Under the pieces are notes generated by a model. It was not told where the DNA came from, made no database searches, and saw only the letters and a program-made list of their open reading frames with translations. Source: Phycisphaerales bacterium (GTDB lineage Bacteria; Planctomycetota; Phycisphaerae; Phycisphaerales; UBA1924). Taken from it: a stretch of DNA of 64,000 nucleotides. Within the stretch, counting starts at the first letter, position 1, and the number at the start of each line of letters is the position of its first letter. Made by a program: the position numbers and the translations under genes. Below, one piece after another: positions 1-64,000 of this stretch. The stretch lies in the NCBI GenBank assembly GCA_016742075.1, contig JACVCL010000001.1, positions 186,001 to 250,000 on the forward strand, read 5' to 3'.

Positions 1-2
1 CC

Positions 3-1940
<1,938 letters not shown>

Positions 1941-1973
1941 CCCCGGCGACCGCGCCGGGACCCACGGCCCCGC

Positions 1974-1979
1974 TACCCT
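1974..1979 (+). promoter_or_regulatory. -10-like hexamer TACCCT, 9 nt before the CYTH start
   Basis: TACCCT ends 9 nt before the ATG at 1989, with no Shine-Dalgarno between. It is one of several such arrangements here, suggesting transcription starts at or next to the start codon (leaderless mRNA). No clear -35 box is seen. Confidence 0.45.
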
Positions 1980-1988
1980 TGCACCACG

Positions 1989-2555
1989 ATGCAGAATGTC
2001 GAGTTCAAATGCGAACTGCGCGACCCCGACCTGGCCCGGCTGATCGCCGCGAAGATCGGCGCCAAGCCCGTCGGCGTGCTCCGGCAGACCGACAGCTACT
2101 ACCGCATCCCCGACGGGCGTCTGAAGAAACGCGAGACCGAGGGCGAGCCCACGGAGTACGTCTTCTACCACCGGCTCAACCGCGTCAAGCCCAAACTCTC
2201 GCACTTTTCCATCTATTCCGAAGAGCAGTTCCGGGAGCGCTATGGAGAGGCCGCGGCCGAGGGCGGCCTGCCCTTGTGGGTGATCGTCCGCAAGAGCCGC
2301 CAGGTGTGGATGTGGACGGCCGCGACCTCCGCCGGCGAGGGTTCGGTCCGCCTGCACGCCGACGAGGTGGAGGGCCTGGGCTGGTTCTTCGAGGCCGAGG
2401 CGCTGGTGTCACCTCGCCAGCACCTGGGCATCTGCCACGAGATCGTGGAGAACGTGCGTGAGGCCTTCGGTCCGGCCCTGGGGGAGATGATCGCCGTGGG
2501 ATACTCCGACATGCTCGCCGCGCAGCAGCAGGCCGATCCGCCTCCCGGGGCGTAG
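1989..2555 (+). CDS. CYTH-domain protein (class IV adenylate cyclase/triphosphatase fold)
   Basis: 188-aa protein of the CYTH/triphosphate tunnel metalloenzyme type. It opens with VEFKCEL, the family's N-terminal E-x-K signature (usually ExExK), followed by alternating charged residues (RQTDSYYRIPDGRLKKRETEG) expected to line a triphosphate- and metal-binding tunnel. It could be a class IV adenylate cyclase or an inorganic triphosphatase, which sequence alone does not separate. It starts 48 nt after ligA and converges on the lactate dehydrogenase gene (8 nt between stops). The ATG is preceded by a -10-like TACCCT rather than an SD. Confidence 0.75.
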   Translation: MQNVEFKCELRDPDLARLIAAKIGAKPVGVLRQTDSYYRIPDGRLKKRETEGEPTEYVFYHRLNRVKPKLSHFSIYSEEQFRERYGEAAAEGGLPLWVIVRKSRQVWMWTAATSAGEGSVRLHADEVEGLGWFFEAEALVSPRQHLGICHEIVENVREAFGPALGEMIAVGYSDMLAAQQQADPPPGA

Positions 2556-2563
2556 CCCGCCCG

Positions 2564-3520
2564 CTAGGCGATGCCCTGGTAGGCCTTGCGGATGATCGCG
2601 GCCGAGGCACGCAGACGCCCGAGCTCGTCGGGGCTCAGAGGCTGCTCGTGGACAATCCGCGTCACGCCCGCGCGCCCGACCACGGTGGGCACCGAGCAGG
2701 CAACCGGCTGGTCGAGGGCCTCGCCGAATCGATCGAACAGCGAGCTCACCGGCAGCACCGCATGCTCGTTGCGAAGGATCGCCGAGCAGATCCGGGCCAC
2801 CGCCAGCCCGATCGCCAGGCTCGTGGCGCCCTTGCCGCGGATGATCTCGTACGCCGCGTTCACCACGTTCCGGAAAACCGCCTGCAGGTCGTCATCGCTC
2901 AGGGGCGGGGCCCCGGCGGGCCGGAACGACCGCAACGGGCACGACCCGACGGTGGCGCTCGACCACAGCGCAATCGATGAATCGCCGTGCTCGCCCACGA
3001 TCAGCGCGTTCACATCGCCCACCGCCGCGCCGAGCCGGTCGGCCAGCAGCCGGCGCAGACGCGACGAGTCGAGCACCGTCCCCGAGCCGATGATCCGTTC
3101 TCGCGGCGTGCCGCGCCGCTCGGCCAGGTGCGCCGCCTGCATCGTCAGCACGTCCACCGGGTTCGAGACCATCAGCACGATGGCTCCGGGGCTCTTCTCC
3201 AGCACCGCGGGCACGATCTCGCGGACGATCGCGCTGTTCCGCGCGGCCAGGTCCAGCCGGGTCTCCCCGGGCCGCTGCTTGGCCCCGGCGGTGATCACCG
3301 CGATGTCGCAGCCCGCCGCGGCGTCGAGCCCGCCCTCGACGATCTGGCAGGGCGGCGCGAACTGCTGACCGTGCCGCAGATCCAGCGCGTGAGCGTGCCG
3401 CTTGGCCTCGTCGATGTCCGCCAGCACGTAACGCGCCGCGACGCCCCCGATCATCATCGCGTACGCGCAGGCCGCCCCGACATTGCCCATCCCGATGATC
3501 GCGACCGTGTCCATGCCCAT
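2564..3520 (-). CDS. ldh: L-lactate dehydrogenase-type NAD-dependent 2-hydroxyacid dehydrogenase
   Basis: 318-aa LDH/MDH-superfamily enzyme interconverting 2-oxo and 2-hydroxy acids with NAD(H). The Rossmann loop is GMGNVG near the N-terminus with an acidic residue ending strand 2 (VLADID). The substrate loop reads AKQRPGETRLDL, with Gln at the specificity position as in lactate dehydrogenases; malate dehydrogenases usually have Arg there. The catalytic His lies in GEHGDS. The start at 3520 was chosen because the fold begins there (MGMDTVAIIG), whereas the longer ORF runs into panB. Divergent from panB with 43 nt between starts. Malate dehydrogenase activity cannot be fully excluded. Confidence 0.85.
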   Translation of the reverse strand: MGMDTVAIIGMGNVGAACAYAMMIGGVAARYVLADIDEAKRHAHALDLRHGQQFAPPCQIVEGGLDAAAGCDIAVITAGAKQRPGETRLDLAARNSAIVREIVPAVLEKSPGAIVLMVSNPVDVLTMQAAHLAERRGTPRERIIGSGTVLDSSRLRRLLADRLGAAVGDVNALIVGEHGDSSIALWSSATVGSCPLRSFRPAGAPPLSDDDLQAVFRNVVNAAYEIIRGKGATSLAIGLAVARICSAILRNEHAVLPVSSLFDRFGEALDQPVACSVPTVVGRAGVTRIVHEQPLSPDELGRLRASAAIIRKAYQGIA

Positions 3521-3549
3521 CAGACTATCGCGGCCGCATGACACCGGCG

Positions 3550-3555
3550 TACACT
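3550..3555 (+). promoter_or_regulatory. -10-like hexamer TACACT, 8 nt before panB
   Basis: TACACT ends 8 nt upstream of the panB ATG at 3564, inside the 43-nt divergent gap with ldh. No SD precedes the ATG, so a leaderless panB transcript is likely. Confidence 0.5.
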
Positions 3556-3563
3556 TGCGCCCG

Positions 3564-4394
3564 ATGCCGCACGATGCCTCACCGGTCGGGTCCGTCACGC
3601 TCAAGTCCATCCGCAGGATGGTCCGGGAAGGCCGCGCGTTCGCCTGCCTCACCTGCTACGACGCGACGACGGCCCGCTGGCTCGCCCGGGCCGGGGTGCA
3701 TGTCCTGCTCGTCGGCGACTCCGCTGCCGAGGTCGTGCTGGGCTTCCCCTCCACGGTCCACATGCCGCTCGAGGTGTCCATCGCCCTCACCGCCGCCGTC
3801 AAGCGGGGCGCCCCCGGGTGCCTGGTGATGGCCGACATGCCCTTCATGAGCTATCAGGCAGACGAGGCGTCGGCGCTCCGCAACGCAGGCCGGTTCATGA
3901 CCGAGGGCCTGGCCGATATCGTGAAGATCGAAGCCGACAAAGGCTTCGCCCCGCTCGTCGAGAAGATGACCCGAGCGGGCATCCCCGTGTGCGCGCACAT
4001 CGGCTACCGTCCGCAGAGCGTCGGCCTCACGGGCGGGCCGGTGACCGCCGGCAAGGGCGAAGCCGGCGAGGCCGTGCTGGCCGACGCCCGGGCTCTTGAA
4101 GAGGCCGGCGCAGTCATGCTCCTCGCCGAGGCCGTTCCCGCCGAACTCGCGGCGAGGCTCGTCGACCGGGCCCGGGTGCCGGTCATCGGCATCGCGGCCG
4201 GGCCCGCGTGCCATGGGCAGATTCTCGTTCTGCAGGACCTTCTGGGTCTCACCGAGAACCCGCCGCCGTTTGTCCGGCCCGAAGCCGAGCTCGGACCGGC
4301 GATCAGGGCCGCCGCCGAGGCCTGGGTCGCCCGGGTCGAGGCCCGCGGCGTTCACGACCACCGCTCGCCGTCCCGCGAGGAGCTCAGACGGTGA
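3564..4394 (+). CDS. panB: 3-methyl-2-oxobutanoate hydroxymethyltransferase (ketopantoate hydroxymethyltransferase)
   Basis: 276-aa PanB, the first committed enzyme of pantothenate (coenzyme A) synthesis, adding a hydroxymethyl group from 5,10-methylene-THF to 2-oxoisovalerate. Hallmarks: LTCYDATTARW near the N-terminus, VLLVGDSAAEV (metal-binding Asp), VMADMPFMSYQ, KIEAD, and HIGYRPQSVGLTGG. Length is typical. The ATG at 3564 was chosen over the track's 3483 because PanB homology begins with SVTLKSIRRM. It is 25 nt upstream of the degP-type gene on the same strand. Confidence 0.95.
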   Translation: MPHDASPVGSVTLKSIRRMVREGRAFACLTCYDATTARWLARAGVHVLLVGDSAAEVVLGFPSTVHMPLEVSIALTAAVKRGAPGCLVMADMPFMSYQADEASALRNAGRFMTEGLADIVKIEADKGFAPLVEKMTRAGIPVCAHIGYRPQSVGLTGGPVTAGKGEAGEAVLADARALEEAGAVMLLAEAVPAELAARLVDRARVPVIGIAAGPACHGQILVLQDLLGLTENPPPFVRPEAELGPAIRAAAEAWVARVEARGVHDHRSPSREELRR

Positions 4395-4419
4395 GTGCGG
4401 CCGGCCCACGGAGGCGGGG

Positions 4420-5664
4420 ATGAGGCGTTTCTTCACGATCGGGCCGGCCCTGCTCGTGCTGCTGGCGGCCGCCGCGGCGCTGGCGTTCGGCCCGTGGCTG
4501 TTCAAGCGGGCCCAGATCGCCCGGATCGCCGCGAACGTCGAGCAGGCCTCGGCCACGCTCGACCGCGCCGGGGTGCTCGAGTCGCTCAACCGCGAAGTTC
4601 GGGCGGTCACCGAGGCCGTCATGCCGGGCGTGGTCCACATCGAGGTCCAGCGACGACCGGCGCCGGAAGCAACCGACGATCGATCCGGACCGTGGGGCCG
4701 TCTGCTCTCGTCGGGGGCCGGCTGGTTCTTCGATCAGGCGGGCCACATCATCACCAACGCCCACGTTGTCGACCGCGCCGAGCGTGTACGCGTCGAGACG
4801 TACGACGGCCGGGTGCTCGACGCGGCGGTTGTCGGCTTCGACGCCATGACCGATGTCGCCCTGCTCAGAGTGGATCCTGGCCCGGGCGTCTTCCCCCTCC
4901 GCCGGGCGACGCGCCGGCCCGTGTACGTCGGCGACCACGTGTACGCCTTCGGATCGCCCTTCGGCATCAAGTTCTCGATGAGCCAGGGCGTGGTGTCGGG
5001 CCTCGGCCGCAGCGAGGCGGCGACGTTCATCGGCCTCCGCCGCGGCTACACCAACTTCATCCAGACCGACGCCGCGATGAACCCGGGCAACTCGGGCGGG
5101 CCGCTGGTGGACGTGGCCGGGCGGGTGGTCGGGATGAACACCGCCATCGCCAACAACGCCACGCAGCCCGAGAGCGACCAGCCCGTGCAGGGGCAGAGCG
5201 CCGGCATCGGCTTCGCTACCCCGCTGGAGACTATCGAGGCCGTCGTCGCCCAGCTGCTCAGGGGCACGATCGTGCTCCGTGGATTCATGGGCGTCGTGCT
5301 CCGCGACATCGAGTCGGTGCGGGCCGCCGAGCCCGGCCCCGGCGAGTTCCAGGGGCGAGGCGTGCTGGTGGCCGAGGTGCCGCCCGGCGGCCCCGCGGCC
5401 CGCGCCGGCCTCCGCGCCGGCGACATCGTCACAGCGCTCGACGGCCAGGCGCTGGCGAATCAGGACGTGCTGCGATCGATCGTCAGCCTCCGAAAGCCGG
5501 GGGACCGTGCGTCGCTCCGGATCTGGCGCGACGGCCAGACGCTCGACATCGACGTGCGCATCGGCGCGGCGTACAACGACGCCTCGGGCCGCCTGATTCC
5601 CGTCCCCGGCAGCGAAGATCTTTCCGAAGAGCAGATCCGCGCCCGCATCCTCGGCCGGCAGTGA
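4420..5664 (+). CDS. DegP/HtrA-family periplasmic serine protease
   Basis: 414-aa trypsin-like HtrA protease that degrades or refolds damaged envelope proteins. An N-terminal hydrophobic segment (PALLVLLAAAAALAF) acts as signal or membrane anchor. The catalytic triad is visible: His in TNAHVVD, Asp in TDVALL, Ser in GNSGGPL. One PDZ domain follows (RAGLRAGDIVTALDG). The ATG at 4420 follows a GGAGGCGGGG Shine-Dalgarno; the track start at 4096 lies inside panB in another frame. Stop is 11 nt from the convergent UbiA gene. Confidence 0.93.
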   Translation: MRRFFTIGPALLVLLAAAAALAFGPWLFKRAQIARIAANVEQASATLDRAGVLESLNREVRAVTEAVMPGVVHIEVQRRPAPEATDDRSGPWGRLLSSGAGWFFDQAGHIITNAHVVDRAERVRVETYDGRVLDAAVVGFDAMTDVALLRVDPGPGVFPLRRATRRPVYVGDHVYAFGSPFGIKFSMSQGVVSGLGRSEAATFIGLRRGYTNFIQTDAAMNPGNSGGPLVDVAGRVVGMNTAIANNATQPESDQPVQGQSAGIGFATPLETIEAVVAQLLRGTIVLRGFMGVVLRDIESVRAAEPGPGEFQGRGVLVAEVPPGGPAARAGLRAGDIVTALDGQALANQDVLRSIVSLRKPGDRASLRIWRDGQTLDIDVRIGAAYNDASGRLIPVPGSEDLSEEQIRARILGRQ

Positions 5665-5675
5665 GCGCCGACCCT

Positions 5676-6656
5676 TCAGACGCGATAGCCGACAGGGTGC
5701 TCGATGAGGTTGTACGCCTCGCGCAGCACCGTCATGCCCAGCAGACCCGCAGCCGCCAGTGCCACCAGCAGCCCCGCCTCGGCCGTCAGCCCCTGCCCGA
5801 CCAGCCACGCGACACCGTAAAGCGTCAGCCACAGCGAGCCGTACCGCTGGATCTTCTCCGCCGCACGCGGCCGGCTGGCGACCGAGCGCACCTTGCGCAC
5901 CGCGAACCCCACGAACAGCGCCGCCAGCACCGCCGGGCCGATCGCCGCCCACGGGCTGACCCACGAGGGCCACACCGTGCCCGCCCTCGCCACCGCAAGG
6001 TACAGCAGCACAGCGCCCGCGGCCAGCCACCCGGCCGCGGCGGCGCCGAGCATCGGCGGCGTCAGTTCAGGACGCCGACCCGCCAGCCGGTGCGACACGG
6101 CCCCGACCGCCAGCATGTGCGTCATCGCCAGCCACACCGGCCACAAAAACGCCAGCTCGGCGTTGGCCGCCAGCATCGGCGCCGCATAGATCATCCCCAG
6201 CGCCACCAGCCCCACGCTTGGAACGTATTTCCCCGCGGCGTTGTACAGCAGGATCGCCACCGCCGTCAGCAGCGCGATGAGCACCGCCGGCAGCCCCAGC
6301 ACCGCGGCCCCCAGCAGCGACGCCAGGAGTGTCCCGCTCACCAGCCCCACCGCCGTGTTCACCGACAGCCGGCCCGCCGGCAGGGGACGCTCGGGGTTCA
6401 GCACCCGGTCGCGCCGGATATCCAACGTGTCGTTGAGGGCCATCGCGAACGCGAACAGACCCACCGCGAACATCGCCCCGCCGCCGAGCACCACCCACGC
6501 GGGCAGATCGATGACCGCGGCGGGCGCCCGCGAGCGCTCGGCCCCGTTGCCGCGGGTCCACAGCAGCACAAACCACACCCCCCCCACCGCCGCGAAGGCC
6601 GTGGTGATGCGCGTGAGCTGAAACACCGGAGAGAGCCTCAGCAGCAGGCTTTCCAT
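5676..6656 (-). CDS. UbiA-family prenyltransferase
   Basis: 326-aa polytopic membrane protein of the UbiA superfamily, which transfers polyprenyl groups to aromatic or other acceptors. The first Asp-rich motif is NDTLDIRRDRVLNPERPLPAG, typical of the family (NDxxDxxxD followed by RPL). Many hydrophobic helices follow. The second Asp motif is not obvious, so the substrate (quinone, heme, chlorin or lipid) is unknown. The start at 6656 fits the first helix and lies 42 nt from divergent ribH; the longer ORF overlaps ribH and is rejected. Confidence 0.85.
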   Translation of the reverse strand: MESLLLRLSPVFQLTRITTAFAAVGGVWFVLLWTRGNGAERSRAPAAVIDLPAWVVLGGGAMFAVGLFAFAMALNDTLDIRRDRVLNPERPLPAGRLSVNTAVGLVSGTLLASLLGAAVLGLPAVLIALLTAVAILLYNAAGKYVPSVGLVALGMIYAAPMLAANAELAFLWPVWLAMTHMLAVGAVSHRLAGRRPELTPPMLGAAAAGWLAAGAVLLYLAVARAGTVWPSWVSPWAAIGPAVLAALFVGFAVRKVRSVASRPRAAEKIQRYGSLWLTLYGVAWLVGQGLTAEAGLLVALAAAGLLGMTVLREAYNLIEHPVGYRV

Positions 6657-6662
6657 CGCGGG

Positions 6663-6668
6663 ACTGTA
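6663..6668 (-). promoter_or_regulatory. -10-like hexamer TACAGT before the UbiA gene
   Basis: On the minus strand TACAGT ends 6 nt before the ATG at 6656. With the facing TATCAT of ribH it forms a compact divergent promoter pair in a 42-nt gap. Confidence 0.4.
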
Positions 6669-6683
6669 GCGGCCGGCGGCGGC

Positions 6684-6689
6684 TATCAT
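6684..6689 (+). promoter_or_regulatory. -10-like hexamer TATCAT, 9 nt before ribH
   Basis: TATCAT ends 9 nt before the ribH ATG, with no SD (only CCCCGCCCC between), again implying a leaderless start. Confidence 0.5.
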
Positions 6690-6698
6690 CCCCGCCCC

Positions 6699-7178
6699 AT
6701 GGCCAAAGGACCCGCCCCCGCGCACGACCTCGCCGCCGCCGACAACGCCAACGTCGCCGTCGTCGTCTCGCGCTACAACTGGTTCGCCACCGGTCCGATG
6801 CTCGAGGGGGCCCGGGCCGAGTTCGCCCGGGTCGTCGGCGGACGCGGCGAGCTGACCGTGCTGGAGGTGCCCGGTTCCTTCGAGCTCACCGCCGCCGCCG
6901 CCGCCGCCGCGCTCTCCGACCGGTTCGATGCCGTGGTCTGCCTCGGCTGCCTCGTCAAGGGCGAGACCCGCCACGACGAGTTCATCGCCCACGCCGTGGC
7001 CCAGGGTCTGGCCGGCATCTCGGCCCAGACCGGCAAACCGATCGGCTTCGGGGTGCTGACCGTGAACACCCCCGAGCAGGCCCGCGAGCGGTCGGGCGGC
7101 ACGCAGGGCAACAAAGGCGCCGAGGCCATGCTGGCGGCGCTCCAGACGCTCGCCACGCTCCGGTCGATCGAGGGATAA
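6699..7178 (+). CDS. ribH: 6,7-dimethyl-8-ribityllumazine synthase
   Basis: 159-aa lumazine synthase, the penultimate step of riboflavin synthesis, condensing the pyrimidinedione with dihydroxybutanone phosphate. Conserved: VVVSRYNWF (substrate Phe/Trp region), VPGSFELTAAA, CLGCLVKGETRHDEFI with the catalytic His, and PIGFGVLTVNTPEQARER. The track merges it into a 927-aa ORF starting at 4395, but only the last 159 residues are homologous and they start at ATG 6699. Heads ribH-nusB-ftsY with very short gaps (8 nt and 1 nt). Confidence 0.96.
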   Translation: MAKGPAPAHDLAAADNANVAVVVSRYNWFATGPMLEGARAEFARVVGGRGELTVLEVPGSFELTAAAAAAALSDRFDAVVCLGCLVKGETRHDEFIAHAVAQGLAGISAQTGKPIGFGVLTVNTPEQARERSGGTQGNKGAEAMLAALQTLATLRSIEG

Positions 7179-7186
7179 GGGCCACG

Positions 7187-7687
7187 ATGGCGACGCCGCG
7201 CGATATCCGACTGCTCGCCTTCCAGGCGCTTTACCAGATGGACGCGCTCGACGGCGGCGATCCCGAGTCGGTCCGCCGGTCGCTCGACGATCTGGGCGGG
7301 ACTCAGATCGGCGAAGACTTCCGCCCCGCCGACGCCGACAAGGCCTTCCGGCTCGCCGAGGGCGCCTGGACCGGCCGCCGGCAGGCCGACGCCGAGCTCC
7401 GCGACCTCGCCCCGGCGTGGCCGCCCAGCCGCCAGCCGGCCGTCGACCGCGCCATCCTGCGGCTCGCCCACTACGAGATGACCAGCGGCCGAACGCCGCC
7501 CAAAACCGCCGTGAACGAGGCCGTTGAGCTCGCCAAGAAGTTCAGCACCGAGCGCTCTCCCGCCTTCATCAACGGCGTGCTCGACAAGATTCTCAAGCGC
7601 GTGCTGGCCGCGGCCGAGGCCCCACCGGCGGCCCACGCCGCCGACAGCCCCGCGCCCCAGGCCGGAACCGGCGAGGGGACCGTCTGA
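7187..7687 (+). CDS. nusB: Transcription antitermination factor NusB
   Basis: 166-aa all-helical NusB, which pairs with NusE/S10 at boxA RNA for rRNA antitermination. Conserved: RLLAFQALYQMD, PAVDRAILRLAHYEM, PPKTAVNEAVELAKKFSTERSPAFINGVLDKI. The ribH-nusB adjacency is a classic bacterial arrangement. The C-terminal ~25 residues are Ala/Pro-rich and probably disordered. Its stop lies 1 nt before the ftsY start, suggesting translational coupling. Confidence 0.95.
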   Translation: MATPRDIRLLAFQALYQMDALDGGDPESVRRSLDDLGGTQIGEDFRPADADKAFRLAEGAWTGRRQADAELRDLAPAWPPSRQPAVDRAILRLAHYEMTSGRTPPKTAVNEAVELAKKFSTERSPAFINGVLDKILKRVLAAAEAPPAAHAADSPAPQAGTGEGTV

Positions 7688-7688
7688 G

Positions 7689-8645
7689 ATGGGATTCTTC
7701 AGGTCGGTCCTCACCAAGATCAAGGAGGGTCTGGCCAAGACCAGCGAGACCTTCATCGGCGGGCTGCGGAGCCTGCTGCTGGGCCGCCGCCTCGACGAGC
7801 CCCTGATCGCCGAGCTCGAGACCCGTCTCATCCAGTCCGACGTCGGCGTGAAGACCACCCGCCGGTGGATCGACACCATCCGCGCCGACTTCAAGGCCGG
7901 CCGCATCTCCCGCGGCGAGGACGTGCTGGAATACCTGAAAGGCGAGCTCCGCGCCCTCTGGCCCGCCGAGGACCGCTCCATCCGGTTCGCCGACCCGTCC
8001 TCCCCGCCGCCGCCCGGCGGCACGCGCCCGCTGACCGTCATCCTCGTCGCCGGCGTCAACGGCGCCGGCAAAACCACGAGCGTCGCCAAGATCGCTAAGA
8101 CGCTGCGCGACGCCGGCAAATCAGTTCTTCTCGCCGCGTGCGACACCTTCCGCGCCGGCGCCGTCCGCCAGCTCGAGATCTGGAGCGACCGCCTGGGCGT
8201 CGAGGTCGTCAAGGGCCAGCAGGGAGGCGATCCCGCCGCCGTGGCCTTCGACGCCTGCCAGGCCGCCGTGGCCCGCGGCGTCGACGTGCTGCTCATTGAC
8301 ACCGCCGGCCGCCTGCACACGCAGGACCCGCTCATGCGGCAGCTCACCAAGATCCGCGATGTCGTCGCCCGCAAGGTTCCGGGCGCGCCCCACGAGGTGC
8401 TTCTCGTGCTCGACGCCACGACCGGCCAGAACGCCGTCCGCCAGGCCGAGGAGTTCAACCGCGCCATCGCCCTCAGCGGCCTCTTCCTCGCCAAGCTCGA
8501 CGGCACCGCCAAGGGCGGCATCGTCGTCGCCATCCACGACGCCGTCCGCGTGCCCGTGAAGCTCATCGGCGTCGGCGAGCGTCCGGAAGACGTCCAGCCG
8601 TTCGATCCGGCGGCCTTCGTCGAGGCGCTGTTCCAGGAGCAGTGA
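7689..8645 (+). CDS. ftsY: Signal recognition particle receptor FtsY
   Basis: 318-aa SRP-receptor GTPase that docks SRP-ribosome complexes at the membrane for co-translational insertion. It has the N domain and GTPase NG core with little acidic A domain. G-motifs: GVNGAGKTTSVAKIA (P-loop), DTFRAGAVRQLEIW, DTAGRLHT, TKIRDV, and KLDGTAKGG. The start at 7689 (MGFFRSVLTKIKEGL) gives an amphipathic membrane-targeting helix; the track's longer form is rejected because it extends back into nusB in another frame. Confidence 0.96.
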   Translation: MGFFRSVLTKIKEGLAKTSETFIGGLRSLLLGRRLDEPLIAELETRLIQSDVGVKTTRRWIDTIRADFKAGRISRGEDVLEYLKGELRALWPAEDRSIRFADPSSPPPPGGTRPLTVILVAGVNGAGKTTSVAKIAKTLRDAGKSVLLAACDTFRAGAVRQLEIWSDRLGVEVVKGQQGGDPAAVAFDACQAAVARGVDVLLIDTAGRLHTQDPLMRQLTKIRDVVARKVPGAPHEVLLVLDATTGQNAVRQAEEFNRAIALSGLFLAKLDGTAKGGIVVAIHDAVRVPVKLIGVGERPEDVQPFDPAAFVEALFQEQ

Positions 8646-8678
8646 GCCCGCGGAACCGGAACCACGCCCGCGCTCCGG

Positions 8679-8684
8679 TACACT
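8679..8684 (+). promoter_or_regulatory. -10-like hexamer TACACT, 7 nt before the kinase GTG
   Basis: TACACT ends 7 nt before the GTG at 8692, supporting that GTG as the start of the kinase and a leaderless message. Confidence 0.45.
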
Positions 8685-8691
8685 CCCGCCT

Positions 8692-11388
8692 GTGCCGAGC
8701 GAGGGGCCGCCGATGGATCACCACCAACAGCGCGAGCATCACGGACCATCGGAGAACGTGACGAGCGACGCGCCGACCGGTCTGGCCGGCGTGCGGCACA
8801 CCCGGTCCCCAAGCTCGCCCGGCCCCGCCGTCGGCCGGTTCGCCCCGGGCGAAGTTCTTCTTCACCGCTACCGGCTCGTCGTCTCGCTCGGCCGCGGCGG
8901 GATGGGCGAGGTCTATCGCGCCGATGACCTCGAACTCGGCCAGTCCGTCGCTCTGAAGTTTCTTCCCGCCGAGGTCGCCGCCGATACCGCACGCCTCGCC
9001 ATGCTCCGCGCCGAGGTCGCCTCCGCCCGCCAGATCGCCCACACCAACGTCTGCCGCGTCTTCGACATCTGCCGCGCCGAAACGTCCGAGGGACCGCTCG
9101 CCTTCTTGTGCATGGAGTACGTCGACGGGTCCGACCTCGCGTCGCTCCTGACCCGCATCGGCCGCTTCCCCGGCGAGAAAGCCGCCGATGTCGCACGCCA
9201 GATCTGCTTCGGCCTCGCCGCCGTCCACGACGCCGGCTTCCTCCACCGCGACCTCAAGCCCGGCAACATCCTTCTCGATGGGCGCGGCCGCCCCCGCCTC
9301 GCCGACTTCGGCCTCGCCGCGCCCCACGACACGGAGTTCCGCGGCATCGCGGGCACGCCCGAGTACACCGCGCCCGAGGTCGCCCGCGGCGAGCGGCCAA
9401 GCCGCCGATCGGACATCTACTCCCTGGGCCTGATCCTCTACGAACTCTTCACCGGCCGGGCCGCCACCCCCGACGTCGAGAGCTTCGACGACCTCCGCCG
9501 CCGCCTCGACACCCCGGACTTCCAGCCCGCACGCCCCTCCACCCTCGTCGGCGACCTCGCCCCCGGCGTCGAGCAAGCCATCCTCGCGTGCCTCGACCCC
9601 GATCCCGCGCAGCGCCCGCCGTCGGCCATCGCCGTCGCCGCCCGGCTTCCCGGCAGCGACCCTCTGGCCGCCGCACTCGCGGCCGGAGAGACACCGAGCC
9701 CCGAGCTGGTCGCCGCATCGGGGCCGCGCGGCGGGCTGTCCATCGGCGCCGCGGCGCTCATGCTGCTGGGGATCGTCGCCGCGGCGCTGACGACCATCGC
9801 CGTCACCGCACCGCGCTCGCTGCTCGCCTGGGCACGCCCGGCCAAGAGCGTCGAAGTGCTCACCGACCGCGCCAGAGAACTCATCGGCACACTGGGGTTC
9901 GAGCAGAACCCGGTGGACTGGCACTCCGCGGTGTCCATCCGGCAGTCGCTGCTCGATCAGGCCAAGGGCCTGCCCGCCGACAAGTTGCGGCCCGTCTTCG
10001 CGGGCTTCCCCGGAGCCTACGTCTTCTGGTACCGGCAGAGCGTCGCGCCGCTCGAGCCCGACGACATCAGCCGCATCCTCCGCGCCTACCAGCCCGCCCA
10101 CGTGCACCCGGGAGATCTCGTGGTCCAGATGGACACGCAAGGGCGCCTCGACCGACTCCAGGCTGTGCCGCCGGTGTACTCGGAGCCCAACCCGCACGCC
10201 CCCGCAGACCCGATCCCGTTCCTCTTTGAAGCGGCGGGGCTCGACCGGACCAGGTTCGAGAAGATCCCGCCGCAGCGCCGCTGCCCGGTGGACGCCGACC
10301 AAACGCTGGCCTGGAAAGGCCCAGCACGCCCCGACTCCGTGCCGGTGCACCTCGGGCCCGACGCGGCCACGGTGGTCGTCCACGCCGGGCTGGCCGACGG
10401 GCAGGCGGTGTTCTTCAGCGTCGACGAAGCCGGCGCCGGCCCGAACATCTTCGAGAAGCCACCCCCTCGTCCGGCCGCGTCGGAGCGGAACATCTCGATC
10501 GGGTTTGGCGTGCTCATATCGGTGCTCACGGCCGGGTTCCTCGTCATGGCCGTGCGGAATCTGCGGTCGGGCCGCGGCGATCCGCGCGGAGCGACGCGGG
10601 CCTCACTGGTGATGCTCGCCTTGGGCGTCGTGTACTGCTTGTGCCTGTACGACCGCCAGCCGAGCCCGATGGAACTCTTTTTCACCGGCGCCGGGTACTC
10701 GCCCATCCTCTGGAGCATTGCCCAGTTCTGGCTTTTCTACGTCGCCATGGAGCCCGCCGTACGCCGCCTCTGGCCCCACACCCTCATCACCTGGTCGCGC
10801 CTCGTCGCCGGCCGCGTGCGAGACCCCGCGGTGGGGCGCGACGTGCTCACCGGACTGGTCTTCGGCGGCGGCGCCGCCGCCGCGACCTTGGGCCTCGTGC
10901 TCCTCGGGCAGACGCTCCTCGGTCAGCAACCCCGCCCGCCCGTGAAGGGCGGCGTGCTGACGTACACCCTTGCGCAGAGCGTGGGGGATGCCGCCGCTAG
11001 GCTGTTGACGGCCGTCATGTACGCCTCCTGCGGGATGTTCTCGCTCGTGCTGGGACGGATCCTCTTGAAATCGACGCCGCTGGCCATGCTGTTCGCGCTG
11101 ATCTTGCTCGCGGCCACGATTGTGCCCTTTATGAGCAGCGACCCGGCCCAGGCCGCCAGCATGTTCCTGATGCTCGGCGTGATCGCTCTGAGCCAGATCC
11201 GCACGGGGTTCCTCTGCGGCGTCGCTGCCATGGTCGCCGCGCACGCCCTCGTCCGCTTCAACATCGGGTGGGACTGGTCCGCCCCGTGGGGCATCGCCCC
11301 TTGGGCGCCCGCGGCCCTGCTCGCCACCCTGGCGATCTGGGCCGCCTGGGTCGCCACCAGCGATCACCGGCGGGCGCCCATCGCGTGA
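8692..11388 (+). CDS. Membrane Hanks-type Ser/Thr protein kinase with multi-pass C-terminal domain
   Basis: 898-aa protein. Residues ~60-320 form a Hanks kinase: glycine loop LGRGGMGEVY, VALKFLP lysine, catalytic HRDLKPGNILL, and ADFGLA (DFG). APE appears as YTAPEVARG. Then a hydrophobic segment (AAALMLLGIVAAALTTIAV), an extracytoplasmic region of ~240 residues with no recognised domain, and about six further hydrophobic helices at the C-terminus. The GTG start is supported by a -10 box 7 nt upstream; an ATG at 8713 is the alternative. It could couple an envelope signal to cytoplasmic phosphorylation; substrates are unknown. Confidence 0.9.
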   Translation: MPSEGPPMDHHQQREHHGPSENVTSDAPTGLAGVRHTRSPSSPGPAVGRFAPGEVLLHRYRLVVSLGRGGMGEVYRADDLELGQSVALKFLPAEVAADTARLAMLRAEVASARQIAHTNVCRVFDICRAETSEGPLAFLCMEYVDGSDLASLLTRIGRFPGEKAADVARQICFGLAAVHDAGFLHRDLKPGNILLDGRGRPRLADFGLAAPHDTEFRGIAGTPEYTAPEVARGERPSRRSDIYSLGLILYELFTGRAATPDVESFDDLRRRLDTPDFQPARPSTLVGDLAPGVEQAILACLDPDPAQRPPSAIAVAARLPGSDPLAAALAAGETPSPELVAASGPRGGLSIGAAALMLLGIVAAALTTIAVTAPRSLLAWARPAKSVEVLTDRARELIGTLGFEQNPVDWHSAVSIRQSLLDQAKGLPADKLRPVFAGFPGAYVFWYRQSVAPLEPDDISRILRAYQPAHVHPGDLVVQMDTQGRLDRLQAVPPVYSEPNPHAPADPIPFLFEAAGLDRTRFEKIPPQRRCPVDADQTLAWKGPARPDSVPVHLGPDAATVVVHAGLADGQAVFFSVDEAGAGPNIFEKPPPRPAASERNISIGFGVLISVLTAGFLVMAVRNLRSGRGDPRGATRASLVMLALGVVYCLCLYDRQPSPMELFFTGAGYSPILWSIAQFWLFYVAMEPAVRRLWPHTLITWSRLVAGRVRDPAVGRDVLTGLVFGGGAAAATLGLVLLGQTLLGQQPRPPVKGGVLTYTLAQSVGDAAARLLTAVMYASCGMFSLVLGRILLKSTPLAMLFALILLAATIVPFMSSDPAQAASMFLMLGVIALSQIRTGFLCGVAAMVAAHALVRFNIGWDWSAPWGIAPWAPAALLATLAIWAAWVATSDHRRAPIA

Positions 11389-11515
11389 CCGACATTCGGA
11401 GCACGGCCTCCTACCGGCCCGCGCGAGTTCCCCACCGTATGGCCCTACGACCTCACCGCCTCGGATGCGGACACGCGTCAGCACCGCCGGCGCTCCGTTT
11501 CGAGCCGCTCTGAAC

Positions 11516-11554
11516 CGTGGCACCCCGGCTTCACGGACACATCGTCGTGCCACG
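11516..11554. terminator. Inverted repeat between convergent kinase and LysR genes
   Basis: CGTGGCAC (11516-11523) and GTGCCACG (11547-11554) form a perfect 8-bp inverted repeat in the convergent gap. No T-run follows, so a bidirectional terminator role is only suggested. Confidence 0.3.
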
Positions 11555-11571
11555 CGCCGGAGTCCGCCGGA

Positions 11572-12504
11572 TCATCGCTTCGCCACGGCCCGCCGCGCCG
11601 TAGTCCCCGTCTCGGCCGGCTCCGCCGCGGCCAGCACGCGGTTCACCGCCGGATGCATCGCCCGCCGTCGGACCGTGATGGCGTAATAGGTCTCCCGCAC
11701 GCCCTTGATCCAGCCGACCCGCTCAACGCGGAACTGGGCCTTGACCTCATCCTCGATCAGCGCCGCCGCCGGGAACGCCCCAAGACCACCCCCACCGAAC
11801 GACTTCAGAAGCTCCCGATCCTCAAACTCACCAAGAATCCTCGGCTCGATTTTCAAACTCTCGAACCATCGGTCCATCGACTCGCGAAGCGTGGTCCCGC
11901 TGACGGGCAGATACATCGGCGCACCGTGCAGCGACTGCGGGAACCCTCTCCGCAACTGGCCCGCCAACGCACGGGTGGCGTACACCGCCAGCGGCGTCTC
12001 CATGATCGGATGGCTGACCGCGCGGACATTCGAGGTGTCCGGGTGCGGCCGCTCGGCGATGACCAGGTCGAGCTGGAAAATCGCCAACTCCGCGAGCAGC
12101 GCGTCGATCCGCCACTCGCGGCACACCAGCCGCAGCTCCGGATCCGCCTTCAGCAGCGGCTCGAGAATCCTTCGGATGATCGGTTTGGGCACAAAGTCCG
12201 ACGTTCCGACGTGGAGCGGCCGCGGCCGGCGGCTCTGCCGGCCGCCCAGAGCATCCGGGATCTCCGACGAGATCTGGAACATCTCGTCGGCGTGCCGGAA
12301 CACGATCATCCCGGCCTCGGTCAGCTCGATGGCCCGGCCGCTCCGGATCAGCAGCGTGGTCTTGAGCTGGCCCTCCAGCGAACGGATCTGGGCGCTCACC
12401 GTCGGCTGAGACAGCCCGAGTTCTCGGGCGGCCCGCGACAGGTTGCGGTGCTTGGCCGCCAACCAGAAGTAGTACAGATGATTGTGGTTCAGCGAGGCGG
12501 ACAT
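11572..12504 (-). CDS. NhaR-like LysR-family transcriptional regulator
   Basis: 310-aa LysR regulator. The N-terminal winged helix starts NHNHLYYFWLAAKHRNLSRAA and LSQPTVSAQIRSLE; the NHLYYFW opening is characteristic of the NhaR subgroup, which senses Na+/pH in enterobacteria and activates nhaA and osmC. The rest is the periplasmic-binding-like effector domain. The start at 12504 was chosen because homology begins at SLNHNHLYYFW; a -10-like TACACT lies 5 nt upstream. It is divergent from the trehalose genes, with an osmC/ohr gene 5 kb away, consistent with ionic or osmotic stress control. NhaR identity is by similarity only. Confidence 0.85.
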   Translation of the reverse strand: MSASLNHNHLYYFWLAAKHRNLSRAARELGLSQPTVSAQIRSLEGQLKTTLLIRSGRAIELTEAGMIVFRHADEMFQISSEIPDALGGRQSRRPRPLHVGTSDFVPKPIIRRILEPLLKADPELRLVCREWRIDALLAELAIFQLDLVIAERPHPDTSNVRAVSHPIMETPLAVYATRALAGQLRRGFPQSLHGAPMYLPVSGTTLRESMDRWFESLKIEPRILGEFEDRELLKSFGGGGLGAFPAAALIEDEVKAQFRVERVGWIKGVRETYYAITVRRRAMHPAVNRVLAAAEPAETGTTARRAVAKR

Positions 12505-12509
12505 GGCCC

Positions 12510-12515
12510 AGTGTA
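12510..12515 (-). promoter_or_regulatory. -10-like hexamer TACACT before the LysR gene
   Basis: Minus-strand TACACT ends 5 nt before the ATG at 12504, with no SD between. Confidence 0.4.
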
Positions 12516-12538
12516 GATCGGGTGGGTTCGCCAATTCT

Positions 12539-12553
12539 CTTGGCTCAGCCAAG
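12539..12553. promoter_or_regulatory. Palindrome CTTGGCT-C-AGCCAAG, candidate LysR box
   Basis: Perfect 7-bp inverted repeat with a 1-nt centre, about 35 bp upstream of the LysR start in the divergent region. LysR regulators usually bind interrupted palindromes near their own promoters, so autoregulation is plausible. Confidence 0.4.
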
Positions 12554-12692
12554 GCCTGGCCTATTGGTCGCAACTCGCAAACCGGGCTAGAACCCGCGGT
12601 GAAGTTTCGGGCTGGCCGCTCCGGCCCCGGGCTTCACGCAGGAACCGCGCCCGACGCGCCGGCCGTCCTCAAGGGCCCGGCGGTCGCGAGCC

Positions 12693-12819
12693 GGGGTGGG
12701 GCGGGGCGGGGCGCTTCGCGCCGTCGCCAACCGGTCGGGCGGCCGGACCTCCGGGTCCCGCCGCCAGCCACGACCGGTGCGACGGCCAGCCGGCCTTCCG
12801 GTCCCCCCCGCCCCGCCCC
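12693..12819 (+). other. G-quadruplex motif and facing C-rich arm in the otsB-GH15 upstream region
   Basis: The 346-nt stretch 12505-12850 has no gene. Besides the LysR palindrome it contains GGGGTGGGGCGGGGCGGGG (12693-12711), an ideal four-tract G4 motif. About 95 nt later a C-rich arm (12803-12819) is complementary to it over 14 nt. RNA from here could fold either as a G4 or as a long-range hairpin just ahead of the otsB start. Confidence 0.5.
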
Positions 12820-12850
12820 GATCCGGGTTACACCCTCAGGAGGTTCGCCG

Positions 12851-15382
12851 ATGCAGCCCGACCTGAAGGCTTCGCTCGGGATCCTCTGCAGGACCCCCCT
12901 GCTCTTGGTGGCCTGCGACTACGACGGCACCCTCGCCGGATTCGCCCTCGATCCCGCCTCCGCCCAACCCGACGAACGCGCGATGCACGCGCTCCGCCGC
13001 ATCGACGCTCTCCCGGGCACCACCGCGGCGATCGTCTCCGGACGGTCGGTGCACGCGCTGCGATCGCTGCTCGGATCCGCCCCGCCGGCAACCGTGGTCG
13101 GATCCCACGGCGCCGAGTGGAAAGAGCCGGGGGCGAAGTTGACCGCTGACCAGCGTCGGCTGCTGGAAGACCTGGCCGGCACTGTCCGCGAAATCGCCGG
13201 AGGTGTCCCCGGGATTCGGCTGGAACTGAAACCGGCGGGCGTCGCGCTGCATGTCCGCGGCGCCGCGCCGCAGGCCGCCGCCGACGCGATCGCCTCGGCC
13301 GTGCATCGCTGCGGCTCGCTCGACGGCGTCCACACCCGGCACGGCAGCCAGGTGGTGGAGTTCATGGTCCTCAACACCAACAAGGGCCGGGCCGTCCACC
13401 AGCTCCGTCACGCCACCGCCGCCACGGGCGTTCTCTTCATCGGCGACGATCTGACCGACGAAGACGCCTTCCGGGTGCTCTCGGGCGACGATGTGGCCGT
13501 CAAAGTCGGCCGGGGGGACACCGCCGCCCGCTTCCGAGTCGGGGACATCTCCCAGGTCGCCGACCTGCTCGGCTTCGTCGCCGACCGGCGCGCCGACTGG
13601 GCCGGCGCCACCGACGCCGTGCGCCTCGATCGCTGCGCTGTTCTCTCGGATCAGCGGACGGCCGCCGTCGTCTCGCCGGGCGCCGATATCACCTGGCTCT
13701 GCCTGCCGCGCCTCGATTCGTCGGCAATCTTCGCCGGGCTCTTGGGCGATCGCACCGCCGGCCACTTTTCGATCTCCCCGGTGCACCTCGCCCCACCCTC
13801 CCGCACGCAGTACGCCGGCGATTCTCTCGTGCTCGTGACCGAGTGGCCCGGCCTCCGCGTCACCGACTACCTCGACTGCTCCGCCGGCCGCCCCTTTCAC
13901 AAGGCAGGACGCACCGACCTCATCCGCGTGGTCGAGGCCGCCGCCCCCGCCCACGTGCGCTTTGCGCCCAGGCTCGACTACGGCCGGATCGCCACCCAAC
14001 TCCGCCTCCGCGACGGCGGGATCGAGGTTCAGGGCTCCAACGACCCCATCACCCTTCGCTCCGCCGGCGTGCGGTGGACCATCACCCGCGAGGGGGTCCA
14101 CGACACCGCCGAAGCCGTCATCGAACCCGGCGGGGCCCCGGTCGTCTTCGAACTGCGCTACGGCTCGGCCAGCCTGACCGACGCCTCCGCCACCGAGCAA
14201 GCCCGAAGGGACCAGACCCTCCGATTCTGGGCCGGCTGGGCGCGGTCGCTCACACTGCCCTCCCGAGCGCCCGATATGGTGCGGCGGTCCGCCCTCGTGC
14301 TCAAGTCGTTGTTCTACGGTCCCACCGGCGCACCCGCCGCCGCCGCGACCACGAGCCTTCCTGAACAGCTCGGCGGGGTCAGGAACTGGGACTACCGATA
14401 CTGCTGGCCGCGCGACGCCGCGATGACCGCCGCCTCGCTCGTCCGCCTGGGCAACACCGGCCACGCCATGAAGTTCCTCGACTGGGTGCTGGAGGTGGTC
14501 GACCGCTGCGAGTCCCCCGAGCGCCTGCACCCCATCTACACCGTCTCCGGCGCCCATCTGCCCCCCGAGGCCGAGCTCGGGCACCTCGGGGGGTTCGCGC
14601 ACAGCCGCCCGGTGCGAATCGGCAACGCCGCCGCCAACCAGGTTCAGCTCGATGTCTTCGGTCCGATCGTGAACCTCGTGGCGATGCTCGCCGAACGCGG
14701 AGCGCCCATCGCCCCCGACCACTGGCGGCTCGTCCGGGCCATGGTCCGGGCTGTCGAGGCACGCTGGACCGAGCCGGATCACGGCATCTGGGAGATGCGT
14801 CTGGAGCGCCGCCACCACGTCCACTCCAAGGTCATGTGCTGGCACACCGTCGATCGAGCGATCGTGGTCGAGCAGGCCGTCGCCGGAACTCGCGACGCAT
14901 CCTGGCTCGCGCTGAGAGACGCCATCCGTGACGATGTCCTGACCAACGGCTGGAACGCGGGTGTCGGGTCATTCACCGGCGCCTTCGGCCACGACTACGC
15001 CGACGCCGCGGTGCTCAAGCTCGGCACCACCGGGCTGATCGAGCCCGGCGACCCACGCTGGGCCGCAACCGTCGACCGGATCATCCGCGACCTCGCCGAC
15101 GGCCCGACCGTGCGCCGGTATCTGGCCGACGACGGGCTCCCCGGCACCGAGGGAGGGATGCACATCTGCACCGCATGGCTCATCGAAGCGCTGATCACCC
15201 TCGGCCGCATCGGCGAGGCCGATGCCCTGTTCCGCCGGTTCACGGGGCTCGTCGCCGATCCCGGCATCCTCACCGAGCAGTTCGACCCGCGGCACGGGAC
15301 CGCCCTCGGCAACCTCGCCCAGGCCTACTCCCACCTCGCCCTCATCGACGCGGCCGTCGCGCTCGATCGGGCCGGCGCTTAG
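12851..15382 (+). CDS. Bifunctional trehalose-6-phosphate phosphatase (OtsB)-GH15 glycoside hydrolase fusion
   Basis: 843-aa fusion. Residues ~1-245 are a HAD phosphatase of the OtsB type: nucleophile motif DYDGTL (Asp23), VGSHGAEW, and GDDLTDEDAF; it converts trehalose-6-phosphate to trehalose. Residues ~260-840 are a GH15 glucoamylase/trehalase-type (alpha/alpha)6 barrel: SDQRTAAVVSPGADITWLCLPR, GGVRNWDYRYCWPRDAAM, general acid in DHGIWEMR, general base in LTEQFDP, and ALGNLAQAYSHLALI. A good Shine-Dalgarno (CAGGAGG) precedes ATG 12851; the track's earlier start runs through the non-coding upstream region. Followed after 19 nt by otsA. Whether the GH15 half cleaves trehalose or another alpha-glucan is unknown. 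Confidence 0.9.
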   Translation: MQPDLKASLGILCRTPLLLVACDYDGTLAGFALDPASAQPDERAMHALRRIDALPGTTAAIVSGRSVHALRSLLGSAPPATVVGSHGAEWKEPGAKLTADQRRLLEDLAGTVREIAGGVPGIRLELKPAGVALHVRGAAPQAAADAIASAVHRCGSLDGVHTRHGSQVVEFMVLNTNKGRAVHQLRHATAATGVLFIGDDLTDEDAFRVLSGDDVAVKVGRGDTAARFRVGDISQVADLLGFVADRRADWAGATDAVRLDRCAVLSDQRTAAVVSPGADITWLCLPRLDSSAIFAGLLGDRTAGHFSISPVHLAPPSRTQYAGDSLVLVTEWPGLRVTDYLDCSAGRPFHKAGRTDLIRVVEAAAPAHVRFAPRLDYGRIATQLRLRDGGIEVQGSNDPITLRSAGVRWTITREGVHDTAEAVIEPGGAPVVFELRYGSASLTDASATEQARRDQTLRFWAGWARSLTLPSRAPDMVRRSALVLKSLFYGPTGAPAAAATTSLPEQLGGVRNWDYRYCWPRDAAMTAASLVRLGNTGHAMKFLDWVLEVVDRCESPERLHPIYTVSGAHLPPEAELGHLGGFAHSRPVRIGNAAANQVQLDVFGPIVNLVAMLAERGAPIAPDHWRLVRAMVRAVEARWTEPDHGIWEMRLERRHHVHSKVMCWHTVDRAIVVEQAVAGTRDASWLALRDAIRDDVLTNGWNAGVGSFTGAFGHDYADAAVLKLGTTGLIEPGDPRWAATVDRIIRDLADGPTVRRYLADDGLPGTEGGMHICTAWLIEALITLGRIGEADALFRRFTGLVADPGILTEQFDPRHGTALGNLAQAYSHLALIDAAVALDRAGA

Positions 15383-15401
15383 ACCAACTCCGGAGAACCG
15401 C

Positions 15402-17759
15402 ATGGCCGCGACCTCGCACACACTCTCGTCCAAGTCGATCCGCTTCGGGCTGCTCATCGCGGTGCTCGCCGCCGCCGCGACCGGGGCGATCTTCTGGTTT
15501 CAGATCTCCGCCGAGCAGCAGCAGGGCCTCGAGGACCTCACCAGAAGGGCCCAACTCCTCGGGCACCGCGTGACCCCCACCGCCCGACGGGCGTTCGACG
15601 CCGATGAATCGCGCGTCCCGACCGTCGTCGGCGACCGGCTGGAAGGCCACCTCCGGCTGCTGGGGATGTCCCTGCACCGCGCCGACGGGACGATGATCGC
15701 CTGCGGTCAGGGCCTGACAGACCTCGCCGCCGCGGTCGCTCCGGCGGCCAGGCAGGCCGTCGACACCGGCGCCGACGCGAGCACCCTGCACCGCGACGGC
15801 GGCGGCAGCACGCACATGCTCGTCCAGCCGGTCCGCGACGACACGGGCGCCGCCATCGGCGCCGTGGCGGTGTTCCACGACGCGCTGTACCTCGAAGACC
15901 GCACCACCCGCGGCATCCTCCGCGGCATGCTCTGGTCCGGTGGGGTCGGGCTGGCCATGTTCCTCGTGGCCACAGTCCTTTCATGGGCGATCTTCGAGCG
16001 GCCGCTCCACAGGCTCGCCGAGTGGATGCGTCGACTCCGCTTCGGCAGCGGGCCCGAGCTTCCGCCGCACGGGCTGCCCGTCGGACGCCTGGCCGATGAA
16101 ACCGCGCACCTGGCCGCGTCCTTCCGCGCCGCCAGGAGCCAGGAACGCGAGGACGCCCAGGCCGTCGTCCGCTCCGAGCGTGCGTGGACCAGAGATCGCC
16201 TCCGCGCCCACGCCATCGATGCCCTCGGCGGAAGACCGCTGGTCGTCGTCAGCAACCGTGAACCGTACATGCACCAGCTCCGGGAAGGCCGGCCGGCCCT
16301 GGTGCGGCCCGCCAGCGGCCTGGTCACCGGCCTCGATCCCGTGCTGCGCGCCACCGGCGGCATCTGGGTCGCCCACGGCGCCGGCGACGCCGACCGCCAG
16401 ACCGCCGACGCCGCCGGGTGCATCCCCGTGCCGCCGGAAGACTCACGCTACACCCTCAAGCGCGTCTGGATCAGCAGGGAAGAGGAGCAGGGCTACTACT
16501 ACGGCTTCTCCAACGAGGGGCTCTGGCCCCTGTGCCACCTCACGCACGAGCGCCCGGTCTTCCGGTCCGGCGACTGGGCGCAGTACGTCCGCGCCAACCA
16601 GCGCTTCGCCGACGCCGTGCTCGACGAAGTCGGCGACGAGCACGCCGTCGTGATGGTCCAGGACTATCAGCTCGCCCTCGTGCCCGGCATGCTCAAGGCC
16701 CGGCACCCCGGCATGCGCGTCGGCCTGTTCTGGCACATCCCCTGGCCCAACGCCGAAGCCTTCCGCATCTGCCCCTACCGGGCCGAACTGCTGCACGGCA
16801 TGCTCGGCGCCGACCTGGTCGGCTTCCACCTCCAGCAGCACTGCAACAACTTCCTCGACTCCGTCGACCGCATGGTCGAAGCCAGGCTCGACTGGGACCG
16901 ATTCTCCGCCGAGCTCAAGGGCCACACCGCCCTCGTCCGACCCTTCCCCATCAGCGTCCAGCCGTGGTCCGAGCGCTCGGTCGCCTCGGGCGACGCCCTC
17001 GGCCGGCAGATCACGACCCTCCGCGAGCAGCACCAGCTCGGCCCGTGCGAGATCGGGGTCGGCGTCGACCGCATCGACTACACCAAGGGCATCGCCGAGC
17101 GGTTCCGCGCCATCGACCGTCTCTTCGAAGCCCACCCCGAGCACATCGGACGCTTCTCGTTCGTCCAGCTCGGCGCACCCAGCCGGGTCCACATCCCGCG
17201 GTACCGCGACCTGATCACCGAGCTCGAAACCCTCGCCGACGAGATCAACTGGAAGCACCGCGACGCCTCCGCCCCGGGCTGGAAGCCGATCCACTTCCTC
17301 GTGGCCCACCACGAAGGCCCCGCCGTGTACGCCTTCCTCAGGATGGCGCGGGTCTGCGTCGTCAGCTCGCTGCACGACGGGATGAACCTCGTCGCCAAGG
17401 AGTTCATCGCGGCCAAGGCCGAGGCGGGCGACACCGACAGCGACGAGCACGAAGGTGTCCTCGTGCTCTCCGAGTTCGCCGGCGCCGCCCGCGACCTGCC
17501 CGAGGCGCTCATCATCAACCCCTACGACACCGAGCAGTTCGCCTCGGTGATCCACGACGCCCTCGTCATGGAACCCCGCGAGCGCCGGCAACGCATGACC
17601 CGCATGCGCCTCCGCGTCGAGGAATTCAACATCTACCGCTGGGCCGCCGACTTCCTCACCTCGCTCGCCCAGGCCAGCGGAAACCCCGCCGACGCCGCCG
17701 ACTCCCGCTCCGGAGCAGCCCCGGTGTCTCCCGCCCCCGGCTCCGGCCGCACGTCCTAG
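15402..17759 (+). CDS. otsA: Membrane-anchored trehalose-6-phosphate synthase (OtsA, GT20) with N-terminal sensor-like region
   Basis: 785-aa protein. The N-terminus has a transmembrane helix (FGLLIAVLAAAATGAIFWF), a ~145-residue extracytoplasmic stretch resembling a sensor domain, a second helix (GLAMFLVATVLSWAIF) and a HAMP-like linker. Residues ~285-760 are a GT20 trehalose-6-phosphate synthase using UDP/GDP-glucose and glucose-6-phosphate: VVVSNREPY, VQDYQLALVPGML, LFWHIPWPNAE, GVDRIDYTKGI, and SSLHDGMNLVAKEF. OtsA enzymes are normally soluble and ~450-500 aa, so the membrane sensor front half is unusual. The ATG at 15402 has a GGAG upstream. It pairs with the OtsB half of the preceding gene. 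Confidence 0.92.
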   Translation: MAATSHTLSSKSIRFGLLIAVLAAAATGAIFWFQISAEQQQGLEDLTRRAQLLGHRVTPTARRAFDADESRVPTVVGDRLEGHLRLLGMSLHRADGTMIACGQGLTDLAAAVAPAARQAVDTGADASTLHRDGGGSTHMLVQPVRDDTGAAIGAVAVFHDALYLEDRTTRGILRGMLWSGGVGLAMFLVATVLSWAIFERPLHRLAEWMRRLRFGSGPELPPHGLPVGRLADETAHLAASFRAARSQEREDAQAVVRSERAWTRDRLRAHAIDALGGRPLVVVSNREPYMHQLREGRPALVRPASGLVTGLDPVLRATGGIWVAHGAGDADRQTADAAGCIPVPPEDSRYTLKRVWISREEEQGYYYGFSNEGLWPLCHLTHERPVFRSGDWAQYVRANQRFADAVLDEVGDEHAVVMVQDYQLALVPGMLKARHPGMRVGLFWHIPWPNAEAFRICPYRAELLHGMLGADLVGFHLQQHCNNFLDSVDRMVEARLDWDRFSAELKGHTALVRPFPISVQPWSERSVASGDALGRQITTLREQHQLGPCEIGVGVDRIDYTKGIAERFRAIDRLFEAHPEHIGRFSFVQLGAPSRVHIPRYRDLITELETLADEINWKHRDASAPGWKPIHFLVAHHEGPAVYAFLRMARVCVVSSLHDGMNLVAKEFIAAKAEAGDTDSDEHEGVLVLSEFAGAARDLPEALIINPYDTEQFASVIHDALVMEPRERRQRMTRMRLRVEEFNIYRWAADFLTSLAQASGNPADAADSRSGAAPVSPAPGSGRTS

Positions 17760-17828
17760 CATCAGCCTCGGCCGCGGCGTCGTCGGGCTGTCAGCACGAC
17801 GCTCACCACCCATTCCCGAGCGACTCCC

Positions 17829-18251
<423 letters not shown>

Positions 18252-18302
18252 CACCGGCCGGGGCCCATCGGGCGGCCGCACTCCCGGTGCTCACCCCGCG
18301 CC

Positions 18303-19685
18303 TCACGGAGGCAGGTCGGGCGAAAGCTCTCTCCACCCCGTCACCTGCAGCCCGCACGGCGAGCTCTTGGTCGACGGCACGATCATGAAGGGGTACGTGA
18401 TCGTCGTGCCCCCGGGGTTGTCATTGATCACCACGGGCGCACTCCACGACGTCCCGTCCCACGTTGAGGCCTTGAGGTCCCACGCCGTCTCCTTGATCAC
18501 GGCGAAGATCTGAGCGCCCGATGTCCCCGGCGACAGCTCGATGTTCAGCGGCACGCTCCCGATGTTCGGGCCCGACTGCTGCGCCCCCCACGACGACCCG
18601 TTCCAGACGCGATACTTCGGGACCCCCGTGTTGTCGCTGTACATGACCACCGCGGCGTTGCCGTCGGGCTGGTAGGCCACGTCAAACCGCCGGCTGGTGA
18701 AGCCGCCGGCGCTCGAGGTAACGAGCGTGGACGAGGCGTTCCAGCCGCTGCCGTTCCAGAAGTTCACGTACACGCGGTTGTTGTCGTCGTGAAGGCCCAC
18801 GATGATGTGGTCCGAGTTCGGGCGAGCCGCCAGCCGCACCCACTGCGCCGCGTTGTACCCGCCCGGCAGCAGCGTCTGCGGACCCCACGTCGTACCGCTC
18901 ACGGTTCGGTAGCAAGGCATGTTCCCGCTGACGTTGCTGCCATACACGAGGATGCCGTCGCCCGCGTTCTGCTCGAACGCCAGCGCGAACGTCTCGCGAG
19001 ACTGCGTGTTGGGGCCGGTGTCGCCGATCAGCGTGGTCGTCGTGTCCCACGCCGAGCCGTTCCAGAACCGGGCCACCAGGTCCTTCACGGAGTTCACCGT
19101 CAGCATCACCATCGTGCTGGTCTTGGGCTTGGGAACCAGCTGCAGGAACGACACGTTGTTGTTGGTCGGAGGAGTCAGCACCTGCTCGGCCGACACGGTG
19201 CCGCCCGAGAACGTGCGGTAACCGATCTGGGTGCTGGCATCCCGCCAGTACGCGATCATGCCCTGGCCGTTGCACGTGTACGCCACCGAGAATGGTCGCA
19301 GAGTCGAGCTGGCGGTGTTGGTGCACACGGTCACCGGCGCGATGAACGAGCCCGCCCGGTAGAAGCCCAGCCGCACGGAATTACTGGAATCCAGCACACC
19401 GATCGCCACTTCGTCGGCCAAGGGCGAATTGCCCGCCACGACCCACTGCCCCTCGGCAGGGTACGTCGACATGAGCGTCATCGGGTCCCACGACGAGAAC
19501 CCGCTGTTCCACTGGCTGTAGTAGTGCTGTCCGACCGGCTTCCGACTGTGGACGACCATGCGGGGCGTCGAGGCGTCGGCGATGGCATGGCCGCACAGAC
19601 CCGCCACGGTCAAGAGCGCCAGCAGCGGCGACGCCCACGTCCCGTGCGCGCCGCGCCGCGCCGGCGCCCGACCATGACCGCGCAT
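18303..19685 (-). CDS. Secreted WNGSxW-repeat (beta-propeller-like) protein
   Basis: 460-aa exported protein of unknown function. From the chosen start at 19685 an Arg-rich n-region leads to a hydrophobic core (SPLLALLTVAGLCGHAIADA) and a signal-peptidase-I-like site. The mature part consists of repeated ~45-50-residue units containing W-N-G-S-x-W (FWNGSGW, VWNGSSWG, TWDGTSWS), typical of lectin- or sialidase-like beta-propellers. No catalytic motif is recognised. Longer starts (ATG 19829 or the track start 19952) are possible but lengthen the signal peptide improbably. The neighbouring PEP-CTERM protein suggests an envelope or extracellular role. Confidence 0.6.
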   Translation of the reverse strand: MRGHGRAPARRGAHGTWASPLLALLTVAGLCGHAIADASTPRMVVHSRKPVGQHYYSQWNSGFSSWDPMTLMSTYPAEGQWVVAGNSPLADEVAIGVLDSSNSVRLGFYRAGSFIAPVTVCTNTASSTLRPFSVAYTCNGQGMIAYWRDASTQIGYRTFSGGTVSAEQVLTPPTNNNVSFLQLVPKPKTSTMVMLTVNSVKDLVARFWNGSAWDTTTTLIGDTGPNTQSRETFALAFEQNAGDGILVYGSNVSGNMPCYRTVSGTTWGPQTLLPGGYNAAQWVRLAARPNSDHIIVGLHDDNNRVYVNFWNGSGWNASSTLVTSSAGGFTSRRFDVAYQPDGNAAVVMYSDNTGVPKYRVWNGSSWGAQQSGPNIGSVPLNIELSPGTSGAQIFAVIKETAWDLKASTWDGTSWSAPVVINDNPGGTTITYPFMIVPSTKSSPCGLQVTGWRELSPDLPP

Positions 19686-20263
19686 CTCTTGCGCAGGCAC
19701 GACGCCGGCAAGCCCCGGCGAGGCCGCCGCCCACGCCGGCTCGCCCCGAGCCCACCGATGCTCGGGAATGGTTGATAGACCAGGCCGCGTGCTCTCACGC
19801 ATATCCATCATCATGTTGTGGGTGTTCATATGCTGACCTCGCGCCTCTTCCAGCGGCCGTGCCGGCGCTGAACGCCGAGCCCACAGCCCTCGCTTACACG
19901 CTCGCCGGCCCGTCCGTGCTGCCCAAGGCCGGGTGGGCCATCCTCGATCCATCAGCTCCGGGTCATGCGAGCGGACAGCTGCCGTCGCGTCGGCCGCAGC
20001 CCTGGCTGTGCCCGGCCCGTATCGACGGCTCCGAAGGCGTTAAAGCGGTGCTTCCGCAGCGAAACAGGCCGAATCCCGGCTTTCCGCAGACGTCCGCCGC
20101 CCAAACCAGTGGGTGGACTTGGTGCAACGCCCGTCATCATCCGTGACGGTTCGCAACCATTCACGGGGACCGTCGAGGCCCTGCCGGTCCGAATCATCGA
20201 AAACATCCGCAGCCCGAATGGGTGATCGCCGCTGGGGTTCAGCCACTCACTGGGGATGAACGT
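19686..20263. other. Intergenic stretch without a convincing gene
   Basis: Between the divergent propeller and PEP-CTERM genes. The small overlapping ORFs on both strands show no recognisable protein. Its right end adjoins the sigma-70 promoter of the PEP-CTERM gene. Confidence 0.5.
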
Positions 20264-20292
20264 TTGACTCGACGCAGTTTATGGGGTACATT
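20264..20292 (+). promoter_or_regulatory. Sigma-70-type promoter of the PEP-CTERM gene
   Basis: TTGACT (20264-20269), 17-nt spacer, TACATT (20287-20292). Predicted start near 20299 gives a ~78-nt leader ending in an AAGGAG Shine-Dalgarno before ATG 20377. Confidence 0.65.
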
Positions 20293-20376
20293 GAAAGTCC
20301 GCACCGAGCCGCACTGCCCGGGCAGCGGGGTCAGAACTCCCAAAGGTCAGAGAGAAACGCACAAGGAGATTCGGAG

Positions 20377-21369
20377 ATGATCATTCGCGCTTCCGCCGTG
20401 GTCGCTGTTGTCTGCGCCGCGTCCGCCACATCCCACGCCGCCGTCATCGGTGGTGTGAACCTGGGCAACCTCACCAACAACCTCTTCGTCTTCACCGACG
20501 GCAGCCAGGATGCCAACTGGCAGAGCTCCAGTAAGGGCTACGTCGGCAGTGTCGCGGTGAACGGCGGCGCCGCCTTCCGCACGTCCGGCTCCTTCGCCTA
20601 CTCCGGCACGATCTCCTCGGGCGGCGGCTCTCTCGGGGCCTGGCAGGGCATCGTCAACAACAACAGCGGCCAGGCCTCCTCGAGCCTGAACCAGTCCTCA
20701 CGCCTCACCGGTCTGACCGCCGACCTCAGCAGCGCGTTCGCCCAGATCAACGCCCTCACCGCCTCCACCGGCTACACCAGCCGCTCCGCGACGTCGCTCG
20801 ACGGCCTGAACACGCAGAACGGCATCGCCGAGACCTTTGTCATCAACGTCACCTCCGGCCTGCAGGTCAGCAGCCAGATCAGCATCCGCGGCGACGCCTC
20901 CGACGTGTTCATCCTCCGCTGGGACACCGACGCCAACGCCGCCAACGGCTACAACGGCCAGGTCAAGTTCCAGAGCGGCGGCGGCATCGTCCCGCAGGGC
21001 GGCCTCACCGCCGGCAACTTCATCCACGTTGCCGGCGATATCAACGCCTCCGGCGGCGGCAGCAACCCGCCCGCCCCCTTCCCGCAGGGTCCGCGGCTCA
21101 ACAACGGCCTGGGCGCGCTCATCACCAACGCCAGCGACTTCAGCGGCGGCGGCTTCTTCACCGGCTACTGGCTGACCACCGGCGACCCCACGAACGGCGA
21201 CACCTCGTCCCTCAGCAACGGCATCTTCGTCGGCGGCTGGTACACCTCCTCCGACAAGTTCAGCCTCACCTCCGGCACCAGCGGCGTCTACGTGCCCCCC
21301 GTCCCCGCCCCCAGCGGCCTGGCGGCGCTCGCCCTCGGCATCTTCGTGGCCGCCCGGCGTCGCCGGTAA
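20377..21369 (+). CDS. Secreted PEP-CTERM-like sorting-signal protein
   Basis: 330-aa exported protein. The signal peptide is visible (ASAVVAVVCAASATSHA|A). The mature part is Gly/Ser/Asn-rich with ice-binding-like or choice-of-anchor-like beta repeats (FVFTDGSQ, VFILRWDTDANA). It ends with PVPAPSGLAALALG, a hydrophobic helix and an Arg cluster (RRRR), the tripartite PEP-CTERM sorting signal in the P-A-P-S variant seen in planctomycetes. Start ATG 20377 has AAGGAG at good spacing; the track start at 20281 lies upstream of this SD. Likely exported and anchored or processed by an exosortase; none is in the window. Confidence 0.82.
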   Translation: MIIRASAVVAVVCAASATSHAAVIGGVNLGNLTNNLFVFTDGSQDANWQSSSKGYVGSVAVNGGAAFRTSGSFAYSGTISSGGGSLGAWQGIVNNNSGQASSSLNQSSRLTGLTADLSSAFAQINALTASTGYTSRSATSLDGLNTQNGIAETFVINVTSGLQVSSQISIRGDASDVFILRWDTDANAANGYNGQVKFQSGGGIVPQGGLTAGNFIHVAGDINASGGGSNPPAPFPQGPRLNNGLGALITNASDFSGGGFFTGYWLTTGDPTNGDTSSLSNGIFVGGWYTSSDKFSLTSGTSGVYVPPVPAPSGLAALALGIFVAARRRR

Positions 21370-21410
21370 ACCGCCACGAGCCTCGCCGCACAACCCGACG
21401 TTCACCATCA

Positions 21411-21443
21411 ACGGCCCGGGCCCTGCCCGGGTCGTGTTTCGTT
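21411..21443 (+). terminator. Intrinsic-type terminator after the PEP-CTERM gene
   Basis: ACGGCCCGGGC, 3-nt loop, GCCCGGGTCGT (one G-U pair) followed by GTTTCGTT. A strong GC stem with a short U-rich tail 41 nt after the stop. Confidence 0.65.
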
Positions 21444-21511
21444 CCCCGGCCCTCCGGGCCGTCGCGGTTCTCCGTAGCCCGCGATCCGAACCTCGGCCGG
21501 GACAGACACTC

Positions 21512-22510
21512 TCAGCCGCGGGGCACGAAATACGCGCTCATGATCGCCACATCAACCATGGCGTGAGCCACGATGACCCACGACAAACCCTTGGTGTCGA
21601 GCACCGCCTTGCCCCAGTACACCGAGCCGATGCCGATAAGCAGCGACGTCGGCAGCGCCGCCACCACACCCACGCTCATGCCCCAGTGGAGCATCCCGAA
21701 CATCAACCCCTGGATCCACAGCCCCCGGGCGATCCCCGCCGCGTGCACGAACGCCGGCTGCAAAAGCCCGCGGTAGATCATTTCCTCCACCAGCGCGTTC
21801 GTCACCGCCGCCGCCACCACGCCCGGCAGCACCGCCCAGAGCAGACCCGTCCGCAGCGGCCCGAAGCCCACGCCCGCCTGCCCGACCACCCACAGCACCG
21901 CCGCGAACACACCGAATCCGACCATCGCGGCGGCGTACGACTGGACCCTGCTCCGATGCGTGAAGTCGCGCCCCTGCGCCCACCACGACCCCACCCCGAA
22001 GTGGAAACGGGGCCCCGACCCGAGCGCCCGCGCGCAAAGGAGCACGAACACCGCCGTGCAACCCACCACGCACACGCCGTAGGTCAGACGGTGCTTCACG
22101 AACATCCACCCGTCGGCCGACGACTTGAACGGGATCCTGAAGTCGATCGCCGCGTGCACCGGCAGCCAGGCGAACACCGCGTGTCCGACGAGGTAGCCGG
22201 TCACCGCGGCCCAGAGCACCGCGTGCGGCCGCCGGCCGCCCACCGCCATCGCTACGATCCCCGCCGCGCTCACCGCCGCGCAGGTCCAGAAGATCAGCCC
22301 GAGCCCGGCCGCCCGCGCCAGCAGCCCCGCCACTTCATTGGGCCGGAACTGCCCGATAAACGCCACGCTGCCGAGCCACGCCAGCACCGCCGGCACGATC
22401 GCCGCCCGCCAGCCGGCCGGAGGAACCTCAAGCCTCGACATATCAAACATCCCCGCCCCCGGCGCACCCGATGCGCCCGCGCTCCAAGCCGCTCGCCCCT
22501 CGGTGTTCAT
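21512..22510 (-). CDS. CPBP-family intramembrane metalloprotease
   Basis: 332-aa polytopic membrane protein with the CPBP (CAAX/Abi) glutamic protease signature: VEEMIYRGLLQP (EExxxR), FGMLHWG with His, and AHAMVDV with His/Asp. In bacteria such proteins process membrane peptides or immunity and anti-sigma factors. Its ATG at 22510 overlaps the TGA of the PadR gene (ATGA), indicating co-transcription and translational coupling. It is probably controlled by that PadR repressor through the operator near 23085. Substrate unknown. Confidence 0.85.
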   Translation of the reverse strand: MNTEGRAAWSAGASGAPGAGMFDMSRLEVPPAGWRAAIVPAVLAWLGSVAFIGQFRPNEVAGLLARAAGLGLIFWTCAAVSAAGIVAMAVGGRRPHAVLWAAVTGYLVGHAVFAWLPVHAAIDFRIPFKSSADGWMFVKHRLTYGVCVVGCTAVFVLLCARALGSGPRFHFGVGSWWAQGRDFTHRSRVQSYAAAMVGFGVFAAVLWVVGQAGVGFGPLRTGLLWAVLPGVVAAAVTNALVEEMIYRGLLQPAFVHAAGIARGLWIQGLMFGMLHWGMSVGVVAALPTSLLIGIGSVYWGKAVLDTKGLSWVIVAHAMVDVAIMSAYFVPRG

Positions 22511-23076
22511 CGCCCAGCCTCCTTCCCCCCGGTGATCAGACCGATCGCATCCCGGGCCCACGCCGCCCGCGCCCTCGACAGCATGATCCCCGCCCGGATC
22601 GCCGCTACGGCATACGGCATCGACGCCGACCGGGCGTCGCTCCGTCGCACCTCCGCCTCGGCCGCCTCAAGCCCCTCCGCCCGCGCCTCCATCCGCTCGG
22701 CCAGCCCACGCAACTGCCCCACGAGCACACCCGGACGCGATTGGGCGCCCAGAAACGTCTTGAGAATCACCTCGCTGCGGGCACGCTCGGCCTCCGGCGG
22801 CAGCGCCAGCCACGCCGACAGCGCCTCCCGCCCAGCATCGGTGATCTCGTAGAGCTTCCTCGCACGCCGAGAACACGCATCGGCCCGGCACCGCACCAGC
22901 CGCCGCCGCAGCAGCCGCTCCAGCGCCGGGTAAATCTGCCCGAAGCTCTCGCTCCAGAACATCGCCACCGACGCCTCGATGTACGCCCGCGCGTCGTAAC
23001 CCGACATCGCCCCCCCCTCCGCCAGCACGCCCAGGAGCGCGAAGTCGGTCGTTCTCAGCCGGGGGGCAGACGCCAT
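22507..23076 (-). CDS. PadR-family transcriptional repressor
   Basis: 189-aa PadR-type winged helix protein: N-terminal DNA-binding domain (LRTTDFALLGVLAEGGAMSGYDARAYI, FGQIYPALERLLRRRLV, YEITDAGREALSAWL) followed by a C-terminal helical dimerisation domain. First gene of a two-gene unit with the CPBP protease. The start at 23076 overlaps an inverted repeat and lies a few nt after a -10 box, so the mRNA is probably leaderless and autorepressed. The longer track ORF (to 23556) has no homology upstream. Confidence 0.9.
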   Translation of the reverse strand: MASAPRLRTTDFALLGVLAEGGAMSGYDARAYIEASVAMFWSESFGQIYPALERLLRRRLVRCRADACSRRARKLYEITDAGREALSAWLALPPEAERARSEVILKTFLGAQSRPGVLVGQLRGLAERMEARAEGLEAAEAEVRRSDARSASMPYAVAAIRAGIMLSRARAAWARDAIGLITGGKEAGR

Positions 23077-23112
23077 ATATCTACAGGATATATATGCCCC
23101 ACCGCCTGTCAA
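23075..23112 (-). promoter_or_regulatory. PadR promoter-operator: TTGACA-N16-TATCCT with ATATATC-N5-GATATAT
   Basis: On the minus strand TTGACA (23112-23107), a 16-nt spacer and TATCCT (23090-23085) form a promoter whose start would fall at or beside the ATG at 23076. A perfect 7-bp inverted repeat (ATATATC 23075-23081, GATATAT 23087-23093) covers the -10 and start codon. It stands out as AT-rich in GC-rich DNA and fits a PadR operator. Confidence 0.7.
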
Positions 23113-23585
23113 GCGCTCCCCCGTTGTCGATCCGCCCGCGCCCCGCCCAAGATGCCGACGCCCTGCCGAGGCCCCCAACACGGCCACCACCGCCCCCCCG
23201 ATCAGACCCCTACCAGCCGGGTCGAGCCACCTCGCGCCCTTCAACGCCCGAACGTTGAGCAGCCACCACGACCACGCCATCGCCGGACAAAACGACCCGA
23301 ACACCCAACCCCGTCCGCCGCACACATCCCCGGCTGCACCCCAAGCGTGGCCGCCGAGCAGAAGATGCGGGTGCAATCCGTCGCACGGTGCTGCTTCTCG
23401 ACGGCCGGCATCGCCGCGTTCACGGCCGACCCGACCGGCCGAAGGGCGCCCGAGCCCCATCAGCCCGAGCACCGACGCACTCCCGCAGAGCGGCATCCTC
23501 GGAACGTACCCTCGTCGCGCCGGCGCACCGCTGCCGGATCCCAATCCCCGCAGCAACGCGGCCCAGGCCGAGCAAGCGAGAGCCG
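23113..23585. other. Intergenic stretch without a convincing gene
   Basis: Divergent gap between padR and the reductase. Only compositional ORFs were seen, with no recognisable domain or clear promoter for the plus-strand gene. Confidence 0.45.
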
Positions 23586-24158
23586 ATGAAGACCCAGTAC
23601 TACACCGCCACCAGCCTCGACGGGTTCATCGCCACCGAAGACGACGGTCTCGACTGGCTGCTGCAACTCGGAGAGCCGACCGACTCCAGCTACCCCGGCT
23701 TCATCGCCGGTGTCGGCGCCCTCGCCATGGGGTCGCGAACCTACGAGTGGCTCCTGCAGCACTCGGCAGAAATCGCCGCCCAGACCGGCTCGCCGTGGCC
23801 CTACTCACTCCCGGCGTGGGTCTTCACCTCGCGGGCGCTCCGCTCTGCACCCGGCGCAGACATCCGATTCGCACGCGGACCCGTCGCCCACGCCTTCGAC
23901 GACATCCGGCGCGCGGCCGCCGGAAAGAACATCTGGGTCGTCGGTGGCGGCGATCTGGCCGGGCAGTTCTTCGACGCCGGACTGCTCGACGAACTCATCG
24001 TGCAGGTCGCCCCCGTCACTCTCGGACGCGGCAAGCCACTCTTTCCCCGCAGGCTCGCCGCCCCCCCGCTGCGACTGACAGCCGTCAGCCGGATGGGCTC
24101 CGGCATGGTCGAGCTCCGATACGACCTCCCGGCCTCGGCCGGCCGCGGCCCCGTTTGA
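23586..24158 (+). CDS. RibD C-terminal/dihydrofolate reductase-fold family protein
   Basis: 190-aa NADPH-binding reductase-fold protein. It begins with the family's YYTATSLDGFIAT, followed by DDGLDWLLQL, ALAMGSRTYEWLL, VFTSRAL, and the nucleotide-binding loop IWVVGGGDLAGQFFDAGLLDELIVQVAPVTLG with GxPLFP. This is the DHFR-like group found as stand-alone proteins (YyaP/YwjB type); physiological substrate is unknown. The ATG at 23586 has weak SD support. Confidence 0.85.
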   Translation: MKTQYYTATSLDGFIATEDDGLDWLLQLGEPTDSSYPGFIAGVGALAMGSRTYEWLLQHSAEIAAQTGSPWPYSLPAWVFTSRALRSAPGADIRFARGPVAHAFDDIRRAAAGKNIWVVGGGDLAGQFFDAGLLDELIVQVAPVTLGRGKPLFPRRLAAPPLRLTAVSRMGSGMVELRYDLPASAGRGPV

Positions 24159-24230
24159 CGAGCCCCGTCGACCCGACGCCTCGATTCTCTCCGGCTGCCC
24201 CCCCGATCCGCCCCCGCCAACACGCGGAAC

Positions 24231-24276
24231 ATGTCAACCACCCTTGACATCGCGGGTATGTCGTGTGTTCTTGACA
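24231..24276 (+). promoter_or_regulatory. Operator-like repeats: ATGTCAA-N6-TTGACAT and a second TTGACA
   Basis: Perfect 7-bp inverted repeat ATGTCAA (24231-24237)/TTGACAT (24244-24250), with another TTGACA at 24271-24276. It lies ahead of the decayed gene and the XRE regulator and could be the regulator's operator and promoter region. No good -10 was found. Confidence 0.4.
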
Positions 24277-24326
24277 CGATTCACGCTCTTCCGCCACTCC
24301 CCACGCCGAATGGAGCACCACAGCCG

Positions 24327-24609
24327 ATGTCGTTCGAGGAGAAAAGCGTCTGGATCCAGTTCGCCGCCATGGCCCTCTCGGGGCCTATCTCACCGTCGCC
24401 GGCCGCCTGCTCGCGGCGGGCGAGCGCGAGATGAGCGCCTTTGCACCGCTCGGCATGGATCATGGCCGCGGGGATGCCCCGCCGGCATCGCATGCCTGGC
24501 CTCGGGCATCGAGGGCGTCTGGACCGCCCACGTCCTGCCGCCGTCGCTCGTCGCCGCCGAGCTCGCCGGCTTCGCGCTCCAGATCCTCTACTACCGCCGA
24601 GGCGTCTGA
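24327..24609 (+). pseudogene. Decayed small membrane protein gene (DUF2178-like), frameshifted
   Basis: Reading resembles the small multi-helix membrane proteins often encoded beside XRE regulators, but spread over different frames. It begins MSFEEKSVWIQFAAMALSG, continues one frame over as AYLTVAGRLLAAGEREM, and ends in another frame as WTAHVLPPSLVAAELAGF and LQILYYRRGV, a typical family C-terminus. The middle helices appear deleted. Stop is 3 nt before the XRE gene. Assembly error is the alternative to genuine decay. Confidence 0.55.
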
Positions 24610-24612
24610 AGC

Positions 24613-24831
24613 ATGCCGCCGCAGCCATTGACCATCCGGAACACCATCCGCGCCCGCGCCGACGATATGACCCAGCAGGAACTGGCCGACCGCGTCGGCG
24701 TCAGCCGCCAAACCATTAACGCCATCGAGGGCGCGAAGCACTCACCCTCGCTGGAGGTCGCCTTCCGGATCGCCCGGGTCTTCAGCGAGCGCGTCGACGA
24801 TGTGTTCGAGTGTCTCCCCAACAACCGCTGA
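24613..24831 (+). CDS. XRE-family HTH regulator (YozG-like)
   Basis: 72-aa Cro/C1-type helix-turn-helix protein: RNTIRARADDMTQQELADRVGVSRQTINAIEGAKHSPSLEVAFRIARVF, ending with a short tail typical of the small YozG-like regulators (DDVFEC). It normally accompanies an integral membrane protein; here that partner looks inactivated. Intact despite the neighbour's decay. Confidence 0.9.
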   Translation: MPPQPLTIRNTIRARADDMTQQELADRVGVSRQTINAIEGAKHSPSLEVAFRIARVFSERVDDVFECLPNNR

Positions 24832-24992
24832 GCAAGCGACCGAACATCCAAGCACGGCCGCCCCGCCCGGTCCACCACCTCTCGACAGGCCTTCGCGCCG
24901 ACCCCAACGCCCGGCCGATCAAGGCAACACCTCCGACCGCATGCGCGCACCCCGGCCTAACGTAGGCCGTTCGAGCGATCGCGGAGCCTCTG

Positions 24993-26369
24993 ATGCACAG
25001 TCCGACAACCGCAGGGAGCGCGGCCGAGGGCAACGACCCGAGCACGTTCGATGTGATCGTCGTGGGCGCCGGACTGGCCGGGCTTCACACCGCCCGAACT
25101 CTGCGCCTTCACGGGCTCCGCGTCCTCGTTCTGGAAGCCCGCGACCGTGTCGGCGGCCGCGTGCACTCCGTCACGCTCGAGACGGGAACCCGCGTCGATC
25201 TCGGCGCACAACTGATCAGCGACCGCCAGAAGCGCATCACCGCCCTGGCCCGGGAAGCCGGCGTCCAGACACGGCCGTCCGGGGTGCCCGGCCTCGCCCT
25301 GCACGTGACCGCCGACGGCGTGCGCCGTCTTCCGCCCGGCCGATCGCCCGCATCGTTACTCGGACAACTCGACGCCGCCCAGGCCCTCTGGCGTTGCGAC
25401 CGCGCCGTGCGGCGGCTCAACCGACGCAACCCCGCCAAGCTCGACCGTCTCGACGGCATCGCGTTCATCCGCTCGCTCACCTGCCTCGGCGATACGCGGC
25501 GGCTGCTCAGCCAGCGGATCGAGACCGACCTGTGCACACCGCTCGCCGGCATCTCCGCCTTCGAATTGCTCGACCAGCTCCGGTCGATGGGCGGCATGGA
25601 GGGCGCCGCCTACGCCGATGAACACCTCATCGTGTCGGGCGCTACAGGGCTGATCGAGCATCTGGCAGCAGGGATCGAGCCCGTCCTCCTTCTGAACGCG
25701 CCGGTCACCGCGGTGGAGCAGGACGACCGTGGTGTATCCGTCGAGGCCGCCGGCGGGCGGCACCGGGCCCGGCGGGTGGTCCTCGCCGTGCCGCCCTCGA
25801 TCATCAGGGGCATCCGCCTGACGCCCCAGCTGCCGGCCGACCGCAGGGCCGCCCTCGACGGGTTCACCGCCGGGCGGATCATCAAGACGGTGGTCGAGTT
25901 TCCCTCCGCGTGGTGGCGCTCCCTCGGCCTCTCCGGCGAGATCAACTCCCCCGGCGACCGATTCGGCGCGGCCATCGACGGCACGCCCCCGGGTTCAGAC
26001 CGCGGCGTTCTGGTGGCGTTCACCTCCGGCCCCGCAGCGCAGGCCGCGGCGGCGGCACCCGCCCAGCAGAGGATCAACCAGCTCACCGAGTGGCTCGGCC
26101 AACTCACCGGTACGACCGCCCCATCCCCGCTGGCCGCGCGGTCGATGGACTGGTTCGCCGAGCCGTTCTCCCTCGGCGGCTACGCCTCCCGCCGAAGCCC
26201 GGGAGCCTGGTCGGCCTGCCGTGATCTCTTCGCGCCCGCCGGCCGGATCCACTTCGCCGGCACCGAAACGGCGACGGTCTGGCGGTCGTACATGGAAGGG
26301 GCCCTCGAATCGGCGGAGCGCGCCGCCGAGGAGGTCCTCTCGGCGCTCCGGCCCGCCGCGGCACGCTGA
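24993..26369 (+). CDS. FAD-dependent amine oxidase (flavin monoamine oxidase family)
   Basis: 458-aa flavoprotein. N-terminal dinucleotide-binding motif VVGAGLAGLHTARTLRLHG, then LEARDRVGGRVHSV (the GG/arginine FAD motif), and a C-terminal FAD-binding block GRIHFAGTETATVWRSYMEGALESAERAAEEVL. It fits monoamine/polyamine oxidases or related FAD desaturases; the substrate cannot be told. No signal peptide. Stand-alone gene with ~160 nt of non-coding DNA upstream. Confidence 0.88.
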   Translation: MHSPTTAGSAAEGNDPSTFDVIVVGAGLAGLHTARTLRLHGLRVLVLEARDRVGGRVHSVTLETGTRVDLGAQLISDRQKRITALAREAGVQTRPSGVPGLALHVTADGVRRLPPGRSPASLLGQLDAAQALWRCDRAVRRLNRRNPAKLDRLDGIAFIRSLTCLGDTRRLLSQRIETDLCTPLAGISAFELLDQLRSMGGMEGAAYADEHLIVSGATGLIEHLAAGIEPVLLLNAPVTAVEQDDRGVSVEAAGGRHRARRVVLAVPPSIIRGIRLTPQLPADRRAALDGFTAGRIIKTVVEFPSAWWRSLGLSGEINSPGDRFGAAIDGTPPGSDRGVLVAFTSGPAAQAAAAAPAQQRINQLTEWLGQLTGTTAPSPLAARSMDWFAEPFSLGGYASRRSPGAWSACRDLFAPAGRIHFAGTETATVWRSYMEGALESAERAAEEVLSALRPAAAR

Positions 26370-26800
26370 ACCGCCCAAGGCCCCCCGCGCGGGGCTCTCC
26401 GCCCAGACCGGCCACTGACCGCTCATCATCCCAGCCGCCCGGATGCCCCCTCTACCCCCCGCGCGACCCTCGGCACGCTCGGCCTGTCCGATACGGAATC
26501 CACGCGCACACCGGCGAGTGAGAGCCCACACCCCAAGCCCACCGGCGCACCCCCAGCGATTGGCGAACACCGCACGAGCCGCATCGATCGACTGAAACCC
26601 CGCTGGCGCAGCCGCTCGCCGGCAACCCTCGGGCGCACAGGCCGAGCCGCGGGCACCATCCGACGTCGGCCCAAGCCGCACCGTCGAACGGACACACGAT
26701 CACCGTCGCGACCTCGCGCCATCGCAAGCCTCGCAGACTCCGCACGCAGGTCCACTCACGCTGGGGGTCGCAGCAGGCCTCGCATCGGCCCCGGGCCCTA
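26370..26800. other. Intergenic stretch without a convincing gene
   Basis: Proline- and arginine-rich ORFs in several frames are compositional. Its right end adjoins a degenerate copy of the intergenic repeat at 26801. Confidence 0.45.
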
Positions 26801-26856
26801 GAGGACGGGCGATGGTCTGACGAACGCCGTCTCAAAGATCGACAGACAGGGCCTGC
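26801..26856 (+). repeat. Intergenic repeat, degenerate copy 1
   Basis: GAGGACGGGCGATGGTCTGACGA and the following CAGACAGG align with the third copy at 31236 (GAGGACGAGGGGTGGTCTGACGA ... AGAGACAGGACGC). The hairpin half seen in copies 2 and 3 is absent. Confidence 0.5.
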
Positions 26857-26913
26857 GTGCGCTCTCGAAGGGCAGATTCAGACGCCGGACAGCGGCCACC
26901 GCGACATGCCCGG

Positions 26914-26919
26914 TACAAT
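26914..26919 (+). promoter_or_regulatory. -10-like hexamer TACAAT, 9 nt before the kinase ATG
   Basis: TACAAT ends 9 nt upstream of ATG 26929, with no SD, indicating a leaderless start. Confidence 0.5.
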
Positions 26920-26928
26920 CCCCGCTTC

Positions 26929-29742
26929 ATGCCCCCCGCCGCCATCGGTCCATTCAAGGTTGAACGCGAAATCGGCCGCGGCGGCATGGGCGAGGTGTAC
27001 CTCGCCCGTGACTCGCGTCTGGATCGGCTCGTCGCCATCAAGGCCCTGCCGGCGCACCTCACCCAAGACCCCGACCGCCTCGTCCGCTTCCAGCGTGAGG
27101 CCAAGGTCTTGGCCTCGCTCAATCACCCCGGCATCGGCGCGATCTACGGGCTCGAAGAGGCGAACGGGCACCAGTACCTGATCCTTGAGTTCATCGATGG
27201 CGAGACGCTCGCTGATCGGCTGGCCAAGGGTCCGATCCCGGTCGAAGACTCGCTGACGATCGCCGGACAAATCGCCGAGGCGCTTGAGGTCGCGCACGAG
27301 AAAGGCGTCGTCCACCGTGACCTGAAACCCAGCAACGTGATGCTGACCACCGACGGCATGGTCAAGGTGCTCGACTTCGGGCTGGCGCGGACGGCGGACG
27401 GCGCCCCGGCCTCGACAAGCATGCCAGCCGCGCCGGCCGACTCGCCGACGATCACCTCGCCCGCGCGATTCGCCAACAGCCCGACCATCCCCGGCGTGAT
27501 CATGGGCACCGCGGGGTACATGTCCCCCGAGCAGGCCCGCGGCAAGCCGGTCGACAAGCGCTCCGACATCTTCTCCTTCGGCTGCGTGCTCTACGAGATG
27601 CTCACCGGAGCGGGTCCATTCCCGGGCGAGACCGTCACAGACTCGTTGGGTGCCATCCTGCACCGCGAGCCCAACTGGACCCTGCTCCCGGCACGCACGC
27701 CGCAGCGCGTGAGGGAGCTGCTGGCCAACTGCCTCGCGAAGGATCGCAAGAACCGGCTGCATGACATCGGGGATGCGCGACTCGAACTTCAGCACGCGCT
27801 CAGCGGGCAGGAGTGGTCCTCGGCCGCGGCATCAGCCACGGTGCCCCGGAAGTCGCGAAGCCTCGCCATCGGGGCGGCCTGCGGCATCGCGCTGCTGGCC
27901 GGCGCGACCGGATGGTTGCTATCGAGCCGGCTTTCGCGACCCGCGCCGGTCGCGCCGCCGCAGACGTTCCATGTCTCCACGACGATTCAGAGCAAACCGC
28001 CCTTCAACTCGCTGTGGGGCATCTCCCCGGATGCGCGGTTCCTGGTCTACACCGCCTGGCCCGAACTCGAAGCCGACAGCACCAAGCCTCAGGGCGTGCT
28101 CGTCGTGCGTCGCCTCGACCGCGACGAAACCACGGTTCTCGAGGGCACCGAGGGCGCCAGAGCCGCCGCGCTGTCGCCGGACGGGCGATGGGTCGCGTTC
28201 TCGAGCGCCAAGGACCGCGCCGGCACAAAGTTCAGCCTGAAGAAAATCGCGCTCGACGATGGGCGACTCTCGGGCCGACCGGAGACCATCTGCGAGTTGC
28301 CGCAGGGATCGCAGTTCCAGCTGGGTTGGGCGTCGGACCGCGAAGTGGTGTTCGCGCCCGAGTTGGAGCGGGCCATCTACGCCGTGGCGGCCTCGGGCGG
28401 CGACCCGCGGCTCCTCACCCGAGAGGAGCGTTCCGAAGAGTTCCAAGGCTGGAGTGACTTTTCCCCGCTGGTCGTGGGGCAGTCGATTCTGGCCACGCAC
28501 TTCGTGGTTGCAGACGACAAGGTCAGGGTCAATGCCGAAGTCATCGACCTCGCTTCTGGAAAGCGAACGATCGTGCTCCCCGACGCCGGTGGCGTCCAGG
28601 TGCTGACGGACCGCGTGCGAGGCGGAGCGTTTCTGGTGGCACTGAGAGCCGACCAGACGAACCTGGTCGCGGTGCGCATCGATCCAAGCACGCTGCGGAC
28701 GCTCGGCGAGCCCGTGAGGGTCTGGAGCGGCAACACCGTCAACCAGGCCAAGCTCTCGACGAGCGGCACGCTCGCCCTCTCGACGCGTGCATCCGACTTT
28801 TCGAATCGGCGCCTGGCATGGCTCGACGACAAAGGCCAGCCGCAGCCCATCCCCGGACCAACACGAGCCTTCTCTGAGATCGCGGTCTCTCCGGAGGGCG
28901 GGCGTGTGCTGGCCAACTTGCAGGTATCCAACGCTGATGACCTGACCTCCGAGCTGTGGGTCCAGGACCTGACACGCCGAACGTCCACGCGAATCCCGAT
29001 CCAGGGCTTCGCCATGGGCCTGATGTGGAACCCGAACGGGCAGCGCATCGTGCACGGCTCGTTCGCCCAGGGGGAGTTCTCGATCGTCGATCGGCCGGCG
29101 GGCGGGTCCGGCGAGCCGGTCAAGATGTTCACCTCGCCGCTCGCTGACCAGAAGTTCGTCATTCCCTCGGCCTGGTCGCCCGACGGCAGGATCCTCGCGA
29201 TCGTCCAGCAGGACATGAAGACCAACATGGGTGATGTCCTGATGCTCGAGCAGGAGGCGTCGGCGGCGAAGTGGAAGGCCACGCCATACCTGAACTCGCC
29301 GGCCGACGAGCACGCCCTGCGATTCTCGCCCGACGGCAAATGGGTGCTGTTCTGTTCGGTGGAGTCCGGGCGTCACGAACTCTACGTGCAGCGGTTCACC
29401 GGCGCGGCATCAGGGACCGAGGATGCGAAGGCCGGCCGCACCCAGGTTTCGACCAACGGGCACGACGGCGCTGCCTGGTGGAGCCCCGACGGCAAGGAGA
29501 TCCGCTTCGTCGACGCCGAAAGGCAGGTCGTCAGCGTCGAGGTGAAGACCGAGCCGACGTTCGCCGTCTCCATCCCCAAGTTGCTCTACAGCATCAAGGA
29601 GTTGAAGACCAGCGGCCTGACGTGGGGGCCCGATGGACGCCTGATGGTCATCCTGCAAGGTGAAAACGAGGTGGCGAAACGCATCGATCTGGTCGTCAAC
29701 TTTGCGGATGAAATGCGAGCGAAGGTGGACGCAGCGAGGTGA
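26929..29742 (+). CDS. Ser/Thr protein kinase with C-terminal TolB/WD40-like propeller
   Basis: 937-aa receptor-like kinase. Residues ~5-280 are the Hanks kinase: IGRGGMGEVYLARD, VAIKALP, HRDLKPSNVML, LDFGLA, GTAGYMSPEQARG. One transmembrane helix (AIGAACGIALLAGATGWLL) is followed by a ~600-residue extracytoplasmic domain with PD40/TolB-type blades (ALSPDGRWVAFSS, AWSPDGRILAIVQQ, RFSPDGKWVLFCS, WWSPDGKEIRFVD). This architecture is common in planctomycetes and acidobacteria. ATG 26929 was chosen because homology starts there and a -10 box lies 9 nt upstream. Ligand and substrates unknown. Confidence 0.92.
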   Translation: MPPAAIGPFKVEREIGRGGMGEVYLARDSRLDRLVAIKALPAHLTQDPDRLVRFQREAKVLASLNHPGIGAIYGLEEANGHQYLILEFIDGETLADRLAKGPIPVEDSLTIAGQIAEALEVAHEKGVVHRDLKPSNVMLTTDGMVKVLDFGLARTADGAPASTSMPAAPADSPTITSPARFANSPTIPGVIMGTAGYMSPEQARGKPVDKRSDIFSFGCVLYEMLTGAGPFPGETVTDSLGAILHREPNWTLLPARTPQRVRELLANCLAKDRKNRLHDIGDARLELQHALSGQEWSSAAASATVPRKSRSLAIGAACGIALLAGATGWLLSSRLSRPAPVAPPQTFHVSTTIQSKPPFNSLWGISPDARFLVYTAWPELEADSTKPQGVLVVRRLDRDETTVLEGTEGARAAALSPDGRWVAFSSAKDRAGTKFSLKKIALDDGRLSGRPETICELPQGSQFQLGWASDREVVFAPELERAIYAVAASGGDPRLLTREERSEEFQGWSDFSPLVVGQSILATHFVVADDKVRVNAEVIDLASGKRTIVLPDAGGVQVLTDRVRGGAFLVALRADQTNLVAVRIDPSTLRTLGEPVRVWSGNTVNQAKLSTSGTLALSTRASDFSNRRLAWLDDKGQPQPIPGPTRAFSEIAVSPEGGRVLANLQVSNADDLTSELWVQDLTRRTSTRIPIQGFAMGLMWNPNGQRIVHGSFAQGEFSIVDRPAGGSGEPVKMFTSPLADQKFVIPSAWSPDGRILAIVQQDMKTNMGDVLMLEQEASAAKWKATPYLNSPADEHALRFSPDGKWVLFCSVESGRHELYVQRFTGAASGTEDAKAGRTQVSTNGHDGAAWWSPDGKEIRFVDAERQVVSVEVKTEPTFAVSIPKLLYSIKELKTSGLTWGPDGRLMVILQGENEVAKRIDLVVNFADEMRAKVDAAR

Positions 29743-29798
29743 AAGGCCGCGAGCGTTTGGTCGGCCAGAAGACGCCTCACGCCACCGCCAGCCTTAAA

Positions 29799-29894
29799 CG
29801 ACAACCCCCGAGCCGTGCGACCCGGGGGTTATGCGAATAGAGGGCGGGGGGCTTTCTGACGAACCCCTTTTCAGAGACCCAGTGATACGATGCG
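29799..29894 (+). repeat. Structured intergenic repeat, copy 2 (hairpin element)
   Basis: 96-nt element 56 nt after the kinase stop. Stem AACCCCCG / CGGGGGTT around a 12-nt loop, then GGTTATGCGAATAGAGGGCG and a second small stem (TCTGA ... TCAGA). Very similar to 30914-31009. The first hairpin could also terminate transcription, though no T-run follows. Confidence 0.75.
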
Positions 29895-30035
29895 GCTCGG
29901 TGCGGCTCCGGCAAGACTCAACGTCGCAGATTTGTGCCAAGCACCGATCGCCTTCTCGGTCGTTCAGGTACACTCTAGATCTCACGTGTGAACACCGGCC
30001 GAGAACGGCCCCTGAGCAGATTCTGGAGCTCCCGC

Positions 30036-30872
30036 ATGACTGCGCCCAGCAGCACCGACGCGAACGACCAACCCGCGGTCCCCTTCTACGACGCGATCTA
30101 CGGCCGCTTTGACAAGGACGTGTACCGCGAGATTCGCCGGGGAGTTTGGGGCGACGATTTCGGCCAGAACAGCTGGATCACGGCAGCCGAGCAGGATCGG
30201 TTCCTTGAGTGGTGTGCGGTAGGCGCGCAGCACCGGCTGCTCGATGTCGCGTGCGGTTCGGGTGGCCCGGCGGTTCGAATCGCCGAGCGAACCGGGGCGG
30301 CGGTGACCGGCGTCGACGTGCACGCGGACGGCATTGCAGCGGCGCGAAACTACGCAGCGGCACGAAACCTGGCAGCGAGCACGACGTTTGTCGTCCACGA
30401 CGCCGGTCGCAAGCTGGAGTTCGCAGACGCTTCGTTCGATGTGCTCGTCTGCATCGATGCCATCAACCATCTTCCAGACCGGCCTCGCGTTCTGGCAGAC
30501 TGGTGCCGAGTGCTCCGTCCGGGCGGCTCTTTGGTCTTCACCGACCCGATCGTTGTCACCGGCCCGCTCACAGCCGAGGAGATCGCTATCCGGGCGTCGA
30601 TCGGCTTCTTCCAGTTCGTGCCCCGGGAGACGAACCCTCGCTTACTCGCCGAGGCCGGGTTCGAGGTCCGCCAGTGTGAAGACCTCACTCCGGCCGTCGC
30701 GGAGATCGCGGGGAGCTGGCACAGGCAACGCAAGCTCCGTTCGACCGATCTTCTGCGCCTCGAAGGCGAGCAAACGTACAAGGGGCAACAGCGATTCCTC
30801 GAAGTCGCATGCCGCCTCGCCCGTGAGCGGCGACTTTCGCGCTTCGCGTACTTCGCGATCAAGACCAGCTGA
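30036..30872 (+). CDS. Class I SAM-dependent methyltransferase
   Basis: 278-aa methyltransferase. AdoMet motif I is LLDVACGSGGPAVRIAE, motif II acidic residue in VTGVDVHAD, then FVVHDAGRKLEFADASFDVLVCIDAINHL and LRPGGSLVFTDPIV. It resembles small-molecule methyltransferases of the UbiE/sarcosine-dimethylglycine type; acceptor unknown. ATG 30036 follows a GGAG SD; the upstream track start adds no homology. Flanked on both sides by copies of the intergenic repeat. Confidence 0.85.
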   Translation: MTAPSSTDANDQPAVPFYDAIYGRFDKDVYREIRRGVWGDDFGQNSWITAAEQDRFLEWCAVGAQHRLLDVACGSGGPAVRIAERTGAAVTGVDVHADGIAAARNYAAARNLAASTTFVVHDAGRKLEFADASFDVLVCIDAINHLPDRPRVLADWCRVLRPGGSLVFTDPIVVTGPLTAEEIAIRASIGFFQFVPRETNPRLLAEAGFEVRQCEDLTPAVAEIAGSWHRQRKLRSTDLLRLEGEQTYKGQQRFLEVACRLARERRLSRFAYFAIKTS

Positions 30873-30913
30873 CGCATGTCCCGCGCTGCGTCGAGTGTCA
30901 GAGGGCTTGAAAA

Positions 30914-31009
30914 CGACAACCCCCGAGTCGTGTGACCCGGGGGTTATGCGAATAGAGGGCGAGGGGTGGTCTGACAGCGTCGTTTCCAGAGCCCCGGAGA
31001 CGCGACGCC
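30914..31009 (+). repeat. Structured intergenic repeat, copy 3
   Basis: Near-identical to 29799-29894 in the hairpin half, with loop substitutions (AGTCGTGTGACC). The downstream part GAGGGGTGGTCTGACAGCGTC and a second stem GGTCTG ... CAGAGCC match copy 4. Starts 42 nt after the methyltransferase stop. Confidence 0.75.
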
Positions 31010-31213
31010 CGGATGTCGCGGCCCGGCGGGTTGCGGGGAGTCTGCTGGTTATGCCCGCGCGACAGGGGGCCGGGCGGCGGCGCCGCCGAGACGGGGAGCG
31101 AGAATCTTGTCGCGATCGCACGATTTCCCGGGCAGCACGCCGATCGGCCGCATAGGGGACGGGTAGAGAACTCGTTCCGTCCCACCCCCTTGGCGCGACA
31201 CGCTCCACGGGTG

Positions 31214-31259
31214 GTCGTCAGACCATCCATGCTGAGAGGACGAGGGGTGGTCTGACGAC
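31214..31259. repeat. Perfect 12-bp inverted repeat GTCGTCAGACCA / TGGTCTGACGAC
   Basis: Arms at 31214-31225 and 31248-31259. The right arm belongs to repeat copy 4, so the left arm is a short inverted copy of the same sequence. Confidence 0.7.
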
Positions 31260-31295
31260 GTTCGTTTCGGAGACCCAGAGACAGGACGCGCATCT
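31236..31295 (+). repeat. Structured intergenic repeat, copy 4 (lacks the first hairpin)
   Basis: GAGGACGAGGGGTGGTCTGACGACGTTCG... with second stem GGTCT ... AGACC. Shares its 3' half with copies 1 and 3. Confidence 0.65.
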
Positions 31296-31583
31296 GCGGT
31301 CGCCCGGCAAGTCCTGGGTGGCCATCGACCTGACTCGGTGAACAGAGGCACGCCGAAACGGTCTCCAAGTCGCCGGTCTTGGCGGATCCCGGGGGCCGTC
31401 GCGTCCGGGTGACTCCGCACGCGACAGCTCTTCCTGTCGGGATCCACTCGCCCAGATGGACACACTAAGGCTGGTCGCCAGCACATCTGCGGGCCGGCCG
31501 GGTCACGCATCCATCCCCAGGGAGTGTCTACCCGGCCGCGACCCACTCCTCGGGGGCATGGCGCAACGCCAGAAGGGTCTCCG

Positions 31584-32075
31584 ATGTCACTCAACGCCGC
31601 CGCCCTCGAGTTCGCACTCCGCCTTGCCCGCATCAAGGCGGTCCAACTGCGCCGTCGGCTCCCCTGGGAGCAGGTGGAGGACATCCAGCAGGAGCTGCTG
31701 CTGGCGGTCGTCCAAGGATGGACCAGATACGACCCCAGCCGCCGGGCCGAGCCGTTCATCGAGGTGATCATTCGACACCGCGCGTGCAAGCTACTGGAAC
31801 GCTGCCGCCACAGAGGCCGCTCGCGTCAAGACCTCTTGGTCGCGGCTGAGCATGCCGCCGCGAATCGCGATCAGCACGACTCTGATCTCCGGCATGACAC
31901 AGGCATCGCAATGGCGACGCTCGCGCCGGAAGTTCGACGGGCATGCCAGCAACTGAAGACCGAGTCGACCAGTTCAGTTGCTCGGTCCCTTGGCATCCCG
32001 CGCTCAACGTTGGACAGTTGGTTGCACAAAGCACGTGGTGTGTTCCGATCGGGTGGACTCGGTTGTTATCGGTAA
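31584..32075 (+). CDS. Small sigma-70-like factor (regions 2 and 4)
   Basis: 163-aa protein with a sigma region 2-like N-terminus (PWEQVEDIQQELLLAVVQGWTRYDP, FIEVIIRHRACKLLERCRH) and a C-terminal HTH like region 4 (SSVARSLGIPRSTLDSWLHKARGVF). Similar small factors occur in mobile elements and in ECF groups. The ATG at 31584 begins the homologous part. First gene of the less GC-rich island; no anti-sigma partner is adjacent. A stand-alone phage- or ICE-type regulator is the best guess. Confidence 0.65.
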   Translation: MSLNAAALEFALRLARIKAVQLRRRLPWEQVEDIQQELLLAVVQGWTRYDPSRRAEPFIEVIIRHRACKLLERCRHRGRSRQDLLVAAEHAAANRDQHDSDLRHDTGIAMATLAPEVRRACQQLKTESTSSVARSLGIPRSTLDSWLHKARGVFRSGGLGCYR

Positions 32076-32101
32076 CCGGGTCTGTGTGTCAGCGGGCATC
32101 G

Positions 32102-32410
32102 TCACGCCGCCCTCCAGTACCTCTTCGGCCGCGGTACATGCTGAACGGTCACAACCGCACCATCGCACGAAACCACCACAGCGACGTTTCGGGCGCGATC
32201 TGCAACTCGCCGCAACTGGCGAGCGTGCCGTCGGGCGGCCTGCGTTCCGAGGAAGTATGCGATGCAGCCGTCTCCCGCTCGATAGACATCCCCGAAGGCC
32301 AGTACCGCCTCCATGACCCCAGCCACGATCCCCCTCTGCTGCTGGCGGAGGGTGGCGTGGTGAGTCAGCTTGAGCTCGGAGATTGACGGGCGATTCGAAG
32401 CGTGTGGCAT
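32102..32410 (-). CDS. DUF4258-like small protein
   Basis: 102-aa protein. The core LTHHATLRQQQRGIVAGVMEAVLAFGDVYRAGDGCIAYFLG matches the DUF4258 pattern (H-a-x-x-R-x-x-x-R-G-I), a family frequent in mobile elements and toxin-like contexts. ATG 32410 follows AAGGGAG at good spacing. Convergent with the sigma-like gene (26 nt) and divergent from the helicase operon. Function unknown. Confidence 0.6.
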   Translation of the reverse strand: MPHASNRPSISELKLTHHATLRQQQRGIVAGVMEAVLAFGDVYRAGDGCIAYFLGTQAARRHARQLRRVADRARNVAVVVSCDGAVVTVQHVPRPKRYWRAA

Positions 32411-32442
32411 GTGAAGCTCCCTTGTGGTGGGAGCTGATGCAT

Positions 32443-32479
32443 TCGGCGTGCCAGCAACAGCATGCGGACTCGGTGTGCC
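32443..32479 (+). promoter_or_regulatory. Direct repeat TCGGYGTGCC x2, possible activator site
   Basis: TCGGCGTGCC (32443-32452) and TCGGTGTGCC (32470-32479) are 27 bp apart, ~150 bp upstream of the sigma-54 promoter, the usual distance for an enhancer-binding protein. Speculative. Confidence 0.25.
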
Positions 32480-32605
32480 GCAGTGGCTGTTCAGCGGCCC
32501 ACGGCCTCGGACAAAGCGGGTCATTTCACCCGGACGCGGGCCATTTGTGTACTATGGAGGCAACCTCGGTCTGCCCTCGGCGGTGCAGAACCCCATTGCG
32601 CGACT

Positions 32606-32621
32606 TGGCACCGGCATTGCA
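32606..32621 (+). promoter_or_regulatory. Sigma-54 promoter TGGCAC-N5-TTGCA of the helicase operon
   Basis: TGGCAC (32606-32611), 5-nt spacer, TTGCA (32617-32621): the -24/-12 consensus with correct GG-GC spacing. It lies 53 nt before the helicase ATG, and the same operon encodes a GAFTGA-containing sigma-54 activator. This fits a self-contained inducible circuit. Confidence 0.75.
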
Positions 32622-32674
32622 AGAGGCGCACCGGAGCAATCGCCAAGCACGGCGTCTTGCCCGGAAAGGACCCG

Positions 32675-35311
32675 ATGGCATCTCTCTGGTACGAAGCACT
32701 TGCGGCTTACGACCCATCGCTGGCGGTGGATCGCGTCGAGAAGTTCGCCCGAAGCGGCATCGACGAGTTCGTTCAGTATCTTCAGCTAGCCCGGATTCAC
32801 CAAGAGAAGTCGGCAATCCGCGCATCGTGGCAGCGTGACGAGGACGATGGGGATCGGCGGGACGGCAGCTTGTGGGTGGAGCTGTGCGCGCCGACGGGAA
32901 ATGTGGATCGATTCGAGAAGGATGCAAAGAAGTTCTTCGCGGATCAGATCAAGGAGGTGTACGAGGCGGAGCCCGCAGACGGTGATGCCGAACCAGAGCG
33001 ACCGCAGTTCGACGAATCACGTCGCATCGGTGTTCTTGACGTTGACGAGAACTCCGGTCGCCTCCTTCTGGAGCGTGAGCCTGAGCTTGAGCACATCTTG
33101 CTGCGTCCCAACACATACGCACTCCACCGCCAGATTCAGGCGATGCGCCAACTGCGGAACGAGCCCCGTCCAGAGAACCTTCCGCTGCTCCGCCTGCTCG
33201 GGCCGGCCCGCCCGAAGGATGGGGTGTGGCCCGGTGGGAGAGAGATCGGGACTGTTCAGTGGCCACAGCCGACGCCGCGCGCAATCGATCGGTGGTACAT
33301 CCTCGACAAGGAGGTCGAGGGGATCGAGGAGCAACGAGGGTTCGTCGTCCAAGCATTGAGCTCTCCTGATTTCGCCATCCTTGAGGGGCCTCCCGGCTCG
33401 GGCAAGACCACGGTCATCTGCGAGCTGGTCATGCAACTTGTCGAGCGTGGCAATCGCGTGCTCCTGTGCGCCTCCACTCACGTTGCCGTGGACAATGTCC
33501 TGGAACGGCTCAAGAGCGACACTCACCGCTTCCGAGACCATGTCCTGGCCGTGCGGATCGGAGACCGCCACAACATTTCGGTCAAGGCCCGACCATATCG
33601 ACTGGAGGAGTTCAAGCAGACGACACGTTCGCAGATCACCACACACCTGCAACAACAGCGAGCTAGAACCGTCGCCCAAGAGGAAATGCTCCGTGCACTC
33701 CGTGGGAACGACACGATGATCGAGCGGCTCGTTCTGGAGTGCGCCAACCTCGTCTGCGGCACCACAATCGGCATTCTGCAGCACCCGGACATCAAGGCGC
33801 AAAAGGACGAGCGCCGGGGCGTCGACGCGGCATTTGACGTACTGATCGTCGACGAAGCTAGCAAGACAACGTTTCAGGAGTTCTTGGTACCCGGCCTGCT
33901 CGCCAAGCGATGGGTGCTGGTCGGGGATCCGCTTCAGCTATCGCCGTATGTCGAGGATGAGGAAGTGGCCGCCAGCGTTCAGGCCGCCATGCCCAACCTT
34001 GATGCACGGCACGCGTGCCTGGATGTCTTTGACAACCACCGCAGCGGCGACGATCCGAGCCTGTGGAAGCCCACCGTCGTCGTGTCGGATGACCCAGCTC
34101 TTCATGAGCTGTATGCCGCCCAAGCCGCCGCGCATGGGGTGCAGTGGACCGATGGAGACACGGCCGATTGGGCGTCGCTCCATAGTGTCCCGTTGATTCT
34201 GGCCACGTCCGACGGCGCGTCACGATCCCGCGAGTGGCCCGCGGACATCGCCGTGGTTCGCGGAGAGTTTGATGGGGTGGACAACGTGCGACGCCGCGCA
34301 ATGGCCTTTTGGGACGGCCGTGACCGCTTGATGGATGAGGACCGCAGTTGGGAGAGCGAGATCGCATGGCGTCTCTCTCGGGAGTATGAACAGCGACTGT
34401 TCGAGCGAGACGGGATGCAAAGTGCCACGGCCCAGCGGTATCGACGTGATCGGCAACTCCTACTGCCAGCCCCAGGCACGGGAATCAAGGCGGACGTAGT
34501 GAGCGACTACGTGACGAACATCCAGCGCATCGCGCTTCCATCGGTTCTGGAATCGCTGCGGTATGGATTCGGACGCAAGGGGGCTATCACCCCGACGACG
34601 CTCTCGGAGGGCTTGCCACAAGATGTCCTCGCGGCGCGCCATACCAGGCTCACCTACCAAAGACGAATGCACCCTGAGATCTCTGCGTTTCCTCGGGAGC
34701 ACGTCTATCACGGGCATGCCCTGATTGATCCTCCCGACATGATGTCACGCCGAGAGTGGCCCAATGGAGGCCCAAGGCGATACTCCTCTCGCGCCGAGTG
34801 GCTGGATGTGAAGACGCGGTCGAAGGGGCACAGCAGGGAAGAGGTTGCAGTCGTCATCGAGGAACTCAAGGCATTTATGGCGTGGGCCGCTCGCAATCCC
34901 CGACCAGACGGACAGCTTTGGGAAGCGGCAGTGCTGACGTTCTATCGAGCACAGGAAAGGGAGCTGCGTTGGGCAATGCGCAGCCTGAGCGGCGAACGTC
35001 TCGCGATGCAGGAGTCGGTTCTGAAGCACTCCGGTGTGCCGGTTGTGTCCGCGCACGTGTGTACGGTGGACCGTTTCCAGGGACACGAGGCCGACATCGT
35101 CTTTCTCTCGGTTGCCAACGGATGGCCGACCAGCTTCCTCGAGAGCCCGAACCGGATCAACGTCGCAGTGACTCGGGCGCGGTACCAGCTGGTGGTCGTT
35201 GGTAACCGTCACGAGATGCTCAAGTGCCGGTCGCCGGTGCTCGGTGGGCTCGCACGCTCACTCAAGTACGGACTTCGCTTCAATCCCGGCAAAGGGGGGC
35301 ATGCATCATGA
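32675..35311 (+). CDS. DNA2/UPF1-like superfamily 1 helicase
   Basis: 878-aa SF1B-type helicase. Walker A GPPGSGKTT near residue 237, ASTHVAVDNVLERL (motif Ia), Walker B-like VDEASKTTF, LVGDPLQLSPY (motif III), YQRRMHPEIS (motif IV), VCTVDRFQGHEADIVFLS (motif V), and RINVAVTRARYQLVVVGNR (motif VI). An N-terminal ~220 residues without assigned domain and a long insertion between motifs III and IV (D-rich, ~200 aa) are noteworthy. ATG 32675 follows an AAGGA SD. First gene of a unit with the unknown protein, PLD nuclease and CARF-AAA+ activator; 4-nt overlap with the next gene. Confidence 0.9.
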   Translation: MASLWYEALAAYDPSLAVDRVEKFARSGIDEFVQYLQLARIHQEKSAIRASWQRDEDDGDRRDGSLWVELCAPTGNVDRFEKDAKKFFADQIKEVYEAEPADGDAEPERPQFDESRRIGVLDVDENSGRLLLEREPELEHILLRPNTYALHRQIQAMRQLRNEPRPENLPLLRLLGPARPKDGVWPGGREIGTVQWPQPTPRAIDRWYILDKEVEGIEEQRGFVVQALSSPDFAILEGPPGSGKTTVICELVMQLVERGNRVLLCASTHVAVDNVLERLKSDTHRFRDHVLAVRIGDRHNISVKARPYRLEEFKQTTRSQITTHLQQQRARTVAQEEMLRALRGNDTMIERLVLECANLVCGTTIGILQHPDIKAQKDERRGVDAAFDVLIVDEASKTTFQEFLVPGLLAKRWVLVGDPLQLSPYVEDEEVAASVQAAMPNLDARHACLDVFDNHRSGDDPSLWKPTVVVSDDPALHELYAAQAAAHGVQWTDGDTADWASLHSVPLILATSDGASRSREWPADIAVVRGEFDGVDNVRRRAMAFWDGRDRLMDEDRSWESEIAWRLSREYEQRLFERDGMQSATAQRYRRDRQLLLPAPGTGIKADVVSDYVTNIQRIALPSVLESLRYGFGRKGAITPTTLSEGLPQDVLAARHTRLTYQRRMHPEISAFPREHVYHGHALIDPPDMMSRREWPNGGPRRYSSRAEWLDVKTRSKGHSREEVAVVIEELKAFMAWAARNPRPDGQLWEAAVLTFYRAQERELRWAMRSLSGERLAMQESVLKHSGVPVVSAHVCTVDRFQGHEADIVFLSVANGWPTSFLESPNRINVAVTRARYQLVVVGNRHEMLKCRSPVLGGLARSLKYGLRFNPGKGGHAS

Positions 35312-36432
35312 GTATCCAGTTTGTGTTGACCAGAAGAGTCCCTCTGCGGCGGTTCGATCTCGTCGCGACGATTGCCCGCGAGGAAGCACGTGCTGAACTG
35401 GCACCTGTGCTCGTATGGGCCAAGCAGGAGGTTGATGCGAGTCGGCGGCTCGATCCCGTGTCGCTCGCCCAGCATCTACTCGGGCCTGGTGCCGGAATGA
35501 TCACGGTCGCGAAGCGCTTGCTTCTCATCTGCCGCGATCTCCAGTTGGTCACCGACAACTTCGAAGGGCTCACCGATCAGGGCGTCGCGGCTGCCAAGAC
35601 GGGCAGAGTTCTTCAGCCGGACAAAGGCGAGTGGTCGCTGTGGACTGCCGAAGATCCGCTTCTCCTGTTCCCGATCATCGGCGTAGCGCCACGGTCTGGG
35701 CCCCAGAATGGGAACGAGCAGAGAAAGCGCGATGAACCGCGGCCTCGCGCGGAAGCGTTGCCGGACTGGGTCCGCGACGCCGCGGGCCAGGTGGCCCCGA
35801 TGCTGATTGACGGCCGCCTGGCACGGTTCGACGACATCGCTGCCGCAGCGATCGAGGTGAGCACGACAGACGAACTGGAGGTTCGCTGGACGGTGAGCGA
35901 CAAGCCCGAGCTGCGCGTAGTCGGGAACATCAACGGGCGACACCGGATCGATCAACCGATCACCCGAGGTGATCTTCCAGATGCGAGAACCGTGTGGCAC
36001 GAGCTCTTGGCGTCCAGGCGGCTTGATCGCAGCTGGGATGACAACCGTCAAGCGTTGATGATCCCGTTTGCCGCGGCGACTACAGAGGACGAACGCCTCA
36101 ATATGCGAACAACGCTGGAGTTCGCATCGCCCACTCTCGATGGGGTGGGCTCATTCCGTGACGTGAAGGTACCGAGCATCAGACTGTGTCCGGATTCGAA
36201 CCGCGCCGCGACGGAATGGGCGCGGTATCAGATCGCATCACAGGTCAGCGGGATTCAGACAGTTCGTGTGTTCGAGAGCTTGACGCAGCGGGTACGTTCG
36301 ACGTTTGCCGGGTGGAGTGTGGAGTTCCCGAGCCGGGAAGACTTGGCGCGTCAGTTTGCCGGTAACACCAAACACGACGCTCGATCGCGGTCCTACTGGG
36401 CGGTGCAGGCAGCACTGGATTGGAATCTGTGA
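35308..36432 (+). CDS. Uncharacterised island protein (374 aa)
   Basis: 374-aa soluble protein that I do not recognise. The N-terminal ~110 residues are mainly helical (ARAELAPVLVWAKQEVDASRRLD, MITVAKRLLLICRDLQLVT) and could be a winged-helix-like module; the C-terminal half has mixed beta structure (LEVRWTVSDKPELRVVGNI). No catalytic signature or membrane segment was seen. The ATG overlaps the helicase TGA (ATGA), so it is translationally coupled and probably a dedicated partner of the helicase. 17 nt before the PLD gene. Confidence 0.75.
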   Translation: MSIQFVLTRRVPLRRFDLVATIAREEARAELAPVLVWAKQEVDASRRLDPVSLAQHLLGPGAGMITVAKRLLLICRDLQLVTDNFEGLTDQGVAAAKTGRVLQPDKGEWSLWTAEDPLLLFPIIGVAPRSGPQNGNEQRKRDEPRPRAEALPDWVRDAAGQVAPMLIDGRLARFDDIAAAAIEVSTTDELEVRWTVSDKPELRVVGNINGRHRIDQPITRGDLPDARTVWHELLASRRLDRSWDDNRQALMIPFAAATTEDERLNMRTTLEFASPTLDGVGSFRDVKVPSIRLCPDSNRAATEWARYQIASQVSGIQTVRVFESLTQRVRSTFAGWSVEFPSREDLARQFAGNTKHDARSRSYWAVQAALDWNL

Positions 36433-36449
36433 AGGAGGAGAATCAGACC

Positions 36450-37994
36450 ATGTGGGATCACACCATCGAACACATCGTGGATCAACGCAGCCGGCTCGTT
36501 CCGCCTTTGCTTGTCAGAAACACTGCACCGAATACTGCCGCTAGGCCGATCGTGAAGAGCAGTTGGCGCGTTGCCGCGACAGGCCCGGATCGCTGTGTGC
36601 TCACCGAGGCACTGTCGATCATTCACGCGGCGCAGCAAGTCGTAGTCTTCAGCTCCTTCCTTCTGTCAGATATCGAGATTCAGAGGGCGCTCCTCGAAGC
36701 CGCCGCGCGCGGCTGCCGGGTGTATGGCCTTGTCGCTGCTGAAGCTAAGCTCGATCGCGACGTCAGCGACGAGGATGACTTCGAGACGAAAACTACGGAA
36801 TCCCACAAGCAGATGCTCAACGAGTTTGCCGGGCGCATGCTGATTCGTTCTTCGCCGGCGTTCCACGCCAAGTGCGTGCTCGCTGATCCCGCAACCGCTG
36901 TGGCACGCGGCATTCTGCTCACGGCAAACCTGACGACGGAAGCTCTGACCAGGAACGAAGAGCTGGCGGTGCGTCTGAGCGTGCCCGAAACACAAGAGAT
37001 GTTCGAGCAACTGCGTTACGCGATTTGGGAGATGGCGGAGCGGGAGCTGGTGGGAAAGGGTCAGCTCGACCGCGTCAAGCCCCTCGGAGAGGTCGTGTTG
37101 CCCCAGTCCGCCCAGCGCGTCGTCGCCACGATGGGTGCGCGTTGTCAGATACGGGAAGCGATGTTGGAGATGATCCGCGCTGCACATCGCGGGATCATCG
37201 TCTCAAGCTTCGGCTGGGATGCGGATCATCCGGTTGTCGCCGCACTTTGCAAGAGGGCCGGTGAAGGCCTGCCCGTGACAGTTCTCGCCCGGTATCGGTC
37301 AGCTTCCATTCCGGCGCTGCTGAAGCTCCGAAGAGCCGGGGCAAGGGTGCATTGCTTCACGTGGCTGCACGCCAAGGCACTCGTGTGCGACGATCAGGCG
37401 ATGGTCATGTCGGCCAACCTGCAAAAGCACGGGCTCGACGAGGGCTTTGAGCTCGGCGTGCGCTTGGCCGGTGCGGACTCAGAGGCACTGCGAGAGCTTC
37501 TGCAGTCATGGACAGAACATTCCCAATGGCGAGTTGAGATTCCCGCGACCCTCGGGGACGCGTCCGGGGAGATCGTTCCGCTCTCGCCGAACTCCGTTCC
37601 CAAGAAACCTGAGCCGACGATCCGAATCAAGGCAACCGAAACGGTCACCCTCGATGCAGTCACCGCAAGGTCGGCCGATCGCCTTGAAGAGGCCAAGCTC
37701 TCGGAGGCCAGTGTGCGGCAGGAAGTCGAGCGGCGGGGCATGGCGTGGGTGCATCAGGTCATTGTCAGATATTCACTGCGAGCACCGCGAGTGCCCAGTG
37801 CCGCCAAGCGGGAGGAGCGCTCCAAGGGTGCCAAGGAAGGAGATGGCACCGTCGCCGAGAGGCCAGCGGTGTATCGCCTACCCGACGGGTCGAAAGCCCT
37901 GGGCGCAGGGACCCCGGAGGAGGCAAAGGCCGCCAGACGGGTGGCCGAGAGCCTCGGCATCAAGACCATCCTGGCAGAGGAGCGAGTCTCATGA
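36450..37994 (+). CDS. Phospholipase D-like nuclease with two HKD motifs
   Basis: 514-aa PLD-superfamily protein. Two HxK(x4)D motifs: FHAKCVLADP with downstream LLTANLTTEAL (~residue 138) and LHAKALVCDD with VMSANLQKHGLDEGFELGV (~residue 306), so a single chain holds a complete active site. The C-terminal ~150 residues are variable and charged. Such nucleases act in restriction and defence systems (DISARM DrmC is a PLD protein). ATG 36450 follows a strong GGAGGAG; the track start (TTG 36420) is rejected. Stop overlaps the next start (ATGA). Confidence 0.88.
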   Translation: MWDHTIEHIVDQRSRLVPPLLVRNTAPNTAARPIVKSSWRVAATGPDRCVLTEALSIIHAAQQVVVFSSFLLSDIEIQRALLEAAARGCRVYGLVAAEAKLDRDVSDEDDFETKTTESHKQMLNEFAGRMLIRSSPAFHAKCVLADPATAVARGILLTANLTTEALTRNEELAVRLSVPETQEMFEQLRYAIWEMAERELVGKGQLDRVKPLGEVVLPQSAQRVVATMGARCQIREAMLEMIRAAHRGIIVSSFGWDADHPVVAALCKRAGEGLPVTVLARYRSASIPALLKLRRAGARVHCFTWLHAKALVCDDQAMVMSANLQKHGLDEGFELGVRLAGADSEALRELLQSWTEHSQWRVEIPATLGDASGEIVPLSPNSVPKKPEPTIRIKATETVTLDAVTARSADRLEEAKLSEASVRQEVERRGMAWVHQVIVRYSLRAPRVPSAAKREERSKGAKEGDGTVAERPAVYRLPDGSKALGAGTPEEAKAARRVAESLGIKTILAEERVS

Positions 37995-39424
37995 GCACCA
38001 AGACTGGGACATTGCTCGCATGGCACTCCAAGAACCACGGCCTTGACGTGCTGCGACATGCCCTCAGGCTGTTGAAGGCGAAGGGCCATCCCATTGGGCA
38101 AGTGATCTATCTCAAGAGGAAAGCCGAGCCAGTGGCGGTTGGGCCAGAGTGGGATGGACCTCCGGTCGACATTCGGACCTTGACGGTCAGTGACCCAAGC
38201 AACCACGCGCAGATCTATGAGGCGATCTCTCAGCAGGTGATTCCAGATGTGCAGTCGGTCGCCAACTTGCACGTGAACGTGTCCCCCGGGACGCCGGCCA
38301 TGCACTGCGTGTGGCTTCTGCTACACGCGGGAGGCGCGTTCCCAGGCGGCACCCGGCTGTGGTCGTCGCAGCGGGAAGGGCGGGACGGCCCGGTCCGGAT
38401 CGATCCCGTCGTGTTTCCAATCTCGACGTACCTGGCGGAGATTCGCGAGACCGCGTCCGTGCGTGCACCTGTCGCGCAGTATGACCCCGAAGCGAGGTCA
38501 CCCGCAAGACGCCGGGCGCTTGAGGACATCATGCGTTACGCGGGCGTGGCAGGCGCTCCCTTGCTTGTACTCGGAGAACGTGGCACTGGGAAGACACGCC
38601 TCGTCGAGACGATCGTGGCGAGTATCAAGCGTCGCGGCAACGTCGTCACAGTGCCATGCGGTGCACTCGACTCCACATTGGCAGAGAGTGAACTGTTCGG
38701 GCATGTCAAGGGTGCATTCACCGGAGCCGAGTCGGTGCGCAAAGGGCTCCTCGGCAATGCAGACGGGGGCATTTTGTTCCTGGATGAGGTGCAGGACTTG
38801 CCCACGGGGGTTCAGAGGAAGTTGATCCGATTCTTGCAGGATCGGCATCGCCGATATCGGCAGGTGGGCGGAGACAAGGAGCTCTCTGTCGATGTCGAAG
38901 TTGTCTGTGCCAGCAACATGCCGATTGCCGATCTCGCTGAGCGGCTTGCCCCGGATCTCTTCGATCGTCTGAGCCATCTCATTGTGACGGTTCCTCCGCT
39001 CAGAGACTGCCGGGACGATCTCGTTGACGATTGGGCGCGAGTCTGGCGAGAGTTGCGCGTGACCACGGCGGTGCCCTCCGATCCACCTGTGCACGATCTT
39101 GTGATTGAGGCGCTGGCAACTCATCCGTTTCCGGGCAATCTGCGTGATCTACAGCGTCTGGCGGTCCTCATCACAGCGTGGTGGAATGGCCGCACAGAAG
39201 CAGCTGCTGTGGAGCAGGCAGTCACCGCGTGGCGGCGGAGCGGGAGCGCCATTCGCAGCACAAAGGAGCGCTCGCCTTGGGGCGAAGGCACTCGACGCGA
39301 ACGCATCCGCCATTTCCAGCGTGGGTTGGCTCAGTGGGCTAAGGAGCGGCATGGCACATGGGCCCGAGCCGCAGAGGCCCTAGGCTGCGATGAACGCACC
39401 CTCCGGGAGGATGCAGGCGATTAG
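37991..39424 (+). CDS. Sigma-54 AAA+ activator with RtcR-like CARF sensor domain
   Basis: 477-aa transcription activator. The N-terminal ~170 residues contain LHVNVSPGTPAMHCVWLLLHAGG, matching the conserved ligand-loop pattern of CARF domains (as in RtcR, which controls rtcBA RNA repair). The AAA+ domain has GERGTGKTR (Walker A, ~residue 195), GHVKGAFTGAESVRKG (sigma-54 contact loop) and GGILFLDEVQDLP (Walker B). A short Fis-like HTH ends the protein (WARAAEALGCDERTLRED). It should activate sigma-54 promoters on ligand binding, and one lies in front of this operon. The start overlaps the PLD stop. Not a response regulator: there is no REC domain. Confidence 0.85.
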   Translation: MSTKTGTLLAWHSKNHGLDVLRHALRLLKAKGHPIGQVIYLKRKAEPVAVGPEWDGPPVDIRTLTVSDPSNHAQIYEAISQQVIPDVQSVANLHVNVSPGTPAMHCVWLLLHAGGAFPGGTRLWSSQREGRDGPVRIDPVVFPISTYLAEIRETASVRAPVAQYDPEARSPARRRALEDIMRYAGVAGAPLLVLGERGTGKTRLVETIVASIKRRGNVVTVPCGALDSTLAESELFGHVKGAFTGAESVRKGLLGNADGGILFLDEVQDLPTGVQRKLIRFLQDRHRRYRQVGGDKELSVDVEVVCASNMPIADLAERLAPDLFDRLSHLIVTVPPLRDCRDDLVDDWARVWRELRVTTAVPSDPPVHDLVIEALATHPFPGNLRDLQRLAVLITAWWNGRTEAAAVEQAVTAWRRSGSAIRSTKERSPWGEGTRRERIRHFQRGLAQWAKERHGTWARAAEALGCDERTLREDAGD

Positions 39425-39480
39425 TTTTCCAGTATTCGATCATTTTCCGGCACCGGAAATCGATGGCTCTCTGGAAAACT
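39423..39480. other. Nested perfect palindromes at the end of the activator gene
   Basis: AGTTTTCCAG (39423-39432) pairs with CTGGAAAACT (39471-39480). Inside sit TCGAT/ATCGA arms and TTTCCGG-CA-CCGGAAA. The outer arm overlaps the activator's TAG stop. It could be a terminator, an RNA hairpin, or a protein-binding site between the helicase operon and nurA-herA. Confidence 0.7.
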
Positions 39481-39999
39481 GCGAAGCATCCACCGCCTTC
39501 AGTCCCCGCCGCTTCCCGCCACAGGTGCCCCCCCCGGAACCTGGACCTGAACTTCGGCAGATCGCGAAGCGATTCTGGATTCCACGAACCAGACCGTCGT
39601 CAGCACCTCAGCTCATGCCCGGTTGAATCTGACTCTGCGCAGCGTGCTGGGACTTGATCGTCCAGGCCGTTCAGCAATTGCAGTCGTGCAACTTTCAGGC
39701 ATCGCGATGGCCCCGTCACGGAAATCACCTGGCGACGCCGCTTTGCAGTGCCATGCCGACAGCGCACAACACCCTCGTCATCTCCGGCGATCTGCGTCAA
39801 CAAGACCACTCCCACCATACAAGTGATGTGGAAGGGGCTCACACCGCTAGCTCAAACGCGCCACAAGGGCGGCATCTGTTGCCTGCAACCCTCCCTTCTT
39901 GAAGCCCCCGAGCGGTGGCGGGTCGGCACGCTGCACACACACTACAATCGAGGGTTCCTCGGGTGCTGGTGCACCCGCGACTGCCTGGGAGTTGCCCAC
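39481..39999. other. Non-coding gap between activator and nurA
   Basis: Overlapping small ORFs give no recognisable protein. TACAAT at 39943-39948 could be a -10 for nurA (~52 nt before the proposed start), but no good -35 was found. Confidence 0.4.
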
Positions 40000-41166
40000 T
40001 TGATCGATCCCGAGAGCATCTCCGCACTTCGCTCAGAACTCGCCTCCAGCATACAAGGCGATCGGAGGGTCCTTGACGAGCTCCGGGAGGATGTGCGCCC
40101 GCTCAAGGGGCAGACGCGAAAGATCCAGCCTAGGAGTACGACTGCGATCTCCCTCGTCGGAACTGACGGCGGGAACAACAAAATCGAGTTCGACCCGTTC
40201 ATGGTGCAACTGGTCCGGGTCGTGGACTCGAGCAACAACGAGTACTGCCTGGAGGTCGTGACGCCGACCACCGACCGGTTGGCGGTGAACGCGCGGCATT
40301 TTGACGCTGCCGGCGCGCCCAAGACCGCGCTCGGCCAGATGCTCACTAAACTGCTGCCCGCAGGCGAGCGGTCGATCTGGAACCTCTCGCCGATGATCCC
40401 CAAGCCGCCCGCCCCGGGCGCGAAGATCGAGCCTATATCTCCAAGCTGGGTGCAGGTCTACCGCGAGCTCACCGAGTGGGCAGTGCTGCTGAAGCTCGTC
40501 AGCGAGCTCCAGTACGGATCAGACACGGTGATCATCGCCGACGGCAACCTTCGCAGCAAGGTGTTCAAAGGCGATCTCTTCATCAAGTACCGTCAGCTTC
40601 TTTCGGACGCGATCGAGACCCAGAAGAAAAACAAGCGGAACATTTATCTGGCGGGCGTTTCCAAGGGCAGCAAGGTACTCCAACGGTATCGCCTCGCGAT
40701 GGGGATCGAAGGCGTCCTTCGCACGGACTATCCCGCCTATGTCGAAGTCCCGCGCGAACTGGAGGAGAAATCCTACGTGTGGGGCGAATACGCCCGCGGG
40801 GATGAGGAGGCCGGGAAGCTCGGCGGCGAGGCGAACAAGTTTGTGGGTGGAAAGATGTTCTTTGTGAAGTTCGGCTCGCGTCCGCATGACCCTATCTGGC
40901 CGATCGATATCTTTATCCCCCAAGCCAAGGACGCGCCGACGGTTTTGGGCTATATGCTCGCAGACGCCATTGATGGCTTTCCCGTTCCGTTCTACCCGCA
41001 GTGCCTCCAACGGGCACACGAGAACGCGGCGCTCGTCGACTTCGACATGACCATTCTGCAAGACGAGGTCATCCGGTCAGTCCGGGGGATCCTCGCTGAG
41101 CACGCGGGTCGCCTGGATGAGATGTCCCTGCAGCCGAGCGATCCGGCAGCTGCCCGCTATCGCTAA
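40000..41166 (+). CDS. nurA: NurA-family DNA repair nuclease
   Basis: 388-aa NurA-type 5'-3' exo/endonuclease with an RNase H-like core. SLVGTDGGNNK (metal Asp) lies near residue 54, then VIIADGNLRSKVF near 181, LAGVSKGSKVLQRYR, and a C-terminal acidic strand. It works with HerA in DNA end resection (established in archaea; bacterial pairs also occur in defence islands). No ATG fits. The TTG at 40000 follows GGGAG at 10 nt and begins just upstream of the homologous part; the track's start at 39748 includes non-homologous Cys/His-rich translation. herA follows after 17 nt. Confidence 0.8.
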   Translation: MIDPESISALRSELASSIQGDRRVLDELREDVRPLKGQTRKIQPRSTTAISLVGTDGGNNKIEFDPFMVQLVRVVDSSNNEYCLEVVTPTTDRLAVNARHFDAAGAPKTALGQMLTKLLPAGERSIWNLSPMIPKPPAPGAKIEPISPSWVQVYRELTEWAVLLKLVSELQYGSDTVIIADGNLRSKVFKGDLFIKYRQLLSDAIETQKKNKRNIYLAGVSKGSKVLQRYRLAMGIEGVLRTDYPAYVEVPRELEEKSYVWGEYARGDEEAGKLGGEANKFVGGKMFFVKFGSRPHDPIWPIDIFIPQAKDAPTVLGYMLADAIDGFPVPFYPQCLQRAHENAALVDFDMTILQDEVIRSVRGILAEHAGRLDEMSLQPSDPAAARYR

Positions 41167-41183
41167 GACCCCGGAGGCCACCT

Positions 41184-43319
41184 TTGCAACTGTTTCCCAA
41201 AGACAAGACGATCGGCATCTTCCGCGGCTTCACGGAGGGTGGGTTGGAGTTCCACGCTGATCTTGCGCTGCCATACCAGAGCAACTTCCAGAACATCCCG
41301 ATGCACGGCCAGCTAGTGCTCGTGCAGTTGGAGACGCCGAGCGAAGCAGTGCTGGGGCGAATCACGTCTCTGTCTTCGGATGGCCGCTTGACCGGTGCAG
41401 CGGGCGAAGATTTCAACATTCGCGCCATGCGTGAGTCTCGGAACGTACCGGAACAGCTGCGAGAGGATTACCTCAAGTACCGTGTTGACATCCGGGTACT
41501 CGGTGTGCTTCGAGTGAACGGGGACAAGAAGCTCACATTCGTGGCGTCCCACCGGCGTCTTCCACACGTCGGCAGTCCTGTCGCGTTCGTAGATGATGTC
41601 ATTCTGAAGGAATTGCTGGGACACGACAGTGATGGTGCCATCATCGGCCACTACGCGATGGGAGAGTACGTGTACACGGGTGGCAACGCTGCCGTCGCGC
41701 CCGACGAGTGGGTCCAGCACCTGAACCCGGAGCTCAAGGTCAAGTTCCTTGCCAGCAGTCTCGTATCTCGCCGCACATTCGTCTTCGCACGTGCTGGCTT
41801 CGGCAAATCGAACTTGAATAAGCTGTTGTTCTCTGAGTTGTATCGCAACGACCCGATGTCCCCCCGACGCGGTGGAAAGGAGGTACCTGTCGGGACGATC
41901 ATCTTCGATCCTGATGGGGAGTACTTCTGGCCAGATTTCAAGGACCGCCCCGGTCTGGCCGACGTGCCTCATCTGAGAGACAGACTGGTCGTGTTCACAT
42001 CGCGCAAGATCGAGAGTAAGTACTACATGTCGTTTGTGGCGGCCGGTGTCAAGCTGGACATCCGCACATTGAGTGCTAGTGACGTGATCTCCCTCGCGCT
42101 GTCCCCGGAGAAACAGGATCAGCAAAACGTAGCCAAGCTCCGTGCCGTCCGTGGCCAGAACTGGTCCGACCTTGTCGATCTGGTCTTCAGAGATGGAAAC
42201 TCAGCCAGCATCAACGACATCAAGCGTTTGTTGAACGTATCCCATGACGGCATGAGCGATGTCGAAGTCTTCGCGGCACGAGCGAATCTGACCCGGATCG
42301 TGAACATGCTCCACGATCCTGCTAGTCGTCTGATGGACGCGCTGCTTGCAGCGCTAAAGGAAGGCAAGCTCTGCGTTGTGGACGTGTCTCAGCTTCGCGG
42401 CGGTCCCTCGCTTGTCCTGAGTGGCCTGATCCTGAGGCGAATATTCGACCGCAATCAGGAGGAATTCACAAAGGAAGTGCCGCAGAGCATTCCCACGATT
42501 GCCGTTGTCGAAGAGGCTCAATCGGTGCTGAACGAGAAGGCGTCCGCGGCCCAGCCATATATTGAATGGGTCAAGGAAGGCCGCAAGTACGACCTCGGCG
42601 CGATGTTGATCACCCAGCAACCAGGCAGCATCCCAGGCGAGATTCTGAGCCAAGGGGACAACTGGTTCATCTTCCACCTGCTGTCAGCTGCAGACCTCCG
42701 AAGTGTGAAGGCGGCCAATGCGCACTACAGCGATGATCTCTTGAGCTCGCTTCTGAATGAACCGATTCCCGGGCACGGTGTGTTTTGGAGTAGCGTCGGC
42801 GGCCGGCCATTCCCCATCCCCTTTAGGGCCATGCTGTTTGAGGGTCTCTACAAGACCGTGGATCCCACGTACTCGGCTCCGGCGGTCGATACGTTCGCCA
42901 GTCGGCTGCGCGCGCGACTCGGGGCAGAGGTTGCTGCCGTCACGGCTGCGCCGGCGCACGCGGCGGGTGTGGCGACGTCAGCCACAGGAGGGGTGGCACA
43001 AGGCGACGATGAGGGCGTGCCAGTGGATTTCCGTGCCGTCGCCATCCAGGTTGCCAAGGACAAGCTTCGCCAAGATCAGGAGTTCGTCGAGCAGTTCAAC
43101 CGCACGATTGGTGTTCCGTGGTTCGTTGTCCAGCGAAAGCTGTCCGATCAACTACCTGCGAGCATGACCGATCGGGATGACCTTGCGCTCCAGCTGGTGA
43201 CTGAAGTGCTAACAGAGCTCGCTGGGCAAGAGGGTGCTGGATGGCATCGTGAACGTCGGCAGAAGAAGAACGACCCGTCGAAGACACTCGTATGGGTGGT
43301 CAAAGGGCCCACCCCTTGA
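41184..43319 (+). CDS. herA: HerA-family DNA translocase ATPase
   Basis: 711-aa HerA/FtsK-superfamily hexameric ATPase. N-terminal HAS-barrel-like region, Walker A RAGFGKSNLNKLL (~203), FDPDGEYFWPDF, Walker B TIAVVEEAQSVLNE (~442), sensor-like LITQQPGSIPGEIL, and a helical C-terminus of ~150 residues. It partners with NurA to resect DNA ends. The TTG start at 41184 has GGAGG 7 nt upstream. Its stop is 1 nt from the stop of the convergent methyltransferase. Confidence 0.9.
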   Translation: MQLFPKDKTIGIFRGFTEGGLEFHADLALPYQSNFQNIPMHGQLVLVQLETPSEAVLGRITSLSSDGRLTGAAGEDFNIRAMRESRNVPEQLREDYLKYRVDIRVLGVLRVNGDKKLTFVASHRRLPHVGSPVAFVDDVILKELLGHDSDGAIIGHYAMGEYVYTGGNAAVAPDEWVQHLNPELKVKFLASSLVSRRTFVFARAGFGKSNLNKLLFSELYRNDPMSPRRGGKEVPVGTIIFDPDGEYFWPDFKDRPGLADVPHLRDRLVVFTSRKIESKYYMSFVAAGVKLDIRTLSASDVISLALSPEKQDQQNVAKLRAVRGQNWSDLVDLVFRDGNSASINDIKRLLNVSHDGMSDVEVFAARANLTRIVNMLHDPASRLMDALLAALKEGKLCVVDVSQLRGGPSLVLSGLILRRIFDRNQEEFTKEVPQSIPTIAVVEEAQSVLNEKASAAQPYIEWVKEGRKYDLGAMLITQQPGSIPGEILSQGDNWFIFHLLSAADLRSVKAANAHYSDDLLSSLLNEPIPGHGVFWSSVGGRPFPIPFRAMLFEGLYKTVDPTYSAPAVDTFASRLRARLGAEVAAVTAAPAHAAGVATSATGGVAQGDDEGVPVDFRAVAIQVAKDKLRQDQEFVEQFNRTIGVPWFVVQRKLSDQLPASMTDRDDLALQLVTEVLTELAGQEGAGWHRERRQKKNDPSKTLVWVVKGPTP

Positions 43320-43320
43320 T

Positions 43321-44430
43321 CTATGCGAGCACGGCGTAGAAGTCGTGCTCTTCCTTCGGGGCTGGACCGCCATGCGCGAATTGCGTGGCCTGGCGGCGAC
43401 CGGCGTTCGCATCACCCGCTGAGACCGCCGTGGTGAGTCGCCACCCGGACTCGTCGAGCGAGGCTTTCAGGAGCCCAACTGGATCCACATCTCGGTCAGC
43501 AATTCCGCCAAAGCGGATCACAAGTCTCGCATCGTCAGCGGCATGAGCAGCGATGCCTTTCCAGACCTTTCGCAGGTCATCTGCGAAGGCGTCGGCAGAT
43601 CTGTGGTCCATCTCCCCCTGCGGTGGTCGGTACGCAACTGTAGAGGGTCCACCGAGAAACCAGCTGCGAAGCCATTGGTCCGGAATATACGTCCGCATGC
43701 CATAGTATGGCGGCGACGTGATCGCCCAGCGAAATGTGCGCGTGCCGAACACATCAGCCGTGCGGCTGTCGCCGAGAACCACCTGCGCCGGCGTATGCTG
43801 AGGTCGTTCTGAGAGATACCTGCGAGCTCGTGTTCTGATCACCTCGATTACATCCACAACTGGCGGCTTCATGCGTCGTTTGCGCCAGAAACGAACGGCA
43901 TAGTCGGGCTTTGGTGCGAACGTGCGTGGGCACTGATTGGACAGATGCGACGCGGCCAACTTTGTCCGCGGACCATGAAGCGCTCCGAGGAGTATCGCAC
44001 GCAGCAAGAGCCGTGAATCACTCGAACAGTCCCGCAGTAGCTCCTTTCGGAGCCAGCAGACTTGCTTGAGTACAGAATGCTCGAACGCCAGTTCCCAAAA
44101 CTCACCCTGTGGCACCGTCACCCGCTTGGGCATGGCGTCCAGAATACTCTCTGCCACGCGTACAACGTCGCACACACGTGCATCGGCCAGCTTCGCTTTG
44201 GTTAGCGCGACGGCGACGGGACTGCTGTCGACGCCAAGCGACGAGAGGCCCAGCATCCTCGCCGCGAAGTTCGTGGTTCCGCGGCCGCAGAACGGGTCAA
44301 CTACCCAGTCGCCCCTTCTCGCTCGCCCGCGAAGAACGCGGAGGGGAAAGTCCAACGGGAACATGGTGTAGTACGGGCAAATCGCGTTGAGTGCCCGCAG
44401 AGGTTCGAGTTTGGCGGCTGAGTCAGCCAT
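43321..44430 (-). CDS. DNA methyltransferase (TSPPY-type, N4-cytosine or N6-adenine)
   Basis: 369-aa amino-methyltransferase. Motif I VVDPFCGRGTTNFAARM lies near residue 44 and catalytic motif IV TSPPYYGMRTY near residue 239, an order with the AdoMet motif first. SPPY is typical of m4C or m6A DNA methylases. The first ~25 residues precede motif I. ATG 44430 was chosen over the ORF's 44748 because upstream sequence has no homology. No cognate restriction gene is adjacent; it may mark self DNA for the convergent helicase/NurA-HerA genes. Confidence 0.85.
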   Translation of the reverse strand: MADSAAKLEPLRALNAICPYYTMFPLDFPLRVLRGRARRGDWVVDPFCGRGTTNFAARMLGLSSLGVDSSPVAVALTKAKLADARVCDVVRVAESILDAMPKRVTVPQGEFWELAFEHSVLKQVCWLRKELLRDCSSDSRLLLRAILLGALHGPRTKLAASHLSNQCPRTFAPKPDYAVRFWRKRRMKPPVVDVIEVIRTRARRYLSERPQHTPAQVVLGDSRTADVFGTRTFRWAITSPPYYGMRTYIPDQWLRSWFLGGPSTVAYRPPQGEMDHRSADAFADDLRKVWKGIAAHAADDARLVIRFGGIADRDVDPVGLLKASLDESGWRLTTAVSAGDANAGRRQATQFAHGGPAPKEEHDFYAVLA

Positions 44431-44527
44431 GGTTCGAAGTGTACGTCGAGTTGTTCGGGAAGGCCTCCTCCACCTCACGGGTCGCATGCGAGAGCCACAA
44501 GCGCTCAGCTGAGCTTCAAGAGACAGA

Positions 44528-45208
44528 TCATTCTGGTGCATTGGCCGCCCACATTCCCGTATACCGTGGTCTGTTCCCCTCGACCCACGTTCCCGCGAAC
44601 AGGTGCGCGCCCAACAGGAACTGCTTCGCGTCGGGATTCGACTTCGACTCCCCAACCGTCGGGTGGAAGTACGCCGGCGGATACAGCGCCACGTCGTCGT
44701 ACTGCGTGACGATCCGGGCGATGAGCCCCGGCCCCGCCTGATCGCCAACGTACCGCCGCTCGAAGAACGACTCTTCGATCACCGCCACCGCGTGCCACAT
44801 CGCCGGGTGGTTGGGCGGGAAGCCCATCGCGGCGTTGGTCACGATGTCGAGCTGCTCGCACGCGGCCCAGGCGCGAACTTCGGGCGGGCACATCTCATCG
44901 AGCGGACGGATGGGCTTCACGTCGGTGTCGAGGTAGACGCCGCCGAAACGGGCCAGGAGTTCGAGCCGCAGGATGTCCGAGCGCATCACGCAGCCGGGCG
45001 TGCCGCCGACGTTGCCGCAGGCGTCCCAGGCGTTGCGGTTGAAGATCGGCGGCAGGTGGTCGTCCGTCCACAGCCGCATCTCCCAGTGCGGGTTCATCTC
45101 GGCGAAGCGGCGACGCCAGCGTCGCTGGTTCAGCGGCATCTCGCCCTTGCCCAGCCAGATCTGGTGGAGGACCCGCGGGATCGAGGTGGTGCGTGCTGGT
45201 GTGCTCAC
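44528..45208 (-). CDS. GT32-type glycosyltransferase with DXD motif
   Basis: 226-aa glycosyltransferase of the capsular-polysaccharide/mannosyl GT32 family: PRVLHQIWLGKGEMP, MRSDILRLELLARFGGVYLDTDVKP (DTD = DXD metal/sugar-nucleotide motif). It starts at a GTG overlapping the TGA of the upstream gene (GTGA). Last gene of the phage operon in this direction. It could glycosylate virion or host-surface components. Confidence 0.85.
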   Translation of the reverse strand: MSTPARTTSIPRVLHQIWLGKGEMPLNQRRWRRRFAEMNPHWEMRLWTDDHLPPIFNRNAWDACGNVGGTPGCVMRSDILRLELLARFGGVYLDTDVKPIRPLDEMCPPEVRAWAACEQLDIVTNAAMGFPPNHPAMWHAVAVIEESFFERRYVGDQAGPGLIARIVTQYDDVALYPPAYFHPTVGESKSNPDAKQFLLGAHLFAGTWVEGNRPRYTGMWAANAPE

Positions 45209-45828
45209 GCCACCACCTCCGCGGGCTTGGCCTGCACGAACGCGAACGCTCCGCCGTGGGCCCTTGCGGCCTCCTCGCCATACTCGAAGAGCACCCAGTG
45301 GAACGGCACCACGTCACGGAAGTGGCCGTGGTCGCGGACCACGCGCGTGAGGAACCCTGGCCCGCTCTGGTCCCACACGCCGCGATACACCAGCACCGAG
45401 TGTGGTAGATCGCGGATCGCGTGCCACAGCATCGGGTGGTTCCGAGTCGCCCCCAGCACCGACGGCGAGAGCATGTGTGGCCTGCTCGCGCCGTGGCTGG
45501 CGATCGTCGAGCAGAATGCACCGACGCCGGCGACGATTTCATCGAGCGGGCGCAGCGGCAGACGGTCGGGATCGACGAAGACGCCGCCTTCGCGGGCCAG
45601 CACCTCGTAACGCAGCAGGTTCAGCCGCGCGGCTGACGCCGCGGGCTCGGCGAGCCCAAAGGTCTGCTGCCACTGGTCGTAGTTGAGGATCGGAGGTTTG
45701 GTGTCGAGCGTGAGCGTAACCACATCCCACTCGGGGTGCATGGTCTGCCACGCGTGCCGCCACGCGGTGAGCCGCTCCTTGTCGGGAGCCTCGCTGAGGT
45801 CCGCCGTGTAGATGACCTTCGGGATCAC
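45205..45828 (-). CDS. Second GT32-like glycosyltransferase
   Basis: 207-aa homologue of the neighbouring GT32 protein: IPKVIYTADLS, ARLNLLRYEVLAREGGVFVDPDRLPLRPLDE (DPD in the DXD position). Starts at a GTG (45828) overlapping the previous stop; the track's upstream extension (to 46536) is antisense to the Gly/Ser repeats and rejected. The pair probably arose by duplication. Confidence 0.78.
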   Translation of the reverse strand: MIPKVIYTADLSEAPDKERLTAWRHAWQTMHPEWDVVTLTLDTKPPILNYDQWQQTFGLAEPAASAARLNLLRYEVLAREGGVFVDPDRLPLRPLDEIVAGVGAFCSTIASHGASRPHMLSPSVLGATRNHPMLWHAIRDLPHSVLVYRGVWDQSGPGFLTRVVRDHGHFRDVVPFHWVLFEYGEEAARAHGGAFAFVQAKPAEVVA

Positions 45829-47327
45829 GCCTTTGCCTCCTCTTCGATGCCGCTGCCGAGACTGCCCACGCCGCTCTGCTGCCATTTCGCAGGAGGCACA
45901 CCCTCCATGCCGCCCTCGATGAAGGACGACGCGCCCACGCCGAGCGCCACCGACTGCTGGGCGCTGCCGGATCCCGAGCCGGAACCGGGCGGGCCCGAGC
46001 CGCTGTCGCTCCCGCTCGAGGAGCCCGACGAACTGCCGGAACTGGACCCGGAGCTCGATCCCGAGCTTGACATGGACGATCCACTTGACTTGCCGCTGCC
46101 GGAGCCGCTGCCGCTCGAGGACCCCGACCCGGAGCCGGAGCTCGACCCTGAACCCGACGATGAACCCGAACCGCTCTGCTGCGTCGCGGGCATGTCGTTG
46201 TGGATCCACACGCCGCCCGCCAGGAACACGTTCAGGCCAGGCACATGCACCGCAACCGTCGTCACACGCTCGGCCGACCGCTCGACCGTCTCGACCAACT
46301 CTTCGCTCAGATCTTGCCGGATCAGCGCGTCGCCGACCTGCACGAACTCCGCCGAGGCGAAGCCGATCTCCTCGTTGCGCTTCAGGAGCACCGGGTGCTC
46401 GGGCGTCAGACGCAGGCGGCCGTTGATGGTGATGAAGCCCTCGTGTGCGCCGAGCTTCACGCTTCCGACGGTGCCGGTGACGGGCGTGAGCGCCGCCTCG
46501 GCCCAGGGCCGGAGCCACTGGTACTGCGCACGCCACGGCACATCGCGGTCCAGCCCCGCCACGTCGAGCGCCGCGACACGGTCGCCAGGCTGGAGCGATT
46601 CGACCGGCTTGATCGATCCGTCCGCCAGCACCACGGGCGTGCCCGCGAGCACGCAGTTGGAGCCGGGTCCGGAGCCGCCGGGACCGCTGCCACCCGGGCC
46701 AGAACCACCGGGGCCCGAACCGCCGGGGCCAGATCCACCGGGGCCGCTGCCGCCGCCGCTCGACCCGCCGCCACCCGAAGACCCGCCGCCGGAAGAGCCG
46801 CCGCCCGATGAGCCCCCGGACGATCCTCCCGACGACATACCAGAACTACCGCCGGAAGACATGCCCGACGATGCGCCCGAACTCGCCCCGGATGACATCC
46901 CGCTGGACGCGCCGGACGAACTCCCGCCGCCGGAACTGCTCATGCCCGAGCTGCTCATGCCAGACGAGCCTGTGCTCGATGGCGTCTGCGAACTCGTCGG
47001 CGTCTGTGACGAGTTCGTCGTCATCCCGCTCGACGACATCGGCCCGCTGCTTGATGGCGTGTGCGTTGTCCCCGACGTGTTGCTCGTGAACGCGCCGGTG
47101 GTGTAGAACGTCAGCGTCGGCGTGCCGCCCGGACCGGTGGTGTAGATCACATCGCCGGTCGTCGAGTAGCTCGGCGGCATGCTCGGCGTGCTGGTCGGCG
47201 TCGAGTACGTGCTCTCCGGGGTCGAGCCCGACGGCGTCGAGTAGTTGCTCGATCCGCCGCCCTGCGGAGCACGTCCGGTCGCCCAGACGGGGATGTAGAG
47301 GTAGTACCGTGTGGGGCCGTCGCTCAT
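45825..47327 (-). CDS. Hint/intein-like domain protein in Gly/Ser/Pro-rich repeats
   Basis: 500-aa protein. Residues ~1-224 are Ser/Thr/Pro/Gly-rich (YSTPTSTPS..., then SGG and GPGGS repeats). Residues 225-377 form a Hint self-splicing fold: Cys225 starts CVLAGTPVVLADGS, followed by VESLQPGDRVAALD, TPEHPVLLKR and the terminal WIHN (His376-Asn377). The rest is SGSGS repeat with a short C-terminus. A Cys start and HN end are the active residues of inteins and bacterial intein-like domains; Asp follows Asn, as in some BIL domains. The low-complexity flanks suggest a tail-fibre-like or linker protein. Overlaps its neighbours (ATGA). Confidence 0.75.
   Translation of the reverse strand: MSDGPTRYYLYIPVWATGRAPQGGGSSNYSTPSGSTPESTYSTPTSTPSMPPSYSTTGDVIYTTGPGGTPTLTFYTTGAFTSNTSGTTHTPSSSGPMSSSGMTTNSSQTPTSSQTPSSTGSSGMSSSGMSSSGGGSSSGASSGMSSGASSGASSGMSSGGSSGMSSGGSSGGSSGGGSSGGGSSGGGGSSGGGSGPGGSGPGGSGPGGSGPGGSGPGGSGPGSNCVLAGTPVVLADGSIKPVESLQPGDRVAALDVAGLDRDVPWRAQYQWLRPWAEAALTPVTGTVGSVKLGAHEGFITINGRLRLTPEHPVLLKRNEEIGFASAEFVQVGDALIRQDLSEELVETVERSAERVTTVAVHVPGLNVFLAGGVWIHNDMPATQQSGSGSSSGSGSSSGSGSGSSSGSGSGSGKSSGSSMSSSGSSSGSSSGSSSGSSSGSDSGSGPPGSGSGSGSAQQSVALGVGASSFIEGGMEGVPPAKWQQSGVGSLGSGIEEEAKA
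45965..46170 (-). repeat. Ser/Gly codon low-complexity repeat (C-terminal half of Hint protein)
   Basis: Tandem SGSG/SSGS codons in the 500-aa protein. Prone to slippage, so the exact length may vary. Confidence 0.6.
46668..46960 (-). repeat. Tandem 15-bp GPGGS repeat and SSGG repeat
   Basis: Several 15-bp units encoding GPGGS (46668-46760) next to shorter SSGG/MSSG units, just before the Hint cysteine. Likely to expand and contract. Confidence 0.65.
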
Positions 47328-48256
47328 CGTGCGGCCTCCTGCGGCGTGGGGGTGGGATTGGGCTCGTACCAGCCGTCGGTGCGGATGGGCTTGCCGCATT
47401 CCGACGCGGCCGCCTTCACCGCGTCCTCGAAGGCCATCTTCTCGAAGACCTCCAGAGCGCTGCCCGGCGAGCAGTTCACCACGCGGAAGCGGTGCTTCTC
47501 GAAGTGCGGCTTGAGAGCCTCGAACCTCTTCGAAAGCGAGTCATACAGCACGTTGTTGTGCCGGATCGCGTTCTGGGCCCGGTGCTCGTCGAAGGCGTAC
47601 TTGCGCTCCGCGTCCATCTTGAAGTCGCAGCCCAGCAGGTACACCGTCGAGAACCCGAGGTAGTGCAGCAGCCGCAGGGCGACGAGCATGACCGAGCGCT
47701 TGCCGGTGATGCCCAGCGAGTCGGGGTTCTTCGCGTCGTTGCCCCATGAGATCGTGTCCCCGGTGAGGAAGCGCTCGTGGTCGAAGTGGTCGCTGCGGCG
47801 GAAGAACAGCACGCCGGGCATCTGGTGAACCTTGAAGGCGCTGTTGCGGAGCGTGCCGTCGGGGTTCATGACCTTCAGCCGCTTGTCCCACATGCACGTG
47901 GGCACGAACTTCAGGATGCCCGGGTCCTTCCACCCCACGTCGATGAAGCGGCCAGGGTCGTCCACGCAGGTCCACAGCGTGGGCCGCCGCACCGACCAGG
48001 CGTTGTTCACGGCCATCGTGACGATGCCACGGGCGTCCAGCAGCGAAAGGTCGATCTGCTTGAGGGACGGCCCGGAGAGCATCAGGAACGCCGACCGCCC
48101 CCCCGTCCCCCGGTAGAACCCGCTCAGGGACACGGACTCGAACGTCGGCGGGGCGGTGTAGAGGCGCAGGCCATCACGCGCGGGCTTGCGCGCCTTGAGG
48201 CCGGCCTGCAGCGCCGCGATGTCGGACTGGTTCTCACGCACCGCAGCACCCCCCAT
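47324..48256 (-). CDS. DUF115-like phage protein (sugar-nucleotide or sialyltransferase-like fold)
   Basis: 310-aa protein. AFLMLSGPSLKQIDLSLLDARGIVTMAVNNAW resembles the GxGPSL start of DUF115/sialyltransferase-like proteins found in phage and flagellar loci. YLLGCDFKMD and SPGSALEVFEKM follow. It sits in the distal tail/glycosylation cassette next to two GT32 genes. Function uncertain. The start at 48256 is inside the upstream methyltransferase gene (23-nt overlap); the longer track ORF is rejected. Confidence 0.6.
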   Translation of the reverse strand: MGGAAVRENQSDIAALQAGLKARKPARDGLRLYTAPPTFESVSLSGFYRGTGGRSAFLMLSGPSLKQIDLSLLDARGIVTMAVNNAWSVRRPTLWTCVDDPGRFIDVGWKDPGILKFVPTCMWDKRLKVMNPDGTLRNSAFKVHQMPGVLFFRRSDHFDHERFLTGDTISWGNDAKNPDSLGITGKRSVMLVALRLLHYLGFSTVYLLGCDFKMDAERKYAFDEHRAQNAIRHNNVLYDSLSKRFEALKPHFEKHRFRVVNCSPGSALEVFEKMAFEDAVKAAASECGKPIRTDGWYEPNPTPTPQEAAR

Positions 48257-48842
48257 CGCTCTTGAACCTCCCGACGATGTACCGGGAGCCCGCCTTCGGC
48301 TTGGTCGCGACCCCGACGCGGGCGATGCGCTCCAGCCACCAGTCCAGCGGCCGCACCGTCGGGTGCAGCCCCTCGCCGGCGATGGTGGTCGTGCTCGGCC
48401 GCGTGCAGATCGAGAAGATGAACCGCCCCCGCGGCACCGCGACGCGGCGCATCTCGGCGAGGGTGAGATCCACATCCTCCGGCAGCAGATGCTCGAGGGC
48501 GTCGAAGCTCGTCACCACGTCGGCGATGCCTGCCTGGAGCGCCGTCGCGTGCATCGGGCGCACGAGATCGGCCTCGGGGAAGGCGAAGTCAATGCCCAGC
48601 CCGTCGATGCCCAATCGCCGCAGCTCGCGCACGAGGTCGTTGCGGCCGCAGCCAAAGTCCACCACGAACCTCGGCTTGCTCTCCTGGATGAGCGGGATCG
48701 CGGCGCGGCCGTGGTTGGATGAGCCGTATGTCGAGCCGGGCTTGTTCGCCAGCGACAGATACTTGGCCCGCTCCTTGGCGCGCTTGGCGTCCAGCGGCGT
48801 CACCGGCGCGGGTGTAGTCGTGGGGGTCGGAGTGGTCGTCAT
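48234..48842 (-). CDS. Class I SAM-dependent methyltransferase (phage cassette)
   Basis: 202-aa methyltransferase: FVVDFGCGRNDLVRELR (motif I), LGIDFAFPEAD, VVTSFDALEHLLPEDVD, VPRGRFIFSI. A Thr/Pro-rich N-terminus is followed by the fold. Its ATG overlaps the upstream stop. The substrate may be a glycan or a small molecule rather than DNA, since no DNA target motif (SPPY/DPPY) is present. Confidence 0.82.
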   Translation of the reverse strand: MTTTPTPTTTPAPVTPLDAKRAKERAKYLSLANKPGSTYGSSNHGRAAIPLIQESKPRFVVDFGCGRNDLVRELRRLGIDGLGIDFAFPEADLVRPMHATALQAGIADVVTSFDALEHLLPEDVDLTLAEMRRVAVPRGRFIFSICTRPSTTTIAGEGLHPTVRPLDWWLERIARVGVATKPKAGSRYIVGRFKSDGGCCGA

Positions 48843-49879
48843 TCCGCACCTCCGATGTAAAGATTGAACTTGCGGTCCTCGTCGGCGGGGTCGGCGATCT
48901 CGATCAAGCTCATGGCCTCAAAGACCCACACCGGCTTGCCACGGCTGTTGCGCTCGCAGGTCATCTGCACGCACACACCCTCGGGGACGGGCACGAGCTT
49001 GGGCTTGAGCGACCGCGCGGGCGGGCACTTGGGGAGCACGCCGGGCAGCTCGCACACCGGCCCCAGCCCGAGCAGGCCGCCGAACCCCGAGCCGGGCTCC
49101 GAGTCGTTCATGTGGTGGGCCTCGAATCGGTTGATCGCCAGGCGCGTGGGGTCCTCGCCGCCGCTGGGGGCCTGCGAGCTCAGTCCGTTCTCGACCGGCA
49201 CGTAGCGCAGGTAGTCCGGGCTTCCGGGGTTGCCGTCGATCTGAGCCTCAACCCACGGGTAGCGCCAGCGGTTCCGCTCGGTGGGGATTGGCTGGGCCGC
49301 GCCGAGGATCGCGGTGATGCGCCCGGGCGACGGACGGCCGAGTTCGATCACCGCCCACTTCTCGCCGGTGCCGTCCTCTTTCCACAGGATCGGGATGCCG
49401 CCCATGGGGGTGCTGGCCAGGACCGTCTCGTCTGCCGCGAGCTCGCAGGTGGTGTCCGTCTCGTTGGTGATGTAAACGCGGGCGGTCGTGACGCCGGTGA
49501 GCACGCAGGGACCGAGGGCGTTGGGCTTGATCGGCTGGAGCGCCACCGCGAAGGCGAGCGTGTCGGACTCCTCGGTGGCGACATCGCCGGTCAGTGGCGT
49601 GCGGCTGTGGAACGTTCGCTCCTGGTCGTCTTCGCCCGGCCCGACCAGCACACCCGTGATCGCCAGCGCGTGGTGCGGCTCGATCAGTTCGTCCGAGTCA
49701 TTGCGGACGAGCACCACGCCGATGCCACGCTGGACAGATTCGACCAGCGGACCCGCGACGGCCTGGCCGCGCCCCTGACGCGAGCGCAGATCGACCGCCG
49801 CATCGACGAACGCGTTGTACGCGCCCGCAGGGATGCGGAGCGGCTGACCGGAGCGGACTTTGCGGAGGTCGTCGGGCAT
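48839..49879 (-). CDS. Phage distal tail/structural protein (unrecognised)
   Basis: 346-aa protein I cannot assign. N-terminal AYNAFVDAAVDLRSRQ, then beta-rich repeats (VLTGVTTARVYITNETDTTCELA, LGRPSPGRITAILGAAQ), and cysteines in the C-terminal third. Its place between tail genes and the glycosylation cassette suggests a tail or baseplate component. 3 nt from the upstream gene. Confidence 0.55.
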   Translation of the reverse strand: MPDDLRKVRSGQPLRIPAGAYNAFVDAAVDLRSRQGRGQAVAGPLVESVQRGIGVVLVRNDSDELIEPHHALAITGVLVGPGEDDQERTFHSRTPLTGDVATEESDTLAFAVALQPIKPNALGPCVLTGVTTARVYITNETDTTCELAADETVLASTPMGGIPILWKEDGTGEKWAVIELGRPSPGRITAILGAAQPIPTERNRWRYPWVEAQIDGNPGSPDYLRYVPVENGLSSQAPSGGEDPTRLAINRFEAHHMNDSEPGSGFGGLLGLGPVCELPGVLPKCPPARSLKPKLVPVPEGVCVQMTCERNSRGKPVWVFEAMSLIEIADPADEDRKFNLYIGGAE

Positions 49880-49882
49880 GTT

Positions 49883-50701
49883 TTAGATTCCGAGTGCTCC
49901 GAAGTTGGCCTGGTCGTACACGCGCTCGACGTACGCGGCGATTGGCTTCTTGATGATCGCGCCGGAGCCCGAGTCCTCGGCGTCCGCGTAGCGGACCCAC
50001 AGGTACTCCCACCCCTTCTTGTTGATCCCGGTGACGGGACCGACGGTCAGGTTGGTCTGGTTGGGGCTTGCGGCGAACCGGAACGTGATCTCCCAGTCGT
50101 CGTCGGGACCGTCGCCGCGCTTGGATCCCGTCGCGCCCAGGAACAGCACCTCGCCCGCCGCGAACCCGCGGAACGACCCCGCGTTGGTCTTGCCCGTGCA
50201 CGAGAAGATCGCGCCCTTGTACGACGCGGTGACCTGCGCGTCGGTGAAGTAGTGCGTCTCGGAGAACTGGTAGACCGGGACGGTGATGTCCACGCCCTCG
50301 ACGCCGTCGGCGGTGACGCCGATCGCGCCGCCGAAGTCTGGCGCGGTGGTGCCCGGCGCTGGGCGGCGCTGCATGGTCTGCAGGCTCTGGGTAACGTGCT
50401 GGGTGCCGCCGCCAGTCTCGAACGTGAAGGACGACTCGCTGGGCGTGCTCGTGCCGGTGGACGCGTTCTGGCTGTAGCGGACGGTCACGTCCCACAGCTG
50501 TGGGCCGATGGGCTCGATCTGGATGGTCTGGCGCGGGAGTGTGTCGTATGTCGCCGGTGAGGCCGCTTGCGCTGCGGTGCGGGCAGCGAGGTCGTCGGCC
50601 GTGCCGCGCACGATGTAGCCGAGCTCTGCAGACGACTGCGAGGCTTGGTTCGCCTTGGTGGAACGGCGGCTCTCGAACTTCTCAAACACCTCGACCGGCA
50701 C
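49883..50701 (-). CDS. Phage tail-associated protein (unrecognised, beta-rich)
   Basis: 272-aa beta-rich protein with repeated strands (WDVTVRYSQN, SSFTFETGGGTQHVT, GVDITVPVYQFSETHYF). Located immediately downstream of the tape measure in transcription order, where distal-tail or hub proteins are usual. GTG start at 50701 with AAGGAG SD at proper spacing. Confidence 0.55.
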   Translation of the reverse strand: MPVEVFEKFESRRSTKANQASQSSAELGYIVRGTADDLAARTAAQAASPATYDTLPRQTIQIEPIGPQLWDVTVRYSQNASTGTSTPSESSFTFETGGGTQHVTQSLQTMQRRPAPGTTAPDFGGAIGVTADGVEGVDITVPVYQFSETHYFTDAQVTASYKGAIFSCTGKTNAGSFRGFAAGEVLFLGATGSKRGDGPDDDWEITFRFAASPNQTNLTVGPVTGINKKGWEYLWVRYADAEDSGSGAIIKKPIAAYVERVYDQANFGALGI

Positions 50702-50731
50702 GAGCGATCAACTCCTTTCTGTGTGAATGCG

Positions 50732-53161
50732 TCAGGCGAACCGCAGTCCGTTGTCCACGCTGGCATCGAGAAGGCGCTTGGTGTTGCGGGCGGTCTGCTC
50801 GGTCGCGCTGGCGGTGCGCTCGGCGGCGTCGCCACCGGTGCCCAGGCCCGAGACGGCCGCGGCGCTGAACGTGCCCGTCACGCTGATGCCCTTGCCGATG
50901 GCCGCGCCGAGGCCCGACAGCCGGTCCTCGAAGTCGGCCGTCAGATCCCGCTGCGGGCGACCGGGACCCTTCTCGGCGTCGGCGGCCTCGCGCTTCTTGC
51001 GGGCTTCTTCGATTGCAGCGGCGAGTTTCTGCTTGGCGGCGTCGAGCGCGGCCTGCGACTCGGCGAGCCCGGCTTCCGTGTCTTTGCGCAAGGCTTCCTG
51101 GGCGTTCTCAAAGTCCTGGCCGATCGCAGCGAGCGTCGCCTCGTGCATGGCGGCGGCGTCGCGGCGCTGTTGCTCCCGCTGCCCCTCGCGCGCGGTCACG
51201 GACTGCTGCGCGGCGTTCTCCAACTCGACTAGGCGGGATTCGAGCTGCTGATCGACCGCCTTCTTTGCGGCTTCGACATCCAGCCCGTCATCGAACAGCC
51301 CCTGGATCTCCAGCATCCGCTTGGCGACCCAGCTCGACGCCTCCTCCCAGATCATCTGGAAGCCCGTGGCGAAGTTGGTCCAGGTCTTTGACAGGAAGGC
51401 AGTCGTCTCGATCCACGCGACCTCGAGCGCGTGGAACACGATCTCCGCGGCGGCGAGCGCCCCGTACCACATGGAGTACGCCGTGGAGACGAAGAACTCC
51501 TTCGCGCCCAGCCACGCCTTGTTCAGCGCCGCCACGCCCTGCTGCCAGATGACCTTCAGCGACAGCCACAGGATCTCGGCTGCGAGTGCGATGTCGCCGG
51601 CGGCGAGGGCGTCGGAGATGCCGCCGACCACTTTGCTGACCCAATCTCGCAGTTCGGTGAACTTCTCCGCGAGCCACGACAGTGCCTCGCCGCCCGCGCT
51701 GGTGACCACCAGCAGCGTGCCGCCGAGCGCCACGATCGCGGCGATGGTCAGGCCGACCGGCGTGAGGATCGCGCCGATTGCGGCTCCGATCAGGCTGAAC
51801 GCCGTGCCGATCCCGCCGATGACGGCGGCCACGATGCCCAGCGCCGCCCCGATGCCAGAGATGATGTAGCCCAGCCCGACGATGGCAATCCCCGCGACGG
51901 CGACCGCCGCCGCAACCTTGAGCGCCCAGACCACCGTCTCCTTGTTCGCCTTCACCCACGCCGTCGCGCTGACGACGATGCGTGTGATCCGCTCGGTCAG
52001 GTCCTTGATGGTGGGTGCGAGCGCCCCGCCGATGGTGAACACGCCCTGCTTAAGGACCTTCCAGAGCGTGCCCAGCGCGTCGTTCAGCTCCGCAGCATCA
52101 CGAGCGGTCTCAGTGCTGACCGTGAGCCCGAGCTTGCGGGCCTGCTCCTGCATCTCGTTGATGCCCGCAGCGCCGTCGGCCATCAGCGGAAGAAGCTTCG
52201 TCCCGGCCTTGCCGAAGAGCTCCATCGCCATCGCGGCCCGCAGCGCCGGGTCTTGGATCTGTGAGATCCGGTCGGCCAGCAGCTTGAACTGCTCGTCAGG
52301 CGAGAGCTTGGCGAGGTCCTGCACCGTCAGGCCGAGCCGACCGAGGGCCTCGTTTGCCCCTTTCGAACCCTGGGACGCCTCCGTCAGCGTCTTCTGCATG
52401 ACCCGGAGGCCGTTCTCCAGCGTCTCCATGTCCGTGCCCGAGAGGTCGGCAGCGTAACCGAGCTCCGACAGGGCCTCGACACTCACGCCCGTGCGGGCGC
52501 TCATCTTGTCGAGCGCATCGCCCGAGTCGCTGAACACCTTCGCGGTGCCGAGCAGCGCGGTGATCGCCGCGACACCGATGCCCGCCATCTTGGTGCCGAT
52601 GGACTGCAGCCCCGCGCCGAAGGCTTCGAGCTTCTTCTGGGCCGCCTTCAGTCCAGCCGTCAGCTTGTCGCTGACGCCCAGCTCAACGAAGGCTCGCCCG
52701 GCTCGGATGCCCCGCGTATCGGCCACGTTCAATCCCCCTTTCTTGATCGAGTTCCGCCACAAGAGCGGCAGGTTTGGCCGCTCCTTCTCCAGCGCCGGGG
52801 CCATGTATGGCCGCGGAGCGATCCTGACCTTCTGTGACGTGAGCTTGCCTCCTCGCCTGCGAAGCACGACGACTTCGCCGCCATACTCCAAAGCGCTCGG
52901 TGCATCACTCTTCTTGAAGCCCACCGGCCCGACGACCACCGAGTCGGCGGGCTTGTCGTACCCGAACAGGATCAGCCGACGCAGGCTGCCCTCGTGCGAA
53001 TGGGGTGGGGCCCCGGGAGGGGCCGACCCCTTGCGTTTGCGGATGCTCGTCTTGGCCGCCGTGCGGATGAACGCGCCGGCCTTGCTGAGCACCTTCCGCT
53101 TGGCGTTGTCGACCGCCGCCATGACGACGTGGCGGTCGAAGAACATGTCTTTGATCCGCAT
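50732..53161 (-). CDS. Tape-measure protein with N-terminal gp10-like tail-completion domain
   Basis: 809-aa phage protein. The first ~125 residues resemble the HK97 gp10-type tail-completion fold (AGAFIRTAAKTSIRKRKG, RPYMAPALEKERPN). Then a classic tape-measure begins (VELGVSDKLTAGLKAAQKKLEAF, MAGIGVAAITALLG) with long helices, hydrophobic Ala/Gly stretches (IVAAVIGGIGTAFSLIGAAIGAIL), and a charged coiled-coil C-terminus. Tape measures set tail length and help eject DNA. ATG 53161 was chosen; the track's upstream extension overlaps the lipoprotein gene. The fusion may be a misplaced start, but no internal SD separates the parts. Confidence 0.82.
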   Translation of the reverse strand: MRIKDMFFDRHVVMAAVDNAKRKVLSKAGAFIRTAAKTSIRKRKGSAPPGAPPHSHEGSLRRLILFGYDKPADSVVVGPVGFKKSDAPSALEYGGEVVVLRRRGGKLTSQKVRIAPRPYMAPALEKERPNLPLLWRNSIKKGGLNVADTRGIRAGRAFVELGVSDKLTAGLKAAQKKLEAFGAGLQSIGTKMAGIGVAAITALLGTAKVFSDSGDALDKMSARTGVSVEALSELGYAADLSGTDMETLENGLRVMQKTLTEASQGSKGANEALGRLGLTVQDLAKLSPDEQFKLLADRISQIQDPALRAAMAMELFGKAGTKLLPLMADGAAGINEMQEQARKLGLTVSTETARDAAELNDALGTLWKVLKQGVFTIGGALAPTIKDLTERITRIVVSATAWVKANKETVVWALKVAAAVAVAGIAIVGLGYIISGIGAALGIVAAVIGGIGTAFSLIGAAIGAILTPVGLTIAAIVALGGTLLVVTSAGGEALSWLAEKFTELRDWVSKVVGGISDALAAGDIALAAEILWLSLKVIWQQGVAALNKAWLGAKEFFVSTAYSMWYGALAAAEIVFHALEVAWIETTAFLSKTWTNFATGFQMIWEEASSWVAKRMLEIQGLFDDGLDVEAAKKAVDQQLESRLVELENAAQQSVTAREGQREQQRRDAAAMHEATLAAIGQDFENAQEALRKDTEAGLAESQAALDAAKQKLAAAIEEARKKREAADAEKGPGRPQRDLTADFEDRLSGLGAAIGKGISVTGTFSAAAVSGLGTGGDAAERTASATEQTARNTKRLLDASVDNGLRFA

Positions 53162-53166
53162 GGTGA

Positions 53167-53667
53167 TCACGCACCACTCCCCGCCCCCCCAACCGAGCCG
53201 CCATTCCCGCCGCCGGTGCTGGCGAGACCGCTGCCCTTCTCCAGACCCTTGTTGAAAGACGCTTCCTTCTCCTTGCGGAGACGGCCCGACCCGATGAACA
53301 GACCGACGATGCCGGTGAGCGCGGGCAGCGCCGGCCCGAGCACGGGCAGGCCAGCGACGGTCGGACCGACCGTGTCGAGGGCCGAGAGCGTGAGTTGGCC
53401 CAGCAGCCCGCGGATCTCGCCCGCCTTCTCGATGTTGCCCTTCCACTGCGCGCCGGTCGTCTGCGTGAGGTTGAACCAGTTCTGGTACTCAACCTCGGCC
53501 TCGTTGAGGCTGAGCGTCGATGGCAGGCCGGTGGTCTGCTGGATGGTGTTGGGTGTCTTGACCTTGACGATGTCGCCGAGGTCCAGGCCGGCGCACGACG
53601 CGAGCACGAGCGCCAGCAGGATCAGGGCACCGATGTAGACATAATGGCGGGTGGTCAGGCTCTTCAT
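53167..53667 (-). CDS. Phage membrane/lipoprotein
   Basis: 166-aa protein with an N-terminal hydrophobic signal and lipobox (IGALILLALVLASCAGL; C at +1), then a Gly-rich C-terminus. A second hydrophobic stretch (GLPVLGPALPALTGIVGLFIGSG) occurs in the middle. Such proteins in tail operons can act in lysis or superinfection exclusion. It overlaps the T-frame chaperone gene by 4 nt (ATGA). Confidence 0.65.
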   Translation of the reverse strand: MKSLTTRHYVYIGALILLALVLASCAGLDLGDIVKVKTPNTIQQTTGLPSTLSLNEAEVEYQNWFNLTQTTGAQWKGNIEKAGEIRGLLGQLTLSALDTVGPTVAGLPVLGPALPALTGIVGLFIGSGRLRKEKEASFNKGLEKGSGLASTGGGNGGSVGGAGSGA

Positions 53668-53975
53668 GCACGAGTCTCCTTGGCGACCTCCGGCATGCGG
53701 CGGTCGATAAACACGTCTTTGAGGACCGACACGTCAACCTTGACGGGTCGCTGGGGCTTGTGGAATGGGTCGAAGTCAGCGGGCTTGAGCAGGCGGGATC
53801 GCTTGGGATCGCGGGCGGTGTTCGCCACCACGGACATGACGGCGGCGGCGATCGACCAGTCGTGGCGCTGGCGACCATCGAGCATGGCGACCAGCTCCCG
53901 CAACGTCAGGGGCCCGGGGTCGAGGCCGAGGGCTCCGGCGCACTGGTAGATGAACTTCCAGGCGTCGGCGGCTCG
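53664..53975 (-). CDS. Tail assembly chaperone C-terminal (T) reading frame
   Basis: The -1 frame downstream of the G gene: AADAWKFIYQCAGALGLDPGPLTLRELVAMLDGRQRHDW continues into DPKRSRLLKPADFDP, matching the second (T-like) part of lambda-type tail chaperones. The track reports only 79 aa from a TTG at 53903, but homologous sequence extends upstream within the G gene, so it is best read as the C-terminus of a G-T frameshift product (~252 aa from the G start). Confidence 0.7.
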   Translation of the reverse strand, partial: RAADAWKFIYQCAGALGLDPGPLTLRELVAMLDGRQRHDWSIAAAVMSVVANTARDPKRSRLLKPADFDPFHKPQRPVKVDVSVLKDVFIDRRMPEVAKETRA

Positions 53976-54421
53976 GGGATGGGTGGGACCATCCGGCTCA
54001 CGAGCTTGTCCAGCTCGCTCTCGCTGGTCAGCGTCTCGATCCGCTTCTCCGTCAGGTCGCGGGCCTTGTCCAGTACCAGGTTGGTGGCCTGGAGCACCCG
54101 CCCGAGGTTGGCCCGGTCCCTCGGGCTCGGGCAGAAACTGATGAGTTCATCCAGCAACGCGCCCGTCGCGGCCTCGATGGCGTCGCCCGCCATCGCCTTG
54201 CCGAACTCCTCATCCGACACCTTGGCGGCGTCCGCCTCGGGCTTGCAGACCGCGTAGACCACGTCGCAGAGCAGCACGGGATCGCGGATGAACTTCTCTA
54301 TGAGCGTCCCCTCGATGACCTGCATGAGGTCGACACCCGTGAGCCCGCGCACGCGCTTGAGCGTGGCGACGTTGATATCCACCGTCCAGGTCCGACCCGC
54401 GTTGTCCTTGAACTGCCGCAT
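53906..54421 (-). CDS. Tail assembly chaperone (G-like protein)
   Basis: 171-aa protein from ATG 54421 (GGAGG SD; the track start 54451 lacks one). MRQFKDNAGRTWTVDINVATLKRVRGLTGVDLMQ is typical of phage tail assembly chaperones upstream of the tape measure. A -1 slip on CCCC (53978-53975, ATC CCC GAG) would join the T frame. The C-terminal Pro/Ser-rich tail is made only without the slip. Confidence 0.78.
   Translation of the reverse strand: MRQFKDNAGRTWTVDINVATLKRVRGLTGVDLMQVIEGTLIEKFIRDPVLLCDVVYAVCKPEADAAKVSDEEFGKAMAGDAIEAATGALLDELISFCPSPRDRANLGRVLQATNLVLDKARDLTEKRIETLTSESELDKLVSRMVPPIPEPPTPGSSSTSAPEPSASTPGP
53975..53978 (-). promoter_or_regulatory. Candidate -1 frameshift site CCCC in the tail chaperone gene
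   Basis: A CCC codon preceded by C (AT-C-CCC-GAG) lets tRNA-Pro shift back one base. The next codon (CGA) begins the T frame RAADAWKF. A conserved heptamer is not present, so the exact site is inferred. Confidence 0.5.
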
Positions 54422-54435
54422 CCGTGCCTCCGTGC

Positions 54436-54864
54436 TTAGCTGCCGATCCATGAGGGCGCCGTGGTCGAGTACGTCACCTTCGCCGTCACCGAGACCGTGA
54501 TGGCCTCCTCGAGGGCTTCAGAGCGACTGAAGTTGGTGATGGAGAAGTCCGCCTGCAACCCCTGACCCGCGGCCGCGTCGAGGATCTGCAGGCCGATGGG
54601 GTCGTTGTTGAAGAAGGCGTTCTTGATGGCGGTGAACCCGGCATCGCCGGTGTCCCAGACCATCTCGAACTCGACGCTCGCTTCCTTGAGCGTGGCAACC
54701 GTGGCTCGCCAGCCGTTGTTGGCCCGCGTGGTCACGTCCGCCTCGCCCGCTTCGAGGTTCAGCGTCACGTCGCGGGTGTTTCCCAGCGCCGTCCACGCCC
54801 CCGCGCCCGCCTGGCCGCCCGTCTTGTACTTGAGAGCGGCCTCCATGCCGAGCCTGATTGCCAT
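54436..54864 (-). CDS. Phage tail tube protein
   Basis: 142-aa major tail protein-like sequence: TALGNTRDVTLNLEAGEADVTTRANNGWRATVATLKEASVEFEM, typical of TP901-1/lambda V-type tail tube subunits, just upstream of the chaperone and tape-measure genes. Beta-rich, no membrane segment. The gene order (terminator, tube, chaperones, tape measure) supports it. Confidence 0.8.
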   Translation of the reverse strand: MAIRLGMEAALKYKTGGQAGAGAWTALGNTRDVTLNLEAGEADVTTRANNGWRATVATLKEASVEFEMVWDTGDAGFTAIKNAFFNNDPIGLQILDAAAGQGLQADFSITNFSRSEALEEAITVSVTAKVTYSTTAPSWIGS

Positions 54865-54876
54865 CGCTGACTCCTT

Positions 54877-55134
54877 TCACTCGGCGCTGTGGCCGACCAC
54901 AAAGACCATCTCGCCAGCCTTGCTCTTGACCAGCACGTCCGCCAGGTTGACCCGCTCGAAGTAGTACTGAGTGCCGGGCGCGACGTCGATGGGGTCGGTC
55001 TTGCCGTCGGTCAGCAGCAGGTCCTGCGTGTTCTTGTGCGACGCGGTGAGCGTGAAGGTGGCGATCGTCTTCTGGGTCGCCAGCGGCTTGAGCTCGTCGG
55101 TCATCGCCACGCCGAAGATGATTGTGTTGCGCAT
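54877..55134 (-). CDS. Small phage tail-region protein
   Basis: 85-aa protein from ATG 55134 (MRNTIIFGVAMTDEL...). Beta-rich (KTIATFTLTASHKNTQDLLL) and otherwise unrecognised. It lies between the putative tail terminator and the tail tube genes, 2 nt from the upstream stop. The longer track ORF overlaps it in another frame. Confidence 0.6.
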   Translation of the reverse strand: MRNTIIFGVAMTDELKPLATQKTIATFTLTASHKNTQDLLLTDGKTDPIDVAPGTQYYFERVNLADVLVKSKAGEMVFVVGHSAE

Positions 55135-55136
55135 GG

Positions 55137-55568
55137 CTACCTCCGCTCCCGATAGGTGACGCTGAGCACGCTCGTGAACACCCGGTGCTGCTCGAGCGCT
55201 TCGCTCGATACCACCGGCTCGTTGCTGATCCCGACCCACGCCGCGTCGGGAAAGCCCTCCAGCCGTTTGAACCGCAGGTGATCCGCGATCGCCTCCACCA
55301 GCGCGAGCAGCTCATCGATCGCCGCGTCCGCCCCATCGGCGGGGAGCTTCTTCTGCACGCCCACATCCACGACGTACTCAATGGCCAGGCTGTCCCGCGT
55401 CACCGGCGACATCTGCAGCGTGCGAGGCACCACCGACACGCGGAGGTCCTTGAGGTCCTCAAGCGTGAACGCGGGCTGGAACACTCGCACGGCCGTGACC
55501 GGCTGCGAGAGGGTGCCGGCATTGATGTGCGCCACGACGGCGTCGGCGAGGGCGGCGATGGTGCTCAC
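55137..55568 (-). CDS. Putative tail terminator/tail completion protein
   Basis: 143-aa protein from GTG 55568: STIAALADAVVAHINAGTLSQ, VRVFQPAFTLEDLKDLRVSVVPRT, then a conserved helical end. Assignment rests on size and place in the head-tail gene order rather than a clear motif. It overlaps the previous stop (GTGA). Confidence 0.55.
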   Translation of the reverse strand: MSTIAALADAVVAHINAGTLSQPVTAVRVFQPAFTLEDLKDLRVSVVPRTLQMSPVTRDSLAIEYVVDVGVQKKLPADGADAAIDELLALVEAIADHLRFKRLEGFPDAAWVGISNEPVVSSEALEQHRVFTSVLSVTYRERR

Positions 55569-55858
55569 GGGCCACCTCCGATGACGGGCGAGCCCGTCGT
55601 CGGCACGCTCTGCCGCGGCGAGTTGGAAGTCAGCCCGGACAGCTTGCCCTCGAGGAACCAGATCTTGCGCTCCATCTCGGCGTACTGAGCGCGGATGCTT
55701 CGGGCCTCGCCGATGAACTCGTCGAGCCGCTTCTCCACCTGCTGGAGCTTGGTGGTCACCACGCCCCACTGGATGGTCATCGCGCCCGCCGCGAGCACGA
55801 CGGTGACGACCACGCCGGCCCACCGAGCACTGCCGTTCTGTCCGTTGCCTTCTGCCAT
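55565..55858 (-). CDS. Small membrane protein with coiled coil (phage)
   Basis: 97-aa protein: one transmembrane helix (WAGVVVTVVLAAGAMTIQW) then a helical coiled-coil region (TKLQQVEKRLDEFIGEARSIRAQYAEMERKIWFLEGKL). A holin- or spanin-like role is possible but not shown. Confidence 0.6.
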   Translation of the reverse strand: MAEGNGQNGSARWAGVVVTVVLAAGAMTIQWGVVTTKLQQVEKRLDEFIGEARSIRAQYAEMERKIWFLEGKLSGLTSNSPRQSVPTTGSPVIGGGP

Positions 55859-55860
55859 CG

Positions 55861-56238
55861 TTACTCCGTTGCGATGTGCTTGGTGTGAATCCGAAACACC
55901 CTGCGGTACGGGTCGCTGTGCCTGAACGGCGGCTGTCCTCCGGGCGCATTGACCTCGTACACGAACACTGCCGTCCCAACCGTCTCGCGCACCTGATCGC
56001 CCGCCCGCGGGAGGATCGGGCCCGCGCCCAGTTCCAGGTCCTCTGTTCGCACGAGGAAGTCCCGCGACTCCACTCGGTGAATGAGCCCCGCGTCGTCGGC
56101 CTGCTCGAACTCGGTCTTGCCGATGGTGGCCTGGACTTCCTTCTCGTCCGTGCCACGCCGGTAAAGAACCGGGCGAGAGAGGTGCTGGTGACGTTGGGCA
56201 TCGAGGAACGCTGCGCCGCGATCGAGCAGGTCGCCCAC
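55861..56238 (-). CDS. Phage head-tail region protein
   Basis: 125-aa protein from a GTG. LIHRVESRDFLVRTEDLELGAGPILPRAGDQV recalls phage head-tail joining proteins, but the match is weak. Located between the decoration protein and the tail terminator, where adaptor proteins are encoded. Confidence 0.5.
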   Translation of the reverse strand: MGDLLDRGAAFLDAQRHQHLSRPVLYRRGTDEKEVQATIGKTEFEQADDAGLIHRVESRDFLVRTEDLELGAGPILPRAGDQVRETVGTAVFVYEVNAPGGQPPFRHSDPYRRVFRIHTKHIATE

Positions 56239-56247
56239 AGGTGCTCC

Positions 56248-56595
56248 TTACTGCTGCAGGCGAACGCGAACGATGGTGTCGGCGTCGACGGTGGCCTTCA
56301 CCGCCTTGCCGATCAGCTTGTTCGCGCCGGCGGCCGCGTTCTTGGTGGCGTTCTGGGCGGCCGCATCCCAGTACGTGAGCGTGCCCGCAGGGATGGCACT
56401 GCCAGCGCCGACCGCCTTGTTGAAGTCGAAGACGCCGGTGACGGCGATCGAACCCAACTGGCCCGCCTTGATCGGTGCCTGCGTGACGCCGATGAGGTCC
56501 GCCTGCACGACCACCGCGCCGACGAGCACGTCAGCGCCGGGGGTGTAGTCGATCGAGCCGCCTTCCTGAACGAACTTTGCTGGTCCTGAAGCCAT
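56248..56595 (-). CDS. DUF2190-like capsid decoration protein
   Basis: 115-aa protein from ATG 56595 (GGAGG SD). Ala/Gly/Val-rich: VGAVVVQADLIGVTQAPIKAGQLGSIAVTGVFDF and PAGTLTYWDAAAQNAT match DUF2190, a small capsid-associated family next to the major capsid gene. The track's earlier start (56721) adds a Gly-rich leader of uncertain reality. Confidence 0.75.
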   Translation of the reverse strand: MASGPAKFVQEGGSIDYTPGADVLVGAVVVQADLIGVTQAPIKAGQLGSIAVTGVFDFNKAVGAGSAIPAGTLTYWDAAAQNATKNAAAGANKLIGKAVKATVDADTIVRVRLQQ

Positions 56596-56724
56596 TGCTG
56601 AACCTCCGTCTGTTGGTGGGCCATCGGTGTCGATGCCCGATTGCTGATCGATGCCGCTCTGGAGGTCGCCGGGGAGCTCTTCGCCGAGCCCCCCAGCGCC
56701 TGTGCTGACCTGCCCGGGCATGGC

Positions 56725-58647
56725 TTACACCTCGCCCTTGCTCTTGACGCCGCCGCGCGGGTCCTGCAGGTTGACGCCGAAGTCGTGGTACCCACGCATC
56801 CGGATGCCGAGCATGTTGAAGTCGGCTTCCGAGCTCTCGACCGTCGGGGCTTCCTTGCCATCGAGGAACGCGACCTCGATCACCGGCAGGTCGTTGGGGT
56901 CTGCGAGCAGGTACCACGCCTTGGCGGAGTTGCCGGTGTAGATGGCGTTGGCCAGGTAGCGGCTGACCTCGATGCGGAACTTGCCCTGGTGCGGGTTGGC
57001 AATCGGGAACTTGGTGTTCGCGGTGGTGTCCCGAAGCTCGACGCTCTTGAAGAGCTGCGTGCCCATCGCCGAGAGTGCCGTGGGCACCAGCATGATCGAC
57101 GGCATCACGCCCGTGGGCTTGCCGTCCGAGTCCACCAGGTCCATGAACGCCTGCTCGACCTTGGTCAGGCCATCGATGCCCAGCGCCGTGTCCGCGCCCG
57201 AGACGAAGTTCTTGTTGCCGACGCTGAAGAACGCCGCGTTGTTCATGAACGCCGTCCAGAAGACGTCGTTGATCTTGAGGCCCGAGCCACGGCCGAGCTT
57301 GCGAGGGACCGTGGTGATCGCGCCGAGATCATCGTTGATGATGTCGCGTCGATCGATGGACAACATCAGGGCGTAGGTGCTGGCCTTGTTGGTGTAGGTC
57401 TCTTCTCCGAGCGTGCCGTGCTTGATCTCGCCACCCGCGCCGATCTCCTCGTATTGGTCCTTGCCGATGAGGCGGTAGCTCGTGACCGTCTTGAAGTCGT
57501 TCACGTTGCGGACCGCGCAGATGTTCCGCCACACGCGCTCGACCGAGAAGAATCCCTCGAGCAGGAACTTGTTGGCGACGTTGGAGAGGATGCCGCCGAC
57601 ATCGATGGTGGTCATGCCCGCCTCGATGCCCCGGCCGAACGCGGCCTCGAGCACGCGGCGGCTGTCGCGGAACGTGCGGCCCGTGTACCCGTTGGCAATC
57701 GCGGCCTCGAAGAGCAGTTCCTGCAAGCCCAGGCCGCCATTGAACCGCTTGGCCGCGACGTCCATTGCTTGCTCCGAGCAGACCTTCTCGATGCCTTCGA
57801 GCTTGGCGCTCTGGAAGCACGCGGCCTCCAGCACCTCACTGGTCACGCTCGTGTCGATCACATGGATGCCGGGGACCTTGGGGCGGCTGGCGCGGAGGAC
57901 TTCCAGTTCAGTGCGGGTGGCGTCCCAGTTGTCGCGGATGGCCTGGGCCTCGATGCTGCTGTACTTGCCACCGCACACCTTGCGGATCGCGTCGATGCGG
58001 GCCGTCTCGGCGAGCGCCGCAGCGCGGACCTGCTCGGGCGTCTGCTCGGTGCCGGTGACGGGAGGGTTTGCAGAGGGAGTGGGGTTGGAATCGTCGGCCA
58101 TGACGCTGGGCTCCTTGTGAAGACGCGCGGCGATGCTCGCGCTGGTGCGGCCGTCTGCGCCGAGATCCACGAAACTGATCTCGCCGAGCGTGGCCTTGCG
58201 AACGACGTTGACCGGGCCGGTGATCTCCTGGCCGTTGACCGTCGCCTTCTGGTTGTCCTTGATGAACTCGAACTCCTCGACGCTCGCGCCGACGGAGGCC
58301 TGCCAGGGGAATCCGTTCCGGCTGGAGGCGACAACCTCCTTCGCGGCGGGCGTATCGCGGGAAATCACGCCGGTGGCGACGAGCTGCCCGGCCTCGACGC
58401 GGATCGCATCGGTGTGGCCGACGCCCGAGAGCGGGTCGTGACCGAAGCGGATGGGGCGCGCCTGCGAGGGGACACCCAGGCCAGCGAGGTCGATCACCAC
58501 GGGGTGCCGCCAGCCTCCGACGCGCATCGCGCCGCCGCTGTACGCGACCATCTTGAACCGGGGCAGCGGCGCGCTCTGGCCATCCGCCGCGGCGGTGAAG
58601 GTGATGTCGGCCGTCGCGGTGAGCGTGAGCGCGGGCAGGATCTTCAT
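56725..58647 (-). CDS. Fused prohead protease-major capsid protein
   Basis: 640-aa phage head protein. The N-terminal ~190 residues look like an HK97-type prohead protease (IRFGHDPLSGVGHTDAI, SRNGFPWQASVGASVEEFEFI with a Ser/His-type pattern, EISFVDLGADGRTSA). A linker with an internal Met (PSVMADDSN) leads to a scaffold-like helix and a Mu/HK97-type capsid fold (GGILSNVANKFLLEGFFSVERVW, HGTLGEETYTNKASTYALMLSIDRRDIINDDLGAI). Protease and capsid are usually separate genes; here they are one frame. Internal initiation near the MADDSN Met could give a protease-free form. Confidence 0.85.
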   Translation of the reverse strand: MKILPALTLTATADITFTAAADGQSAPLPRFKMVAYSGGAMRVGGWRHPVVIDLAGLGVPSQARPIRFGHDPLSGVGHTDAIRVEAGQLVATGVISRDTPAAKEVVASSRNGFPWQASVGASVEEFEFIKDNQKATVNGQEITGPVNVVRKATLGEISFVDLGADGRTSASIAARLHKEPSVMADDSNPTPSANPPVTGTEQTPEQVRAAALAETARIDAIRKVCGGKYSSIEAQAIRDNWDATRTELEVLRASRPKVPGIHVIDTSVTSEVLEAACFQSAKLEGIEKVCSEQAMDVAAKRFNGGLGLQELLFEAAIANGYTGRTFRDSRRVLEAAFGRGIEAGMTTIDVGGILSNVANKFLLEGFFSVERVWRNICAVRNVNDFKTVTSYRLIGKDQYEEIGAGGEIKHGTLGEETYTNKASTYALMLSIDRRDIINDDLGAITTVPRKLGRGSGLKINDVFWTAFMNNAAFFSVGNKNFVSGADTALGIDGLTKVEQAFMDLVDSDGKPTGVMPSIMLVPTALSAMGTQLFKSVELRDTTANTKFPIANPHQGKFRIEVSRYLANAIYTGNSAKAWYLLADPNDLPVIEVAFLDGKEAPTVESSEADFNMLGIRMRGYHDFGVNLQDPRGGVKSKGEV

Positions 58648-58651
58648 GGAG

Positions 58652-60211
58652 TCAGTCGGCACTGGCACTGGCGGTCTCCTCGTCAACGGGTTCGGTGTCG
58701 TCGGCTGGCGCTGCGGGTGTCGCCGGCGTGCTCCCCGCCGGCGATGCGGCGGCGGGCGCAAGGCCCAACTTGTTCATGAGCGCGAGCTCTTTGGCCCGCT
58801 GGCGGAGCTCCTGCTCCCAGTCGCGTCCTTGACGGGCGAACTCGACTGCGAGCGTGGTCGTGTGGTTGGCCAGCCGAGTCGCCTGCGCGTTGGCTTCCTT
58901 CGCGGGATCGACGTGCTCGACGCCATCCCAGAACCACGCGTGCTCGGGGAGCGTGCGGGCGATCGTGCGGAGCGACTGCGGGAGCAGCCCCTCGATCAGC
59001 ACCGCCTCGTTGAGCCACGCCTTGAGGATGCGGTCGAGCACCGCGAGCTGCAGCTGGTGCTGCTCGACGCGGATGCTCTTGAAGTACACCTGGTGGTCCA
59101 GGCGTCCGCTGGCGTAGTTGTAACCGGACGAGTTGCCCGCCGCGACGTTGAACGGCATGTTCAGGCAGCGGGCGATCTCGTTGAGGATCTCGCGCTTGAA
59201 CTCGCCGAAGGTCGTGGTCGGCTGCTCGGCGTGCACCTGCCCGAGTTTCCATCCGCCGGGGAGCACGGTCGCCAGGCGCTGCTCAAGCTCGACCTCGTCC
59301 ATCGGCTCCAGCGGGTCGGCTTCGCCGTTGGCGGGAGCGTCGGTGTAGATGACGGCGGCGAAGTTGGCGGCGGTCTCAGCGGCCGCGATGGTCGCGAGCG
59401 TGTACCGCCGGAGCTGCGCGAACAACGGGAGCGCCGGCGTGATGTCGGGAATGCCGCGGACCTGGCCCGGGCGATCGGCCCGGTAGTAGTGCACGACCGA
59501 CGCGGCGGGGAGCGTGTCGTACGCGAGCAGATCGTCGATCGGAGCGCGGAGCAGGCCACTGTCGCCGGGATGGCGCTTGAGCACGCGGTACGCCGAGGGG
59601 TTGCCCCACTGATCGAGAAGGATGCCGTCGATCTCGTCGCTCCGGCCGCGGCGCATGAGCGGCGAGCAGACCTGGTCGGCCTCGATGAGCTTCACGTCGA
59701 GCGACACCTGCGACGCCACGCCCGGGTTGTTCACCAGCAGCGCGAACGCCTCGCCGGTCTCGGCGCGAGCCATCCGCATGGTGCGGAGCTTGCCGGGCAG
59801 ATCGACCGCCCGCGACCACTGCTCGAACGCGTCCTCGATGCGGGCGTTGGCCTCGGCGTCGGCGGTGAGCATCTGCAGCCGGGGACCGGTGCCGATGGTG
59901 TCGTTGGCAAGGGTCAGAACGATGCCTTTGGCGTAGGAGTTGTTGGCAACCTCATAGCGGGCGCGGTTGCGAAGAACTCGACGCACCTCTGGGTTGATCG
60001 CGGCGTTGGGCGAGAGGCCGTCGGCGTTCGCCCAGTGCTTGCGGTTGTCGGCGGTCGTCTGCGCCGAGTCGAACTTGGCGACAACCAATCGACGGCCGCC
60101 GTGTGGACCGCTTCCGTGCGGTGCACGCGACGCCGCCGGGGAGGGAGAGTCGGCAGGAGTCCCGAGGTGGGGGGCGACCCGGCTCATGATGTTGGCGATG
60201 GCTTTCAGCAT
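58652..60211 (-). CDS. Lambda-type phage portal protein
   Basis: 519-aa portal (lambda gpB/phage_portal_2 family), the dodecameric DNA channel: RARYEVANNSYAKGIVLTLANDTIGTGPRLQM, LIEADQVCSP, DGILLDQWGNPSAYRVL, VVHYYRADRPGQVRGIPDI, CLNMPFNVAAGNSSGYNYAS. Ala/Pro-rich C-terminus. It ends 4 nt before the capsid-protease start, in the usual terminase-portal-protease-capsid order. Confidence 0.92.
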   Translation of the reverse strand: MLKAIANIMSRVAPHLGTPADSPSPAASRAPHGSGPHGGRRLVVAKFDSAQTTADNRKHWANADGLSPNAAINPEVRRVLRNRARYEVANNSYAKGIVLTLANDTIGTGPRLQMLTADAEANARIEDAFEQWSRAVDLPGKLRTMRMARAETGEAFALLVNNPGVASQVSLDVKLIEADQVCSPLMRRGRSDEIDGILLDQWGNPSAYRVLKRHPGDSGLLRAPIDDLLAYDTLPAASVVHYYRADRPGQVRGIPDITPALPLFAQLRRYTLATIAAAETAANFAAVIYTDAPANGEADPLEPMDEVELEQRLATVLPGGWKLGQVHAEQPTTTFGEFKREILNEIARCLNMPFNVAAGNSSGYNYASGRLDHQVYFKSIRVEQHQLQLAVLDRILKAWLNEAVLIEGLLPQSLRTIARTLPEHAWFWDGVEHVDPAKEANAQATRLANHTTTLAVEFARQGRDWEQELRQRAKELALMNKLGLAPAAASPAGSTPATPAAPADDTEPVDEETASASAD

Positions 60212-60218
60212 GGGCGGG

Positions 60219-60425
60219 TCAGACAGAACCGGGGGGGACGATCTTGGCGAACTTGATCCCGAGGCCGGGCTTCTTCGCGGCGTCCTTGGACGCGAAGAAG
60301 CGGACGACCTCGAGTTGGTCCTTCAATGGCTGCTGCTCGACGGACTGACCGTCCACCGACGCCTTCGCGGGCTGCACCGCGTTCTCGCGGACGGTCTGCT
60401 CGAGGTTGGGGGCGGGGTCGGGCAC
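60219..60425 (-). CDS. Small phage protein between portal and terminase
   Basis: 68-aa protein from GTG 60425 with a GAGGTG SD. Charged (VRFFASKDAAKKPGLGIKFAKIVPPG), no known motif. The position matches that of small gpW-like head-completion proteins, but similarity to gpW is not evident. Confidence 0.5.
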   Translation of the reverse strand: MPDPAPNLEQTVRENAVQPAKASVDGQSVEQQPLKDQLEVVRFFASKDAAKKPGLGIKFAKIVPPGSV

Positions 60426-60611
60426 GGGTTCACCTCACGGGCCGCACAGCGCGACCTCTAGGTGTCCCCTATGCAGCGGCAGAGCCATCTGCCCGCTTTG
60501 GGCTGGCATGCAGCCGGTTTGTTCCACCGGTAGAAGTCGTTCACGCCCTCGCACCGACGATGCCCGCGATTGGGCCTCAAGGGCGGTGTTTCCGGACCGC
60601 GTGTATTTGTC

Positions 60612-60641
60612 TTGAGTTTTACGGCCATTAGTCGATACTAT
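60612..60641 (+). promoter_or_regulatory. AbiE promoter with operator-like repeat
   Basis: TTGAGT (60612-60617), 18-nt spacer, TACTAT (60636-60641), 8 nt before the ATG. TAGT-CGAT-ACTA (60629-60640) overlaps the -10, as expected for AbiEi autorepression. AT-rich against the surrounding phage DNA. Confidence 0.55.
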
Positions 60642-60649
60642 TACACGCT

Positions 60650-61255
60650 ATGTCCAAGACCGCACCCGCCCAAGCCGCACTCTCACTGGCACGACGCCTC
60701 GGCGTGCTTCGTGTCCGAGATGCCATGTCCGCCGGCATTCACCCGGAGGTCCTGCGGCGACTAGTCGCCGCAGGAGAGCTGACCAAGACCGGACGAGGCA
60801 TGTATGCCGCGGTTTCGACAGACTCGTCCGAACACGCCAGCCTCGCCCATGCAGCGGCGCGGGTGCCGAGCGGTGTAATCTGCCTGCTGTCGGCACTGGC
60901 CTACCACGGCATCGGCACACAGATGCCGCACGAGGTCTGGATGATGATCGACACCCGTGCCCACAAGCCCCGGGTGGATCATCCACCGATGCGGTTCGTG
61001 CGTGGGTCGGGCTCTACGTTTGAGGCGGGCGTCCGAGAGGTGAAGATCGACGGGCGTAGTGTGCGACTCTTCGAACCGGCCAAGGCGGTGGTCGACTGCT
61101 TCATCTATCGACGGCACGTTGGTCTTGAGGTCGCGCTCGAGGCACTCCGGGAGTCCCTCCGTCAACGGAGGTGCAAGCCGGCAGAGATCGATCGCTACGC
61201 GAGCCTCTGCGGCGTGGCGACGGTCGTTCGCCCGTACCTGGAGGCGATCGCGTGA
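60650..61255 (+). CDS. AbiEi-family antitoxin
   Basis: 201-aa antitoxin of the AbiE (type IV) toxin-antitoxin family, a transcriptional repressor of its own operon. An N-terminal winged-helix-like region (GVLRVRDAMSAGIHPEVLRRLVAAGELTKTGRGMY) is followed by the AbiEi C-terminal domain (ICLLSALAYHGIGTQMPHEVWMMI, LFEPAKAVVDCFIYRR). Encoded on the strand opposite to the phage genes. The stop overlaps the toxin start (GTGA). Confidence 0.88.
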   Translation: MSKTAPAQAALSLARRLGVLRVRDAMSAGIHPEVLRRLVAAGELTKTGRGMYAAVSTDSSEHASLAHAAARVPSGVICLLSALAYHGIGTQMPHEVWMMIDTRAHKPRVDHPPMRFVRGSGSTFEAGVREVKIDGRSVRLFEPAKAVVDCFIYRRHVGLEVALEALRESLRQRRCKPAEIDRYASLCGVATVVRPYLEAIA

Positions 61256-62169
61256 CCAAGCCACAGCCCGATGCGCTCGCGCAGTCGATCAAGCAGCGCC
61301 TCATGAACCTGAGCCAGCAGCAGAACGAGCAGTTCAACATCGTGCTCGTCCGCTTTGCCGTTGAACGCTTGCTGTACCGCCTGACTCGCACTCCCCATGC
61401 GACGCAGTTCGTGCTGAAAGGGGCCATGCTGTTTGCCGCCTGGTCCGCCCAGCCGCACCGGCCCACACAGGACGTTGATCTGCTGGGCTTCGGGCTGCCC
61501 GACGCGGATCGTCTCGTGAAGATCTTCCGGGAGGTATGCGTCGCCGATGTGGAGCCCGATGGTCTGGTGCTCGATGCGGATTCTGTCACGGCGGAACCCA
61601 TCCGGGAAGATGCTGTGTACGACGGGCACCGCGTCCGCCTGCTGGCCCGATTGGGCACAGCTCGCATTCCGATGCAGGTCGACATCGGCTTCGGCGACGT
61701 AGTGAGCCCTGAGCCGCGTGAGCTCGCGTTGGGTCCGATGCTCGACCTGCCCGCCCCGCGTCTTCGCACGTATCCACCCGAAACCGTTATCGCCGAAAAG
61801 TTCGAGGCGATGCTCGCGCTCGGCATGGCCAACAGCCGGATGAAGGACTATTACGACCTGTGGACGCTCAGTCGCACGATGCGCTTCGAGTTCGAGGCGC
61901 TGCGCACAGCGGTGCGTGCCACGGCGGAAAGGCGAAAGACCCCGCTTCCCACTGATCTACCCGTTGGCCTCAGCGATCGGTTTGGTGCCGATGCATCCAA
62001 GCAGGCGCAGTGGGGAGCGTTCGTGCGCAAACTCGGAGGCTCTCACGCGGCAATCCCTCTAGGCGATGTGGTCCAGGCGCTTGCTGAGTTCATGCGGCCG
62101 GTACTCCGCGCCGGAGAAGCAGCGGCTCTGCATTGGCCCCCAGGAGGTCCTTGGCAAGCGGGTCGATGA
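61252..62169 (+). CDS. AbiEii-family nucleotidyltransferase toxin
   Basis: 305-aa toxin, the partner of AbiEi. The nucleotidyltransferase core is visible: FVLKGAMLFAAWS followed by TQDVDLLGFG (DxD metal site). SRMKDYYDLWTLSR is the downstream family motif. AbiEii enzymes add nucleotides to tRNA or other RNA and abort phage growth. Starts at a GTG overlapping the antitoxin stop. It is inside a phage structural cluster, probably protecting the lysogen from other phages. Confidence 0.88.
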   Translation: MTKPQPDALAQSIKQRLMNLSQQQNEQFNIVLVRFAVERLLYRLTRTPHATQFVLKGAMLFAAWSAQPHRPTQDVDLLGFGLPDADRLVKIFREVCVADVEPDGLVLDADSVTAEPIREDAVYDGHRVRLLARLGTARIPMQVDIGFGDVVSPEPRELALGPMLDLPAPRLRTYPPETVIAEKFEAMLALGMANSRMKDYYDLWTLSRTMRFEFEALRTAVRATAERRKTPLPTDLPVGLSDRFGADASKQAQWGAFVRKLGGSHAAIPLGDVVQALAEFMRPVLRAGEAAALHWPPGGPWQAGR

Positions 62170-62192
62170 CACCGCGGGGCCGCGTGCGTCGC

Positions 62193-62375
62193 TCACGCAC
62201 CCAGTCGCTCGCTCGTCGTCACACGTCGCCCGCAGTGACGGCACTGCCGCCGACGGCGAATCGTACCGGTCGGGGTCGCGCGGGTGTAGACCACCTCGAA
62301 GTGGCAACAGCCGCAGGTCGGGCAGACAATGCCCTTGGGCTTGGCATCCTGCTTTGGCGGCGGCTTTGCTTTCAT
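62193..62375 (-). CDS. NrdR-like zinc-ribbon protein (phage)
   Basis: 60-aa protein from ATG 62375: IVCPTCGCCHFEVVYTRATPTG and RRRRQCRHCGRRVTTSE. Four cysteines form a zinc ribbon whose CPxCG ... RRRR-C-xxCG pattern resembles the NrdR N-terminus or Ogr/Delta-type phage zinc fingers. No ATP-cone follows, so it is not full NrdR. ATGA overlap with the terminase stop. Confidence 0.78.
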   Translation of the reverse strand: MKAKPPPKQDAKPKGIVCPTCGCCHFEVVYTRATPTGTIRRRRQCRHCGRRVTTSERLGA

Positions 62376-64000
62376 CGCGTCCGCTCCTTCAAAGCCGAGA
62401 GCTTCAGCCGTGGCCGCACGACCAACTTCTGGTCCGTGCCGAACAGCACAGCCCCTTCCATCGACGCCGCGACCGCGCAGCCCACGAGGCCGTCCAGCCA
62501 GTGGTTGTCGAGCCCTTCGACCCGGAGCTTCCACTCGTCAACCGTGCGGCCCCGCCCCTCCGTTCGCACGCGGTACTCGCTGGTCAGGTGCTCCGAAAGC
62601 AGTCGGTGGTGCTCGGGCTTGTGGCCGAACAGCGACAGCCCGCCCGGGTCGCCCATCGGGACGGCGAGCCGTGCGTGCACGAAGGACTTCCAGAAGTTCG
62701 TGTCGAAGAGCACGTGCCGCACAGCTCGTTTGCCGGTCACCACCGGGACACGCCAGTTCAGGCCGACCCGCTCGCCGCGCTTGCGCTTGTAGTCGCTGAA
62801 GGGGAGGCTGCTCGCGCCAACATACCGGCCGTGACTGGGTGTGAGCACGCTGGCGTGCGGGCTCTGGCGGCAGAACTGGTACACGACATCCGTCGACGAT
62901 CCCCAGTTAGCATCGATGAGGCAGCGGTCGATCCGCACCATCGCCCCATCATCGCGCCGCCACTCACGGGCCACCGTCGTCTCGATGAGCCGCTCAAGCC
63001 CCGCGTAGATCGCCCCCTCGACGCCGGCCCGAGCCGAGGCGGCCCCGAGGGTCCGCTTGATGTCCCGGAGCGTGAAGTACGCCTGCTTCTGGTCGGGCTC
63101 CGTGCCGTAGTCGATCACGTGGCCCGTGAAGTCATCCTCCCACGCCGCCACGACGTAGAACAGGGCCTTGCCCTGCACGTCGACGAACATCGTCAGGTGC
63201 GAGCAGCCCAGCGGGACCAGCCCGCGGGCGTGGCCGTTCACCTTGGCCGCGATCTGGTCGGCGCTGAGTAGGTCGTCCGCGACCTCGACCTCGGGGAGCG
63301 GCTCGTTCTGGTACTCGGCGAAGAACGCGGCCTCGTTCTGCAGCCGCAGGTTCATCGCGTGCTGCACCGCTGACAGCTCGTCGTGGTTGAAGCGTTCGGG
63401 CCACGCGATCACCGCGCCGGCGTCCATCTCGGAGCGGTGTGCTTTGTAGAACGCGGTCGCCTCCGCCCCGCCGCGATCGGCCTTGAGACCCTCGGCCCGC
63501 AGACGGGCGTACTCCGCCCACAGACGGTCCGCAGCGGGGAACGAGTACACCATCTTCGTTCGCTCACCCTGCCACTGCGGGTGCTTGTCGCGGTCGAGGA
63601 TCCGGTCGGCCAGGTCGGCGGGCCGGACCACCGTCAGCGTCATGAGCCCGGCGATCTTCCGGCCCGGCCCCGCCAGGCCCAGGATCGCGCCGGCGAGGAT
63701 CCGCTCGCGGTTGGCACACTGCGATGGCGACCGGGCGCTCTCGTCGGTCTGCGGGTCGTCGATCAGCACCAGCGACGGGCGGACGCTCACCCCGTCCACA
63801 CGCTTGTGCTTCATGCCACGGATGCGACCGGTGATCCCCGCGACACGGATGATCGATCCCGAAGCCGCCGAACCAGGCATGGTCGGCAGCACGATCTCGC
63901 GGGCCGTCCAGCCGATGTGCGTCTGCTTGCCCTGGTAGAGCTGGCCCGAGGCTCGCTGGTGGATGCCCTCGAGCGAGCGGATCGGGTGGCAGACCTCCGG
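62372..64000 (-). CDS. Phage terminase large subunit (partial, runs off the window)
   Basis: 542 codons of the C-terminal part are visible. Walker B-like LVLIDDPQTDESARS, SFPAADRLWAEYARLR, AVIAWPERFNHDELSAVQ, FFAEYQNEPLP, and the RNase H-like nuclease domain starting LTMFVDVQGKALFYVVAAWED (catalytic Asp), with LIDANWGSSTDVV. The frame is open to the window end with EVCHPIRSLEGIHQRASG, so the N-terminal ATPase part with Walker A lies outside. Translocates and cuts phage DNA. Confidence 0.9.
   Translation of the reverse strand, partial: PEVCHPIRSLEGIHQRASGQLYQGKQTHIGWTAREIVLPTMPGSAASGSIIRVAGITGRIRGMKHKRVDGVSVRPSLVLIDDPQTDESARSPSQCANRERILAGAILGLAGPGRKIAGLMTLTVVRPADLADRILDRDKHPQWQGERTKMVYSFPAADRLWAEYARLRAEGLKADRGGAEATAFYKAHRSEMDAGAVIAWPERFNHDELSAVQHAMNLRLQNEAAFFAEYQNEPLPEVEVADDLLSADQIAAKVNGHARGLVPLGCSHLTMFVDVQGKALFYVVAAWEDDFTGHVIDYGTEPDQKQAYFTLRDIKRTLGAASARAGVEGAIYAGLERLIETTVAREWRRDDGAMVRIDRCLIDANWGSSTDVVYQFCRQSPHASVLTPSHGRYVGASSLPFSDYKRKRGERVGLNWRVPVVTGKRAVRHVLFDTNFWKSFVHARLAVPMGDPGGLSLFGHKPEHHRLLSEHLTSEYRVRTEGRGRTVDEWKLRVEGLDNHWLDGLVGCAVAASMEGAVLFGTDQKLVVRPRLKLSALKERTR

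Follow-up and report, generated by a model that had tools for sequence, protein, structure and literature searches.

The window analysed here, a 64,000-nucleotide stretch of a Phycisphaerales genome, encodes a 785-aa protein of the trehalose-6-phosphate synthase (TPS) type in which the catalytic GT20 domain is preceded by a front half homologous to sensor modules, made up of a transmembrane helix (TM1), a single Cache domain, a second transmembrane helix (TM2), a HAMP domain of divergent sequence and a helical linker. Drawing on this architecture, the homology of the front half, the spacing of its elements, the intact active site and the operon context, we consider the protein to be probably a one-component receptor enzyme, in which a signal at the Cache domain or the membrane changes GT20 activity through the HAMP domain and a rigid helix.

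Domain layout and identity of the front half

The ORF opens with ATG, with GGAG just 5' of the start, and is separated by 19 bases from the stop of the upstream gene; the frame exactly opposite 15402-17759 is interrupted by stops. A translation start further downstream, at the GT20 domain, was ruled out because 66 orthologues, drawn from many phyla, conserve the N-terminal start. The gene is laid out as follows:

15402..17759, plus strand: Cache-HAMP-GT20 trehalose-6-phosphate synthase, 785 aa (ORF, Pfam, AlphaFold, 66-member family alignment)
15441..15509, plus strand: TM helix 1, about residues 14-36, K/R-rich N-tail inside (hydropathy; model helix 12-66)
15510..15881, plus strand: extracytoplasmic single Cache (PAS-like) sensor domain, about residues 37-160 (orthologue Pfam, model topology, Foldseek)
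15915..15992, plus strand: TM helix 2, about residues 172-197 (hydropathy; continuous model helix 162-214)
15993..16142, plus strand: HAMP domain, residues 198-247 (Pfam 19.2 bits with the N-terminal part alone, spaced hydrophobics, connector length variation)
16143..16238, plus strand: linker resembling a signalling helix, with the W262-T263 junction to the enzyme (E233-R286 spacing; W-x-x-x-x-L motif in soluble clade members)
16239..17669, plus strand: GT20 catalytic domain, residues 280-756 (Pfam 2.9e-112, 376 bits, cut-off 32.5; active-site residues; Foldseek)

The initial annotation had proposed two TM helices around an extracytoplasmic domain, with a sensor-like front half and a HAMP-like linker ahead of GT20. 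Hydropathy bears out the first of these points: hydrophobic segments fall at about residues 15-33 and 172-190, and each full-length orthologue examined has two such segments about 160 aa apart before GT20, in agreement with the model and with the Foldseek matches described below. K/R outnumber D/E in the N-tail of all 66 orthologues, consistent with an N-in, C-in topology.

Pfam was run on the N-terminal parts of the 66 orthologues, where at E<=0.05 it recovered dCache_1 in 17, sCache_3_2 in 16 and HAMP in 13, the best Cache match reaching 2.7e-06. The window protein itself matches no Pfam Cache family, and its HAMP match lies below the cut-off (17.2 to 19.2 bits vs 25, the lower value being at residues 200-247). 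AlphaFold modelled the protein confidently (pLDDT 88.7 for the whole chain, 87.7 when the front half was taken alone), with a topology of a long helix, a PAS-like sheet, and TM2 continuing into the first HAMP helix (AS1), a connector and the second helix (AS2). The predicted extracytoplasmic PAS-like fold thus sits between two TM helices with a long helix before it, the arrangement expected of a Cache domain. Among the matches listed, a Foldseek search of the PDB with the full-length model gave GT20 only, so a separate model of the front half was made and used as query. Its top fold match was WalK, an integrative model entry, aligned across TM-Cache-TM-HAMP (TMq 0.68, 283 columns), and further matches were the solved sensor domains of WalK, CitA, KinD and DcuS.

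A profile of the front half only, searched against 294 Planctomycetota genomes, retrieved sensor histidine kinases and a SpoIIE phosphatase, with HAMP above cut-off, together with further GT20 fusions; eight of ten matches scanned were Cache/HAMP signalling proteins and two were GT20 fusions. That the profile pulls in HAMP-containing kinases and a phosphatase rules out a chance pseudo-HAMP. The features of a HAMP domain are present, as two helices with a connector (residues 215-227) between them: AS1 carries the proline P201 (62 of 66 orthologues) and the invariant W208, AS2 carries the glutamate E233 (66 of 66), and hydrophobic residues occupy positions 198, 202, 205, 209 and 212 of the first helix and 230, 237, 241 and 244 of the second. 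The connector is longer than in canonical HAMP domains, which, like the sub-threshold Pfam score, counts against the receptor reading. Orthologue Pfam matches, AlphaFold, Foldseek and the front-half profile therefore contradict the notion that residues 1-280 are unrelated to sensor or HAMP folds. The HAMP-like linker stands, albeit as a divergent HAMP (orthologue Pfam, model, front-half profile), and the sensor-like region can be named as a single Cache domain (orthologue Pfam, models, Foldseek).

Proposed coupling of the membrane module to the enzyme

Spacing along the front half is close to fixed. G153 and P201 are 48 residues apart, and P201 and W208 seven, in 66/66 orthologues, while E233 and R286 are separated by 53 residues in 50 of the 66 and by a distance within two of this in the rest. 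Length varies widely in the HAMP connector (W208-E233, 22-30 residues). Residues G88, G153, W208 and E233 are invariant, and the HAMP helices and the linker/junction are more conserved than the TM helices or the Cache domain. Near-fixed helix spacing, with most of the length variation falling in the connector, is more in keeping with signal transmission than with a passive anchor; as read from the alignment, it would suit a transmitting module more than a loose tether, short of proof of regulation.

We postulate that the N-tail is cytoplasmic and the single Cache domain periplasmic, with TM2 running into HAMP and then into a fixed-length helix that would end on the synthase N-terminus. A signal at the Cache domain or the membrane would most likely alter HAMP packing in a dimer, and the altered packing would act through the rigid helix to change the activity of the catalytic domain, such that trehalose synthesis would follow an extracytoplasmic stress signal directly. 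We infer dimeric signalling and a change in activity, and favour osmotic or ionic stress as the signal.

The front half could instead be a mere inner-membrane anchor for synthesis, its Cache-HAMP portion a relic of the source sensor. Clade members from Aminobacter and other Pseudomonadota lack both Cache and HAMP and carry, at the same junction, a lone TM helix with a short linker, so membrane placement by itself may be useful. In a simple anchor, however, one would expect the length to drift and domains to be lost, whereas Cache, HAMP and linker are kept across phyla in the 66 orthologues, with the near-fixed spacing and the four invariant residues given above, and we regard this explanation as unlikely.

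The W262-T263 junction was considered as a special coupling motif and dropped. Soluble clade members begin with a similar W-x-x-x-x-L right at the N-terminus, the GT20 fold starting only a few residues later, and W262-T263 therefore marks the fusion point, at which the Cache-HAMP module is attached. The single-TM tethered synthases of Pseudomonadota were found at loci L181-L185 and L027. Within one Nitrospirota order, five genomes (L149, L164-L167) have an MscS-type module at the same GT20 junction; four of these five fusions are 80-82% identical to L149, and three are on megabase contigs. The MscS-GT20 loci from these five genomes are L149 (1284-3449, minus strand), L164-L167 and L191, and no OtsB was detected in the stretches covered for L149 and L191, a further point against the receptor reading. 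In a quick tree from which the MscS fusions were left out, the sampled fused members group together, and the Aminobacter protein falls within their cluster. To judge from these sequences, different membrane inputs are joined to related enzymes at one and the same point, and the MscS cousins suggest that membrane or osmotic inputs were recruited to the enzyme more than once.

Further candidates were recorded alongside these. Nitrospirota matches beginning at about model position 257 were rejected as extra sensor fusions, as those fetched proved to be TPS-OtsB bifunctional or soluble proteins, except for one MscS fusion. Divergent two-TM front halves precede GT20 at L178-L180, L192 and L193, from Pseudomonadota and Planctomycetota, and the three scanned (L178, L192, L193) match no Pfam sensor family. 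In a Pseudomonadota genome, a GT20 match lies within a 1435-aa open frame (G999:C1:331263-332690, L177).

Catalytic domain, gene neighbourhood and distribution

The active-site residues R9, Y76, W85, D130, H154, R262, K267, R300, D361 and E369 (E. coli OtsA numbering, covering donor and acceptor sites) are identical in the window protein and 65 relatives, and the GT20 domain matches 5l3k and 1gz5 with a TMt of ~0.9 (Foldseek). The NCBIfam OtsA equivalog scores 405 bits, under its cut-off of 564.85, and the glucosylglycerol-phosphate synthase equivalog 254 bits, under its cut-off of 569. Since the OtsA cut-off is missed, we place the enzyme in a separate GT20 branch and do not assign it to OtsA in the strict sense; a quick tree puts it in an 'SNREPY' ('NREPY') branch that lies closer to the enzymes of haloarchaea and Deinococcus. 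In the window genome no GT20 other than the 785-aa protein exceeds the cut-off, and the same holds for the fused gene in seven other host genomes, with the caveat that MAGs may be incomplete. As the sole GT20 in the hosts checked, the fused protein is most likely the enzyme that produces trehalose-6-phosphate there.

Three neighbouring genes bear on its role:

11572..12573, minus strand: divergent NhaR-like LysR regulator (NCBIfam NhaR 186 bits, cut-off 219), listed from TTG with a probable ATG start near 12504
12851..15382, plus strand: OtsB (trehalose-phosphatase) fused to a GH15 trehalase-like domain, upstream of the synthase (start at 12851 inferred from AGGAGG)
17829..18251, plus strand: Ohr-type organic hydroperoxide reductase, downstream (NCBIfam TIGR03561 161 bits, cut-off 88.9)

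With the window OtsB as query, OtsB was detected near the synthase gene in 60 of 80 loci, several of the others being short-flanked. The fusion to GH15, with no in-frame stop, also occurs in six Phycisphaerales relatives checked; in the remaining loci checked, OtsB and GH15 form separate frames or have an intervening stop. From its domains, the fused polypeptide would make, and possibly also degrade, trehalose.

The low equivalog scores leave some room for another GT20 product, e.g. glucosylglycerol-phosphate, under the same receptor control, as both cut-offs are missed. OtsA is nevertheless the better fit of the two, its site residues including R9, Y76, W85 and R300 are conserved, and the adjacent OtsB is above the trehalose-phosphatase cut-off and carries a trehalase-like domain, which together make a different product highly improbable. 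Receptor modules being bidirectional in principle, the GT20 domain might also sense sugar phosphates in the cytoplasm, with the front half reporting outward or to a partner and the enzyme acting as the sensor. Against such reverse signalling stand the intact catalytic residues, the adjacency of OtsB in most loci and the status of the protein as sole GT20 above cut-off, and hence most likely producer, in eight host genomes; no partner gene was seen, and we give this direction of signalling next to no credence.

The downstream gene was rejected as OsmC in favour of Ohr, its TIGR03561 score being above cut-off. A 67% homologue of the NhaR-like regulator is likewise divergent at two other loci (L030 and L033). 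In E. coli, NhaR is a regulator of the response to high salt and high pH and, in addition, an activator of the peroxide-resistance gene osmC (PMC6307784). By this analogy the neighbourhood would favour a role in salt or osmotic stress, without naming the Cache signal. Allosteric control of the synthase by osmotic or envelope signals, as first suggested in the initial annotation, would be consistent with the conserved spacing, the stress-gene neighbourhood and the MscS-GT20 cousins.

When 61 close genomes were searched at the protein level, three proved to encode the full architecture; the other matches were to the GT20 domain only, at ~33-40% identity. An alignment-based contig scan yielded 80 loci that are 41-75% identical, from MAGs labelled Phycisphaerales, Gammaproteobacteria, Acidobacteria, Competibacter, Kuenenia, Nitrospirae, Omnitrophota, Elusimicrobia, Deltaproteobacteria, Zixibacteria and Bacteroidetes/Stygiobacter. 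Counting as full architecture a profile match that begins within the first few profile positions, we found it in 40/198 Nitrospirota, 37/145 Omnitrophota, 5/294 Planctomycetota and 4/399 Pseudomonadota genomes (one of the last four starts at profile position 35), where the Nitrospirota, Omnitrophota and Pseudomonadota sets bear the phylum labels of their centre loci (L062, L073 and L039, respectively). Lineages from Planctomycetota to Omnitrophota share the conserved Cache-HAMP-GT20 architecture. Its presence in so few Planctomycetota genomes implies that trehalose synthesis in that phylum does not depend on it, which also counts against the receptor reading. Whether these proteins constitute an undescribed and widespread class of one-component receptor enzymes, with a Cache-HAMP sensor of osmotic or envelope state (MscS-type in sister lineages) directly gating trehalose synthesis, seems to us an evenly balanced proposition.

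Comparison with known systems

In a survey of Cache domains, these were found exclusively with signalling output domains, SMP_2 excepted (PMC4822843); the window Cache domain is attached to GT20 and departs from the signalling-output families surveyed there. Control of E. coli otsAB is described as acting through RpoS-dependent transcription (PMC5066198). Searches of a library of open literature turned up no description of a TPS with HAMP or Cache, of a membrane-bound OtsA or of an MscS-TPS. Both halves of the window protein are of known kinds, and it is their combination and its breadth that appear undescribed. If our reading is true, Cache-HAMP on a synthase would place a compatible-solute enzyme under direct, post-translational control by a receptor, and a surface signal may switch the production of a stress-protecting sugar with no intermediate kinase or transcription factor.

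With OtsA-type TPS (E. coli OtsA, 1gz5; Mycobacterium TPS, 5l3k) the window enzyme shares the catalytic fold, the checked active-site residues and an adjacent partner phosphatase. OtsA is soluble, however, whereas the window enzyme has a 280-residue receptor module in front and belongs to the 'NREPY' branch. WalK, CitA, DcuS, KinD and the Cache-HAMP SpoIIE phosphatases share its TM1, extracytoplasmic Cache domain and TM2, followed by HAMP and a helical output linker in WalK as well as in the kinases and phosphatase retrieved here; their output is a kinase, phosphatase, cyclase or chemotaxis domain, in contrast to a biosynthetic glycosyltransferase. The tethered TPS of Aminobacter and other Pseudomonadota, the Aminobacter copy being annotated merely as trehalose-6-phosphate synthase, has in common the GT20 clade, the W-junction and membrane attachment, but through a single TM helix and with neither Cache nor HAMP. 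The Nitrospirota MscS-GT20 fusion has a related GT20, the junction and an N-terminal membrane input module, with an MscS-type channel beta-domain where the window protein has Cache-HAMP. The soluble, one-TM, Cache-HAMP and MscS forms of the clade therefore offer natural comparisons, by which the question can be tested on one catalytic domain.
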